Source: Porphyra umbilicalis
Lineage: Eukaryota > Rhodophyta > Bangiophyceae > Bangiales > Bangiaceae
NCBI GenBank assembly: GCA_002049455.2
Contig: KV918810.1
Coordinates: 186,001-250,000 of the forward strand
Length of the DNA stretch: 64,000 nt
Reading direction: 5' to 3'
Shown here: in pieces, positions 1-64,000 of the stretch
How positions within the stretch are numbered: the stretch's first letter is position 1
Layout of the letters: each line of letters opens with the position of its first letter
Translations under genes and position numbers: made by a program
Notes under the pieces: generated by a model
The model's database searches: none
What the model was told of the DNA's origin: nothing
The model's input: only the letters and a program-made list of their open reading frames with translations

Positions 1-140
1 GCACTTTGTAGCCCACCTTGTGTTTCAAGAAAAGTATTCTTTGACGACGGCTACTTCCTGTCGTTTCCTGGATCGGGCCAATGAGATGCGTTCTTTCCGC
101 ACGATCGGCTCTCTGGTGCGTCCTCAGCGATCGCGATCCT

Positions 141-178
141 CCCAGTTATATGGCAGGGTGCCATATATAATAACTGGG
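141..178. repeat. AT-rich imperfect hairpin
   Basis: The arms CCCAGTTATATGGCA and TGCCATATATAATAACTGGG are inverted copies, apart from a few extra bases in the right arm. The surrounding 300 bases hold no gene. This is probably a fragment of a small foldback element. Confidence 0.5.
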
Positions 179-221
179 ACGCATATAACCGGATATTGAC
201 TGTACCCTGGTGGTGTCGAGC

Positions 222-300
222 GGGGTCTTCGGGAGAACGGCTGTAGTGTCTATTCTACCGAGAGCATCATTTGATGCCCTAGGCATCATTTGATGCACTT
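222..300. mobile_element. Junction of two MITE fragments
   Basis: Positions 222-243 match the terminus of the palindromic element at 20718-20853 (ends ...GGGAGAACGGCTG, then TA). The TA at 244-245 is followed at once by TAGTGTCTATTCTACC, the terminus of the family seen at 2733 and 56797. Two palindromes GCATCATTTGATGC follow at 264-277 and 283-296. The right end of this second fragment is not clear, although a degraded version may lie near 396-414. Confidence 0.5.
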
Positions 301-435
301 TTTTGGCACCATTTGTTTCGTGCTTCCCGGCCTCGCACGCTCCTGTTGACAACAGAGACGGACTCAAAGATGTCTTGTTACTTTTGGGGGAACATTGTGA
401 CAGAATAATACACAGCACAACAGACTTTCCCACAT

Positions 436-1116
436 TAGAGAGCGTCGGCAAGTCAAATGTGGGTCGGTGGCGTGGGTCGGGGACACGTTTCATGCCACGT
501 TACAGCTGGTACCCACATTTGGAACCCATTTGTGGCTATCTGGGTCATCCGACCCACGCCAAATACCGGTCGGTGAAGACCACGTGGCCACACACGTGGC
601 GCTGGTTGTGCCACCACCGCTCGTCTCAGCCCGGGCTTGGCGCCCACCACGGGCGCTCGTGTCTCCAGTTTCGGGTGTATCGAGAAGGCGCATCATCTTG
701 CACCGTACAAGCTGCCTTTGTCAACCGGCACCATACCCCCCCCGATGCCATCACCCCCGCCCCCCCCCCACGCCCTTAACTGCCGGCGCCCCTTCATCCA
801 AAAACTCGGACTATGCCCACTGTATCCCATCTCCATCGACCGCCGCCCTGTCATATGGTCGGCCGCGGCGTCTCCCCAAGGGGAAAGAGGTGATGGTGCT
901 TGGGGTGGAGGTGTGGCGGTTAATTGGAAGGTGTTGCTCGCACAGAGGTCGCTGCTGTGCCGTTGCGGTAGATGTGGAGAGCTCAAATCGTGTCGACCGT
1001 TATTTGAACACTTGCCGACGCTAAATGTGGGTAAGATGTGGGTACATCCGACGTGGGTCGGCGACCCACATTCTACCCACATTTGATACCCACGCCCGAC
1101 TTGCCGACGCTCTCTA
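436..1116. mobile_element. MITE with GAGAGCGTCGGCAAGTC termini
   Basis: A perfect 17-bp terminal inverted repeat, GAGAGCGTCGGCAAGTC, begins right after TA at 436 and ends right before TA at 1115-1116. The TA flanks suggest a Tc1/mariner-like MITE of about 680 bp. Subterminal copies of AAATGTGGGT occur at both ends, and a partial inverted copy of the terminus lies near 1010-1022. No transposase is encoded. Confidence 0.7.
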
Positions 1117-1260
1117 TTAAAATCACGTCACCAAACTTCCACGTGTTGTAAGAAAAAAAAACGAGACTATGGTGCGTGTCCCAAAAATGAGACATCGCGG
1201 TTTTTTCTTTTTTTTCTCGGCCCACTGGCCTTCTGCAACGGTCCGATGATGTAATGTGAC

Positions 1261-2583
1261 TAATTTAGGGAAGGCGCATGTCATGTCACGTTGTGACATG
1301 TCATGACATTTCCTGTGTCAAGCCCCACGGGGTCGATTTCGCCGACGTCATGACACAGGAAATGTCATGACATGTCACCACGTGTCAGACCCCCCCCCTC
1401 CGATCCTGTGCCTAAAAACGCATGCTGAGAATGCGACCAAGCGCGCCCCGTATGAGGCCCTTTCTTACCTGCGGCTTCGTTCGTGTGACGGTTCATGTGA
1501 CGATGTGGGGCGGCCAGCTATTGGCTGCAACACGAAACAAAGTGATCACATGTGATCACATATGATCACACGAAGCAACGTCGGAAAAGAACTTTCCGAC
1601 GTTGCTTCATGTGATCACATCGACCTTGCCGCGTGCTGGACTAGTGGAACGATTTCAAGTGCAAACTTGGAAACAATCAATTCCAATTTGACTGGTTTGA
1701 TGGACGTTCGAGTCCGTCGGCTCCTACTGGCTGCAGTCGAAAGCGACGCCATAGTCGAGTCGGGCCACGTCTTCCCCCATCTTTGGCAACGCCCCACGCC
1801 CCTCAGCCTTGTCCGAAAGACAAGCTGGTCCCCTACGCTGCCCTGTGGCAGATGGCCGCCTCTCCGTCCCCGTTTCTGTACGACAGCACAAATTCGAGGA
1901 TTCCTCAGCACGCCCGTAGCGCGATACGAGCGTACGCTGCAGGTATCATGGCGGGCCCAAGCTGCCCCCCCAACGGACTGCTTCCATGGCTCTGCACAGC
2001 ATGCTGAATGGACCATCCAGCGAGGCGATCCTTGTGTGGTGAACGTGGCGCCAAGGGTTCAATTTCAGGCTGCCTGGCTCGGCAACGAGGCGTCGGCAAC
2101 GAGGCGAGGGAGACAAAGGCGTCGCCGTCATGGCTTATGTTGAACCACGGAGTTCTACTGCATCGGTGTGCGCCCGTGCCGAGCCAAGCATCCGAGCGCT
2201 CGAAGTCAGCCCTTGGACCGACAATCACTTACGTTAAATTCATCAGAAACATTCCGCGTCACACTGTCACACGAAGGGACAACCCACTGCGACCTTTCTA
2301 AGCTGAGAGCTCGTCACACGAAGCGTCACATGAACGAAGGAACTGCTAAGAAAGGGCCTGAGGGGGGTCCCTGATCCGCACGAAGTCCTCACAATCAACT
2401 CCTGCGGGGTCAAAATCGCACTGTCGCGAGGTCGTTCGCATCAAGCGGATTCTGTGCAAGCCAAGTTCATATTCAACGGTGGGCTACTATGTGGCAGCAG
2501 CAGCGACACGTTGACACCGTGTCGAGACATCTGACAGGAATCGATGGACAGGGAAATGTCACCTCGACACCATGTCAACTCTA
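1261..2583. mobile_element. Insertion with 8-bp target duplication, hAT-like
   Basis: The octamer AATGTGAC occurs at 1253-1260 and again at 2584-2591, and once only in uninterrupted family A copies (about 58853-58860, reverse strand). This shows an insertion with an 8-bp target-site duplication, typical of hAT elements. One end reads TAGAG inward, fitting the hAT 5'-YARNG rule, while the other (TAATT) does not. Inside are a long hairpin around TGTCATGACATTTCC (about 1291-1377), a palindrome of GTGATCACAT motifs (about 1539-1620), and a near-identical inverted repeat at about 1459-1506 and 2310-2357. There is no recognisable transposase, so it looks non-autonomous. Confidence 0.75.
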
Positions 2584-2732
2584 AATGTGACCCACTCGGT
2601 CCCACTGTGCTTTCAGAACGACCTATGACAGTGTCAGCAGAGGCGGCACCTCCTGGCGTGTCATGGGGACAGTGTCAATCATTGCAGCTTCGACAGGTGA
2701 CGATCACGCACCCCAATCAAAAGCACGGATAC

Positions 2733-3024
2733 TAGTGTCCATTCTACTGCTCCCGAGGCTCAAATGAGCCTCAGATGAGGCTCAAATGAGGCTCCCTCTC
2801 ATATGGCCTGGAAACGCGGCCTTTTTGGGGTGTCTTATGCACCCCCTCCGAGTTTTCATCGTACACAGCCGCCGAGTTGGCCCATACGTAAGTGGACTGC
2901 GCTGAGTCCAGATCTATTCTCAGAAAGAGCAGCTGAGGCCGGAACCTGGTCACAGAGAGGCATCAAAAATAGGCTCAAATGAGCCTGAGAGGCTCAAATG
3001 AGGCGGTCAGTAGAATGGACACTA
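2733..3024. mobile_element. MITE with GTGTCCATTCTACTG termini
   Basis: TAGTGTCCATTCTACTG at the left and CAGTAGAATGGACACTA at the right are perfect inverted repeats flanked by TA. Uninterrupted family A copies read ...CGGATAC TA GAGCAGG... (reverse of about 58700-58725), so the empty site is known and the TA is the duplicated target. Inside each end are AGGCTCAAATGAGCCT-type palindromes. Confidence 0.85.
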
Positions 3025-3072
3025 GAGCAGGCATGTGCTGACAATTTGTGCACCAAAAAAAGGGCACCACCT

Positions 3073-3420
3073 TATGGTGCGTGTCCCAAAAATGAGACAT
3101 GCGCGTTCTCTGAAGGACTGACACATCACTGCACGGGCGCAGGCGGCGTGGGGTACGAGAATATTCTCAACTGGCCTCCATGGAAAGAGCCTGTTCCGAC
3201 GCGTGCTTGGCTGACAACTCCATAATACCCGCCTGTGGGCCCTGTTCTGTGGACCTCTCAGATAGCCCCGATCTTGGAGCCAGTCTCTTTCAGGTTCTTG
3301 GGGTTAAAGGTTTGCAACGCCAAAGCTCATGTGCTATCTGGAGCTTCGATGAGGGGTGTCCTAAATCGTGTTTTCCTCACAGGGGGCTACATGGCGGTCT
3401 GTTTCACATTTTTATTGGTA
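3073..3420 (+). mobile_element. Family A element, left half
   Basis: This forward copy starts TATGGTGCGTGTCCC and follows the first half of the 58180 copy, through GATCTTGGAGCCAGTC and CTTCGATGAGGGGTG, up to ATTGGTA. There the next family A left terminus begins at the same TA. Nothing suggests coding capacity. Confidence 0.75.
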
Positions 3421-3975
3421 TGGTGCGTGTCCCAAGATTGAGACATGCGCGTTTTCTGAAGGACTGGCACATCACTGCACGCGTGGGATACGAAAAAGTT
3501 CTCGACTGGCCTCCATGGAAAGAGCCTCTTCCGACTCGTGCTTGGCCGACAACTCCTTAATCTCCGTCCAGCACCAGTTTTTCCCAACTGGTGCATCAAG
3601 AGGCTTTTTCCTCGTCCCCTGTGAAAAAAAATATGAACCGCCTCGGGAGAGTCTCACGAGCAAGCTCATGCTTTTCGCTTGCTCTGAAGGGTCTCCGTTT
3701 GTTGGTTGCAAAATGCCTGCAAAAAGGGGCCTGTACCAGATGCGCGTCTGGTCCGATCGCCTCTCCGACTCTCGCTGTCTTGCAGGCGCTTCACGCGAGA
3801 CTGCGCCATGTCAAAGATCGTGACCCTTCCATACATGCGCTGACAGCGGTCATTTGGCACACGCCTCTGTTCCCTCTTGCCTCCCTCTCCAAGCTATCCC
3901 TGCCAGGCTCAATCTCGTGCACGGGCGTGCAACCAGTCGCGCTGCCCAGCAGGCACACCCCCACCCCACAAGTGG

Positions 3976-5793
3976 CTACATCTGTCGCTGGCCCCCCACC
4001 CGTGCCGCTTCACTCGCCACCACCCACCACAGCAGACGAGGAGATACGGGGGGTTCGCGCAGTCGTGCGGCTGCCAGTCGCCGACGGTTTTTGGCTGCCA
4101 TTGGCAGAGCCAATCCCATCATCCGCAAACGACAGCCCGCCTCATGTGACGCTTCGCTTCCAATATCCACCCACGCCTCGCGACGCGTCTCCTCCTCCTT
4201 GGCTTCCACCTTTGCACGCTTGTTCTTTGCAGCTGCAGCGTCCTTAGTTTTCATGTCAGCCGCACGCTGGTCACGAGCCCGCATATTCGCCTGCTTGAGC
4301 ACCTTTGCGGCCACCTTTGCGGCCGCTGTCTCGTCCAGTGCTGTCATAATCTCAGGCGCCGTCAACACAGTTCCGCGGCCGGCCGTTGACAGCGTCCCAT
4401 TCACGACGACTGGACGCGACATATCCTTGCGCACGCGCGGGATTAGACGTTGTGTCAGCTTAGCGAGGTCCACGTCTTGAACGGGTGCGTCAGCGCCCTT
4501 GCTGAGCTTCGCCGCGCTCACCACCGTTTGGTCCAGAGGCCACATACCAACGCGTCGAAAAGCGGTGGTGAGGGCGTTCACAATCAGCGCCTCCGATGCC
4601 GCTCGCGCGATACACCGCATCAGCTCGGGGGTGTTCAAAGGTCGACCCGCCTCCCGGCACTCAAGAGCAATCTCCAGCACGCGCCGCCGGACCCTAGGCT
4701 GGTACCGACCAAAGGCACTGGGGTTGTCCAACGCTTTCAGAATGTGAGACATTTTCGACGGCTCGGCCACGACGTGGACCCAGGCCTTCAAAAGCGTAAG
4801 CAGCCCCGTTGTGGAAAGGTGCACCTTGGCGCCGTCCAGGGATAAAATCTTGTCCTCGTCGGGAAAGTAGGAACGCGCAAACTTGGCGAAAGTTGAAGCC
4901 CAAACGTCAAAGACCGCTTTATCCAAGCCGGGGGGGGAACGCCGCCAAACGACCGCTCCGTCATTGAGATAGGAGGATAGGGCCTGATCCGTCCTAGACC
5001 CGTCCGCCTTGGTCTCCGACACGTACGCGTGGCCAGGCGTTTGACCATCGACAACGGTAAAATGAGGCGCAACCACGCCGGCCGCGGACACGCAAAACGC
5101 CGCCGTGCACGCGCCCGCCCCCGACGCGAAAGAAGGCAAGATGACCTCGGGCTTGACCATGCCAACCCCCCCTAGGATGCCTTCTCGCCCGCTCATGGCC
5201 GACGTTCGGGCTTGGACGTGGGTCTCGTCCATGTTCCACACCTGCCGGGGGGATGTCACGCGATAGTCGCGATACAGCAGGGTGAGAATGGAAAACCAGC
5301 TGGCCACCACGTCGGGCCGCCCGTTCCTTGCACGGCCCTCCTCCAGTGTGCCAGCGCGGTACTTGCGCAGCTCGGGATGTCGCGACAGGAAGCATTTCAC
5401 CCAGCTGCGTCCAGGCTCCAGCGTGCCACCAAACAGCTTTCGAGCCGCCGCCTGGCGCTCTGCCGACAAATCAGCGAGATACTCGGCGCACACTCGGCAA
5501 ACCGCCTCTTGCGAGAGACCTCGTCCAATGGTCTCGTTGGTGATGATGCACTCGGCCAGCAATGCCTCCTCTGCAGCCGAGAAGAACGGTGCCGGGCCGC
5601 GCCTCTTCGCAACACCGCCAGTGTGGATGTAGAAGTGGGCGCGGTCGTACGACATGTTGAATCGCGACGCAAAAGATTCGACCGTCATACCGCCCGCCTT
5701 GACCGTCCGCATTGCCACCTGCATCGTCTCGTGATCAGCAGAACCGACGCCCGCCGTACCGGCCGACGGCGTGGTGGTGGCCTTGCGAGGCAT
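3976..5793 (-). CDS. Pogo/Tigger-type DDE_1 transposase
   Basis: The 605-aa protein starts at MPRKATT; the frame stays open further upstream but without protein-like sequence. Residues about 18-60 look like a pipsqueak-type helix-turn-helix, followed by a CENP-B-like second DNA-binding region (about 70-150). The DDE_1 core shows its catalytic acids as WNMDETH (D189), LSLDGAKVH (D320) and KALDNPSAFG (D356), the DDxD pattern of pogo transposases with 35 residues between the last two. A lysine- and alanine-rich tail follows from about residue 480. It would cut and paste the enclosing element at TA sites. The frame is intact, so the element could be active or only recently silenced. Confidence 0.88.
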   Translation of the reverse strand: MPRKATTTPSAGTAGVGSADHETMQVAMRTVKAGGMTVESFASRFNMSYDRAHFYIHTGGVAKRRGPAPFFSAAEEALLAECIITNETIGRGLSQEAVCRVCAEYLADLSAERQAAARKLFGGTLEPGRSWVKCFLSRHPELRKYRAGTLEEGRARNGRPDVVASWFSILTLLYRDYRVTSPRQVWNMDETHVQARTSAMSGREGILGGVGMVKPEVILPSFASGAGACTAAFCVSAAGVVAPHFTVVDGQTPGHAYVSETKADGSRTDQALSSYLNDGAVVWRRSPPGLDKAVFDVWASTFAKFARSYFPDEDKILSLDGAKVHLSTTGLLTLLKAWVHVVAEPSKMSHILKALDNPSAFGRYQPRVRRRVLEIALECREAGRPLNTPELMRCIARAASEALIVNALTTAFRRVGMWPLDQTVVSAAKLSKGADAPVQDVDLAKLTQRLIPRVRKDMSRPVVVNGTLSTAGRGTVLTAPEIMTALDETAAAKVAAKVLKQANMRARDQRAADMKTKDAAAAKNKRAKVEAKEEETRREAWVDIGSEASHEAGCRLRMMGLALPMAAKNRRRLAAARLREPPVSPRLLWWVVASEAARVGGQRQM

Positions 5794-6429
5794 CGTGGCA
5801 CGGCCAATGAAAAGGCAGGGAGAAAGGAGAGGTGGGAAGGGGGAAAAGTGCTCTAGAATGTGGACGTCGCAAGTGTGCACCCAGGATAGCCCCAGAGAGC
5901 CGTGAAGCGGTGCTTGACTCAGGGCGAGGAAGCTCACGTGCGCAGCGCGCGCAGTGAGGGTCGAAAGGGTGGCCGTGGTGGGCACACAGTCGGAAGCAGA
6001 CGGTGTTGCGGCCAAGAACTGCACCAGATGTGCCGCCTGAGGCGGTAGTTGAAAGTAATTTGGTTCACAAGAGCGCACCCTTTTTCCCTCTTGGACAGCC
6101 CTTTAGATTCGGGAGAGGGGACTTTTTGGCGGCTCGACAAACCGTTGGGGAGCCCTTAAGTTGGCGCGTATGGCGCTTCCCCCTTTTCTGATGGCGATCG
6201 CTTTTTTAGTTACAGTGAGGAGGGGTAGTCGCCTTTTTTTTTTTCTAGCCCAATTGACCAATGGCGTGCCTGGAGCGCTGGTCCGCCGTTGACTCAGCAG
6301 ACAGCTCGAACGCACGAGTTGGTGCAAGCCTCCATCACCAAATCCGCACCCTACAGGACCCGAATCTCCCATTTTCTCGCGCAGTGTCGTGCTCGCGCTC
6401 GTCCTCGTCGGCGCCGAAACAGTCGCGAC

Positions 6430-7370
6430 GTCCTCGTCGGCGGCAACGCGCTGGTGCTGGTGGTGTGCGGCAACGTGCTCGTGTTTGTGTCGGGCCTGTG
6501 CGTCGTCCTCGTCGGCAGCAGCGCGCTGGTGTTGGTGCACGGCAAGGCGCTCGTGCTCGTGTCGGGCTTGCGCGTCGTCCTCGTCGGCGGCGACGCGCTG
6601 GTGGTGGTGCACGTCAACGTGCTTGTGCTCGTGTGTGGCACGGACGGCGTCCACGTCGGGGGCGACGTGCTGGTGCTGGTGGTGCACGGCAAGGTGCTCG
6701 TGTTTGTGTCGGGCTTCCGCGTCGTCCTCGTCGGCGGCGACGCGGTGGTGGTGGTGCACGTGAACGTGCTCGTGCTCGTGTGCGGCACGGAAGGCGTCCA
6801 CGTCGGGGGCGACGTGCTGGTGCTGGTGGTGCACGGCAAGGTGCTCGTGTTTGTGTCGGGCTTCCGCGTCGTCCTCGTCGGCGGCGACGCGGTGGTGGTG
6901 GTGCACGTGAACGTGCTCGTGCTCGTGTGCGGCACGGACGGCGTCCACGTCGGGGGCGACGTGCTGGTGCTGGTGGTGCACGGCAAGGTGCTCGTGTTTG
7001 TGTCGGGCTTCCGCGTCGTCCTCGTCGGCGGCGACGCGGTGGTGGTGGTGCACGTGAACGTGCTCGTGCTCGTGTGCGGCACGGAAGGCGTCCACGTCGG
7101 GGGCGACGTGCTGGTGCTGGTGGTGCACGGCAAGGTGCTCGTGTTTGTGTCGGGCTTCCGCGTCGTCCTCGTCGGCGGCGACGCGGTGGTGGTGGTGCAC
7201 GTCAACGTGCTCGTGCTCGTGTGCGGCACGGACGGCGTCCACGTCGGGGGCGACGTGCTGGTGCTGGTGGTGCACGGCAAGGTGCTCGTGTTTGTGTCGG
7301 GCTTGCGCGTCGTCCTCGTCGGCGGCGACGCGGTGGTGGTTCACGACAACGTGCTCGTGCTCGTGTCGGG
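6430..7370. repeat. 147-bp tandem repeat array
   Basis: The landmark GTCGTCCTCGTCGGCGGCGA recurs at 6574, 6721, 6868, 7015, 7162 and 7309, each exactly 147 bp apart, with few substitutions and a degenerate lead-in from about 6430. Because 147 is divisible by three and the unit lacks stops in several frames, long open frames run through it on both strands. The plus strand gives valine-rich and the minus strand histidine-rich 49-residue repeats. I do not regard either as a demonstrated protein. One plus frame is continuous with the downstream transposase. Confidence 0.95.
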
Positions 7371-7386
7371 CAAGAAACGGGGCAGG

Positions 7387-8427
7387 ATGTATGTTTCGCC
7401 TCTACGGTATGCAGCATTGGCGATGGTGCACCACGGGGTTCCGAGGCAAACCATCACGGCTGTTATCGGAGTCCGTTCCGCACAACTTGAGCGGTGGCTA
7501 AGGTATTGGAGGAGGAGCGAAAGCGTGTGGCGAGTTCCAGAGCGGCAAAACCGTCACGAAGACTCCTGTTGGGAGGATGATACGCTGCTGCGAGCGATCA
7601 TCGCGCTGGTCCAGGAACATCCACTAGCACTGCTGAGAGAGCACACTGCCATGATGACGGCCATGCGTGCGCTGCCATCGGGGGAGTTTGCTCATTTGCG
7701 TGTTTCGAGGAGCACGGTGGACCGTGTGCTTCGACGGCTCGGCTTCACTCGGAAGGTCATCATCCGCTTGTATCGAGCGGCCAACCGGGAGCGTCGCCGT
7801 GAGCATGCTGTGCTACGTCAGATGGTCGGTAGCGGCTGCCTCGTATCCGTGGACGAAACCCATACGGACGGCCGTGACGTCCTCCGCAGGTACGGGCGGG
7901 CGCTGAGACAAGAGCGTGTTGACATGCTCGACATCAGCCCTCGGCACGTCGAGCGCGTGAGCACGACAATGGCGGTGTCGTCAGAAGGGCGCATCCTCGG
8001 CTTGCACTCGGTCACATGTGAGCGGGCTCTGACCAGTAACGACTGGCGCCTGTTCTTGGGCCGTGTCATTCAAAAGATGGGCCGGTACACACCTGGGGTC
8101 CCTTGGGACCTACAAGCCCCGGCCTGTGTCTTGCTTTTTGACAATGCGCCAATCCACGACGCTGCTGGCGACGCCTTCTTGGAGAACAATGGCATCCCGT
8201 TCATCCGTCTACCCCCCTACTCTCCCGACTTGCAGCCCATCGAGGGTGTGTTCAACGACTTGAAAGTCATCGTTCGGAACCTGGTGTACTTCAACCCTCA
8301 CTTCCTCGAAGACGGCGTTCGTTTGCAGGCGCTGGCGGCAAGCCTCATCACGCGACGACAGATAGTAGGGCAGTTTTCTAGAGTCGAAGTCAAACTGGCG
8401 CGTGTAGCGACCAGGCAGTGCTTCTAA
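7387..8427 (+). CDS. IS630/Tc1-type DDE_3 transposase
   Basis: The 346-aa protein begins at MYVSPLRYAA. The frame is open back to 6289 only because of the repeat array, and this Met precedes a normal IS630-like N-terminus. Residues 5-50 form a helix-turn-helix (VPRQTITAVIGVRSAQLERW), and a second helical DNA-binding segment spans about 65-125. The catalytic acids are D156 (SVDETH), D252 (LLFDNAPIH) and E286 (PPYSPDLQPIE), with 33 residues between the last two. The PPYSPDLQPIE block is diagnostic of this superfamily. It is the likely transposase of the 12-kb element, whose termini and TA targets fit. The frame is complete. Confidence 0.9.
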   Translation: MYVSPLRYAALAMVHHGVPRQTITAVIGVRSAQLERWLRYWRRSESVWRVPERQNRHEDSCWEDDTLLRAIIALVQEHPLALLREHTAMMTAMRALPSGEFAHLRVSRSTVDRVLRRLGFTRKVIIRLYRAANRERRREHAVLRQMVGSGCLVSVDETHTDGRDVLRRYGRALRQERVDMLDISPRHVERVSTTMAVSSEGRILGLHSVTCERALTSNDWRLFLGRVIQKMGRYTPGVPWDLQAPACVLLFDNAPIHDAAGDAFLENNGIPFIRLPPYSPDLQPIEGVFNDLKVIVRNLVYFNPHFLEDGVRLQALAASLITRRQIVGQFSRVEVKLARVATRQCF

Positions 8428-9976
8428 AGCTGATGACATCCTCCAAACTGGGATGACCTCGTCGAAACAGAAACGCAGACACCTCATGCACACGAACACG
8501 TCCTGTCAGGCGCGTCTTGGATGTGAAATCAATGCAGAATAGGGTGAGCCAGCGGATGCCTCTGGCACAAAAGCGGTACGGGTGGCGGCGCACTCCACCA
8601 TTCCCGAGTATGACTGCCCTGCAGCGTCTCCCGCCGGGCGCCTGCGAAGGAAATAGTGGTTGCCTTGTGCGACGCAACAGGTGCTCCCGGCGAAGCCTGC
8701 CATCTGAGACTTCGCCAAGGAGCTGCCGACGGTGGTGGGCGGAGCCTGCTGATGCATGCGAAAAACTTACATATGGCACTCTTTCGAAATAGAAATTCCC
8801 GCACCACCGACGCCGAAGCTTCGACTCGAAAGTCGAGTTTATTTCAACTCTTTGATATCGGTCAACGAAGAAGCTTATTCGAGATTGGTAGAAGTCGACG
8901 CTATCAGGATCCGTCGACAACATCTCTGCGTCCTTCGTTGCTGAAGGCAGCTTGAAGAGACATCGCTACATCATTTGGGCACCAGTGTCTTTGCATGGTA
9001 CACAGTCGGTGCTTCTTTCAGCTAGAAAAGAGACAGGACGCAGGATAAGCTGCAGTGCTGGCCATGTGGTGGCCGGTGCATCGGCAACTGGCCAGTGAGG
9101 TGCTTAGGAGCCGTTGTAGTGCATATTCGTGTCCTTCAGATGAACATGACCAACATGCTTTGGTTACATTGGCCGCGGAGACGAGGGATTACTCCCATGT
9201 CAGTGCCACGGTGACCTTTTCTGCTTCTCCTTGTAGAGGAGGTTCAGAGCGCGGGGTGGCTCTGATGCGCACCACATTGGTGGCCCTCTAGGTTCCCATC
9301 ACCCGAGAGGTCCCGGACATGGCAGCCCGGTCTGATGTTCGCTGCATTAGAAACGCGCGCCGTGCCAGCAGATATAATCGCTGCTCTAAGGTGTTCGTGT
9401 GTCTCTGGAAGCATAAATCTAGTTGGTGGAGCGGGTCGAGCGTGGCGCCGTGGGGGTCTGTGCAAACGCTATGACTCTGCCCGATGTTCGAAGCACCATC
9501 CGAGGTCCAGTGGCAGGAGATGCGCGCGCGACGCGCGGCGCGCCGCAAGGACTCTGGCAGCGTAGTAGTGACAGCGGAGCGCGGACTCCTGCCACAGATG
9601 CACCTCGGCAGTGAGACACTATAATAACTTCGTGACCTGAGCGCAGGGCAGGCACAGCGGGGTTGCCATCTCACAGCTGAGCGGCTGCCACCGAGTGCAA
9701 GCGAGTGCGTCAGCATTGCAACACAAACCACGACGCACGTACTGCCAGACAGTAAATACAACAGCTACGCCTTGCAATACTTGTCTCAGACGTTTCTCAT
9801 TGGTCCACGCCCCTATCTCGCAGAACACTCGGTCGCGGCATTGACGCGATTTGAGGAATCTATCGACGAAGTAATGAGGTCATGTCACCCACTGAGGTGC
9901 CTCGGGGGGAACCGGTCAGCTGTCGGCATCTCATGCTGACATCTCGCTGCGGTGGACGCCGTCTCGCCTCACCACC
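8428..9976. other. Spacer between transposase and E(z) gene
   Basis: There are short open frames on both strands, but none has recognisable domains, consistent codon use or obvious splice partners. A lower-GC patch lies at 8750-9000. I see no RNA gene or repeat here. Confidence 0.4.
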
Positions 9977-12900
9977 ATGGCGGCATTGCGCTGCGCCCCC
10001 GAGGACAACTTTGTGGAGGATTGGCCCAACGAGGAGGGGCCTTTGTCAGATGTGGACGCCGATGATGAAGCCGCAGACCTTGCGGCTGCCGCTGCTGGCG
10101 ACAATGTTATCCTGAAGCGCGTCATCCTTCGAATTTATGGACGAGCGGGGCGCCGCGCTCGCCAGCGCCGTCGCGCCGAAGGTCGCATCGCCATTGCTGT
10201 GAATCGTGCCGCGGCTACGCGCTACTTCCGTACCGCGGCGGCGGTGCCTGTTGGAGTTGGCTCCCGTCCCATTGAGCAATCGCCCACATCGTCTGCCGTG
10301 CCCGTGCGCGGTGCTGCCCCCCACGACGACATTGGTCGCTACGCTGTTGCTCCCGGTAATGCCCTGGCGTCAACAAGCGGCATTGGTGCAAGTGACTCTC
10401 GCGGGGACCTGTTGAGAAGGGGGGAGCTGGTTGGCGGAAGCCCTTGTGAGAAGAGCGGCCGCAGGAAAGAGGGACGTGTCGTGCAGCCCGACGACGGGGG
10501 GAGACGCGTTTCCCGCGAGGGTCAACGAACGATGTTTTATTACATGCGCTCCTCGCGGCAAGCGCGGGCGGCGCGGACGGGTGCTGCGTCGCTGCCGGAT
10601 GCGTGTGTGCACGAAAGAGGCACTGCGGACGCCTCTAGGCACGGCCATCCCGTCTTGTCCGCGACAGCTCCGCAGAGTGGCTCGATGACGCCATCTTTCT
10701 CTTCCGCAGCCGTGGAAGACCGTGTCCACGTAACGGTTTTGCCAGCAGCTGAGCGCCTCCCATCGGTGACGGCGTACACGTCATTGCGGCGGTCGTGGCG
10801 AAGGGTTGAGGGCGTGACTCCCGTCAAGTTCACTCCTTATCTGGGCCCTTCTGACGAGGCGCACGCGACGGCGGCAAAGATTATGTGCAAGAACGGGTGG
10901 GTGCCCCCCGAGTGGAACAGTGACGGGAGCGACGCGCCTGACCCGGACACTTATCATCACGACAATCAATACCGATCGCTCTCGTCGCAAACGTTTCGGC
11001 TGGCGCAGCGCGCGGGCGTGGCAGCTGTCGTCGATGCCTTGGGCGAGTCATCTGTGGTGGTGAGCGCCATGAGCAGCGCGTTAGGCGAGACCATCCCGTT
11101 CCTAACTCACGTCATCCACCTCATCCATCGCAGAGCGGCGGACCACCGTCGGGCTCATGCGCATCGAGCGGCGCACGCCACTCGCCGATCCGCGATCGAG
11201 CGCTTGACGGGCGGTGCGAGCCTCGCCGTCGTTCTCGGAGCTGGAGCTGTGAGGGAACAAGTCGTGTGTCCGCCGGCGGGTGAGTGTGTCCTTGAAGTCG
11301 GCGGCCTGGTGCATGAACATGTTCGAGCTGGTACAGCCACGGCTGTTGCATGCGCTGTGGCGGCAACGGCAGCTGGATCGGACGCGCTGGCTGCGGGACT
11401 TCCCCCCGCGAGTCGCGCTTGGGCAGCGCAGAACGCCGCACTTGTGAGAGGGTCGCACGCCGACAGCGACGCCCTGCGGGCCGATGCTGCTGCCTTGCGG
11501 TCCGTTCACGCTGTCCTCCGTGCTCCCGACGGCCCAAACAAGGCCACTCTCCTGCCGTGTATGGGCACTCTTTTCTCTGCAGACCATGTGGAGGAGCACG
11601 CCGGCGCTGACGCTCCCGACTCTCGGTCGGTGTCCCACTCGTACGCGTCACGGAGAGACGTCTTCATGCGTCTTTTGTGCCGAACGTGCCTGCGCTACGC
11701 TTGTCGCATCCACCGGATGCCCACGGTGGAGCCGCCGTCAACCGATTCACACGCCCTCGCGGACGCGGACCTGGCTGAAAGCCTCGTCCCCGGTGTGAGG
11801 AGCGGCTCTAAGAACACTGCCTCAGGAGGCGCCCTGCCACCTCCTCTGCCACTTCGCGGCTGCGTGGGCGTCGACGCGGCTGTTGCTGTCGCCCCGGTGG
11901 CGAAACACCCCGGGCACGTGCCACCTACTGTCAATGACGGTGAGGGCGAGGGTGCCGGCTCAGCATCTGATCATTCTTCCCCTGTGTCGGCGCGTTTGCC
12001 GGCAGAGTCGGTGTCGGCCGCACCGAGCACGTCTGTCAACGTGCTAGACGCAGAGCCTGGGGGTCTATCACTCGGGGAGTTCCACGCGGCGTCTTCCACG
12101 CTCCGCGAGCGAGCTCGCCATGGCAGGCTGCTCAGCTACAGTGGCAGTGAGGCGGAAGGTGTCGGGGCGGGCAGCGCTCTGTCTGCTGCTGTTCGTGATG
12201 GCCTGTATCGTGGCAGTAAGGGACTTCCAGCTGCAGCTGCCAACCTCAGTGGCGGTAGCAGTGGTGTTTTGGACCTGTTACGTGGAGGTCTGGACAGCCT
12301 TTCTGTCCATGACGGGGTCGAGGAGGTACCTGACAGCGATGTACCCGTATGCTCACGCCCCTCTACTCTGGATGCTCGCCGCGGACGTCACGCAAGGAAC
12401 CTGCATGCTGCCATTGCCTCGGCAGCCAGCGGGTGCCTCGAGTGTTGCCACGATGCCCGCGTGAAGGCTGCGATGACATATGAGAAGCCCACCATCGGTG
12501 GCTGGAGTGAAGGCCAGGTGGCGCTTCTTCATCTTGGTGCGGACATTTTTGGGGCAGACGACACCTGCCGCCTCGCCAGGTTTGTGCGTGGCAAGACGTG
12601 TCGCGGCATTGCTGACTTCATTTCAACGGGAGGGTGGAATGGGAGGGACGTGTCACTCCCGCAGCCCCCTGATCAAGATGTTGATGTGGAGGCCCCTGCA
12701 CGTGTTTGCCGCGCGCCCGTGGCAGCTCCCGGGGCCGCGGATGCGCACGTTTTGCAGCTGCCAGACTCGTCGCAGGCCTCGCCGCCGTTGTCGCTGGGCG
12801 AGTTGTCGTCATCTGGGAGAATTGCGAACGCCAGCAGTCAGGAGGACCCCGACGCGCCTGAGAAGGTGCACGACTTTGTGCCGTGCTTCCACATTGGTGC

Positions 12901-13747
12901 GTGCACCGTGGAGCGCTGCAGATGCGCAAAGGCCAACCTTTCGTGTGAGAGGTCATGCTGGTGTGCTCGTGGTTTTTTGAAAGAAGCGGGGGGGCCGGCG
13001 TCGTCCGGCGGCACCTCGTCGGCGCTCATCGAGGCCACACCCGCGTCGGAGTCGCGGCTCTGCGACCGCCATACGCGGTGCGCATGCGTGCCGCCGTCCC
13101 GGTGCGCGACGGACGAGTGCCCGTGCTTCGGCGTCGACAGGGAGTGCGACCCCGACGCTTGTGTCACGTGCGGTGCACACTGGCACCCAGACACTGGTGT
13201 CGACGGGCTGCCATCACCATCCGGTCATCCTCGCTCACGTGGTGGTGTGCCGCCTCTGCGTGGTGCTGGGCTCCTCACTGCAGCCGACGTAGCGAGCGGC
13301 GGCGTCGCTGCTGGAGAAGTGGCCGGACGGCGTCGCTGCCGGAATGTTCAGCTACAGATCGGTGCCCGAGTACGTTGCGTGCTTGGTCGCTCAGGAGCAC
13401 ACGGCTTTGGGGTCTTCGCTGCGGAGCCGGCGGCTGCCGGGGATTTCGTCGGTGAGTATGTCGGCGAGCTGGTTTCCAATGAGGAGGCACGTGCGCGGGG
13501 GCGCGTCTACGACGCTATGGGCGTCAGCTTCCTGTACTCCATCACGAAGACTGTTAACATCGATGCAAAGTACATGGGAAACCGGACGAAGTTCATCAAT
13601 CACCGCGGAAAGGAGCTCGCCAACGTTGAGGCGAAGCTGCTTAACGTAAGCGGTGAAATCAGAGTGGGATTGTTCGCCAAGACGTCGGTGACTCCTGGGG
13701 AGGAGCTCTTCTTCGATTACGGCTATGATGTGCCGGGGTGGGTGTGA
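9977..13747 (+). CDS. E(z): E(z)-like histone H3K27 methyltransferase (SANT-CXC-SET)
   Basis: This is an intronless 1256-aa protein starting in the good context CACCACCATGG. A cysteine-rich segment at about 555-580 (FMRLLCRTCLRYACRIH) resembles the pre-SANT region of EZH2. A SANT-type domain follows at about 835-885 (W..GQVALLHLGADIFG...LARFVRGKTC), then a double CXC domain at about 967-1071 with the E(z) signature CPCFGVDRECDPDACVTCGA, and a C-terminal SET domain at about 1130-1252 ending GEELFFDYGYD. This is the order of Polycomb group E(z), the catalytic subunit of PRC2, which methylates H3K27. The middle third is low-complexity. The usual NHSxxPNC cofactor motif is altered to NHRGKELANV, so activity is uncertain. 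It lies between two terminal inverted repeats and next to a transposase, which suggests a transposon-borne copy rather than the host gene. Confidence 0.87.
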   Translation: MAALRCAPEDNFVEDWPNEEGPLSDVDADDEAADLAAAAAGDNVILKRVILRIYGRAGRRARQRRRAEGRIAIAVNRAAATRYFRTAAAVPVGVGSRPIEQSPTSSAVPVRGAAPHDDIGRYAVAPGNALASTSGIGASDSRGDLLRRGELVGGSPCEKSGRRKEGRVVQPDDGGRRVSREGQRTMFYYMRSSRQARAARTGAASLPDACVHERGTADASRHGHPVLSATAPQSGSMTPSFSSAAVEDRVHVTVLPAAERLPSVTAYTSLRRSWRRVEGVTPVKFTPYLGPSDEAHATAAKIMCKNGWVPPEWNSDGSDAPDPDTYHHDNQYRSLSSQTFRLAQRAGVAAVVDALGESSVVVSAMSSALGETIPFLTHVIHLIHRRAADHRRAHAHRAAHATRRSAIERLTGGASLAVVLGAGAVREQVVCPPAGECVLEVGGLVHEHVRAGTATAVACAVAATAAGSDALAAGLPPASRAWAAQNAALVRGSHADSDALRADAAALRSVHAVLRAPDGPNKATLLPCMGTLFSADHVEEHAGADAPDSRSVSHSYASRRDVFMRLLCRTCLRYACRIHRMPTVEPPSTDSHALADADLAESLVPGVRSGSKNTASGGALPPPLPLRGCVGVDAAVAVAPVAKHPGHVPPTVNDGEGEGAGSASDHSSPVSARLPAESVSAAPSTSVNVLDAEPGGLSLGEFHAASSTLRERARHGRLLSYSGSEAEGVGAGSALSAAVRDGLYRGSKGLPAAAANLSGGSSGVLDLLRGGLDSLSVHDGVEEVPDSDVPVCSRPSTLDARRGRHARNLHAAIASAASGCLECCHDARVKAAMTYEKPTIGGWSEGQVALLHLGADIFGADDTCRLARFVRGKTCRGIADFISTGGWNGRDVSLPQPPDQDVDVEAPARVCRAPVAAPGAADAHVLQLPDSSQASPPLSLGELSSSGRIANASSQEDPDAPEKVHDFVPCFHIGACTVERCRCAKANLSCERSCWCARGFLKEAGGPASSGGTSSALIEATPASESRLCDRHTRCACVPPSRCATDECPCFGVDRECDPDACVTCGAHWHPDTGVDGLPSPSGHPRSRGGVPPLRGAGLLTAADVASGGVAAGEVAGRRRCRNVQLQIGARVRCVLGRSGAHGFGVFAAEPAAAGDFVGEYVGELVSNEEARARGRVYDAMGVSFLYSITKTVNIDAKYMGNRTKFINHRGKELANVEAKLLNVSGEIRVGLFAKTSVTPGEELFFDYGYDVPGWV

Positions 13748-13769
13748 GGACCCACTCGCCATCAAAGAC

Positions 13770-14310
13770 GGCGCGGCGGTCGGCCGCGTCGGCGACGACG
13801 TGCTCGGGTTGTTGTGGGACAAGGTCACGCACGGTGCGCGTGTCCTCGGTGGCGGCGACGAGGCCGTGGTGGTCTCGGCTCAAGGGCAAGCGCTCGTCTG
13901 CCTCAACGAACACGCCGTCGCCGAGACCGAACTGGACAATGTGGCGCGCAGCAAAAAGCGCCTGCTGGTGCTCGTGCTCCTGTACGGCAGCGAGGTCGCT
14001 GTCGTGAGCGGGGACATGCTTGCGGTGATGGTGCACGACGCGCGCGCGTTGGGGGGCGTGGACAAGTTCGCAGTCGTGAACAAGGTTGCAATAGCTGTCG
14101 TGAACAACGCCGCGGTCATGCCTTCCTCGCGGGCTTTCGTTGGGTTCGTGGCGCGTGACGGTTTGTGACAGCCATGTCATCCTCGTCGGCATCGAGTGTT
14201 GTCGTGTTGGTAGAGTCATCGAGTGTTGTCGTGTTGGTGTAGGTAACGGTTCTCATACTTGTGCCTGGCAACGAGGTTGTTGTTGTCGGCGGCGTCGCAG
14301 TGGTACTGGT
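13770..14310. repeat. Degenerate GTGCTCGTG-type repeat region
   Basis: Directly after the E(z) stop, the sequence is rich in GTCGTG, GTGCTCGTGCTC and GGCGGCGACGAGG motifs resembling a decayed form of the 147-bp array. It likewise gives valine-rich plus-strand and histidine-rich minus-strand open frames. At 14190-14245 a short unit, CATCGAGTGTTGTCGTGTTG, is repeated. No exact long period remains. Confidence 0.5.
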
Positions 14311-15627
14311 GGAAAGCAAAGGAGTTTTACTCTGACTGCTGGAACGGGTAGCTGCGTGGTGGACCAGGCAGTCAATGGGCCGTCGGCTCTTTTGAAGGGT
14401 GCAAGCGAAGGAAACAACTAGAGATGATATTTCCTCTCGCGCGCATCTGAAGCACATACAGCAGAGCAGTCAAGTACCACTGTCAATGACAGCAAGGGAA
14501 AGTGAGAGTCCTACCGAGCCACGCGCTTGCCCTTTCCTTTGTAGGCGTTGAACACATGAGCGATGAAGTCTTCAGCAGTGGAGTCCGGGCAGAGGCACAC
14601 CCGACACTCAAACCAAACACAAGCCCCGAGCGGGACCACCACGGCGTGAGGGGCGTGCAGCGACTGCGGGGCACCGCACGCCGCGGCCACGCGGCCACGC
14701 GTGCCACAGTGCGTGTGCGGTCATTGTGCCCACAGAAGAGCGGCGTAGAGCTCGACGCGCCACCGCTACCGGTGCAGGCAATAACTTGCCCCACGTCACG
14801 ATGATGAACGTCATTGCCGTCGCGGGCATGAACCTCGCAACAGACGGAGGCTCGCGCCACGCCCTCACAATCCCGTCAGTCAATACACGCGCCACAGTTT
14901 GCCCTTCTACGACTGCCAGCTGCAGACCACGTCAAGCCAGAGGAAAACCTTTCGTACGGAGTGGGATTTCAGATGCCTGGCGATGAAAGTGTTCGGCAGT
15001 GCCAACTATTGTTCAATATCGTTCGATGACATGCATCCTCGTGGTGCTGATGGCTCTGCCTTCGATCAACTGTTTTGGAAGGCTCTGTGGACATTGAAAG
15101 TGTTTCAAGAGACATGGCCTCTCCGTGCAGTGTGCGCCATGACCGGAAAAAGATCCCACCTTGACAGCTAATCTCGAAGTGTTTGATGTGACATTTGGTA
15201 TTGTCCGACGGGCAGTGAGGGACTTACGCGAATATGACCCAGTGTGCTTTTGGAATCGATCGACTTGGGACAGAGAGCACGTGTGGTGACCATCGACTTG
15301 GAGCATCCCCGCAGCAGCTGTGGTGCTGCCTCTTCCTTCTCGTGCCGATGAGACTTGCAGGCCCGTTAGGCGCGGGAGTCGCGTGGTGCCTGTGTCTCTC
15401 TGTCTATCATGCGGGCGTGTCCCTAGATCCCACAGGCGGTGGTGGTTTTGAGGTTGCTACGGGGCACTTGTTGCTGACTCCGTATGCCATCGACCGTGGT
15501 CGTACGCACGTCGTGCCTGAAGTGCACTCGCTGTCGCCGAGCTTTGTCGGGTGCACGAGTGGGTGGTGGAACAAGTGAGACACGAGGTCACCCAAACTAG
15601 CTGTGTATTCTAAAGAGTCAACCACCG
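14311..15627. other. Spacer between convergent genes of the 12-kb element
   Basis: This separates the 3' ends of the E(z) gene (+) and the zinc-protein gene (-). Short frames exist (for example 14899-15171 and 15234-15578 on +), but they lack recognisable features. No RNA gene or clear repeat is visible. Confidence 0.4.
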
Positions 15628-17100
15628 TCAAACGTGGGGTGGAACCTCGTCTACGTCAAAGGGTCCTTCTCCATCGGGACTGTCGTCTCCACTACCGTTC
15701 ACGCTGCTGGAACCACCCAAAACGTCACCGGGCCGCGACCGCTTGCGGGAGGGCCCTGCGTCCGCCACTGACACGACCGCGTCCTTGTGCATGTTCACCA
15801 TCCAGACAGCAAGCATCATCAACAAGTTCGTATGCGGCTTCTGCAGCCGCGTCGAGCACATCTGCTCAGCGAAGCGCGCCGGCGTCACGACACCGCACGT
15901 GAGCATTACACCCAGCAGCATGTTGTTATGAGCGCCATCGATGAAGTCCGCTTTCACCTCCGGCAACTTGGACGCCATGGCGTCGCCAAGAGAGCCCTTG
16001 TGCGCCGCCACTGCCAGCTCTTCGGATGTCATGCTGCTGAGCGAGGGCAGCTCGAATGCACCGAGGGACTCTTCGAAACGCTGGCGCTCGCCGGGTGGCC
16101 ACGCAAAGGGGCTCGCCGGTGCGTCGGACAACCGCGTCGCACTACCCGAGCCCGCGCCCGCAGTCGCGTTGGCAGTTCTTGACCCTGTCCGAGTCGAAAC
16201 AGACCCCGTCAATGAGAGGCGTCGAGCGGTGTCGAGGCCGGCTTGCGCCATTGACAAGTTGTTGGCGCCAAAGAGCGTCTGTGCGCTTACGACGGAGCTC
16301 CCTCGCGACGCATGCCCGCCGCGTGACGGCGGCGTCGCCTGACGTCCTGACGGTCGTCCGTCACCGGCAGCGGCGGCCGCAGTAGCAGACGGCGCGGCCC
16401 GAGCCGCTGCTCGAATGGCACCCGCCACGCCCTGCGCCGAGGGTACGCCCACCAACGGTCCCGTCGAAGAAGCAGCGCCCACCACCGACGAACGCGGCGA
16501 ACCGACGTACACACCGCAAGCACCCAAGGCTGCGTCCACAGCCGAAACCTTCGGGTCTTCCAGGAGACGCGAAGACTCGTTGAAATGCGTGCGGTTAGAT
16601 GGGTCCAGAGTAGCGGCCTTCATGCCCATCTCCTCCATTCGAGCCACGCTCGCCGCTGGGTCCATTCCCGACTGCGCCGCGTTGCCGACCAGCTCCTCCG
16701 CCGCACCAGTCAAGCGAGTAGACTCGTCTAACTTCTTCTTGTAGTGGGCGATGGCGGCAATGCGAAAGCCCTCGGCGTGTGCGTCGAGAATCAGGCTACA
16801 TACGTAGTCCGTGCCGCACAATGGCGGCGCGCTCTCCTTCCGCAGAATACTGCCACCAGTGCCGCTGCGGTAGTGCGTGCCGTTGACTGCGAGTGTCCGG
16901 TTTGAATGCCCCACGATGTCGCAAGATGGGCACTTCTCCTTACAAACGCACGCCAAGTCAGTACAATGTGTGGCATGGCGCTTGAAGGGATTACCGACGG
17001 GCAGCGTACGGCGACAAGGGAGTTTGCGCAGGTCACAAGACACCTGGCCATGACCGGTCTTGCCCTTTGAGTCGAAACCGCACAGGAGGCACCGAGTCAT
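15628..17100 (-). CDS. Zinc-binding protein of unknown function, transposon-borne
   Basis: A 490-aa protein; I chose the ATG that begins MTRCLLCGFDSKGKTG because the cysteine-rich domain starts there. The first about 90 residues hold many paired Cys and His (CLLC, CDLRKLPC, HATHC, CVCKEKCPSC, HSNR), suggesting two or more zinc knuckles and probably nucleic-acid binding. The middle is alanine/serine-rich. Residues about 370-450 form a more ordered, helix-rich segment, and a basic stretch SRKRSRPGD near the C-terminus could be a nuclear signal. I do not recognise the family. Its position inside the 12-kb element suggests an accessory transposition or regulatory protein. Confidence 0.65.
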   Translation of the reverse strand: MTRCLLCGFDSKGKTGHGQVSCDLRKLPCRRTLPVGNPFKRHATHCTDLACVCKEKCPSCDIVGHSNRTLAVNGTHYRSGTGGSILRKESAPPLCGTDYVCSLILDAHAEGFRIAAIAHYKKKLDESTRLTGAAEELVGNAAQSGMDPAASVARMEEMGMKAATLDPSNRTHFNESSRLLEDPKVSAVDAALGACGVYVGSPRSSVVGAASSTGPLVGVPSAQGVAGAIRAAARAAPSATAAAAAGDGRPSGRQATPPSRGGHASRGSSVVSAQTLFGANNLSMAQAGLDTARRLSLTGSVSTRTGSRTANATAGAGSGSATRLSDAPASPFAWPPGERQRFEESLGAFELPSLSSMTSEELAVAAHKGSLGDAMASKLPEVKADFIDGAHNNMLLGVMLTCGVVTPARFAEQMCSTRLQKPHTNLLMMLAVWMVNMHKDAVVSVADAGPSRKRSRPGDVLGGSSSVNGSGDDSPDGEGPFDVDEVPPHV

Positions 17101-17275
17101 GGTGTGTGCGACCCCCACTTCAAGCAGAGCACGCACGCGCTGAGGGAGACAGCACGATTGATTGGCCGACCGCAGCCGCGTGCTCAACGAAGGGTTCCTT
17201 GCCACCCACGACGACGACAACGTTGCCACCGACGGCCACGAGCTCCTTATCGCTCACGCCGATGACGACCACGAG

Positions 17276-17405
17276 CACGGGGACGAGCAGAAGGAGGGGA
17301 ACGAGGAAGAGCACAAAGAAGAGCACGAGGAAGAGGACGAGGAAGAGCACGAGGAAGAGCACGAGGAAGAGCACAAGGAAGAGCACAAGGAAGAGCACGA
17401 CGACG
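17276..17405. repeat. 12-bp GAAGAGCACRAG repeat array
   Basis: About ten imperfect copies of GAAGAGCACGAG or GAAGAGCACAAG read as EEHE/EEHK on the plus strand and as leucine/valine-rich sequence on the minus strand. The array lies upstream of the zinc-protein gene, within 1 kb of the right terminus of the 12-kb element. It mirrors the left array, which also carries CTCGTGCTC motifs in the opposite orientation. Confidence 0.85.
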
Positions 17406-18639
17406 AGCGCACGCACGAGCGCCGCGCCGTACACAGCGACCGCCACCTCGTTGCCAAGGACGACGATCGCCTTGCGCCTTACGGCCGACCGAAACGAGCC
17501 CGAGCGCGAGCACGACGACGAGCGCACGCACGAGCGCCACGAGAACAAGCTGGGAAGTGAAGTGCCTGCAAGGCGACTTCACGAAAAAGAGCGCGTATGA
17601 CAACAGACCCCTGGTGCAGCCCTGCTGCTCGTCGCGAGACGCGGTGGAGGGGCGTCCTGCAAGAACACCCCCCGTCTGAGGCATCCGCACAGGACCGGTC
17701 TGCTGACCGTGGCGGGCGACGGGAGAACTGCCCGGCTGCAGCGATCCACACAGGTGGGGGCAAGAGCCGTCGCTGAGGAATGACCTCCTTGCCCGAACGT
17801 TCCGGGGTGCCAGATGCCCAATGAGGGCGTTCAGGTCAGCACAGAAACGAGGAGGCCATGTGAGCTTCTGAGCTTTTTTCGGATGAGGCCCCGATTGAGC
17901 ACACATTGTAGGACGTCGGTTTAGCAGCACCTGCCTCTGGAACACCGCAGGGGGATGCGTGAAAAAAATCCGAGTACCGACTAGGGAAGAACTAAGCTTA
18001 TTTCAGATGGCGGTTGACAGCGGCTCTCAGCGCACCCCAAATTGAAGCACCGGACCCCCAGAGTCGCTCCAATCGGCGCATTTTCTCGTGACTGGCTCAA
18101 AAATTAAATACTTTGCCACACGAGTGCAGCAAAAAGCTGCAGAAGCCCAGCCCAGAGCGTCTCCGATCGCCCCCCGCTGGCCTCCTGGGAGGGGTAAAAA
18201 AAAAACTGGTGCCAGAAGCTCAAGGTGTCCCATCAGAAAAGGGGGAAGCGCCATACAGGGGTGCGCGGCGCTGTTGCATTTTTTGGTGAAATTAAAAAAT
18301 CCTCCAAACGCAGTGCGTGCCCTTTGTTGGGGGTCCCAAGAATCGATTTTTCTATGTAAACACTGTGAATCTCCCACACAAGCCGATATTGGGAAGAACT
18401 GATCCAGTCGGGAAAAACTGGTGCTGGACGGATACCCCCGATCTTGGAGCCAGTCTTTTTCCGGTTCTTGGGGTTACAGATTTGCAACGCCTAAGCTCAT
18501 GTGCTAACTGGAGCTTCGATGAGAGGTGTCCCAAATCGTATTTTCTTCACAGGGGGGCTACATGAAGGTCTTTTTCACGTTTTTATTGGTAAGGTGGTGC
18601 CATTTTCTTCGTGCACAAACTGTCAGCACATGCCTGCTC

Positions 18640-19306
18640 TAAAGGTCGATTCCACGCATTAAGGCGCATGAGCGCGACTCATATTGGCGCGCACAGAACT
18701 CGGCAATGAAACGAGACTTGGCGCCCCACATGGACGCATCCTGGAGCCTACTTCATCAGCTTTTTCATGACGCACTTTCAGGCGGCTACGACCATAGGCT
18801 TGAGAGATAGACGTTTTTCCTTGCATCCCACCGTTGTCTTGAACGCCTTTTTCTGGTATAAATGGCCCTCTGATGACGCTGCAGGCGGTAACTCGACGTG
18901 GCTAGGCAACAAAATGCGTGTCATCGGTGCTGCGGGGAAGTCTGGACGACATTTGTGGCCGTTGGTCAACATGGGCGGTGGTGGTGGGGGGCAGGTGATG
19001 CTCGTAGCAGGCCGAGAGAATGTACATTTCCATGGGATGCCAGATCGGATCAATCCGTGTCTTGCATCAGAAATTGGTCAGAGCCAGTTCCGGATCGGCA
19101 GACGAAGAAAACGGCGCAATTCTGGAGGGACAGAGAAACACCGCGGTGTATCTCAGCGCTACAAGATCCTTTGAGTGCCTAGTTTTTTTCCCTTGAGTAC
19201 CCATGTCACGGAGAACAGTTCCGTTTAGTTCTCGTGGTCAAAAAAAGTCTAGAACAGCAGGGAAAACCCTTTCCTCATGCGCCTAAATGCATGGAATAGA
19301 CCTTTA
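18640..19306. mobile_element. MITE with AAGGTCGATTCCACGC termini
   Basis: TAAAGGTCGATTCCACGCA at 18640 and its imperfect inverse ending ...TGGAATAGACCTTTA at 19306 form TIRs of about 33 bp, roughly 90% identical, flanked by TA. The host is family A, split at the same GCTC-TA-GTATCCG site used by the MITE at 2733. A 135-codon frame (18767-19174, +) lies inside. I do not recognise its product, and it may be a transposase remnant or chance. Confidence 0.8.
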
Positions 19307-19538
19307 GTATCCGTGCATTTGATTGGGGGGCGTGATCGTCACTTGTCGAAGCTGCAATGAATGATACTTCCCTCCATGACATTTGAGGATGTGCCGCCTC
19401 TGCTAACAGTGTCAGGCGCCGTTCTGGCAACGCAGAGGGTCCGAGTCGGTCACATTACAACATCGGACCGCTGCAGAAGGCCAGTGGGCCGAGAAAAAAA
19501 GAAAAAACCGCGATGTCTCATTTTTGGGACACGCACTA

Positions 19539-19916
19539 TAACTGGAGCTTCGATGAGGGGTGTCGCAAATCGTGTTCTCCTCACAGGGGGCTACATGAAG
19601 GTCTTTTTCAGGTTTTTATTAGTAAAGTGGTGCCCTTTTCTTCGTGCACAAATTGTCAGCACATGCCTGCTCTAGTATCTGTGCATTTGATTGGGCCGCG
19701 TGATCGTCACCTGTCGAAGTTGCAATGAATGACACTTTCCCCCATGACACGTCAGGATGTGCCGCCTCTGCTAACACTGTCAGGGGCATTTCTGGAAGCA
19801 CAATCGGACCGAGTGGGTCACATTACATTATCGGACCGTTGCAAAGGCCAGTGGGCCGAGAAAAAAAGACAAAACCGCCATGTCTCATTTTGGGACACGC
19901 ACCATAGTAGGCTACA
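19539..19916 (+). mobile_element. Family A element, right half
   Basis: Starting at the TA shared with the previous copy, the sequence follows family A from ACTGGAGCTTCGATGAGG to the inverted terminus GGGACACGCACCATA at 19916. The left half is missing. This gives a head-to-tail junction at a TA. Confidence 0.75.
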
Positions 19917-20222
19917 GTACGGCTCATCAGAGCGACAAGTGCCCCCGACTTCATGTCGACCTGAAGTCGGTCTGTCAATCGCCGCATAGCCCGAGGAGCT
20001 GACTGCCAACATTTTCTCAGAGAAGGGTGACCCGAGCTTGTGACGTGTACATCCTAACGAAATGCCCTCGCTAGGGCTTTTCTTTGCCAATTGTTTGGCA
20101 GGAAGAGCGACAGCCACACGGCGGCAACGCGTCAGTCTGACAAGCGGCCTACTGAGTGCGTGATTGTGGTGCTGCTGTGCCCATGCAACCGGGAACGGCT
20201 GGCACCACCGGCGGGCGACATC

Positions 20223-22085
20223 GTCAGCTTTGACTAAGTCTCTCAACGGAGCCCAACGGTTCTTCAACGGATGGCCCGTTGGGCCCAACCTCTAACCAAA
20301 CGAGAAACCGTTGGGCTTCGTTGAAGCTCAACGGGGCTCAACGGAGCCCCAACGAACGCCATTTCCGTTGGGCGTTTCCAGCCCATGGGGGGGTGGCTCG
20401 CGATGGTCATATGACGCATATGATAGACTCGCGATGGTCACATGTCGCACACGATAGAGACGCGGTAAGGCCGTGTTAAGGACCTGATTGGTGGATTAAA
20501 GTAGATCTGGCGGAGCCTAAGGACTCCAGGCGATTGCAATGAGAGATAGCGGCAATGGTATTTGGCGTGTCCTTCGAGTGCGGGCCCACCCGACGACACA
20601 GCGGGAAGCGTAGCAGCTGGCCCAATAGCCGCTAGCGCGGCTCTCTGATGAGGCATGTGTCCAAGCTGCGAGGGGGGAGCTCGTGTGCGCCGAGCTATCC
20701 ACGAGACTTCGGGCCACTACAGCCGTTCTCCCGAAAATCCCGCACACCAACTATTGCAAAAGAGTTCCAAATCGGCCTCTGCGGGGTCGTAGAGGCCGAT
20801 TTGGAACTCTTTTGCAACTGTTGGAGTGCGGGATTTTTGGGAGAACGGCTGTAGTCGCTGCAGTACGACACTGGGGCATGCTGACGGGGACAGATGGTGC
20901 TCGGATTATCCTACGCGGCGCACTTAGGCTACCAAGAAGAGTGGAAGGGACGGCGAACACCGGCATAGTGTTGCTCCACTGGGTCAAAGGAGCACAGTGT
21001 CAACAGTTTAGCAATAGCAATAGAGCAAGAGACTGAAGAAAATCAAACGTCCCATGGATAAAAGACGTTCAAAAAGTAGTGCATTGCTAGACGCTCAGCG
21101 AGCGGGCTGTCTGGCGCGGCAGGGGAAGCCCCAAAGTCCTTGCACTCCGTCAGCTCTGCGAGTTCGGGCACGACATGGATCCGCCGGACGCGGGCTAACG
21201 GCACCACCCGCAGTGCGCAGTCCGTCTCGATGTCGTGCTTGTGCCGGCAGCGGTCGCAATGTTGGCGTCGACGGCAACCAAGCCGATGAGAGGCCCGTAC
21301 ACGCGGCCGGCGAGACGGGTGAGATGTGCGCTGCCGGCGCCGGCGCCGCCCAGGCGGCGACGGTGGCAAGCGCGTCGGCTGTGGACGCCTCCTTTGACGG
21401 GGATGTGGCGGTCGCAGCGGCTGCCTTCTTGTCCCCCTCCACAACTGTCGCACGCATCTTTTCGTTCGCTACATTCGGCATCTTCTGCTTCCACGTCAAG
21501 CGTGGTTGAAAAGTTCATGACGCACAGAAAGCGTCGTTGTACATATCAGCATGTCCACCAGCCGGTACCGGTCCAGGCCAGCCTCAAAAAACGCAGCATC
21601 ACGGCCTGTAGCGTGGGTCAGCACGACGCGGCGTAGCTGCAGACAACACGCACAGAACCACGGTGTGCTCCACCCCCCGAGCCCGCGCGCCCTGTGCACA
21701 CAGGACGGGCTTGTTGAGTCGTTGGCTGCCAAAATAAATACCAAGAATGTGCGACCGATTCTCCACATAACTGCAAAACCAAAGTCCTCACTATGAGCTC
21801 AAGTCGGGTAGTTGGAGATGTGCTTCCCGCCGATGGCGTCTGTGTGGCCAGGAAGCTCTGTCCTTGCACACGATCGCGGCAGACTCACGCGCTCGGCTTT
21901 GTTGGCCTTTCCTTCGTTGAAGAGCGTTGGGGAACCGTTGGGCAATGCCCCAACAAAGGAAAGGGCTTCAACGAACGCCCCACAGCGCCCAAAAACGCAC
22001 AACTAAAAGCAGACGCGTTGAGCCCCAACCTCCAACGGTTCCCCAACGGAAATGGCATCCGTTGGGCAACTTAGTCAAAGCTGAC
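20223..22085. mobile_element. Candidate element with GTCAGCTTTGACTAAG inverted ends and CAACGG iterons
   Basis: GTCAGCTTTGACTAAG at 20223-20238 is perfectly inverted at 22070-22085. For about 160 bp inside each end, many copies of CAACGG or CCGTTGGG occur in matching inverted layout, as in subterminal transposase-binding sites. No clear target duplication is seen. The interior holds a palindromic MITE and fragments of a possible degraded frame (minus, about 21043-21518) that I cannot identify. Confidence 0.5.
20718..20853. mobile_element. 136-bp foldback MITE, CAGCCGTTCTCCC termini
   Basis: Nearly the whole element is one inverted repeat. Both arms of about 65 bp start CAGCCGTTCTCCC after a TA, run through GCAAAAGAGTTCCAAATCGG, and differ at only a few positions. 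The TA flanks and CAG ends fit a Tc1/mariner-derived MITE. Fragments of the same family lie at 222-243 and around 58120-58980. Confidence 0.85.
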
Positions 22086-24254
22086 GGTCGGGGTTCCCCC
22101 GTGGAGCCGCGTCTGTGGTTTGTATCAGAGGTTCGTTGCGTGCCAGGGCTATTCGTCAGGGCACCCGCCAGGCTGGTAAGCACTCTCTTGGTATGAGACA
22201 GCTCCACAGTGTCGAAGAGTCCCCTGCTCGTCTGCGCTTGAACCAGTCGCTCCACAGATTGCGGCGCCCTCCGCTCCAAAGCTCGAGAGTCGATCGTATC
22301 GGCAAGAGTCCGCTCCTGCCACGGCTGTCCGTAAGGGGCTCCAGTGATCAATCCGACCCCCATCGGGCCCCATCGAATAGCCGATTCGATGGGCTTTTGT
22401 GCCTGATGCGAGCCGATGCGGCCCGATGCACGATTCTAGCGGAAGCTGACGATCGGCAGTGTCCCTCTTTCCGGTGTAGCAGTCCCCTATATATGATTCA
22501 CGCGGCGGTCTGCGTGCTGGCCGTGAGACGAGGCGGATGGCACCACTTGTGGGCGGCTAAGAAACGCACGAGACGGGAGCGTGCGTTTATGTACAGAGCC
22601 GGTGAGGTAGCGCAGCCCGTCCGCCTCATGGAATCAATGCCATTGGGCGGCGGACTGGGCCAGAGGCGGGTGGCGCTCTGCGCAAGCCATCCGTTTGCAC
22701 TAATGGCGGGCGAGGGTGACGTTCTACAGCCAAATTTCCAGACTATCCGCTGCTACCCTCCGACGGAGTTCTCGCGTCGCCCGTCATGTCTGTGACGTGC
22801 TGTCGCGTGCAATCGGTGGTTCGGCCGCGGAACGAGGTTCGAGTCATGCATCACAACCGCCTCCCGTCCGAGGCTGGCAAGGCTGGGGTTCTGTCAACAG
22901 TCCCTGCGACTCTGTCGTCTCTGCAGCAACTGGGGCCCGGACTGCGCCCCTTGCTGCCTGGCGGAGCCCGCACCACGACCATCTGCCGTGATCCTTGTGG
23001 TGGCAGAGCGTCTAGGGCATTGCATGACACGGGCGCGGCGAAGAGCCTCGATGGGGAGGTACGTTGCTGTGCAGTGGACTCGCTCAACTCCCGTTTTCGT
23101 GCGTCCCGCCGGCAGCTGCTTGGATTCGTGACCAGTCAGGTGGACGCGAACTGGCCGGCCCGTTCTGCGAGCGGGCTGCTTGTCACACGTCAGGTGGTTT
23201 CGAATGGCACCCGCAGCGCGTTACCAACGATGCGGATAGCCGCTGCGGGGGACGCCTGACCTAGTGCCGTGTTTAATCGACGCTGGGCGGCTCGGCAGGC
23301 CCGGCATTCTGGGTGGGCTGTGGGCCGCTCCTGTTCGTTGTTGATACCTAAGCTTGGGCCAGGCCCCGGCGCTCACCCGTACCACACGTCGCCGACAAAG
23401 GGCCAGCTGCAAAAAAGAAAATAGACAGGGGCGTCCGGCAGGGGAGCTCTCGCGTTTGGCTCGGAGGCGTATCAAGAAATCTGCGGGACAAGCACCAGTG
23501 AGGCCCTGACATACGCCTGAGGAGTGCTCGTGTCAATGGTGCAATCTGTGCGGAGGGGGAGCCAAGGCGCAGGTTATGACCTCACCAGGGCCGCCGTGGG
23601 TCCTCGGGCCACTCTGCGGGGGGTCGAGATCGGGCTGTAGAGGGTTTTCTGCCTTTTTTGTTGTCTGCCAGGGCCTTCGTTGCTTGAGGACTCGACAGAG
23701 GCCATGCCCTAGTTTGAAGGACTGACGAGCCGCTGCGCACGCCGCCCAAGGCGCTCCAACGACGATTCCCCCCTGTGGCCATCCCACTGCCCGTGCCAAC
23801 CCCCAGATGTTCCCCCCCGTGACCCCCGCCGCTGTGCAGGGTTCGATGCCCTTGTGTGCGTGGCTGAGGTCGTTCACCTCAATCTCGCATGCCCTGCCCT
23901 CGCTGCACCAGGGAGGGGTAGGGAGGCGGCGCACGCGTACCGGCTCGCGAGGTCTGGGGCATTGCGGTGTCACGGCTTCATAAGCGACCGCCGGGCGGTC
24001 GGGAGGGCCCGCCCGGACGGAGAAAAGCCCTTCGGCACCGCCACGCTGCCACGCACCGCTGTGCGCCGTGGAAGCCGTCCGTCCCGCCGTCGTCATCAAC
24101 GGCCGACCTCGCTGCCGTTGACGAGCGCCTCCCCCCCCCTCGGCCGCCGCCCATCCCGCACTCCGCGGATCCGTCCGCGCGGGTCACGAGATCGGCACGT
24201 GCTCCACCTCCCGCCGCCTCCCCCCTCCCCCCCTCCCGTTACGCCCCCAAGATT
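22086..24254. other. Boundary between transposon island and gene-rich segment
   Basis: There is no convincing gene on either strand; open frames here lack domains and overlap one another. Base composition rises in GC toward 24,000. The stretch near 22,360-22,440 has short CGATTCGATGGGC-type inverted motifs. The last few hundred bases are probably the promoter and 5' leader of the next gene. Confidence 0.4.
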
Positions 24255-25253
24255 ATGGCGCTCGGCGAGGGCGACCGCAAGCGCTGCCCTCCCCCCGCGG
24301 CGTCCCCCTCGTCCGAGGCCGCCCCCAAGCCCAAACGCCAGCGCCGGCGGCCGGCGCGCCCCGCCGGTCGCCCCGCTAACCCGTCAGGCGTCTTCATCAA
24401 GTGCGGCCGGTGCGGGCGCCCCAACCACATCCGCTGCGCCTACTGCAAGACCTGCTTCGCGTCCAAGGTTGACATGCCGCCGGGCGCGGGCACAGAGGTG
24501 ACGCCAAGCTCCACAGTCGCCGACACACGGCGGCCAACCGTCGCCCCGATCGACTCCCTCCTCGTCACCTCGTCGCCCGTCTCTTCGGCCGCCCTGCCAT
24601 CATCGCCGGTGCGGGAGTGGCACCTTGCGGCTGCCGCGGCGGCGCCAACGCCACCGCTCTTCGGCTTTGAAGTGTCGACGGTGTGGCCGGCGGCGGCGCC
24701 CCGGGCCGTCCCAACCCGGCTGCGCTCCTCCACCGCGCCGCCCGCCAACGCAAGCCGCAAGCCGCCGTCGGGCCGTCCGCAGGGGAGGGTAGACACCCCT
24801 CGGGCGCCCTTGCGGACCGACCGGGATGCCGACCCCGCGTCGGTGGCGGCAGCGTGGGCGCGCCGGGATCGGGCGGCCAATAGTTTGGGGCCCCTGTCGA
24901 CCCGGGGGGTCGCCCGCGACCTGCCCGACGTGTCGGCGGACGCGCAGTGTCCACCGGCCGCCATCCCCGAGCCCTTGTCCCTCCCCCCAGTGCCTCGGGT
25001 CAACTCCGAGGGGTGGTTGTCGGAAGCCGTGTCGGGCGCCGACGAGCACCACCCTGCCGTGTCGAATGTGTCTGCGCCATCAGCGTCGGCCGATGATGAT
25101 GTGAGCGTGCCCGATGCCGAGGCAGCGCTGCTGACAGGTCTGCTGCAAATGCTCACCGCCACTGCCGATGACTACCGTGTGGGAGACGCGGTTGGCGGCG
25201 GGGAGGCGGAGGGGGCGGCGTCGACTTCCTGGACGTCGGCCGGGACGGCCTGA
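24255..25253 (+). CDS. Zinc-ribbon protein of unknown function
   Basis: A 332-aa protein starting MALGEGDRKR; the frame is open further upstream, so the start is provisional. Residues about 24-45 are strongly basic (KPKRQRRRPARPAGRP), resembling a nuclear signal or AT-hook. They are followed by a cysteine cluster at about 53-72 (KCGRCGRPNHIRCAYCKTC, pattern CX2CX7CX2CX2C) that probably binds zinc. The remaining 250 residues are alanine/proline/serine-rich with an acidic C-terminus. A nuclear DNA-binding role is plausible, but no family is recognised. Confidence 0.6.
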   Translation: MALGEGDRKRCPPPAASPSSEAAPKPKRQRRRPARPAGRPANPSGVFIKCGRCGRPNHIRCAYCKTCFASKVDMPPGAGTEVTPSSTVADTRRPTVAPIDSLLVTSSPVSSAALPSSPVREWHLAAAAAAPTPPLFGFEVSTVWPAAAPRAVPTRLRSSTAPPANASRKPPSGRPQGRVDTPRAPLRTDRDADPASVAAAWARRDRAANSLGPLSTRGVARDLPDVSADAQCPPAAIPEPLSLPPVPRVNSEGWLSEAVSGADEHHPAVSNVSAPSASADDDVSVPDAEAALLTGLLQMLTATADDYRVGDAVGGGEAEGAASTSWTSAGTA

Positions 25254-26401
25254 TATCTCCCTCTGGGGTGCGCCCTGCTTTTTGATCTGTTTCCTGTTTT
25301 GTTCTGGTGTCTGCTCGTACCGGATCCTGTTGCAGTGACTGCGTTTTCTCTTGCTCCTTGCGTAAACAACCCTTGGTAATCACAGCATGCCCAACACGGG
25401 GAGCCCAGCCCGGTGCGGCCATGGGGGCTCAACCGGCGTGCACCACTGTGAGCAACGCGGCGGGTTGGGGGGCAAGCCCCTCCGCCGCGGGCCCCCAATC
25501 CAGACGCTGCGGCGGACCCGCTCGGCCACGGGAGCCCCCGCCGTCCATGCCCAAACAGCGCTGCGGCCGCGCGTCGCGTCGCCCGCCGATGCAATCTGGT
25601 GGCGCCACGGATGGGGCCCCCTCGGTCGGGCGGCGGGCCCTGACGCGGGCTGACGCCGCCCCTCGCGCGGCCGCAGCTCGAACCGCGTCGGGCTGACCGT
25701 GCCCCCCCGGCCCGGCCGCGGGCTGTTTGGCCCGCGGCGGCACCAGGGCACGGGTCAAGGGCACACCCCCGCCGCGGCTCGTCTCTTGATGCAGGGGCGG
25801 CGCGCGGGCGCGCTGGCGAGCACGCGGCCAGTCGACGGCGCGCTTCCGCCGCCGGCGACCGGGGCACCTTGCCCGAACGGATCGGGGGGCGGCGGGTCGG
25901 GCTCACCCCGCCGCGACGGCGGATCTCAAAAAGTGAATCTCCGCGCCGTTGCCCTCGGCGCGGCGGCGGACACCAGCTGTATTGGAATTATGTGATGGAA
26001 ACAACATAACTGCTGTGGCTTGATCCGCCCACCAGTCCCCCGGCACCTGCGGCCTGGCATGCCATGGCATGCCGGCATGCCAGAGACGCGGGCGCGCCGA
26101 CCACGTCACGCCACCTCATCGCCCTGCACGCCGCTCTCGCTCCGCCGCAGCGGCAGCGTGTTGTTATCATCCTCTCTCTGCCCGGGCGGGTTGCGGTGGC
26201 GCACCCCACTCGACCCCCCCCGCGTTCGTGCACCTTGGTCACTTTCCCGCCGCCACGCCCTCCACCCCTTGGCCACCCAGCTGCTTGGTCGCCCGCCGCC
26301 CGTCCCCCGCCCCGCGCGTCCCGTCGGCGACGCGCCAGAGGCGGCGGCGACCCCCCCTCCCCCCCCCGCCGCCACCGGTGCGCGCCGCCCCGGCCGGCGC
26401 C
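25254..26401. other. Intergenic region upstream of the APH-ACAD gene
   Basis: GC-rich sequence with many overlapping open frames typical of stop-poor DNA. No domain is visible. A short inverted motif, GGCATGCCATGGCATGCC, lies near 26056-26073. Transcription of both neighbours is to the right. Confidence 0.4.
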
Positions 26402-27146
26402 ATGAGGCCCCCCCCCCCCCCCCCCCCCAGCGTCAAGGACGCCGACGCCCTCGACACGACCGCCCTTTTGCGCTGGGCGGCCACGCGGCTGCCGCCCCTC
26501 GCCGCCGCCCTCGCCGCGGCGCCCGGCGTGCGCGTGGCCGACCTGCGGGCGGCGGCGACCAAATTCGCAGCCGGCCAATCCAACCCCACGTACAAGCTCC
26601 ACATCACGTCGACGGCGGCGGCGGCGGCGGCGGCCGGCGGCGGCGCCCCCGCCCCCGCCATTGACCTGACGGTCGTTGTGCGCAAAAAGCCGCGCGGCGC
26701 CCTCCTCCCCTCGGCGCACGCCGTCGAGCGGGAGTTTGCGGTGCTCGCCGCCCTCGCGGACACGCCCGTCCCCGTCCCCGCCGTGTACGCGCTGTGCACG
26801 GACGTGGGGGTGGTCGGCACCCCCTTTTACGTCATGGCGCACGTGGACGGGCGGGTGTTTGCCGACCCGGGTCTGCCGGGCGTGCCGCCGGCCGAGCGGG
26901 CGGCCATGTACGCGGCCGTTGTCGCGGCGGCGGCCGCCCTCCACGCCCTCGACGTGGGGGGGCTCGGGTTGGACGCGCGCGCCTTCCCGCCGACCCCGCG
27001 GGGGGGTACCTAACACGCCAGCTGCGGCGGTGGGGGGGGCAACTCGCCGCCATTGACGGCGGGTCGGGGGGGGAGATGGGGGCGCTCCTGCGTGACCTCA
27101 CCACCGCCGTCGCAGCGGTTTCCCCCGCCCACGCGTCGGGCACGGC

Positions 27147-27179
<33 letters not shown>

Positions 27180-29133
27180 GCGGCGGGTGTGTTTGACGCA
27201 CGGCGACTTTCATCTGGGCAACGTGCTCTTCCACCCGACCCGCCCGGAGGTGGTGGCGGTGCTCGACTGGGAGCTGGCGACCACGTCGGACGAGCCTGGC
27301 ATTGACGTGGCGACGCTCGCCATCCCGCACGCGCTCCCGTCGCCGCCGCTCGCGTCGGCGATTGCGCGGGGGCTCGGCGGCGCGTCGGGCGCGCTGCCGC
27401 CCGGGGTGCCGACCGTCGACCACCTCCGCGCCGCCTATGTGGCCGCCGCGGGTGGTGGGGGGGGGGGGGGGGGGGGGTGGCCGACGACGCGCACTGGCGA
27501 CTGCTGGCGGCGTTTGCGCTCTTTCGGTCTGCGGCGGTGCTCGTGGGCGTGGCCGCGCGCGCGCGGGGGGGGAACGCGTCGGGGGGGGACGCGTCGGAAG
27601 CGGCGGTGCTTGCGCCCTACTTTGTGCGCCGCGCCGCGGTGACGTTGCGGGGGGGGAGGGGGGGGGGGGGCGGGGGGGGGGCGCCACCCTACCCATGGAC
27701 GGCGGCGGCGGCAGCGGCAGCGGCGGCGGCGGTGGCACCGCCGTCACTGCCCGGGATGGACCGCCGCTCCGCCCCGTCGCGGCGGACGAGGTGGCCCCCG
27801 ACGTGCGCGGCCGGCGGGCGAGTGCGGCCGAGGCGGCCGCGACGCTCGCCGCCCTCAAGCGCTTTATGGCCACCCGGGTGGTGCCCCTCGAGGGCGCCCA
27901 CGCGGCGCACGCCGCCGACGCGGCGACCAAGTGGACGCCCTTCCCCCCCATGGAGGTGCTCAAAGCCGCTGCCCGCGCGGCGCGCCTGTGGAACCTCTTC
28001 CTCCCCCCCTCCCTCGGCGGCTCCTACTCGGCGGTGCAGTACGCGCCGCTGGCGGCGGTTATGGGCTCCGTCGTCTGGGCGTCAGAGGCGTTCAACTGCT
28101 CCGCGCCCGACACGGGCAACATGGAGCTGCTCGCGCGGCTCGCGTCGCCCGGCCAGCGCGCGCGGTGGCTGGCGCCGCTCCTCGCGGGCACCATCCGCTC
28201 CTGCTTTGGCATGACCGAACCGGCCGTCGCGTCGTCGGATGCGACCAACCTGGGCGCGACGGCGACGACGGCGCCGTCGGGGGAGGCCCTCATCCTCCGC
28301 GGCCAAAAGTGGTGGACGAGCGGGGGGCTCGACCCGCGCTGCCGCCTGTGCGTGCTCCTCGTGCGGGACCCGCCGGGGGAGCGGTCGCCGCCCGAGGCGG
28401 CGACGCCCCACAACCAACACACGCTGCTGCTGCTGCCGCTGCCGCACCCGGGGGTCTCCCTCGACCGCCCGCTCACCGTGTATGGCTACGACGACGCGCC
28501 GCACGGGCACGGGGTGCTGACGCTCGCGTCGGCGGTTTTGCCCCTCGACCCGTCGCCGGTGCTCGGCGCCCGCGGCGGGGGCTTTGCGGGCGCCCAAGCG
28601 CGCCTCGGCGGCGGGCGCCTGCACCACTGCTTGCGGCTGGTCGGGGCGGGGGAGCGGGCGCTCGCGCTCGCGCTCGCCCGCGCGGGCCAGCGGGAGGCGT
28701 TTGGGCGGCGCCTCGCCGCCCACGGGGTCGTCCTCGACGGCCTCGGGCGGTCCCGCGCGGACCTCGACGCGGCGCGGCTGCTCGCGCTCGACGCGGCCGC
28801 CGCCCTCGACGCCCTCGACGCGATGGACGGGCGCGGGGGGGGGGCGGCGGCGAGCGCAAGGCCGCCCTGCGGGTGGCGCGCGCCAAAATCGCGCTCGTCA
28901 AGGCGGTTGTGCCGTCATCGGTGGGGGGGGTGATTGACCGCGCGGTGCAGGTGTGGGGCGGCGCGGGCGTGTCGGGCCGCACGCCGCTGGCCTACCTGTG
29001 GGCGGGCTCCCGCGCGTTGCGGTTGGCCGACGGGCCCGACGAGGTGCACTGGGCGGTCGTCGGGCGGGAGGAGCTGCGGCGGGCGGCAGCGGCGGCGGGG
29101 GAGGCCGAGGGGGTGGTGTGGGGAAAGCTTTGA
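26402..29133 (+). CDS. APH-acyl-CoA dehydrogenase fusion (ACAD10/11, IBR3-like), frame broken at four G runs
   Basis: The N-terminal part is an aminoglycoside-phosphotransferase-like kinase domain with [26 protein letters not shown] and VLDWELAT. It is followed by an acyl-CoA dehydrogenase with the signature [23 protein letters not shown], a [10 protein letters not shown] helix and a C-terminus containing WGGAGVSG and LADGPDEVH. This architecture matches ACAD10/ACAD11 and plant IBR3, which act on unusual or hydroxylated acyl-CoAs in peroxisomes or mitochondria. The C-terminus GKL is a weak peroxisomal-signal candidate. The reading frame changes at G runs at 27000-27006, 27457-27477, about 27649-27681 and 28835-28844, each time as if one G were missing. 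The segments otherwise join without loss, so I treat this as one gene with assembly errors or real indels. Confidence 0.85.
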
Positions 29134-29631
29134 GCACGGGGGGGGCGGGGGGGGGGGGGGGGGGCGGCGGCGCAAAGGAGCGCGGAAATGACTGCACTGT
29201 CGTGGAGGGGAAGGGCAAACCGCTGCAAGCGATCAGATTCCATCGGGATGCGTCGGGAGCGGCGGCAGCGCAGACTGCCAAGCCCAGCCCGAGACGGGAC
29301 TGTCGACCACACGGCCAACAGGAAGGCGCCACCGAGGCGCCGACAAGGGCGGCCACTGTCAAACGCATCGCATACAGCCGGCCGTCGCAGAGCCAACACC
29401 AAAAAAGGGAAGTAACGCAACCAAACAAGAGCAAGGCCCCACCCCGCACCGCTTTCCACCCACCGTGCTCACAACGCCTCACACTACGCCAAGATGGTGC
29501 GCCCAAGCGTCCCCAAACCACACCGCAAACACACGCAGCGGTGCTCTCGCGTGGCCGTCACGCGCGTCGGCGCCCTCCCCCTCCCCGCCGCCATGCGGCT
29601 TGCGCTGCCATCGACTCGCGGCGGCGGGCGC
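29134..29631. other. 3' intergenic region between convergent genes
   Basis: This lies between the ends of the APH-ACAD gene (+) and the ATP synthase g gene (-). It opens with G runs of up to 10 or more bases. No gene is seen. Confidence 0.4.
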
Positions 29632-29949
29632 TTACAGCTCCTGCTCGATGGTGCGGCCGCCCATGACGCGCCCGACAATGTAGCAGGCGTACAGCTCAAC
29701 GCCCGCAACGACGCCTGTGACGGCCTCCCCGACCGTAAAGGACCGCTCCATAACCTTACTCTTGATGCTCGCCCACTCGGCGGACGCCGCGTCGACGCGG
29801 GCGGGCATGGCGTTGAGGGAAGACGCCACGTATTGGCGGCGGAGGGCGGCGGTCGTCTCAAAGGCAACGGCGGAGGAGGACTTGACGACGAGGTCCGACG
29901 CGGCGGCCGACTGGGCCATCGTCGCCAGGGACTTCAGGCGGGAGGCCAT
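29632..29949 (-). CDS. ATPG: Mitochondrial ATP synthase subunit g
   Basis: A 105-aa protein starting MASRLKSLATMAQSAAAS, close to the usual size of about 100 aa. The C-terminal block, FTVGEAVTGVVAGVELYACY then IVGRVMGGRTI, matches the single membrane helix of subunit g, which carries the GxxxG dimer motif and follows a VKEA-type start. The first half is amphipathic helix, as in the family. It would sit in the Fo part of complex V in the inner membrane, where it supports dimer and cristae formation. The gene is single-exon and convergent with the APH-ACAD gene. The family is small and poorly conserved, so the call rests on the C-terminal pattern and size. Confidence 0.72.
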   Translation of the reverse strand: MASRLKSLATMAQSAAASDLVVKSSSAVAFETTAALRRQYVASSLNAMPARVDAASAEWASIKSKVMERSFTVGEAVTGVVAGVELYACYIVGRVMGGRTIEQEL

Positions 29950-31115
29950 TATGGGGGGGAAGGGGGGGGGACGACCGGATCGGGGATGGGGGAGGAAAAA
30001 GGGGTGAGGGGAAGGCGTGCTGGAATAGGAGGAGGGGTAGGGAGGTGTTTGTAGGGGCGGGGACGAGAAACAAAGGGAACAGCCAGCGGGGCTGTTGCGG
30101 GCGATGGCCGGGCACGTAGCACCGACCTGGGAGGATGACGGCTGGACTTGACCAAATACGATGACTAGAATGTCGCAAGAGTAGCCTCCAGCGCTCGATA
30201 CTGCAGGTGAGGTGTAAAATAGTCGCTGTTTAATCATCATGGTAATTGTGATAGTGAACGCCACGTGTCCGCTAGACACCCCAATTTGCGCGTCCGTTCG
30301 AGGCCCACCCCCGCGCGGGCCCAACAGACGACTCGCGGCCCCACGCCGCGCACGGTCGCTGCCAACCACCGCTGGTCCTTTTCAGCGGACCAACAGGAAG
30401 GGGCAGCGCCGCTGCCGACCGGCCGGTCGTCGCGAGAAAGCTCGGCCCGCCCGTGCTGCCGCGCTCCCCGGAGAGTGCACCCGCGCCGGCTGTGCCAACG
30501 ACCGCCGCGGCCGTGGCCACAGCTCGTTGGTGACCGCCCCCCCCCCCGACGGCGGCGACCCCCCTCTCCCCACGCAACCGCGCCACGTCCCGCTGTGTGC
30601 TGTGCGCGCGCCGACGGTGCGGGGCGCGATGGGGGGCCTCGGCGCCGCCCGCGTGCGGCCGCCACCTCGGCCGCGGCCGCCTGCCGAATGACCACGGCCG
30701 CCGGGCGTGGCCCGTGCCGCGCGGGCGGGGGGGCGTGCCCGAACTGTGCGCGGCCGTCCTCGACTGCGCACACGGGTGCGGTGCTGGCAGCCGTCCGTGG
30801 GATGGTGTGCCTCCTTCCACACGCCCCGCCACGCCGCCCCGCCTCCACGGTGCTGCGTTAACCCCACGCCTTCGTTGGTGCCCGCACGGGGTTTGTTCGC
30901 CCTCGTTGCCGCGCGACCGGCGTTGTGCGCGTCGGTACCGCGCCATCTTCTGCGTTCGCCGCGCGCCTGTGTGCCGTCGCGTGCCTGCGTGCCTCGTCTT
31001 CTGTGCCGTCGTCGTGTTTTTTTGTCGGTCGCCTTCGCTCGCGTTGTCGGCGTCGTCGTCGAAGGGCAGATCCTCGGTTGCGGTCATCCCGTCTTCCGCC
31101 GTCACGCCGACGACC
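29950..31115. promoter_or_regulatory. Divergent promoter region
   Basis: About 1.2 kb separates the divergent starts of the ATP synthase g gene (-) and the RFD-domain gene (+), so it should hold both promoters. GC is very high except near 30,140-30,260. No specific element is recognised. Confidence 0.4.
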
Positions 31116-32477
31116 ATGATGGTCCCTCCCGCGCGCGCTGTGCCGCCCCCTCGTCGCCGTGCCGCTCTTGGCACGGGCCGGCCCCGCACCGGCGGGGGCA
31201 GCCTTTTGTCGACGCCCGTTCAAGAGGTGGACATCCCCACCACCTACACGTTGGCGCCCACCAACGGGGCGGGCCCGCCGACGCGGGCGCTCCACCACTT
31301 TGTGGTCACTCGCTTGCGGCCGTCGCGTGCGGGCCCCGCGGGCATCCCCGCCTCCTTGTGTGAGCTGGACGAGCCGAGCACGGAGCTCGCCGCGGGAGGT
31401 GTGTTGATGGCCCCCGGTCAGCCCCCGTTGACCGTGTCGCTCCCGCGCCTGTCGGGGTGGTCGGTGGAGGTCGGAGGCGACGAGCCTCGACTGCTTGCGA
31501 CGACGCCGACGGGGCAGTACCGCCTCGTCGGCCGCCCCGCCGGTTCCTACGTGGCGACGCACGGCCGCGCGCGGCGACGGTTTGAGCTGCTTGTGCGGTC
31601 CGTGGCCCTCGCCACGCGCCTCCCCCCCGCTGACGCGACGTACGCCAAGATCGTGAGGCAACTGGGGCGGCGGGCGGCTGGGATGCGCGCCTATTCCGAA
31701 GCAGACGTGCTTGCGGAGGCGCCCTACCTGCTCGCTCAGAGCCGGCGTCTCGACGACCCGGCGCTGCGGTGCTCCCTTTTTGCCCAAGAACTCGCCCGTC
31801 GGTCGGCCGCATCGGCCGCGGCGGCGAAGGGTGCGCCTTCCCCCGGCCGCCGCGCTTGGACCCCCTCGCTGGCAGCGCCTGTATCGATGCTTTGCTCTAC
31901 GGGTGCCGTACCAACGCCGCCGCTGCCGCTGTCGCCGTCTGTGCGGCCGTCGGCGGCCAAGCCGCCGACGGCCCCTCCTGCAAGGCTGCTCGGCAGCCGC
32001 GGGTTGTCCCCGCGGCGTGCGTCGCTGTCTCCGCCCATCACCCACACTCTGCCAGTGGCGATGCGGTCGCCGTTGCGCCTCGGCTCTCCCGTGTCGCCCC
32101 CGACCTCGCCGCCCCCCCTGCTGGCTTCGGCGCCGTCGTTCATGAAGCGCAAGCGTGTCAGCGGCGACGGCGGCGGCCGGGTGCCAAAACGGCGGAGCCC
32201 ACCATCGGTGGTACCGTTGCCGCCACCAGCGGCTGCGAGCGTCCGAGTCGGCGGCGCGCCTGGCGTGCCAGCGGGCAGCGCCCCGTGCGCATGTGCCGGC
32301 GCGCCTGGTGGGTGCGGCGGCGGCGCCCCGGCGGCGGCCGGCAGCAAGTATGCGAGCGACGCGTGCGGGATGGCCCGCGCGCGGCAGCGGGTTGCTGAGA
32401 TGGCGGCAGCGGGGGTGGACGTTGACTCGTTTGTGCGTGCACGCGTCGAGCCGCTGTCGGCCGCAGCACCGCATTGA
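31116..32477 (+). CDS. DNMT1-RFD-like domain protein without methyltransferase
   Basis: A 453-aa protein starting MMVPPARAV; the upstream open frame looks non-coding. Residues about 60-215 resemble the replication-foci (RFTS/RFD) domain of DNMT1: ..LSGWSVEVGGDEPRLLATTP, TGQYRLVGRPAGSYV, then helices through YSEADVLAEAPYLLAQSRRL. A Ser/Pro-rich linker with basic patches (MKRKRV, PKRRSPP) follows. The C-terminus has a CACAG..C cluster and SKYASDACGMARARQRVAEM, reminiscent of the zinc knuckle in Spp1/CFP1-type COMPASS subunits. A chromatin role, linking replication or ubiquitinated histones to other factors, is inferred. No methyltransferase domain is present downstream. Confidence 0.62.
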   Translation: MMVPPARAVPPPRRRAALGTGRPRTGGGSLLSTPVQEVDIPTTYTLAPTNGAGPPTRALHHFVVTRLRPSRAGPAGIPASLCELDEPSTELAAGGVLMAPGQPPLTVSLPRLSGWSVEVGGDEPRLLATTPTGQYRLVGRPAGSYVATHGRARRRFELLVRSVALATRLPPADATYAKIVRQLGRRAAGMRAYSEADVLAEAPYLLAQSRRLDDPALRCSLFAQELARRSAASAAAAKGAPSPGRRAWTPSLAAPVSMLCSTGAVPTPPLPLSPSVRPSAAKPPTAPPARLLGSRGLSPRRASLSPPITHTLPVAMRSPLRLGSPVSPPTSPPPLLASAPSFMKRKRVSGDGGGRVPKRRSPPSVVPLPPPAAASVRVGGAPGVPAGSAPCACAGAPGGCGGGAPAAAGSKYASDACGMARARQRVAEMAAAGVDVDSFVRARVEPLSAAAPH

Positions 32478-34831
32478 CTTTGTCTTCTCCCGTTTTTGTT
32501 TCTCAGCGATCCTGTTTACGTTAGCGGGGCGATCTGGGGGTTGTTGCGCGTTATTCACGTTGAATCGCTGTACGCGCATGCGCGCCCGTGTAGAACGGCG
32601 CTGTACGGTGCACTCGGTGCGGCTTGTGAGCTGTGACGGTGCGACGAGTAAAAATACTGCCAACGCACGTACGGCGACGACAACCGTCTGTTCGCGTGGC
32701 TAGCGCCGCGAAAGCTGTGCGTGGAGCGTCTGCGTCTGCGTTACCTGTCAATCCCTGTTCCTTTTTTCGGGCCACACCAGAATTGCCAGGTCACCGTTAG
32801 TGGGAGCAAACGTGGAACGCAACTAGCCTTTGCCCCACGTGCATCTGTAGACCTATAGAAGGCCAACGGAGTGGTACGGTCTCCATCGTGTACTGCACTG
32901 GCCACCATGTCCGCCAACAACAATGAGCGCAACGAGCGCTCAACAATTGAGCATAGAAAAACTCCTAAGGCCACGATGAGAGACCCCAGAGCAACACACA
33001 GACAGTGATTACGTACCTCACCCGAGAGAGCCACAATGCATGCGCTACACACACAACGTATGCCCACCCAGTAGCTTGTCCTCGCGGAGCTCGTCGAAGC
33101 TCCCGCGTGCCAGCTCGCGAACCTTCGTGTGCGTTGGAGGACAGCCGATTGAGACAAAAGCAAACCTACGCGTGCCGACGTTTGAACCGCCCTTTCTGCT
33201 CAGACCGCGCAAAGCTCTGTCAACCGCACATTCTTAGTCAGCGCTTTCTTCTGCACGACACGTGTCACATGAATCTCACTGTGATTGGCTCACACAGTGT
33301 AGTCTGCTTTTCCAGAGCCCAAAATAGCGGTCACAGCGGCCCGAGAGAATAGGCGGTCGTCCTGACTGAATTCCGGAGCGCTTGGTGGGTGACAACGAAT
33401 GTAGTCCTGCCACGCCCGCCCAAACCCTGCCAGCAGCCACTCCGATCCCGCCTTCGCGGACGCCGGTTCCGCGGCTGTGGCGGAAGTGTGCAGCCACCCG
33501 TCACACCAATCCGTGGCACTCTCTCTTGACGTGGGCCCGTTGAAATTGCCCAAAGCGGCAAGGAAAACCACCGTGGGAGCGACGCCTCGTCGTCCACACC
33601 GCCACCGACCGCCCGCCACACCACTGCTGCGATGGGGCGGGTGGGGGGGGGGAGGGGAGCTCGCGCACTGACACGGCACACGCGCCTGGACGCGTTGGCG
33701 TCGAAAGACAGCCGCCAGCGGCAGGCGCTGCCGAGCCGCGGCGCCTTTGGATGCACAGCAGCCTCCGCCGCCGCCGCCGCCGTCGCCGCCGGCTGGCCGC
33801 CCGCCACCCGCGCTGTCGGTGGGGCCCACCCAGCGCGCCTGTTCTGCCACTGCCGTTGAAGTGGGGGTCCTTTCCCTGAGGCGCCGCCGAGGGGTCCTCT
33901 AGCGGACGGCCCCCACCGCGGCTGTGCCCGTTTTGCAGAAGTGGGGGAGGGGAGGGACGGTGCCTCCCGCCTGCCTGGTCGCCGCCGCGCCCGCCCGCGC
34001 GTCGGGTGCCGCCCGGCAGCGGCCGTCGCGGTCGCCAGGCCGGCGTGCGACCCGTGCCTCGCTCTTGCTCCCGCCCACTGCGTCCGCGCCTGCCGCGCGC
34101 CTGTCGTCGAGGGGGTCGGGTGGGAGCGCATCCATTTGGCTCCATCACCCACCGGCCATCGAGCAGGGGCACGCGTAGAACAGCGGTTACTGCTGCGTGC
34201 CCGTGTCGCACCGCCCACCAGGTGGCGATCCGTTCAGGGCAAGCGGGCACACTGTTCCCCGGCGGCCGGTGGGTAGGCGTACGGGGAGGGGGAGGGGCTG
34301 TTACGGTCCACGGGCAGAGGGGGGGTGGCGGCGGGCCATGCGCGGCGGCGCGTGAGGCTGCCTGCCGCGTTGCGTGAAGCGCTGCCAAGCAGCTCCGCGC
34401 TGCTGCGTGGCACGCTCTGAGAGTCCACGCGAGCACGGGAGAAGCGGAGTGGGCGTTCGAGGCAAGGCGGTCAACGGCGGTGCGGTGAGGACCGTCAAGC
34501 GGAGTTCCAAAACGCGGGAGGGTGAGGGGTTGGCAGACTCGTGCGTTGCCACGCCGCATGTCGCGTGGCACCACCCGCCACCGCGTCGTGGGTTGTGGGC
34601 GTGCTGCCCGTGGGCGTGCGGGCCGGCAGCGGCGGCACGAGGCGCGAGGTGCGGCGGCACGACCGCCGCTGCCATCACCACCGTCACTGATTCCGCTACC
34701 GCGGCCGTTGCGGCTGCCATCAGACGGAGGTCCTTGACGTGGACGCTACCTCACACTTTCCTCGGTGTTCCCCCCTCCCCCCCTCCCCAGCGCTGCCCGC
34801 GACGCTCCACCGCGGGGGCGGCCTCGCCGCC
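32478..34831. other. 2.3-kb intergenic region
   Basis: A lower-GC stretch (about 32,480-33,330) is followed by very GC-rich DNA. The long open frames on the minus strand from 33,290 to 34,720 overlap each other in several frames and show no domain, so I reject them. The final part should hold the kinase promoter and 5' leader. Confidence 0.4.
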
Positions 34832-37800
34832 ATGGCGACCAGCCGCCCCGCCGGCGATCGGCGGGCGGGCCTCGACGCTCGGCACCCGTCGGCGCGCCCC
34901 TCCCCCGCCGGCGCCGCGGTACCCCCTCCCTCCGGCGGCGCCGTGCACCTGGCAGCAGTACTCCGCGTCAAGACGCGGATGCTCCAACGTACCCGCCCGC
35001 GCCTCGTGCGCGTCCGCTGCTCAACGCTGACGGTCGGGGCGGCGGCGGAGGTGCCGCCAGAGGCGGACGCGGTCGGGCGGGGGGGGGGCGGCGAGCGGCG
35101 GTCGTCTGGAGGGGGAGGATCTTCGTCATTAGCGGCGGCCAGCGATGGCAAAGCCGGGGGTGGGCGGCCGGCCGCCACGGGGCCGCCACGAGGGGGAGGG
35201 AGCGGCGTGCGTCTTGGCGGCAACCACTCCCGCTCAATGGTCGCCGGCAGTGGCGTCGGTATGGGCGGTGGCGGTGCGGCTGCGGGCGGCTTGAACGATG
35301 TGTTGCGCATCAACCTGTCGGGCTTGCGCGTGACGCCAATGCCCAAGAAGCGCCCCCTGGAGATTGACGTGCGTCTTCCCTCGGGGGGCCTCCTCTTTCT
35401 CTACTTTGACGACTTGGCTACCTTCTCGACGTGGCGCGCCGCCCTCCTATCCGCCGCCCGCCGCGTCTCGGACGTGTATTGCATGCGCAACGCAACGCTG
35501 CTCGGCACAGGTGACAACAGCCGCGTCTTTGCGGTCTTGCCCCTCAAGGGGGAGGCCGCCGGCATGCGGCGACCCGTCGCGCTTAAGGAGGTGAAGAAGG
35601 GCGCCCTGTCGGCGGCGCAGCTCGAGTGCGAAACCGCCGCCATGGACGCGTACGCCGGGTTGCGGCACCCGGCGTTGGTGCCGGCGGTGGATATGTTTGA
35701 CGAAGCTGACCGGCTGGTGACAGTCACACCCTACATGGCCGGCGGGTCGCTTGACAAGCACCAGGCGCCATTTGCGGGGCGCGCCATTGTGGCGCTCATG
35801 CGGAGCCTGTTGCAATGCTTGGTGTATTTGCACGGTCGAGGAATCGTCCATCGGTAAGCGCGTGGCGAGGCGACGGGGGAGGCGAGGTGGGGGACATGCT
35901 GCTTGGCATGCCAGCTGAGGAAAGTGTGGCTTTTTGTAGCGTGATGGAACTGGTTCGGTTTTGCACATACGCGCTCGTGCGTGTGGGAGACCTGTGGCAG
36001 CGGTTGACTGACATGTCCTGTCTTTTTGAACTCCTTGGTGTCTGCTTGTGTGCTACATGTCGTGTCTCACCATTTGCGTCTGATTTTCTGCGGTTTTTAT
36101 GGTTGCCGCGCTCCCCAGCGACATCAAGCCTGAGAACATCCTCCTCGGCTCATCGGCGGCCGACTGGCCATGGACGGCACGAGTTGGGGACTTTGGTTTT
36201 GCCGCGATGCTCTCCTCCGGGCGGTCCGGCCGCGGTGATCCGGGCGGCATCCTGAGGGAGGTGCTTGGCACGCCTCAGTTTCTCGCGCCCGACTTTTTTC
36301 GCCGCCACTCCCTTTCTGGGGAGCGCCTCGGGTACGGCACTGCGGTCGACCTGTGGTCGGCGGGTGTGGTGCTGGTGTGGATGCTGACTGGGGAGCTGCC
36401 TTTCCAGGGCGCCTTCCTCGTCGACATTGTCAAGGCCGTCCGCACGGGCGCGGTGTTGCCCTGTGGGCTGAATAAGGTGCCGGCAGCAGCGCGTAGTTTA
36501 GTGCGGGGGCTTCTCCAGATCGACCCGGAGCGCCGCCTCACCGCCCTCGGAGCGTTACACCATCCGTACTTGGCTGAGGTGCGGTCGGACGTGGCGCCTG
36601 TTTTGCCGACTGATGCGCTGACGACGGCCGGGTTTGTGTCTGCCCAGCTGCCCGACCTGAATGGCGCTGCCGGCCTGCGGTCCTGCTCCTCGCCGCTCTG
36701 TGTCCAGCAGCTCAAGGACGGGCGGGTTGGGTTGGTCAACTTGCCGCCTTCCTACAGCGCGGCGACGCCATCGACTTCATTCGCGGCGTGTACGTGCAAC
36801 GCGCCGAGCCATGATGGGAGTGACACGGCGTCGCCGCCACGCAGCCCGGACATGGACGAGTGCATCCCCGGAGAGTTTGTCAGCACCTCGTCTCGCAGCC
36901 TGCGGTTATCGAGCGCCAGCAGCGGCGGCACCAAGCCGCCCCTATTGCCGTCGATGTTGCGGCGGCCGTTGGCTGGTGGCTCCTCGACGCGCTCACAGGC
37001 GCGGGCGGCAGCGGCAGCGGCGGCGGCGGCGACGGCGGCTACTGCCGCTGCTGCCCAATCCCTATTGGGGCAGCGTGTGTCGGCACCGCCTGGTGGCACG
37101 GTGGCGGCAGCCACCGTTCCATCGGACTTGCCGGCCCACCGTAGCTGCTCAGAGAATGATGTGGGCGCCGAAGAAGCAGGCCGTTGGGGCTGTGGCGACC
37201 TCGTGGACAATCCCACTGCATCCAATTCGCGGCTGGCCTCCCCGTCGTTCGCGTCGCTGCAATGGCCGGGTGCCTCTCTGCCCAGTCGCCGCTCTAGCAC
37301 TCTCTCGTCTAGTAGCGGGACGGTGGGGCGCTCGGCACCCCCGCCGGGCGTTCGGGCGGCAATTCTGTGGCGGCGACTCGTCATTGTCGTTTTGGCGGGG
37401 CTACGTTTTGCCGCCGCTGGTCGGCTATTCGTGGCCAAAGGCCTCCCCCCACCCGCTCCGCCACTTTCACCGGTGCCGTCCACCTTCTCGACCACGTCCA
37501 ACTCGTCTCAGTCTGGTATGCCGTCTGCCTCGTCATCCTCTACATACCTGACGGTGCGCTCCCATGGGTTATTGCGACGATCATCGGCGCGTGGGCCCTC
37601 GATGGCCGCACGAGTGTCGAGTTTCGACAGCGGCCGCTTGTGGTCGCGGTCTCTCGCGCAAACTTCCTTCCGCACGACCGCCAACCTGTCGGCCGACATG
37701 ACGCCGGAGGGTGGCGGGATGGTTGGCAATGGGGTTTGCACTTCAAGCACCTATTCTGGTGGCGGCACATCTGGGGCCAGCGACGCTGACAACCAAGCAC

Positions 37801-38579
37801 CTTCTCTGCGCCTTCCCGGTCGAAGTGCTGTCAGTCGGCGAAGCCACAGCATGCATCGGCGGCCAACATCCCCGCTACTACCAGGCGATGACACGCACGA
37901 CGTGACGGCGGAGCATGCGCCGCCATCACCTGGCGAACCGGGGCCAAAGGTTGGGGGTGTGCCGCGGACGGGCGGCGTTGCGCGCATGTCCAAATCCTTT
38001 ACGGGCTCGTCTCCAACGATTCGAACGGCAGCGCGGAGCCCACCCCCACCACAACGCGAAGCCACCCGCCTGCCATCGGCCACGCGCCCGTCAGTGGCCG
38101 CTCTGGTGCGCAAACTCTCCCGCCGCACTGTCCCGGACGTTGCGGGAGCGGCCACTGGCGGGGGTGCGCCGCTCCGCCGGCCCGGCGGGTGGACGACCGA
38201 CCAGTCGGGTGACGGCTTGCGGTCGTCCATCATGCGGTCGCTGCCGCGCAAGCCGTCGCAGAGGCGGAGGGAGCGGGGGTTGATGGGCAGTGGCGGTGGC
38301 TTGGGCAGCGGTGGCGGCTTGGGAGGGGTCAGTGGCGGCGCTGGTGGTGGCGGTGGCCGGAGTGCGCCTTCCGCCACCGAGCGCGGTGATGTGGTGCCGG
38401 GGCCGGCGGCCGCTGGCCGCACCGCCCCGCCCGTGCGACCGGCCAACTTTGAAGCGCTCCTGCGGCACTGGGGGTCGACCGACGTGCATGCGGCCAAGGA
38501 GGCGCCGTCAGACATCCACTCGGCCAAGTCGGTCACTTCTCGCCTAGCGGCGGTCGTCAACCGTGGGGTGCCAAGCTAA
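34832..38579 (+). CDS. Serine/threonine protein kinase with PH-like N-terminal segment, two exons
   Basis: Exons 34832-35853 and 36119-38579 encode 1160 aa. The intron is 265 bp, GTAAGC to CAG, and splits the arginine of HRD. The start is in a strong context (GCCGCCATGG). Residues about 155-215 resemble the end of a PH domain (LRINLSGLRVTP...FSTWRAALLSAARR). The kinase domain spans about 225-490: LGTGDNSRVFAV loop, VALKEV lysine (about 250), LECE glutamate, HRDIKPENIL, GDFGFA, and GTPQFLAPD in place of APE. It ends before a 670-residue serine/proline/glycine-rich tail that probably serves as a regulatory region. The order is like protein kinase D or other CAMK-group PH kinases, but subfamily assignment is tentative. 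All catalytic residues are present. Confidence 0.85.
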
Positions 38580-38799
38580 CCGTTTCCCCCCAACAAAGAC
38601 ATGAAGATAAACAGTTCCAGTCCATGGCGTGTTGTGCCTTCGTCTCTTCGTCTGACGGCGCTGAACGGCAAGTACTCGCATATGCCCTTCTATCCGTATC
38701 GTCGCGCTCGCCTTTGCTTCGTGAACAGCGTGGTCTCCAAGAAGAATAGCAGCTAGTGCGCCGTAGACTCGGTTTTACGCCGCGCCACACACAGATGCC

Positions 38800-41700
38800 T
38801 CAGATGGGGCTTTCGTCTACCTCATCCTGCGCGAGTTCCGCCTCCCAGTCAAAGCCCTGCCCATCGGACCCGTCGGTGTTGCCGTCGCTGCTACCGCCGC
38901 AATAATCCGGCACCGGGGCCGCCTGTCGGCGCCCGCCGCTGCGCGTCGAGAATCGCCGCGGCGTGGCGGCGGCGGCGTCCGAGCCGACGTCGACGCGACT
39001 ATCGTCATCAATGTTGTCAGCTCCGTCGCCGCCACCGTTGGCACTCGGTGTGACGGCGACGACCGCGACGCCCCCGCTACTGCCCTCTGACGACGTGTCC
39101 GCCACGCCCCTGGGGCGCTTACGACACGGTTCGCGACGAGGACGCGCGGCTTCTTTTCTCGGGGCGGCCGATACGACCATCGCTTCGGCTTCGTCCTCCA
39201 CCGCATCATCATCATCATCATCATCCACCAGCCGCGAGCGGTTCTTCAACGCTGCGGTCGCGGGTGAGCCCTCAACATTCGTCACGCGAGACGCAACCAG
39301 CAGATCCGCGGCATCCGCATCGTCGTCGTTGGCTGCCATCACAGTGGCAGTGGCCGCTGCCGTCAGTCGAGCCGAGTCCCGTCCGCTCTGCGTGTGGAAC
39401 ATGTAGGACAGCGTGTTGCCAGTGCGATCTTTGACGGACTTGAGCAGGTCGTTGGGCGGTACCTCCCCCGACTCGCGGTAGGCCAGAAACTCGGTGGTGA
39501 GAACGGCAGCGGCTCCGCCGCGACCGCTCTCCAGGACCGCCAGCGTGTCGCAGGCGGTGTCGTCCCCGTTGTAGCGGAACAGCTCCCGTAGCTCCTCCAC
39601 CGAGAAGTTGTGCCGCCCGCCGTCACCACCACCTCCGCTGCTGCTGCCGCCGCCCTTGCCAGTGCCTGGGGCGTCACCGTCAGCACCAGCGTCCATGACG
39701 GACTGAAGCTCGCCCTTGAACAGCTGCCGCTGCAATATCTTCTCCTCGATCGCACCCGTGGTGATGAGCCGGTAGATGTTGACACGTAGCTTTTGGCCAT
39801 CACGCCACACACGGCCCATGGACTGGTGGTCCGTAGCGGGATTCCAATCTGGGTCAAAGAGAATAAGGTGGTTGGCACCGATCAGGTTCAACCCGACTCC
39901 ACCAGCTTTGGCCGACAGCAGCAGGACAGCCAGATCTTCGCCGGTGTTCTCCGCGGGGTTGCTCTTGGACACCGTGTGCCGCCGGTTGAAGCGCTCGACA
40001 ATAGAACCGCGGGACACCGCAGGAGTTGACCCGTCCAGCCGCAGAAAGGGGATGTCCCGCTCCATGAACAGCGACTCGAATAGGTCCAAGTTACGGGTGA
40101 AGTTGCTGACCAGCACCGTCCGCTCCCGGCCGTCGCTGGCGTCGTGCACGGCGTCCAAGATGGCGAGCGCAACACTAAACTTGCCAGACTCGGCGTCCGA
40201 CACGCTGACTGACTTCCAGTTCGTGTCGGCCGCGGGGCGCTCATCACCCTCTGCTCCTCCGTCTTCCTCGTCGTTGCTGCCCGATGCCACAAGCATTGGG
40301 TGCGCGCACACCTTGCGCAGGGTCATGATGGTAGAGAGTGCCGCCCCAAAGCCCCGCTGTCGCGACAGGTTCCGAACGCCGCGGCTACACTCCGTCGCAT
40401 ACAGCTCCGCCTGCGACGGCGCCATACGACAAAAGAGCGTCGACTCGCACTTGGGTGGCAGAAACTGTTCGAGCGTCGCTGCCGTGCGACGCAACACAAA
40501 TAGTCGGGTGACGCGGGAGAGCTCCAAAGCGCGGGCGCGACCAAGAGCCCGCTCCTTGCGGCCTGCTGACGCGTCCCGTGAAGCGAGAATGGGGGCCGCA
40601 AACACCGACCGGAACGACGACAGGGTGCCGAGGCAGGCGGGGTTGACAAAAGAGCACATGGCAAAAAACTCCTCCAGGTCGTTTTGCACAGGTGTGCCCG
40701 TCAGAATCACTCGCCGGTCGCACTTCAGTGCCGACAAGGCGGCAATTGTCTTGTTGCCGCCAGACGCCTTGAGACGGTGGCCCTCATCGCACACGAGCAG
40801 TCCGCATCCGCGACCGGCATTGATGGACTCGACGTGCACCCGCAGCATGTCGTACGAGACGATGAGCAGTGGCCGGTTGCCATGCACAAAAGCCGCCAAC
40901 TCCTGGTTGGCGCCCGACCCGCCGCCACTGCCCGACTGGACAGCGACGGGTTTGAGGCGCTCCGTGCCGAGCCACTTGTTCACCTCTTTGACCCAATTGC
41001 TGACCAGGCTTGCGGGACAAACAATGATGGCCTTGCGGACGAGAGGCCCCCGCTGCTTCAACACTGTCCACAACAAGCTTAACGCCTGGAGGGACTTGCC
41101 GAGGCCCATTGAGTCGGCCAGGATAGCTCCACGACCGCTGCCCGGCACGCCTGCACCACCCGACACGCACTTGTACAGGAAGCGAATGCCCTCCCGCTGG
41201 TGGGGGCGGAGGCATTTGCCAAGGTAGGGGTCCATCACCACCGGCGCTAGCGAGTAGGGGGACGTCGGATCCGCAGGGTCAGTGTGTTCGCCGGGCGAAA
41301 CGACGAACGTGTTGGGGAGGGCGGGGTCGTACATCGGCGTAGCCGCCACCTGCGCCGCCGTCTTGCGCATCACTGGGATCACCGGGGACTTGAAGCGCTT
41401 GAACGCCTGCGGCTGCACGCGGGCAACAACCGCCGATGCGGGCGCGACGGGCGCAGCGGCCGCGAGAAACACCCGCCCCGACACAAAATCGTCGGCGGGA
41501 ATGGGGGTATCAATCTCCACCTCCCAAGACCCAACCTCCAGCGTGTTGCCCGGCTTGAGTCCGCCGAGTCTGCCGTGAGAGGACTTGGCCACAGAGGCGC
41601 CAGCATCACCAAATAGTGTCACGTACCGGTCGCTCTTCAGCACGAGGAAGCCTGTACACTTAAAGACCGCGGATGGAGCAACGGCAGCCAGGAGAAGGGG

Positions 41701-42281
41701 CTCAACATCAAAGCAACTGACGGAAAAATGTCAGAACACATCCACCAGCGAACAAACGCGATGGGAATGCAGAGAAGACAGTTGTGCGGTGGACCAGACA
41801 TGAAACAGACCGCCAACATGCAACAAGAAGAAAGGCAGAGCGAGTTGATTAATGGCGATGCAAACGTACCGTCAAGATACGACTTGTGCTTCTTCTTGGA
41901 TCGCTTCGTGTACAGCACCTTAAAATAGACAACCGCCTCGTCACTGCCGTCCCCGCCCCCCAAGCTAAAGTTATCACCAGCAGCAGCGGCGACAGACGGC
42001 CTCCCCGAAGTACCACGTGCGGGACCGGCTCGTGCCCCTGCTCGGCCACCCAGCGACGCAGAGAAACCCCCCCGAGACAGGCCTAATGGTCGACGTGATG
42101 GCAGCCCCAGGGACGTCGCCCCCGCTGGATGCGCTGTCACACCCGCCGGCCGTGCCGCGGTTGCAACTGCAGGCGGACGCGCCACTGCTCCGCCGACAGG
42201 AGCCCCCGCCGGTCTTGTAAGAGGTGCAACACGGCGAACCAACCCCCCTTGCCGCATCGACGGCGCTTGGGACCGGCGCAT
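38800..42281 (-). CDS. RAD54B: RAD54B/Rdh54-type Swi2/Snf2 DNA translocase, two exons
   Basis: Exon 1 is 42281-41870 and exon 2 is 41651-38800, giving 1087 aa. The 218-bp intron uses GTACGT and TACAG and restores KKKHKSYLDG-FLVLKSDRY. The N-terminus MRRSQAPS and the YTKRSKKKHK segment match RAD54/RAD54B. The helicase core has SMGLGKS (about residues 318-324), DEGH (about 426), LTGTPVQND, and a C-lobe with SAKAGGVGLNL and DPDWNPATDHQSMGRVWRDGQK. The protein drives branch migration and Rad51/Dmc1 remodelling in homologous recombination in the nucleus. The C-terminal 250 residues are acidic and low-complexity, with long Asp runs. The longer N-terminal domain favours RAD54B over RAD54. Confidence 0.93.
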
Positions 42282-44087
42282 GTCGACGACGCGGCAGTGA
42301 CGGCGGCAAAAAGGACGGTATCGGAGACAACACCTCTCACCTTCTCCCCCCGTTCCACCGTTAGGGTCGGGCGGGGTGCTGACGCAGTCGGGGGCTCCGC
42401 AGCACGACCGCGAGAAGAAAAGTAGGGCCTCTGTACCGTGACCGTAAGTCGGCCGCCCAGGAGTGTCACACGGAAGTGCACGAGTGGCGGCGCGGGCGGG
42501 CGCTGCGAGGCACAGCCGTTGGAGCTACCGTTGCAGAACACGCACAAGCAATACGGGTCAAGACAGACACCGCACAGTGCGAAGAGGGAGGTGCTGGCCG
42601 TGCATGAATCGGCGCGATCGGACCAGCCCCAGCAGCGACGTCACAGGAGTCACTGACGGGTACAGCAGCCGAATGCATGCACTACGACACATCGCCTGGA
42701 TGCATGGATCATGATCGATCGGTGGCGCGAGAGACGGGACGCAGGCAGGCGGTGGTAGAACACGCGTCGAATTGCTGTAGGTTCTAATGTAGTTGCGCAC
42801 CGTCACTCAACTTTTGCCCTTTCGCCGCATTCGACCAGCACGGGGATCCCCGCATCATGCCGCCATGAGAGCAGCCCAGCGGTGCCCGCCAACGCCATAG
42901 TACAGCGTTTTCGGATCGATTCGTGGCGCCTTGTGAGTGGCCCCTTCCAATTACGGAGCGGCCGATGGTCGGTGTTTTCCAGCGGTTCGGGCGCCAGAGT
43001 ATTGCGGAAAATCCGAATTCTTCGGGACCATGCCAGGAAGTGGAGGAGGAGCCCGGCCTGCACCAGCTCAGCTGCAAACCATTCCCATGCGTTTTCTGCT
43101 CGCAGAGCGCCCGCTGCAGCTGTGTCCCCTTAAGTACAGTACTGTATCCTACCCCCTCCCCACTCTATTCGCAGATCGCCCCGCTCTGCCCCCCCCCCCA
43201 CAGGAGCTGAAGGGCGAATTTTCGGGGGCCCGAGCCATCACGCCCTTCAGGAAGGGCGTTCAGCGCCACCCCCCCCAGGACCCTCGGCCAGCTGAAACAA
43301 ACCGAAGTTGACGACGAAGAAACAGACGTATTTATTATTGCTGACCTCCAAAAGTTGGCGGTTGCAGAGTAGTTGCAATCATCATGCAGCGTACGTGGAC
43401 CAATGAAATCGACGAGATCCGGCAAAACTTCTTACAGCTCTGGTCGACATGGCCCTACTGCCTGGAAACGCACATCAGCACCGTTCCTGGTCGATGAGGA
43501 CAGAATTGGGGGATCAGCAATATGCGACCGCACTTCTATGTCACGTCGTGCAGTCTGCAACTTCGTTCTGTGCAACTGCCACTTTTTGGAGGATAGCAAT
43601 AGATCGCTTCTCTGTCTATGTAGAGCACAGTGGCGGTGACTGGCAAAAAGACCTCAGCGTTTAAATCCTCTCTGTTGCACAGTGTTTCTGGGAGGCGGGA
43701 ATGTATGGTCGCTGGCTTCGAAAGCGACGTTGTAGCTGGACGTGTCTTGTAGTCATTGGTCAGGCGATTGAAAGAAACCACCGTGCCACTTAGAAGTGTC
43801 ACCTGTCCTCACATTCGAGATGACCTTCAGATTTTTAGCGGCATGTTTCCGCCATACGGCTCCGCCGAACGTTGGGATGGCACAGATCTCACGCGCCATA
43901 CCACCGGATTATGGCGTCGGATCTCCGTCATCCGAACATTTATCGTAGATTCCGCGCCATAAATCTGACCGCTGGGCACCCCTCTCTCAGTGTTAGCGGA
44001 GATTCTCCGCCAAAATCCAAATTGCTGGATGGCGGCGGTTGCTGTCGGTCGAGCGCGAGGCAAAATCAGAGGCAGTAATTGAGAATC
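42282..44087. other. Intergenic region upstream of RAD54B
   Basis: No gene is recognisable. Short frames and an AT-richer stretch from 42,780 to 44,090 suggest decayed repeats. Motifs such as GCGGAGATTCTCCGC-like inverted words occur near 43,990-44,010. Confidence 0.4.
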
Positions 44088-44491
44088 TCATCTGCGAGTC
44101 AAACCGTTTGACTCGCAAGCGCGCAGGAGGGAGGGAGGACGGAGAGAGCTCGGTGAAGGCCGGCATCAATCAGAATCCTCCAATCAAAACTCGCCGTGCA
44201 AAAAAGCCGCGGGATTGAACTCGGGTCGCCCATCTCAGCACCCTCGGGGCCCGGCTCCGGCGCTCCGCGCCTACGCTCGGGCCCCGAGGGTGCCTCGCTG
44301 ACACTGCGTTTTTCGCCGCAGTGCTCGCTACCAAATTTATATAGAAAGATGACCCGTGCATTCCAGGACATGTGATTGGTTGGAACGCGCGAGATCCACC
44401 AATGAGAGACCCGCGCAACGCTAGCATCGCGCCGTCGATGTGAGGAGGCCTCACAGGCCTCGGTGAAGTAAAATTTTGACTCGCAGATGGG
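44088..44491. repeat. Inverted-end element with strong internal hairpin
   Basis: CATCTGCGAGTCAAA near the left edge is inverted as TTTGACTCGCAGATG at the right edge. The left end carries an extra palindrome (TGCGAGTCAAAC / GTTTGACTCGCA). Inside, GCACCCTCGGGGCCCG and its exact complement at about 44238-44294 make a 16-bp-stem hairpin. The adjoining minus-strand sequence GACCCGAGTTCAATCCC resembles a Pol III B box, with an A-box-like TGGTAGCGAGCA upstream. This could be a MITE or a tRNA-derived SINE remnant. A functional tRNA is not supported. Confidence 0.45.
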
Positions 44492-45443
44492 ATGGTCGGT
44501 TCCTACATGCAAAATCCACCGCGGAGGATCGTTCTCTTTTGCACACGCAACCCGTGCGTGCGACATCGCCGTCGCCCACGGAACGGAATCCAAGCAAAAC
44601 ACCTCTCCTTGGATGGCGAAAACCTGCGAATCCGCACCTGGCGGTGAGGCACCGACTGCGTCGAGTCGGGCATGGCCCACCCCCCCCCGCGCGGACCACT
44701 GCCAGACACCCACCAGATACGCCACGTCCGCTGCCGCCACCCCGCTCCAGCCGCCGCCCCCCGCCACGCCCGCGGCCACCCTCCACCCGCGCGCCTTTCA
44801 CCTGCGTGGGAGCGTGGGCAGGTCACGCCATGCTACTGTGCAGCCAGAGGGAGCCCACCACGGTCGCTGCGGGACGGCCATCACCGTGTCACCCGGGTCA
44901 CCGCACCGGCCGGCTCGCCACCTCTTCCACCGCTGACGCCGACCTAGCCGCGGGCGGTCGCCCCTCGTCGGCGGCCCTGACAGTGGCGTTTGTGGGTGGT
45001 GCCGCCGCGGCCGCTGCCGCAGCGGCTGCCACTGCGCCTCCCCGTCGAACGTGGCTGGTCCGCTCGACTTTGGTCGTCCCTTTTGCTCCCGCCCTGCCCG
45101 TTTTGGCTGGTGGCGCGTTCATCGGCCGGCAAGGACCGTGCGTGTCACCCCCGCCCTACCTTGGAAACGGCGTGACCCGCTGGGCCCATAAGCGGCCGCG
45201 TCCACCGCTGGTTTGCCCCGTAGTGGCAACGACACCGTCCCCCCCCCCCCCCCCCCGGCGATTCCGCCGCCGCCGCCGCCGAAGCCCCCTCGGCAGTTGC
45301 CGTCCAAGGCCACGACGGAAGGAGGTACCGGTGGCAACGGCCAGCCGACCAATTCCCCAAACCCGCCGCCGACGCCCGCCCCTAACGCATCCGTGGTGAT
45401 ATCAACGACAGCCGCCGGGGGCGGCGACGGCGGTGCCGGCATT
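44492..45443. other. Intergenic region upstream of the MFS gene
   Basis: GC-rich DNA with many stop-free frames; a run of about 17 C occurs near 45241. No gene is assigned. It should contain the MFS gene promoter. Confidence 0.4.
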
Positions 45444-47024
45444 ATGATGTCCGTGGAGGAGCACGGGCGGCGTCGGTGGCGTATGGTCGCTGCCGCTTCG
45501 CTCGTGCACGCCCTCCACGCGGCGGCAGTGTACTTGGCGCCCGCCACGCTGCTCTCCCCAATGCGTGCCGATCTTGGGTTATCCGTGTCGGAAATCGCGC
45601 TGCCGCTTGTCGTGTACCGGTTGGTCAATGCAGTGCTGCTCGTGCCGGCCGGGGCGGTGCTTGACCGCTCCCGACCAGACGTGATTCTCCGTGCGAGCGT
45701 TGTGGCGGCGGCGGTGCTCGGGTTGGCGCTCCCGTTTTGTTCCAACCTGCCGCAGCTGCTTGTGCTGCAGTCCTTGTTTGCTGTGACTAAGCTGTTTGGT
45801 GGCCTGACCGCCATGCTGCTGCTCATCAGCCGCTCGTTTGGGGACCGCCCGGGGATGGGGACCGCCACGTCTGTGCTGTTGGCAGGCTACTCGTTTGCGG
45901 GCTTCCTTGCACCGACGCTCGTCGGTAGCCTGTGCGCCGTGTTTGGGTGGCGCGTCGCGTCAGGGGCGATGAGCGTTCTATTTTTGGTCGTTGGTGTGCC
46001 GCTGACAATGGTGTTTTTGCGTGACCTGCCGCCGCTGCCGCTGGGCGAGGACGAAGCCGCGCCGTCTGCGACCGCCGCCACCACTTCAGCGTCTGCATCC
46101 AACGGGTCCTTGACCACTGGTGGGGACCGGAGGAATCGTGCGAGTGGCGGGGACATCACTCGCCGCGGTGGCGGTGCTGCCAAGGCCATCGAAGGCATCG
46201 AGGGCACGTCCCCAGCGTCCGTTTCGATTGACCGCCTGACGCGCCCCGACTCGACGGGCTCCCTCGTTTCGACGACCTCAGCGGCGCCGGGCAACGGCAC
46301 GGTGACGGCGTCTGGGGAGAGCGCTGTTGACCCACCAGAGGCTACAGACGCGCCCGACGCTGGGCGGCTGCTGACGCCCGCTTACCTCGCGCTGCTAACT
46401 GTGGTGGCGTCCCTCTCCTTCTCCATGCACGTGGTGTTGGACCACTTACTCGTGTTTTTGCGTGAGGACTTCGGTGGCGGCGGCCTGCACCTCGACGTTG
46501 CCGCTCGCTACCTGTCGGCGCTTAACTTGGGGGCGCTATTCACCAAGCTGGCGGTTGGCCCGCTGGCGGACCGATACGACAAGGGCCTCCTCATGGCGGC
46601 CTTTGGGGTGCTTGGCTGCATTGCATCCGTGTTCCTCTTTGACTGGATGGGTGGCGCGCTGGTGTTGACGTCGAGCACCACCCAGGTGGCGGCCTTTGTC
46701 GGGCTGTATGCGGTTGCGTACGCGGGCGTCTTTAGCCTGTCGACGGCGGCGTTGCAGGACTTTGGGGCGACCGGCCTCGGTTTGCGGTGCAACCTCAACC
46801 TCGTCGCGCTCTTTGCTTCTGGCTCCGTCGGATCGTATGTGGCGGGCACTCTCCGCACCCAGTTTGGCACGTACGTGTGGGCGTTTGTGGCGGCAGGCTC
46901 CTCGTGGGTGGGTGTCGTTGGCGCGGCGCTTGCCTACGCGGCCGCGCAGCGGGTGGCCGCAGGCCGGGGAGGGTACCAAAAGCTACCCGCAGGTGCCAGT
47001 CAAGAGGACGGGCGCACGCGGTGA
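45444..47024 (+). CDS. Major facilitator superfamily transporter, monocarboxylate-porter-like
   Basis: An intronless 526-aa protein; the start at MMSVEEHGRRRW is chosen because membrane segments begin right after it. There are roughly six hydrophobic segments before residue 190, including LVHALHAAAVYLAPATLLSP and AILRASVVAAAVLGLALPF-like helices. A 120-residue Ser/Thr/Gly-rich loop (about 200-310) is followed by six more segments. LADRYDKG matches the MFS loop between helices 8 and 9, and an acidic/basic DRSRPD lies between 2 and 3. The split-six layout with a long central loop is typical of MFS carriers. The substrate cannot be told; monocarboxylate or organic anion transport is the closest resemblance. 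Confidence 0.75.
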   Translation: MMSVEEHGRRRWRMVAAASLVHALHAAAVYLAPATLLSPMRADLGLSVSEIALPLVVYRLVNAVLLVPAGAVLDRSRPDVILRASVVAAAVLGLALPFCSNLPQLLVLQSLFAVTKLFGGLTAMLLLISRSFGDRPGMGTATSVLLAGYSFAGFLAPTLVGSLCAVFGWRVASGAMSVLFLVVGVPLTMVFLRDLPPLPLGEDEAAPSATAATTSASASNGSLTTGGDRRNRASGGDITRRGGGAAKAIEGIEGTSPASVSIDRLTRPDSTGSLVSTTSAAPGNGTVTASGESAVDPPEATDAPDAGRLLTPAYLALLTVVASLSFSMHVVLDHLLVFLREDFGGGGLHLDVAARYLSALNLGALFTKLAVGPLADRYDKGLLMAAFGVLGCIASVFLFDWMGGALVLTSSTTQVAAFVGLYAVAYAGVFSLSTAALQDFGATGLGLRCNLNLVALFASGSVGSYVAGTLRTQFGTYVWAFVAAGSSWVGVVGAALAYAAAQRVAAGRGGYQKLPAGASQEDGRTR

Positions 47025-49055
47025 GAGGCGCGTCAGCATGCACGATGCGCCGGCGTGGTGGGCTAGTGGGATGGAGGTGTGAGTGCGTGAGGGCAGGGGG
47101 CACCCACGCTGCTTTTCCTTTTTTATGGTCTCGGAAGAAAAGCTCATTGATTCACTCCACACGGCGGGTCCGTGTTGCGTTTCTCAAGCAGTGGTGGGTA
47201 GCCTCGACACATTCAAGACGTGCCCGTGTTGTATTTTTCTCGCCCTCCTTCTCGAAACCCCTCGCTAACGCTGTGGAGTGACCTTTCTGCGGTCGGAAGG
47301 GGTGCGTTGCCAGTGCAACTCAAGTCACTCTGGACACTCAAGGACCGCGTCTGCCGTTTGGCCTTGTTCCCACCACCAGAACAGGACCGCGGCATCGTCT
47401 CGGTCCCGCGGGGTAGCGAGGCAAGTGCGCGTGCGTCGGTCTCAGAGTCGGCCAGAGTAGAGACGGCATCCCACAAGGGTGAAACAAAGAGTGTGCAACG
47501 CCCCCCTCCCCCCCACACGCGGCGACAGGCCAGACGACGCGCACGGGCGCCGGCCGGCGGGCTGTCGACAGCCAACGGCGTCCCCTCCACGCCCGTACTG
47601 GGTGCGGCGCGCCCGCCGCCGGCGGCGCCACCCCGACCCGCGCCGGCGGCTGGTCGTGACGCTGCCGGCCGCGGCGGCGCGCGCCGCCCCGCCGCCCATG
47701 CAAACCGCGCTCACCGCCGCCGCAGCAGCCGCGCGCGGCCCGCAGCTGGGGTGAGGGGGAGGATGGGGCGCGCCCGGCCGACGCCACGGTGGCGGCGCGC
47801 GCCGACGCGTCCGCGGTGCCGTGCCACCGACGGCACCGGCAGCCGCACGGGACCGCATGCGCGGTTGCGCCGCGCCGCCGCGCCGCGGCCCAACGGTGGC
47901 GGTGACGGCGGCGCCGTCCTTGTAGACCGCCAGCCGTGGCGGTGGTGCGGCGGTGGTGTGGCCGTGACGGCGTTGGCGACGGCCTCCGCCACGGTGGGGG
48001 GGGCCACCCCACCGCGCCGGCAACGGTAAGGACCCCCCCGCCCATGGTCAACACGCGTGTGCCCCACGGCGAGGAGGCCTGGCGGCGGGCCGCCCCGCCG
48101 CAATGCACGCGGCACGAGCGGCGCGCCGCTCGGCCGCGGCGGCGCGCGCTGCCACCCCCGCGGCCCCGCCCGGCGGGGCGCCCGCCACCGCCGCCCGCCG
48201 CGTAAGCGGCGACCGTCGATGCGCACGGGGAGCGGCGCCGCCGCCGCCGCCGCGTCGGGAGCCGCCGCGTCGTTGGCCATCACGCCGGCGGCGGGGAGGG
48301 CGTCCCCGCCGCCGACCGCCGCGGCACCTGGCAGGCGTCGCGCCCGCCGGGTCACCCACCCCGCGTAGACGCCGCCGCCATGGCCAGAGTCGAGGGCGCT
48401 CGCGCCGCCCGCGGGGGTGGACGCCAGACCACCTCGGCCGCCGCGGTGCCGCCGGGGAGGCCGGCGTCGGCAGCCGCCGCCGCGCCCGCGCCGTCGCCTG
48501 CGGCGGCCGCCGTTGAGGGTGACGCGTGCGTCTGTGGCCACGGGGGGTGGCCTCGGCCGGGCAACGGCATTGGCGAGCGGCCGCCCGGAAGCGTGCAGGG
48601 CGTCGCCGACGGGTAGCCGTTCATCGGGGGGAGCACCCCACACCCGCGGCGGCCGCCGTCGCCGCAGGCCGCGCGTCCGACTGGGTGCTCCCGTCGCCCC
48701 CCGGCGTACGCCGGACAGACGCGCGTCTGCCCGACCACACTCCCGAGACGGCTTTGCTCCCACGCGCTGCAGAGACGAGAAGAGACACCTGCGGGTGAAA
48801 CACTTGAATTGCGTACGGTGAAGATCAAGTATACTTTTCACTCATCGGCTGTCGAGATTGCCCCATCCCACCCTCCACGGCCACGCTGCAGCCATCCATG
48901 TGCCCATCGCCCGTGCGCCGCGGCACTCTCCACCCTCTTTGTTCTGGGACGGTCGCCTACCCCCCGGTCGGCGGCGACGCACTTGCGCTGGTTGCCACCG
49001 TCAAGGTCCCCCTCTCTACCCTTTCGTCTCCCTCTGCTCGTCACCAGATATCGTG
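47025..49055. other. 2-kb GC-rich intergenic region
   Basis: Almost free of stops in several frames from 47,400 to 48,830, so a frameshifted minus-strand gene cannot be excluded, but no domain or coherent product is visible. The last 200 bp include an AT-richer stretch (AAGATCAAGTATACTTTTC near 48,822) that may belong to the promoter of the next gene. Confidence 0.4.
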
Positions 49056-51348
49056 ATGGCGGCCTTTGCGGGCCTGGCGCCGGCCCTGCCGCTGCGGCCG
49101 CGTCGGGTGGTGGCGGCCACTCGCCGACCTGCCGTCGGCTCCGCCGTCCGCCGCCAGTGGATGGCTGCCGCCGCGGGGGGCCCGTATGGAACGCCATTCA
49201 CGAGCCTTTCTGATGCCTCCCCTGTCGTGCCGCTCGGCGCCACCCCGGCGGTGCCACTGGACGCAACGCCCGCCGTCCCGCTGGTCGTCCCTGTCGTCCC
49301 GGTCGTGGCGCCCGGCCCCGCAGAGCCCTTCCCGACGCCCGTCATGGAGCCGCTTGGGACGCCCTTGGCAGCTGATAAACGGGTTGTGGTTGTTGGCGCG
49401 GGGTGGGCGGGGCTCGGCGCCGCCCACGCGCTGGTCAAGGCCGGCCACGACGTGACGCTGGTGGACGCGGCCGACAGCGTTGGGGGGCTCGTGGCCGGCT
49501 GGCGGACGGCCAAGGGGAACAAACCAGTGGAGGTTGGGGTATGTTTCACGAGTCCTGGCTTGGAGCAGAACAGTGGACTAGTGGGGGGTGCCGTTGGGGG
49601 TCATTGTCTGCTCGCCCTTGCCTGCCGCCGCTCTGTTTGCACCTGCCTTTTGGTTACTAGCAAGCGCGCTACTGACTGGATGCATTTCTCTTGTGTTGGG
49701 AACCCTCCGTTGACACGACTGCGCGCTGCTTGCCTGCTTGTCGTCCCCTTTTCTTTTGCCGCGTGGACCACACAGATCCACGGATTTTGGCGTCCATACG
49801 AGAACATCTTCTCCCTCGTCAAGGAGCTTGGCATCACCGACGCGTTCACGCCATGGACGAAGTCGGCGCAGTGGTCGCCGGCGGGTCTCGAAACCGAGTC
49901 CCCCATCTTTGCCGAGGAGCCGCGGTTGCCAACGCCGCTGGGCACCTTCGTCTACACCAAGTTTGCACGCCTACCACTCGCCCACCGCTTGACCGCTCTG
50001 CCGCTGCTGGGGGTGGTGGCTGACTTTGACCCGCGGCGGCTGGAAGACTGGAAGCGGTACGACAACATGACCGCGCGGGAGCTGTTTGCCAATCACGGCG
50101 TGTCGGAGCGTCTGTACAAGGAGGCGTTTGAGCCGATGCTGCTCGTAGGCCTCTTTGCGCCAGGCGAGGAGTGCTCAGCCGCGGCGGCTATGGGCATGCT
50201 ACTGTACGTTGAGCCTGGTGCGGGTACTGCTGAGGATGTTCGGGGTGATGGTCCGTTTGGGGGGTGCGGGGCGCCAGTAGCGGTGGTTCCGCGTGCGTGC
50301 CAGTGACGGTGACTTGACGCGACTGACACTTTGGTTGTTCACTCGCGGTTTTCTGCATTTTTTTTCTGCTGGTACGCCCGCGCTATGCGCGGCCTCCCCC
50401 TATGGGTGCGATAGGTACTTCATCCTCAACCACCAGGGCGATTTTGACGTCGTATGGGGGCGTGGCACGGTCGGCGCACGCATATTCAACCCGCTGGTCC
50501 AGTCCATTGAGGCGGGTGGCGGGAAGGTCCGCTGCGCCACCCGCGTCAAGGACGTGGAGACGGAGGGTGGCCGCGCCACCGGGGTGGTTGTTACGGACAA
50601 GTCGGGCGGTGGGGAAGAGACGCTCCCCGCCGACGCGGTCGTGTTTGCCGTCGGCATCTCTGGGATGCAGGGCATCGTGCGGGGCAGCCAGACGCTGGGC
50701 TCCCGCAAGGAGTTTGCGGCCGTATCCAACCTCGGCGCTGTCGACGTGCTCGCCGTGCGCCTGTACCTCGACCGCAAGGTGAACATTGGCGCTGCCAGCA
50801 ACGCGGCGTTTGGCTTTGACAACACCACCGGCTGGACCTTCTTTGACCTCAACCGGCTCCACGATGAGCACGCCAACGAGCCGACGACGGTGTTGGAGGC
50901 GGACTTTTATCACGCCAACCAGCTGCTCGTCATGTCGGACGAGGACATTGTGGCCAAGGTGCAAGCCGACATTGGTGCTTGTGTGCCCGCTGTACGAGAC
51001 GCCAACGTGATCGACTACAGTGTGGTGCGCGTGCCACGTGGTGTCACGCACTTCCGCCCGGGGAGCTTCCAACACTTCCTTCGAACCAAGACGTCCTTCC
51101 CCAACGTCTTTGCAAGTGGTGACTGGATCGTGACGGAGCATGGGAGTTTCTCCCAGGAAAAGGCGCTCGTCACGGGCTACGAGGCGGCCATTGCTGTGAT
51201 GGACGAGCTCGGCACGGCGCCGGGCGGCGTCGGCCACCCGACCATCATCCCGGTGGAGGAGGACGAGCCGCACGTTGCGGCGGCGAGGAGGGCCGTGCGC
51301 GCCGGCCGGGGTGTGCTTGACGCGCTGCTGCCCAAGGTTTGGCTGTAG
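49056..51348 (+). CDS. Plastid-targeted FAD-dependent oxidoreductase, phytoene-desaturase/amine-oxidase family, three exons
   Basis: Exons 49056-49538, 49776-50203 and 50415-51348 encode 614 aa. The first about 100 residues are Arg/Ala/Val-rich, like a plastid transit peptide. The Rossmann motif VVVVGAGWAGLGAAHAL and ADSVGGLVAGW bind FAD. GIHGFWRPYENIFSLVKELG corresponds to the GLHxFFGxYxN block of phytoene and zeta-carotene desaturases, and the C-terminus has FASGDWIVTEHGSFSQEKALVTGYEAA. It probably oxidises a polyene or other lipid in the plastid. It looks like a paralogue and not canonical PDS or ZDS, so no symbol is given. Intron 1 (GTATGT, 237 bp) has no in-frame stop; intron 2 (GTACGT...GATAG, 211 bp) restores MLLYFILNHQ. 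Confidence 0.85.
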
Positions 51349-51869
51349 CGCGTGCGTGCGCACGGCTGGTGTGTTCCAGCAACGGCGATTACGGCGAGGG
51401 TGATCCGGAAAGGGCAGAGTGGGCGTGACACGTCGTCGGTGTGTGATGAAGGTGGCCGGCTCGGAGGCTCCATGTTTTCTTTGTATTTTTTTTCCTTCAA
51501 ACACGCCTGTGGCGTTCCTCCACCTCCACACGCCTATGGTCCGTCCCGAGCGACCTCGCCGCGCGGGCGGGAGTGCTCGCACCCCTCGGTATCGACCATC
51601 ACTTGCCCTTTTTCGCACGGTTCTTCCACACACCACCGTCTGTCACCCCGTTGGGAACCATCAGCGCCCAGGCCACCCAGCACCAGTGGAGCAACAGCAG
51701 CAGGCCACACCGGCGGTGCACACGTCAGTCGTCGAGCCAAGCGCCTCGCTGCCCCCACAAGGCGGACCAGGAGCGAGCCGCCGCCGCCTCACCGCCAAAC
51801 ACCACCGTGGGAGCTCCGCCGCGCGGCGCCGACGCACAAGCCACCATTGGGGCACGCCGTCCCCCCCCC
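51349..51869. other. 3' region and long C run
   Basis: No gene is assigned between the FAD oxidase stop and the small zinc-protein gene. It ends in a run of 26 C (51861-51886) that makes any frame through it unreliable. Confidence 0.4.
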
Positions 51870-52373
51870 CCCCCCCCCCCCCCCCCAACCCAAACGTACA
51901 GCGGTAGTGCGGGTGCGCCGCGTCCCCATCCACGACCCCCCCACTCACGCCCGCCCAACAGCGCCCACACACCATAACCCACCCCCCCCCCTCCTCAATG
52001 ACGCAGCGGATGCACATGTCGACGGCCCGTCGGCACACCACACACGTTTTACGGCGCGCGGCCGCCGCCGCGCCGCCGTCTGTGCCCGCCCGGGCGGCGC
52101 GCGCCGCCGCCTTGGCCGCCGCCTTGGCCGCCTTGCGGGCGTTGGGCGCCGCCGCCGCCACCGCCGCCGCCTCATCCACCCCCGCCGGTGCCGCCGTCGC
52201 CGCGTCGGCGGCGGGCGGGCCGAGGGCGGCGCCACCCGCGGCGGGGGTGGGTGCGGACGGTGCCGCCGCACCCGCCGCCGCCGCCGTTGCGCCGTCACCC
52301 GCAGGTCCCGCGGCCGCCACGGGCGGGCCGTGCGCCGGGCCGCCCCCCCCCGCGACTGGCCGTCGGCGCTCAT
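51870..52373 (-). CDS. Small zinc-binding protein, 3' end and one frame break uncertain
   Basis: From the ATG at 52373 (MSADGQSRGG), the frame reaches an alanine-rich stretch, a basic helix ([16 protein letters not shown]) and a cysteine domain: KTCVVCRRAVDMCIRCV, then WVMVCGRCW and DAAHPHYR. The pattern CX2CX6CX2C plus CGRC suggests zinc binding. To join start and domain, one extra G is needed in the 9-base run at 52343-52351. The C-terminal end is lost in the 26-C run. A donor-like GTACGT follows HPHYR, so an intron is possible. Function is unknown. Confidence 0.45.
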
Positions 52374-53028
52374 GGCGGCGGCGGCCCGGCGCCCCGCGGG
52401 AGCGCCTGCGCCCGCGGCGGGCGGCGGGCGGCGGGCGGCACCCGCGGCGGCGGCGGCGGGTGCGGTGGCGGCGGCGGTGGCGGCGGCACGGGCGGCCGCC
52501 CAGCGGCTGGCCGCCGCGCGGACGCGCAAGAGGGGCGGGACAAACAGGGTCGGCACGCTCGTGGCTACCGCGGGCATTGTCAGGGGAAAAGGGGGGGAGC
52601 GCCGGGGGGGGGGGGGGGGGGGAGGCGCTGCGCCGGGGGGGGCCCGCCATTGGCGCGCCAGACGGCCGCGTGGCCGCGGGGGCGGTGGAAGCACCGGATC
52701 AACGCGAGTGCGACGATTTTGGAAAAGGAGCGGCCACGCGCCGTCCGTCACGGGCGCGCCGACCGCCATCTGCAAAGCAGTCCCTGCAGTCCCGGTCGCG
52801 CCCGACCGCCGCACCCCCAGACGGCCATCCACCGCAACCCCGCGCCACCACCGCCCCACTGACCAAGGCCGGCTTTGTACCAGCGCTCCAGACCATGACG
52901 ACACACGGAAAGGACAAGGATGCAAGAAAACACACATGCCCGCAACCAAACTGCTAATGAAACGGGGGACGGCGCGCCCGCCCCCCACTCGCGTGCGCCA
53001 TGCGCCCCCCCCCCCCCACCGTCGACTC

Positions 53029-53627
53029 CTACCCACTCGCCCAAGGGGGGCCACACGGCGCCCCCGCCCTACCTCCCCCCACCCCCCCCCCCACACCCCA
53101 CCGCCGCACGACGCCCGGCACGAGCCCCCGCCGCACCAGCGCCCGCCGCTTCTCCACAAACCGCCCGTGGAGCGCCGACGGGCTCACGTCGGGGATCCAC
53201 GCTTCCGCCACCCCCACCGCCGCAAGGACGTCCATGTAGGGCGACGACGCGTTGGTGTCCCCGTCCATCACCCAAAACGTCAGCCGCGGGGCGTCGGCGA
53301 CGGCGGCGGCGGCGGTACCACCACCACCACCACCACCACCACCGACCTTGACGCCGACCCCCCCCCCGGCTGCACGTCGCCCAACGACGGGTCGTCCAAG
53401 GCACCCCCACCACGCGCGGCACGGCTCCCCGCCGACCGGGAGACGCTCGACGCAGACGCGTCCGAGGAGCAGGTGCTGCCGACATCACACACGCCGCGGC
53501 GTCGGTGCACCGCCGCGTAGGCCACCGACGCGTGGCGCACGACCACCGTGGCCGGGGCGACCGACACGCCGCCGAGCGCTTCGAGGGTGCTCAAGCTCCG
53601 CCCCGACGGAGCGCCGCCGCCACCGCC

Positions 53628-53659
<32 letters not shown>

Positions 53660-54654
53660 CGCCGCCGCCACCTGTCGCAGCCGCCAGCGACGCGCGGCCC
53701 GACGCGACCGTCGACGTTGTGGTCGACGACGATGCGGGCGACGACACGAGCGACGGGGCCGTTGCCAATGGGGGCGTTAGCGGCACCGCCGACAGCTCCT
53801 CGGCGGTCGGCGCGGCGAGCGCAAAGCCCGACGGCCGCAGGCGGTTGACCACCCCCCCGACCGCGTCGCGCAGCGCGTGTGGGGGTGGCCGCAGCGCGGC
53901 GGCGAGGCGGCTGCGCGTCAAGCCGAGGGCGCCCGCCACGGCCGCAGACGGGTCGCAAAACACCTCGCCGGGGAAGGGGGCGACCGCCTCCCAGGCGGCG
54001 AGCCACCGGGCCGCCGCCGCGGGGGGGGTGGGGGTGAGGAAGACAAGCCGCGCACGCGCAGAGTCGAGGGTCGGGCGCAGGCGGGAGTAGACGAGGGGGC
54101 GCGACTCGGTCGAGTAAGATCTGTGGGGGGGGGGGGGGGGGAGGAGCGGGGAAAGACGAGCAAGAAGCAGGGAACGTTGCAGCGGGAGCACGGAAAATCA
54201 AGAGCAGGATGTCAGGGACCGCTCAAGAAAAGCGACAACACGTCCCTCTCTCCTCGCCTCTGCCGCCTCGGCGGCAGCACCCAGCGGCTACCCCACCCGC
54301 CCCCGCTCCCAAGAACCCCCCCCACAACCCCCACGTACGTTGCGCTGCGACACAAAAAGACGAGGATGGTGCTACCGCCGTCGGCCGCCGCCGCCGCCAC
54401 GTCGGCCTTCCCCCCCCCCCATCCCGTCGTCGCCGTGGCGGTCGAGGCCGAAACAGGCTGCCGACGCGCACCGCTTCCCCCGCCGGCGTCCACACCGTCC
54501 GGTCCACCAACCCCGTCCAGTCGACGGTGCGGTTGAGGCGGGCGGCGGTCGCCGTCGGCGACGACGGCGAGGGGGGGTGGTGGGCAGACCAGGCGCCGCC
54601 GCGGCCGCCACCGCCGCCGCCACCGCCGGCCGGCGGCGGTTGGGCGCCGGTCAT
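53029..54654 (-). CDS. Thioredoxin-fold (AhpC/TSA-2-like) protein, two exons, two frame breaks
   Basis: Exon 1 is about 54654-54339 and exon 2 is 54120-53029. The 218-bp intron has GTACGT and CACAG and joins FLCRSA-T-SYSTESRPLVYSRL. The N-terminal part reads DRTVWTPAGEAVRVGSLF...STILVFLC. Exon 2 continues with ARARLVFLTP and FPGEVFCDPSAAVAGALGLT, the pattern of AhpC/TSA-2 (peroxiredoxin-like-2) proteins, although the usual CxxC is not seen. A second conserved-looking block, FWVMDGDTNASSPYMDVL, lies near the C-terminus. Frames change at C runs 54410-54420 and 53358-53367, each as if one base were missing. Start and stop are provisional. Confidence 0.45.
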
Positions 54655-56621
54655 TGTGCGGGAAGGGAAGGGGCGGGGAAGGGGGAGGAAGAGGACGGGG
54701 GAGTGGCGCGTCAGCCGCTGCTACAGCGGAAAGAAGCGGAACGGTCGAGCGAGGGCGGGCAAAAGAAAGAAGTCCCAACGTCCACCACCGTTGACGTTAC
54801 GGCCGCAAACGTCGTACGCACGACGGCGGCCGGTCGGCGGCACGGGCGGCACGGCAGCACGGCGGCACGGCGGCACGGCGGGCGAGGTCGCGTGCCGGCG
54901 CGCGGGGCCCGAAACGGCGGCGGGTGGGGGGACGGGCGGCGCGCAAGCGCGGGGAAGCGCGGCGACCGACGACGAGCGCAACGCGGCGGTGGCGAGCGCG
55001 CGCCGGCGAGCCAGGCCAGGCCACCCGCGGCCGCTGCGGCGCGCCTCAGCCGCCCAGCGCCGAATGAGGCGGCCGTCGTGCGGCGGGGCACGGCGTCGGG
55101 CCGCGCGCAACGATGCGGGGCGGCGGGGCGTGCGGCGGCGTCGCGGCGAGCAGCGGTGCGGGTGGGGGGGGGGCGGCCACAGCAGCCGGATCGGCGGGGG
55201 GCCGGCACGCAAACGCCGGTGGGGTGGTGGCCGCGCGGGCAGCGGGCGACGCGGCGGTGCCGCCTGGTTGACAGCCCCGAGCGCCACCACCGTGGTGGCG
55301 GTGCCCGCGCGCCCGCCGCGCGCGCGCCGTGGTCGGACCACGCATCGGCGGTGCCACGGCATCCGAGCGAACGCCGGCCGGCGCGGCGGGCGCGTGGGTG
55401 TGTGGCCGCCCCCCGGCCCCCCGCCGCGACGGCGCGGCGCGGCCGGGGCGGCTGGCGAGGGTGGGCTGGCGCCAGCAGGCACTCTTTGACGGCGAGGCAC
55501 ACCCTGACTTTTCCCGACGCAGCCGCGCCCTGCGCGCCCGCCACGCACCCGCCGTGGCGCGGCGCGCGCCCGTGTGGGCGCCGCCCCCCGCGCGTCTGGC
55601 GCTGTTTGCCGACCCCCGCGGGGGGCCCCACGACGGAGGGACGCGGCGTGGCAGTGACAGGCGACGCGCGGCGGCGCCTCTAGGCGGCGCGTGTGGGCCG
55701 CCTGGGACAGCCAGCCGCCCGACCCGCCGGCCCGCAATCCCCCGCCGCGCGGGGCCCGCGCCGACGCGAGGGCGTCTGCGGTGCGTGGCAGGGGTGCCAG
55801 GATCCCCCCGGGCGGCAAGCGTCGGGCCCCATCGCAGGGCGGCTGGCAGGTTGTCGTAGGCACCCTCAACGGCGGGCTCGTGACGCGTGGCCGCCTCTCA
55901 CCCACACCCGCGTCGGCGGCGGTGGCTTGTCGGTGGCCGGCCACGCGGGGTGCGCCGCAGCCCAGCGGTCGGGTTTGTTGTACCTCCCCCCCCCCCCCGC
56001 CCCGGCCGTGTGGGCGCCTGCACGGCGTTTCTGGTTGAGAGTCGCTCTCGTGGGCGGCCACCGGGGCAGCGGCCGGGACGCGGCGCACCGCTCCGGCGCC
56101 AATCCAAAAAGCAGGGCGGCCCTCGTGCTGTCCGCTGGTGCCCACAAAAACAGCCGGCAGGACTGCGAATCTGAGCTGCACTGTTTGCACGCTCTGGATC
56201 GGCGTGCTTCTCGAAAGTGTGACGCTCGACGGCTTGAGTGGTCCACCAAAGGCCACAGTGCGTGTCCAGCGGCTGTGGCCCATTCAGATTGGGAAACGGG
56301 GCAATGGGCCGACCGCTTGTGGTCCAAAACGGGTGCTACTGTCCCAATCGGTTTTGCTCTGCTTGCCGCGTGTCCGCTGACCGGACCACTCAATGCTCGA
56401 AAAAGACACTCAGTCAGCTCCTGCAAGGCCAGCACGCTGCGCGTGTGAATGTGGGGCTCTGTCCGGCAGGGAATGTGCGGCAGCGTGGCCGCTGCCCGTG
56501 GTGTGAGCGTCAAACAATGTCGACGGTAGATCGTCTCGTGGCGGGTCTGAAGAGTTGGAGTTGATTCCGAGGCTCCTACTTGCGGACGTGACTTGTTGAT
56601 GGAAGGCGTTGCCAACGTCGA
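54655..56621. other. GC-rich region without an assignable gene
   Basis: Frames are open over long distances on both strands because stops are rare. On the plus strand around 55,480-55,880 successive frames read sensible-looking sequence (ALFDGEAHPDFSRR..., then GGWQVVVGTLNGGLVTRG), possibly a frameshifted or decayed gene, but no family is recognised. Confidence 0.35.
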
Positions 56622-56766
56622 ACACCCCCAGTAACACCCCCAGTAACAGCCTTTATCAGCCGTTCACAGCCCCAGTAACATCCCCAGTAACACCCCCAGT
56701 AACACCCCCAGTAACACCCCCAGTAACACCCCCGTAACACCCCGAGTAACACCCCGAGTAACCCAA
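56622..56766. repeat. 12-bp minisatellite CCCCCAGTAACA
   Basis: About ten imperfect copies of CCCCCAGTAACA, some with CCCCGAGTAACA. The reverse strand reads as (GCYW)n or (GVTG)n, which I treat as non-coding. It directly abuts the MITE at 56797. Confidence 0.9.
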
Positions 56767-56796
56767 AAAGAGCGCCCTGGGCGCACTCAACAACCC

Positions 56797-57438
56797 TAGT
56801 GTCTATTCCCCTGATCTTGAGGATCAATTGATCCTACTTACGCGAAAAAAAGGAATCTTTCTTCCTTGCCGTGCACGTTTTTGTGCCCTCAGGTGCCCTT
56901 GAACAGTCCGACGGGTAAGACGGGCACGCTGCGTTCGCCTGTATCGAAAAAAAACAGAACGGACGTCAGGAAGGTTCTTTTTTGAGGTGCCTCATATGAG
57001 GATCAATTGATCCTCAGAGGATCAAATGATCCCCTCAGGGGAATACAGTCATTGCGCATTTATATGTGTCCCGCTTATAAGGTACCCTGCTTTATAAGTG
57101 AGCGCAACTCGATCGCTCCGGTGCGGGGCCCACCGCACTTGATGGCACTTGAAGTGATGATTCACAGCTGATCTGCGATCGAGTAATCCGCTGCCTCAAG
57201 TCTGTCGAAATTTGCCCGCCTACCCCCCCAGGAACACCTCGTGAAGGACGGGGCACAAGTCTTGCCACGCCCTTCCGTGTCTCATTGCACCATTTATGAT
57301 TCAAATTCACGATCGAGCGTCATGAGCACCTCGGATGGTTGTCGTTTTGGAACAGATTGTCCAATCAGCTGTAAGTTCTTACGTGGGCTACAAAGTGCTC
57401 CACCCTGCTTTACAAGCGCACAATGACTGTAGACACTA
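56797..57438. mobile_element. MITE with GTGTCTATTCCCCTGA termini, split by another element
   Basis: The left terminus TAGTGTCTATTCCCCTGA starts at 56797. The right terminus TCAGGGGAA-TA-GACACTA is cut within the repeat at the TA (57044-57045) and completed at 57430-57438. Inside are palindromes GGATCAATTGATCC. It belongs to the same family as the copies at 244 and 2733. Confidence 0.85.
57044..57431. mobile_element. MITE with CAGTCATTG termini nested in a MITE terminus
   Basis: TACAGTCATTG at 57044 and CAATGACTGTA at 57431 are inverted and TA-flanked. Both ends also carry a CCCTGCTTTATAAG or CCCTGCTTTACAAG motif. Bases 1-16 of the window (GCACTTTGTAGCCCAC) match its right subterminal region, so another fragment lies at the left edge. 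There is no coding capacity. Confidence 0.8.
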
Positions 57439-58119
57439 GCCGCAGGTGCAGCGGCCAAATCTGCCAAAAAGCGGGAAACGGACGTTGCGTTGGCAACCTT
57501 GACGACGACGGTGACGACAAACTGCCCGGAGGCCGCCGCCAAGCTCAGCGCGCGGAGGATGACGAGTGCCCCGCAGTCATCGTGGACGTCTGCTGCAGCC
57601 GTGGACAAGCTCGTTGCTGCCGCCACCACCGCTACTTGACGCACGGCGCGGGCCGACCGGGTCGCCCGCACCGCCTCGGTTTGAGGCGCGTGCGTGCGCC
57701 AACTAGCACCGGGTCGGCGCCTGCTAGCTCAGCTGACAGTGCCGCCGGAGCGGCGACCGGTCGGGCGGCCTCGTTTCGGCCGGCGTTCCAAACATCCACC
57801 CCGACTGCCACAAGGCCGTACCCATCTCCGTTCCGTCGTAACGGTGAGCCCGCCAACGTGCGGGCCGTCTGAAAAAAAAAAACGGGTCGCAGCGGCGTCG
57901 CGGGGCACAGCGCGACCGAAAGCGACGCGGCGCCGGCCCGGCCGTGCCGGCCTCCATGGCCGAAACCGACGGCGGGTTGTCCAGCTGAGGCTCTCAGCTT
58001 TTCTCGTGAGGATGACAAAATATTGTCAGAATACGGCCTGTGCGTGATTCTTCTTGGATGATTCCAACTTTTCATGCCAATGTTATTGATTGTGATTGCT
58101 TTTGCATACAGTTTGAGTG
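57439..58119. other. Interval between the two transposon nests
   Basis: Apart from the doubtful disrupted frame, no gene is seen. The right half becomes AT-rich from about 58,000. Confidence 0.35.
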
Positions 58120-58179
58120 CAGCCGTTCTCCGAAAACTACCTCACTCCAACTGTTGCAAAACTGTTCTTAATCGGCTTC

Positions 58180-58945
58180 TATGGTGCGTGTCCCAAAAAT
58201 GAGACATGCGCGTTTTCAGAAGGACTTACACCTCTCACTGCACGGGGGCAGGTGGGGTGGGGTACGAGAAAATTCTCGACTGGCCTCCATGGAAAGAGCC
58301 TCTCCCGACGCGTTCTTAGCTGACAACTCATTCGTATTCGCCTGAGGGCACTGTTCTGTGGACCTCTCAGATAGCCACGATCTTGGAGCCAGTCTTTTTC
58401 AGGTTCTTGGGGTTTCAGGCTTCGACTCCAGAGGTCATGTGGTATTGTGCTTCTCACAAAAACTGGACCTCGGTGCATCAGCTTCCGTTGCAAAATCACT
58501 GTTTCATTGGCTCAGGGGGCGGTTCATGATGCTGAAGCGGATGTTGCGGATCCAGTTGTTGTGAGAAGCACAATAATAACTGGAGCCTCGATGAGGGGTG
58601 TCCCAAATCGTCTTTTCTTCTCAGGGGCTAGATGGGGGTCTTCTTCACGTTTTCATTGGTAAGGTGGTGCCCTTTTCTACGTGCACAATTTGTCAGCACA
58701 TGCCTGCTCTAGTATCCGTGCATTTGATTGGGGCGCGTGATCGTCACCTGTCGAAGCTGCAATGAATGACACTGTTCCCCATGACATGTCAGGAGGTGCC
58801 GCCTCTGCTGACACTGTCAGGGGTCGTTCTGGAAGCACAGTGGGACCGAGTGGGTCACATTACATCATCGGACCGTTGCAGAAGGCCAGTGGGCCGAGAA
58901 ACAAAGAAAAAATCGCGATGTCTCATTTTTGGGACACGCACCATA
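58180..58945 (+). mobile_element. Family A element, most complete copy
   Basis: It begins TATGGTGCGTGTCCCAAAAA and ends in the inverse, GGGACACGCACCATA, giving TIRs of about 25 bp with TA flanks. Removing the 133-bp MITE inside it leaves about 635 bp. No transposase is encoded, so it needs one in trans. It is the reference for the copies at 1168, 3073, 3419/18433 and 19539. Confidence 0.88.
58443..58575. mobile_element. 133-bp MITE with TTGTGCTTCTCACAA termini
   Basis: TATTGTGCTTCTCACAA and TTGTGAGAAGCACAATA are perfect inverted ends, flanked by TA. Other family A copies read straight through this point (CATGTGC-TA-ACTGGAGC), which proves the insertion. Confidence 0.88.
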
Positions 58946-58980
58946 CGACCACGCAGAGGCCGATTTGGAACACTTTTGGG

Positions 58981-61262
58981 ACACTCGCAGTGAGGAATCC
59001 AGGCATGTGCGTGCAATACCGTGGCCTTCAGGGCGGTGGTGCGCTCGGCGACGCATTGACACCGGGCACGCCGGCCGGCTCTATGGCCGCGAGCGCACAC
59101 GGGGGCACGTACAGCCACGTTGCCGAGGTGGGGGGGGCGTCGGGCGGGAAAAAAGATGCCGCCTCCGCCACAACAGCGGCGGCGGCCCGCCGGCGTCGCG
59201 CGGCGCCCACGGGCGAGGCCGTCACTCCGCCGCGCAGCGCACCTGCGCACGGCGGGCAGGGCGGCCGACATGGCGCACGGGCGGGCGGGTGGGACTGATC
59301 GCCGCGCGACGAGGCGCCTCCAACCGCGCCGCTAGATGGCGTGAGCAGCCGCCGACGCGCCGCCGCAACAGAAGACGGCGCGCAGGCATGATCAACCGCG
59401 GGTCATCGTGGGCGCGTCAAGCCCCGGAAGTCGCTGCGCGCGGTCACCGCGCGCAACTCGGGGCGGTAGAGGGGGCACGGGGGCAGGCGCCGTCCGGGCC
59501 CAGTGACCCCTGTGGCAGGACAGTCCTTCTCAGCCACGTGACTTCATTCGATTTCAGCGTCATCGCGACCCTTTCAACACTGACACGCCCTGAGATCCCT
59601 GAGGACACGAATGCAGACTGCCACCTCTGAAACGGAGAGCAAGTCCCTTGATCAAGTATATGTGCGCATCACTACACTTTGAGAGCACTCTGTCCTAAAG
59701 GCCAGAGAAGTTTTGGGAGAATGGCTGGATGTATGAGGACGGGCTGTTCTGTGGAATCTAAATATGTTGTTTTGTTGTAGCGCAGGCTCCAACACTGCTT
59801 GTTGCGCTCTACGCTCTTTTTAATCATCCGCTTTTCTTCCCGCAGTCCCCCCCTCGCCCCCCTCGTGTCCCGCGCTCAGGAAACGCCCCGGGCCCCATCA
59901 CTCGATGGCCGCGCGCGAGGCGCCACAGGCACCGCTTCGACCACGCGGGTGCTGCGCGGCGCGATGTGGCCGCGGCAGACGGCTTCCGAAAGTCACGTCC
60001 AGCCGGACCTCCCTGATGCAGCCTGCAATGACGCATGGTTTTATTGGACGGTCTCTTTTTTTCCGAAATTTGCCGCCAGCACCTCGGTAGCTTTTGCCAC
60101 TGCCCCCGCTTCTGTCGCCTTCTGCCAAGCCGTGAACTCAATAGCAGCGAGTGTCATGACTAAAGGTTCGAGGCGGTCCGCAGCACCCGACCCGGCGTCA
60201 CCCCGACGGAGAGTCGCTCAAGAAGCGAGAGAGGTCTACGTGGTGCATGTATTTTAGGTAATCGGCGGCCTCTCCGCTGTCCATTTTTGCGAGAACGAGC
60301 GGTGGTGGTCGAAGATAAATAGAATGGGGGCGTGTAGTCCGGGAGCGGTAGCGATGAACACTAATCGCATGAGGCCAGATGAGGATCGCCAACTACCAGT
60401 TGAAGATCGAAAAGGGCTCTCGGCTCGGGCGCATGGCCCACCAAAGTTGGCACTGCACCGGTGAGGCGAGAAGCAGTGCACGTACGAGCAGGTGTCGAAG
60501 AAGGGCAGTTGTCCAACTCATCCAGATTGGGAAAATCTGTCACCAGACGATGTACAGCACTATAGAATCGTCACCGGAGCTCAAACTACGGCATTTCACT
60601 TATAACAACTACTCTATCGTCCCAAACAATCTCTGTGTCTCGCTGTGCCATCTCACCTCTTGCACAATCTCAACAGTAGCACCTCCCCCGCCCAGATGGT
60701 TCCAGGCGTGATCTCAGCTACTGCGCCAGTAGACTCAGCTCGCGGTGCGAATGCAACACTCGATCTGAACCGTTCAGCCAGCTCAACCGAATGGAACTCA
60801 TGCGCCCTGCCAATCAGCGTCGAGGACGATGCCGCTCAATGCAGGTCACCTTGGCCATAAGGGCCCCTCAGGTCATTGTCTGCCAGGCAATCGCTCGCCT
60901 GCGGGGGTTCGTGTGGCTTGCCTGGGCGCCGTGCCGCCCCCATCTGCCCCAGTCACACCGCCTGGGTGGGTGGCGGCTGCGTGCCGCCCCCCCCCCCCTG
61001 ACGCAATCGCGTGCAGGGGCGGCGCGCCCGCCCGACCCGCCAGCAGCGTGTGGTTCCCCACGTCCCGCAGATCGACGCCCGAGTCGATTGCACGCGCGCC
61101 ACAACCTGCACCCCAATTCCCCTTATAGGCTGGACAGGCGGCGGCCTCGGCCCGACCGCCACCGTCCCTCAACCATCTCCCTCCGGTAAAGTAAGGTGCT
61201 CCTTTTCCGCCCCGTGTCGTCCTCCCCCTTCCCCTCCGCCTCGCCCGTCTCGAGTCGTAGCG
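58981..61262. other. Intergenic region upstream of the carbonic anhydrase gene
   Basis: A GC-rich patch at 59,000-59,500 without a credible gene is followed by mixed-composition DNA. Short frames at 59,799-60,257 and 60,379-60,711 lack domains. The last few hundred bases are the probable promoter and leader of the carbonic anhydrase gene. Confidence 0.4.
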
Positions 61263-62426
61263 ATGGCGCCGATGGCTTTCATGACCGCCGCGCCGCTGGT
61301 GCGTGGCGCCGGTGCGACGCGCGCGGCCGTGACGCCCCGCCGTCTGTCGGCGCTGCCGGCGCGTGCCGCCCGTCGCGCCCCGTCGGCCGCGAACGTTTCC
61401 ATGGTTGGTGGCTCCCTGAACGACCTCCTCTCCAACAACCTGGAGTGGAGCAAGCACATGACGTCGGATGACCCCGACTACTTCAAGGACCTCGTTGCGA
61501 TGCAGCAGCCCGACTACCTGTGGATTGGCTGTACGTTCTTTTTCGGGCGTGGTGCTTCATGGTTGCTGGACGAGATTGTGGTGGGGCTAGCGGCTGCATC
61601 GGCGCGATCTTGCTTCTGGCCACGGGACACGTCACTGACCAGGCTTGGTTGTCTTATTCTTGTTGCTGTCGCCTCTTGTTTCCAATCACAGGCTCCGACT
61701 CGCGTGTGCCGGCCAACGTCATCGTCGGCCTGCCGCCGGGTGCCGTCTTTGTGCACCGCAACATTGCCAACGTTGTCGCCCACACGGTACGTGCCACCAT
61801 CGGCGCTGTTTGCATCATTAATTACGTTGCTTGTTGCTCCGCCGTCGACTATGTTTATCGTTTGGGATCCGTTCTCGTCGTCTTTCCAACGATACTAACC
61901 CGCGGCGGTTTTTCTTATTTTGCGCTGCTTGTTCTTGCCCGTTTTTTTTTGTTTTTGCTTTCCCGATCTGCAGGACTTCAACGTCCTGTCCGTGATTGAG
62001 TACGCCGTCAAGGTGCTCAAGGTCCGCCATATCCTGGTTGTGGGTCACGACAACTGCGGTGGCGTCAAGGCCTCGATGGGCGACGAGCGCGTCGGCCTGG
62101 TCGACAACTGGCTGACGCACATCCGCGACGTCCGCCGCCGCCATGCCGTCCAGCTGGCGACCATTGACGACTTTGACGCGCGCATGGACCGCCTGGTCCA
62201 GCTCAACGTCCTGGAGCAGGTGCACAACGTGTGCTCGACGACCACGGTGCAGGCGGCTTGGAACGAGGGCCAGCCCCTTTCAGTCCATGGCTGGATCTAC
62301 CGGCTGTCGGACGGCCTCATCCGCGACCTGGGTTTCCGTGTGGACGGCCCGGAAGGCATCGACGCCGTCTACCGGACGGTGGCCCCGAGGCCCCCGGCGG
62401 GCAAGGGTGTGGTGCCGGAGGTCTAA
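61263..62426 (+). CDS. Beta-carbonic anhydrase, probable plastid form, three exons
   Basis: Exons 61263-61530, 61692-61786 and 61974-62426 encode 271 aa. Both introns start GTACGT and end AG (161 and 187 bp). The first about 45 residues ([20 protein letters not shown]...) are basic and hydroxylated like a plastid transit peptide. Zinc ligands and the catalytic dyad are CSDSR, whose first codon is split by intron 1, and [19 protein letters not shown] and [20 protein letters not shown] are classical beta-CA blocks. The enzyme interconverts CO2 and bicarbonate, and in algae serves carbon concentration or pH balance. Length is normal and no residue is missing. Targeting to mitochondria instead of plastid is possible. 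Confidence 0.93.
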
Positions 62427-62976
62427 ACTCGGAGCAGAAAGCGACAGCAAGGCGGTGGTGTACAGCTAGTCTGTGGCGGGGCGGGGCGCATGTCGGCTGG
62501 CATGAGGCGTTAGTTTCGAGCGGGGAGAGGCACGTGAGGTGACGTGCACGGCCCAATTATTTTCTTTTTTCTGTTCCTCTGCCTCTGGTCCTCGGGACCG
62601 CCAGCGCATCGCTTGGCTGTCCTGAGGGCCAGCTAATATGTGGCGAGTGTACGCTGTGCTATGCCACCCATTTTTCTCTTCGTCTGTCCTCGTGTTCCCG
62701 TTGATGCACACCTGCTTCTAGGCCTTGCACAGAAAATATTTCTCGTGCAGTTCGTGCCGTTGAGCTCCTTGGCAAGATAGAGTCGTTCACAGTAGGACGC
62801 TTCAATCAGTCGGAACGGGGGGGGTCGAAAAGCCCCTATTGGGATCAAACAGGCCGGTTCCAGACCCCCGCATCGACCTTATTGAACCAGCCTAGTGTGT
62901 GTGTTGTTCACGCTTCCCTACCACTCATCGGACTCGAGTGAGCTATTGGCGGGAGCCGTGTTTCCCTTGGCCGCGA
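62427..62976. other. 3' intergenic region between convergent genes
   Basis: This lies between the carbonic anhydrase stop (+) and the PPR gene (-). It is AT-richer than the genes, and no gene is seen. Confidence 0.4.
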
Positions 62977-64000
62977 CTAGAACAAGCAAAGCCCGTCTCG
63001 TCCGCGACGGCAGGTCCGCGACGGCATCCGGTCGGCCCGCAGGGCGGTGAAGCGGGAGGCGTCCACGGGGGAGGGAGGCGGCGCAGAGAGCTGCCCGTCT
63101 GACATGGTCGGGCAATGATGGCCGTCTGGGACGGGCCCCGACGCGGACACGGGTGGTTTGCACGCTCGCAAGAATAAAAGAAAAGCATACCCCCCGAGCC
63201 GGCCGCGCGACGCCGCGCGCCCTACGCCCCCCGGCCAATCGCCGCCGCTGGAGGGCGCCCGCGGCGCCCGCCGCCCCCCCCCCCGCGGCCCCCCGCCCAC
63301 CCGCCCCCCCCTCTCCTCCGCCTCGGCATCCACGTACGGCACGCCCGCGAGGGAGGCGTAGGCGCGGCCGACGGGCGGCGGCGCTTCCACGCCCCGGCGG
63401 GCCATGGCCGCCGCGACGCGCCCGGCGGTCGGACGGTCGGCCGCGGCCGTTGCGGCGCGGAGGAGGGCAACGGCGGCGGCGGCAACGGCCAGTGACGGCG
63501 GCGGCGGGGGGGGGGCGTGCCGCCGCCGCTGGCGGCCGCAGCAGCAACACTGCTGCTGCCGCTAGGGGCAGGGGCGGGCGCCGCCCCCCGCCCCGAGCTG
63601 CCGCCCACCGCCGCCGCGGCGGCGGCGCCCCCCCGGTCGCCGCCCGCCAAGCGGTCCATGGCGTCAAACAACCCCGCCGCGTCGTCGAGGCGCCCCGCGT
63701 CGGCCAGCGCTTCGACGAGGGCGGCGTACGCCAGCTCGCCGGGCGCCACGCCGGCCAACCGCATGTCGGCGAGGACGCCGAGCGCCAAATCCAGGGGGCC
63801 AGGCGTGGCGGGCTCGGCGGGGGTGGTGGCAGGCGCAGCGGGCGTGGCAGGCGCAACGGCCGGGGGGGCCCCCGCCCCCGCCGCCGCGACCGCCACGGGA
63901 GGCGGCGGTGGCGGCGACACGCCAGCGCCGGCCGCCACCCCACCCCCCGCCGTCGGTGCCGACGCGCAAATGGCCTTGATGAGGCTCGTGTAGGAGATGA
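62977..64000 (-). CDS. Pentatricopeptide repeat protein, 5' part outside window, one frame break
   Basis: The gene enters from the right edge reading ISYTSLIKAICASA, a PPR helix pair start. A Pro/Ala-rich spacer follows, then LALGVLADMRLAGVAPGELAYAALVEALADAGRLDDAAGLFDAM, almost two full PPR motifs. After another low-complexity spacer, the frame shifts by one at a 10-base G run (63506-63515, plus strand), as if one base were missing. It continues LLRAATAAADRPTAGRVAAAMARRGVEAPPPVGRAYASL. PPR proteins bind organellar RNA and help its processing. The 3' end near 62977 is uncertain because of C runs near 63,270-63,310. Confidence 0.65.

Follow-up and report, generated by a model that had tools for sequence, protein, structure and literature searches.

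Transposons of the IS630/Tc1/mariner kind carry a DDE_3 transposase with a D-D-E triad, use a TA target site and end in short inverted repeats, and those of the Tc1/mariner type usually measure a few kilobases. Elements of the Harbinger type pair a Harbinger transposase with a three-base target duplication, and the giant Starship elements are mobilized by a tyrosine-recombinase captain. In Phytophthora, HarbingerS and MuDR encode a histone methyltransferase of the SET type (Kojima and Jurka 2014, as cited by PMC12730594), and a three-base target site is described for Harbinger (PMC12477816). Dinoflagellate and charophyte retrotransposons encode cytosine methyltransferases (PMC5890265), fungal DNA transposons carry TET/JBP dioxygenases whose gene has been transferred between transposon lineages (PMC12730594), and among algal giant transposons Sola1-1 of Ectocarpus encodes a ParB-DNA methyltransferase protein (PMC12477816). 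In Arabidopsis, the domesticated transposases ALP1 and ALP2 join PRC2 (PMC4671723, PMC7282668), a complex for which an ancestral role in transposon repression has been proposed (PMC8788455).

The window analyzed here, a stretch of 64,000 nucleotides from Porphyra umbilicalis, almost certainly contains at 6169-18255 a giant, mobile IS630/Tc1/mariner-type DNA transposon that is complete and inserted at TA. It agrees with that kind in transposase, target site and ends, but the present elements are 12-44 kb long (the longest is a relative in the same genome) and add genes for E(z) and a cysteine-rich protein, joined in relatives by SUZ12. HarbingerS and MuDR are likewise DNA transposons with a SET gene, yet they belong to other transposase superfamilies, and the part of PMC12730594 that concerns them mentions no SUZ12 and does not state whether the SET gene is of the E(z) kind. 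The DDE_3 transposase and TA target rule out a Harbinger-type SET transposon such as HarbingerS, and a Starship-type element was rejected since the mobilizing gene is a DDE_3 transposase and a Pfam scan of three element ORFs gave no recombinase match.

The methyltransferase retrotransposons are also mobile elements with their own DNA- or chromatin-modifying enzyme, but they are retrotransposons and the modification is DNA methylation (PMC5890265). The fungal TET/JBP elements are DNA transposons with an epigenetic enzyme, but of other transposon types and directed at a DNA mark (PMC12730594), and Sola1-1 resembles the present elements as an algal giant DNA transposon whose accessory gene is epigenetic, but it has a DNA methyltransferase and a Sola transposase (PMC12477816). 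ALP1 and ALP2 link a DNA transposon protein to PRC2 in the reverse direction, the host having recruited the transposase (PMC4671723, PMC7282668). Finally, the E(z) CXC-SET region and the VEFS box of relatives are shared with core PRC2 (E(z)/EZH2, SUZ12 and EED), but are encoded here by a mobile element, and none of the WD40 matches listed places an EED in the large elements. At first reading, no standard transposon family was known to have this gene set; our literature search did not find an E(z) and SUZ12 set in a Tc1/mariner-type element, although SET-carrying DNA transposons as such are already in print, as the relevant part of PMC12730594 attests. A transposon with the enzyme of the PRC2 defence, often with SUZ12 too, raises the question of whether the mark serves for hiding, for jamming the host or for selecting a landing site.

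Boundaries and genes of the element

The insertion is 12,087 bp long. Its features, and the ORF of the surrounding repeat, are as follows.

3976..5793, minus strand: ORF of the interrupted surrounding repeat, outside the element (likely ATG at 5793; open from stop to stop over 3976-6102)
6169..6194, plus strand: left terminus, TA and 24-bp terminal inverted repeat TATGGCGCTTCCCCCTTTTCTGATGG (exact end match)
6424..7366, no strand: subterminal tandem array, 147-bp unit, 6.4 copies
7387..8427, plus strand: IS630/Tc1/mariner-type transposase, 346 aa, putative triad D156-D252-E286 (DDE_3)
9977..13747, plus strand: E(z)-like protein, 1256 aa (Pfam SET and CXC; best PDB matches EZH2/EZH1)
about 12455-12685, plus strand: SANT-like stretch of the E(z)-like gene (weak alignments)
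about 13079-13177, plus strand: CXC domain of the E(z)-like gene (Pfam)
about 13403-13723, plus strand: SET domain of the E(z)-like gene (Pfam)
14483..14875, minus strand: possible remnant of a C2H2-type zinc-finger gene present here in subfamily B copies (translations compared by eye)
15628..17100, minus strand: cysteine-rich (zinc-type) protein, 490 aa, of no known family (in all six exact-end copies)
17273..17408, no strand: 12-bp tandem array close to the right end
18230..18255, minus strand: right terminus, same inverted repeat and TA (exact end match)

The terminal arms lie immediately within the TA at 6169 and 18255 and are 100% complementary over 24 bp (27 nt when some of the TA and a further G/C pair beyond it are included). 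The perfect ends and the repeat arrays near both of them are thus as described at first reading. The window contains 104 inverted 24-mer hits more than 5 kb apart, mostly due to other repeats; none of ten first-order Markov controls gave such a pair, and a chance inverted repeat was therefore rejected as the source of the termini. Furthermore, an empty TA site had been sought, and the 335 nt of joined flanks match without interruption at three such sites, each in another copy of the surrounding repeat:

C131:146667-147001: empty site 1, 92% identity to the joined flanks
C4:444088-444425: empty site 2, 85% identity
C137:133786-134101: empty site 3, 85% identity

The joined flank that matches these sites has a single TA, and seven further places span the flank junction over about 230 nt at 70-71% identity. 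It had been claimed that the surrounding element reads through once the block is removed. This is correct in that the joined flanks match the three empty sites, but the neighbouring ORF (3976-6102) is not split: the insertion lies about 375 bp upstream of its likely ATG, beyond its open stretch. The name pogo for the surrounding repeat is a label from the first reading, and its ORF at 3976-5793 has no match in Pfam or NCBIfam. A 23-bp inverted pair (3563-3585 and 18410-18432) may mark the ends of the surrounding repeat. Rfam and tRNA scans of the whole window gave no matches.

The transposase, E(z)-like and cysteine-rich ORFs are free of internal stops in the window copy. The transposase is the intact IS630/Tc1-type enzyme noted at first reading: it matches DDE_3 with an E value of 2.9e-15 (56.8 bits against a cut-off of 28.6), scores 93.1 bits with the NCBIfam IS630 model, below the cut-off of 100, and weakly matches Sleeping Beauty in the PDB (E 0.083). 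Its putative triad was picked by eye, with 33 residues separating D252 and E286. Among the element proteins it alone has matches in PHROGs, two weak ones, and searches of viral contigs with the three window proteins gave 2, 1 and 3 pattern matches, none confirmed as relatives. The transposase presumably performs cut and paste at TA. The cysteine-rich protein, described at first reading as a novel zinc protein, indeed has no match in Pfam, NCBIfam or PHROGs and no convincing PDB relative (best E 0.029).

The best PDB matches of the E(z)-like protein are EZH2 and EZH1 (best E 1.7e-31; the closest SET protein other than E(z) reaches 8.6e-15). Of the full-length SANT-CXC-SET architecture ascribed to it, SET is found by Pfam with an E value of 5.9e-17, CXC reaches 23.2 bits, just below its cut-off of 23.3 (31.5 bits in the relative C261), and support for SANT, as for MCSS, is weak: SANT has no Pfam match, MCSS scores 16.4 bits (cut-off 27), and the alignments to both are weak. 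An NCBIfam match to a bacterial SET effector (34.6 bits against a cut-off of 550) was rejected as its identity and read as the common SET fold only. When aligned with EZH2, the protein retains the EY.GE, DA, F.NH and FFDY positions; in place of the NHS of EZH2, subfamilies A and B read NHR, and the window copy reads AN instead of PN, so that enzyme activity could be altered. We think it somewhat probable that the protein is an active methyltransferase.

Copies, relatives and their Polycomb genes

Genome-wide, there are 14 places with the exact end and none with the reversed pattern. Twelve of these ends form six convergent pairs of 11.8-25.5 kb with differing flanks; TA is present at both ends of all six, which partly follows from the search, as TA belonged to the pattern. 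Every pair encloses the trio of transposase, E(z)-like CXC-SET and cysteine-rich genes in constant order. Among the blocks listed, the largest aligned ones reach 99% identity in subfamily A and, for the most part, 96-98% in subfamily B, and because C50 and C179 are 99% identical we infer that copies moved recently. A broader end motif yields 19 pairs longer than 10 kb, 16 of which hold all three genes and three of which are without a detected E(z); under uniform placement, the chance of E(z) lying within the large pairs is about 2e-22. The same motif gives seven short pairs (3.4-4.8 kb), and all 26 same-contig end neighbours less than 50 kb apart are convergent. The window element therefore belongs to a superfamily in which giant DNA transposons carry PRC2 subunits, and E(z) is a recurrent element gene maintained by selection, not a passenger of a single copy. 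The trio travels with the terminus, as had been suspected; the termini do not belong to separate short elements, since the ends are paired and E(z) lies with them at many places.

Elsewhere in the genome, related elements combine E(z) with SUZ12. A SUZ12 (VEFS-box) match is present in 10 of the 16 large elements holding all three genes, and at 24 of 26 VEFS places an E(z) match lies at most 25 kb away. Ten of 11 Zn_SUZ12 matches adjoin a VEFS match, although all but one score below cut-off, as does a match in the Bacillus subtilis control. The VEFS ORF of C261 is above the Pfam cut-off, although searching the PDB with its single sequence gave no match (best E 0.32). The window family, defined by the exact-end copies, has no VEFS match, and none of the 91 best WD40 matches listed (150 of 380 candidates scored) falls within the 19 large pairs or C261, in a scan where weak repeats may be missed; a full PRC2 thus appears not to be self-supplied. 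Since relatives often carry this second Polycomb gene, these parasites may bring in part of the gene-silencing machinery.

Eighty of the 90 E(z)-like places lie at most 40 kb from a superfamily transposase or cysteine-rich match, against some 10% and 7%, respectively, expected if placement were uniform. No clear host E(z) was seen among the 90, where an intron-bearing or diverged gene could escape; one of the ten others, C352, was inspected by eye and rejected as host E(z) because its translation ends in a post-SET motif, which is SET1-type. It is conceivable, though we consider it doubtful, that a mobile PRC2 module of E(z) and SUZ12 has so multiplied that most or all E(z) here is transposon-borne, and that parasites supply or shape host Polycomb silencing.

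Close A/B-like relatives (C14, C61, C144, C19, C2:215120 and C5:589906) have transposases 78-89% identical to that of the window. These aside, the C57 type has the transposase closest to that of the window (73-76%), and the lineage-2 and SUZ12 types are at 51-60%; for the CXC-SET region of the window element the closest is lineage 2 (69-77%), and the C57 type is at 45-52%. The C57 E(z) is 50-58% identical to those of A/B, lineage 2 and C261. Read from these percent identities, cassettes may have been exchanged between lineages, with rapid evolution of the C57 E(z) as the alternative.

Selection and the possible role of E(z)

We computed dN/dS within and between subfamilies A and B, to which the ratios are confined. 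Between A and B, dS is equal across the three genes (0.57-0.65) and dN/dS is well below 1 for all of them: 0.05-0.07 for the transposase, 0.32-0.34 for E(z) and 0.15-0.16 for the cysteine-rich gene. By these ratios, the three element genes are under purifying selection between the subfamilies. Within E(z), dN/dS is 0.09 at the SET end and 0.19-0.21 in the SANT-like stretch, against 0.33-0.39 in the N-terminal 560 residues; the stretch with CXC (0.35) is only moderately constrained, and the MCSS-like stretch is the least constrained part (0.51-0.52).

Overall, the best explanation is in our judgment probably a mobile element with a selected, working E(z) that acts on chromatin at its copies. 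The E(z)-like protein would work as an enzyme, with SUZ12 for the window subfamily supplied in trans by the host or by related elements, and would deposit a repressive methyl mark, probably on H3K27, at or around element copies, where the cysteine-rich protein perhaps steers methylation. The element would then control its own silencing state and settle in already silenced, repeat-rich DNA, at low insertion cost to the host. We suggest only tentatively that its benefit lies in this combination of silencing control and landing site.

Alternatively, the E(z) of the element, and the SUZ12 of its relatives, might serve as an anti-silencing decoy that titrates or poisons host PRC2, allowing the element genes to escape Polycomb silencing. 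H3K27me3 is reported to be directed to transposons in several unicellular species including a red alga, and PRC2 loss to reactivate them in some of these species (PMC8788455); the TET/JBP genes of fungal transposons have been interpreted as anti-silencing (PMC12730594). The elements, moreover, carry E(z) and often SUZ12, with none of the listed WD40 matches placing an EED in the large pairs, and the change from NHS to NHR in A and B could impair catalysis. However, purifying selection peaks at the SET end (0.09) and not in the presumed partner-binding N-terminal part (0.33-0.39), and the strong constraint on the SET end and SANT-like stretch argues for enzyme activity and against a mere decoy, which we hold to be rather unlikely, if well worth considering.

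It is less plausible still that E(z) and SUZ12 guide insertion to Polycomb chromatin by binding the transposase or the cysteine-rich protein, with methylation secondary. In Gypsy elements, targeted insertion has been linked to chromatin-reader domains (PMC12477816), and several copies here seem, by eye, to be inserted in other repeats; yet a reader domain would suffice for such guidance, and it is the catalytic SET end that is best conserved. A chance uptake of E(z), SUZ12 and the cysteine-rich gene from the host by a large element that merely carries them along is very improbable. Additional genes, for the most part without known function, do occur in many Ectocarpus giant DNA transposons (PMC12477816), but here the trio recurs in 16 of 19 large pairs, the genes are under purifying selection between diverged subfamilies, and E(z) is retained in several diverged lineages. 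Two short elements with like ends around an ordinary host E(z) locus have nothing in their favour beyond the existence of seven short pairs with the same end motif, and are refuted by the trio between like ends in six of six copies, the 26 of 26 convergent neighbours and the three empty sites.

For the working E(z) that we favor, as for its competitors, the many copies in one small genome, intact or broken and with or without SUZ12, make the choice between hiding, jamming and landing directly testable. Between the two A copies, E(z) has a dN of 0.0065 and a dS of 0.0061; a ratio so near 1 is expected after insertion and is uninformative on function. One stop each breaks the E(z) of C179, the E(z) of C138 and the transposase of C138, and the cysteine-rich gene of C115 is frame-broken, so individual copies can lose these functions. 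Judged by eye, the window copy sits in another repeat, C179 and C261 are inserted in copies of one other repeat, and the C41 copy is inserted in a repeat whose empty form lies in the window, with its TA at 18590.

Insertion site and architecture of the window element

The window, with a GC content of 65%, occupies positions 186001-250000 of contig C50 (C plus a number denotes a contig) in an assembly of 83.8 Mb in 665 contigs. One of these, C665 (at least 170 kb), has 10 of the 11 phycobilisome-family matches and looks like a plastid genome; the host is very probably a red alga. The original prediction described perfect 24-bp inverted termini inside TA around genes for a transposase, an E(z)-like protein and a zinc-type protein, with repeat arrays near both ends. 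All of these are present, and the three reading frames are intact.

Features of the window element
6169-18255: element, bounded by perfect 24-bp inverted repeats, each immediately inside TA
Beside the left end: tandem array, 147-bp unit
7387-8427, plus strand: transposase, 346 aa, reading frame open
9977-13747, plus strand: E(z)-like protein, 1256 aa, reading frame open
15628-17100, minus strand: cysteine-rich protein, 490 aa, reading frame open
Beside the right end: tandem array, 12-bp unit

The flanks of the element, fused at one TA (335 nt) and searched against the genome, gave 40 matches, two of which are the window's own halves. Uninterrupted full-length or nearly full-length matches occur on C131 (92%), C4 (85%) and C137 (85%); each marks a copy of the surrounding repeat that lacks the insertion, an empty site of the kind that the prediction proposed to look for. 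Seven further matches span the junction at 70-71% identity over ~230 nt, and the remaining 28 are short and stop before it. The insertion point is not within the ORF of the surrounding repeat but ~375 bp upstream of its likely ATG, and thus no protein was split.

The C41 copy of the element has an empty site of another kind: the sequences beside its TA, TTATTGG and AGGTGG, are found joined in the window around a TA at 18590. The C138 copy shares this left flank (TTATTGG-TA) and has a different right flank. Judged by eye, different elements lie in copies of the same repeat families (C179 and C261 by their flanks, C41 and C138 by the left flank), which could reflect a preference for certain repeats as targets. 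Around the interrupted repeat, ends like TATGGTGCGTGTCCCAA.A.TGAGACATGCGC are nested in additional inverted copies (window 3077-3100, 3419-3435, 19513-19536 and 19888-19906). Because these ends start with TATGG, as does the end of the window element itself, the region may hold a stack of several TA-inserting families.

Subfamilies with the exact end and selection on their genes

The 26-base end occurs at 19 genomic places with at most three mismatches, 14 of them exact, and the reversed end, used as a control, has no match in the genome. Twelve of the 14 exact ends make up six convergent pairs, and the other two lie singly on C14 and C253.

Exact-end pairs
C50 (window): 12.1 kb, subfamily A
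C179: 11.8 kb, subfamily A
C21: 22.0 kb, subfamily B
C41: 25.5 kb, subfamily B
C115: 18.4 kb, subfamily B
C138: 21.8 kb, subfamily B

The two members of subfamily A are 99% identical across 11.5 kb. Among the matches listed, large blocks within subfamily B are mostly 96-98% identical, and blocks aligned between A and B are 73-91% identical. The expectation that the three genes travel together between paired ends is borne out in all six elements, in identical order and orientation. In an additional stretch, subfamily B has an ORF of the C2H2 zinc-finger type, which is 349 aa long in both C138 and C21 and in C138 matches zf-met (E 6.7e-05).

Between A (C50) and B (C21, C41), dS is 0.57-0.65 for all three genes. 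By NG86, with YN00 as the second method in brackets, dN/dS is 0.05-0.07 (0.05-0.06) for the transposase, 0.15-0.16 (0.16-0.19) for the cysteine-rich protein and 0.32-0.34 (0.36-0.37) for E(z). These values argue against passenger genes, whose dN/dS would drift towards 1. Along E(z), the ratio is 0.09 at the SET end, 0.19-0.21 in the SANT-like stretch and 0.24-0.52 in the remainder, including 0.35 in the CXC-holding stretch and the highest values, 0.51-0.52, in the MCSS-like stretch. Decay is visible in individual copies: E(z) has one stop codon in C179 and one in C138, the C138 transposase also has one, and the frame of the cysteine-rich gene is broken in C115.

A superfamily carrying PRC2 subunits

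The VEFS box of SUZ12 (PF09733) exceeds its cut-off at 26 matches in this genome. No such match was found in any of 14 control genomes, a weak control as these are prokaryotic where named. The box occurs together with E(z) in giant relatives on C57, C86, C23, C79, C174, C184, C206, C219, C266, C346 and C261.

Two relatives with a VEFS box
C57:266835-287477, 20.6 kb, ends TATGGCACTTCCCCAAA...: cysteine-rich gene, E(z) in two ORFs (the first without a Pfam match, the second with a CXC-SET match, 52%), VEFS protein, transposase
C261:53519 to ~77227: cysteine-rich gene, E(z) (SET and CXC both above cut-off), VEFS ORF, SUZ12 zinc-finger ORF (match below its cut-off), C2H2-type ORF, transposase

The SUZ12 zinc-finger ORF of C261 has a long N-terminal part (minus strand, positions 392-1609 of the stretch L041) with no Pfam match.

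The common end pattern, TATGGCRCWTCYCC, has 49 matches per strand in the genome, and its reversed control has none. All 26 pairs of same-contig neighbours less than 50 kb apart are convergent. Nineteen pairs exceed 10 kb. In 16 of them the transposase, E(z) and the cysteine-rich gene have one match each; under uniform placement, E(z) in 16 of 19 has a probability of ~2e-22. A VEFS match is present in 10 of the 16, the other six being the window family. The large pairs without the trio are C193 (transposase and cysteine-rich matches), C135 (transposase alone) and C13 (none). Seven pairs with the same end motif are short (3.4-4.8 kb), perhaps because they are non-autonomous or represent a short ancestral form: C19:117449-121152 has transposase and cysteine-rich matches, and C12, C33:333333, C44, C56, C263 and C524 have none. 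These counts used all 113 transposase rows, all 26 VEFS matches, 90 E(z)-like places (111 rows, split pieces merged) and 80 cysteine-rich places (113 rows, merged).

Transposase or cysteine-rich matches lie within 40 kb of 80 of the 90 E(z)-like places, a list not confined to E(z), since C352 at least looks SET1-like. An E(z) match lies within 25 kb of 24 of the 26 VEFS places, the exceptions being C478 and C6, the latter a candidate for the host SUZ12.

The genes of the window element differ in their nearest relatives, close A/B-like relatives being left aside. For its transposase the closest match is the C57 type (73-76%), ahead of lineage 2 and the SUZ12 types (51-60%). For its CXC-SET region it is lineage 2 (69-77%), and identity to the C57 type is only 45-52%. 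In lineage 2 (C482, C5, C187 and others) all three genes are on one strand, and the C57 E(z) stands at 50-58% from A/B, lineage 2 and C261. These percent identities point to a possible exchange of E(z) among element lineages and a possible loss of SUZ12 in the window family.

Precedents and predicted role of the E(z) protein

Transposons are marked or repressed by PRC2 in several unicellular lineages (PMC8788455), DNMT genes are carried by retrotransposons (PMC5890265) and TET/JBP genes by fungal DNA transposons (PMC12730594), SET genes are cited from HarbingerS and MuDR of Phytophthora (in PMC12730594), and in Ectocarpus a Sola element carries a ParB-DNA methyltransferase gene and Gypsy elements have chromatin readers (PMC12477816). 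ALP1 and ALP2, domesticated transposases within PRC2 (PMC4671723, PMC7282668), link transposons and PRC2 in the opposite direction to the window element. A word search of a giant-transposon review (PMC6431247) did not find 'histone', 'SET domain' or 'mariner', and the literature searched (titles and abstract openings, with few subscription journals) yielded no transposon-borne E(z) or SUZ12 gene. A transposon with an epigenetic enzyme is therefore of a known kind, and a giant element of the Tc1/mariner type with the E(z)/SUZ12 set appears, within this literature, to be new.

The window E(z) is closest to EZH2 (E 1.7e-31; the best SET protein not of the E(z) kind reaches 8.6e-15), and in alignment it retains the EY.GE, DA, F.NH and FFDY positions, which, like NHS, matter in EZH2. 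NHS itself is NHR in subfamilies A and B and is retained in C57 and C261. That the SET end is constrained speaks for an enzymatically active protein. We favor the hypothesis that the E(z), a predicted active methyltransferase, would set or exploit repressive chromatin for the element, with a SUZ12 partner putatively supplied in many relatives. Two other roles are live alternatives, namely that E(z) acts as a decoy against host PRC2 or that it serves insertion targeting. EED was not seen in the elements among 91 listed WD40 matches. Several single ORFs with WD40 repeats, of ~1,530-1,830 aa, are scattered over C4, C11, C22, C69, C101, C193, C246, C343 and C590 and perhaps represent a repeat or gene family.
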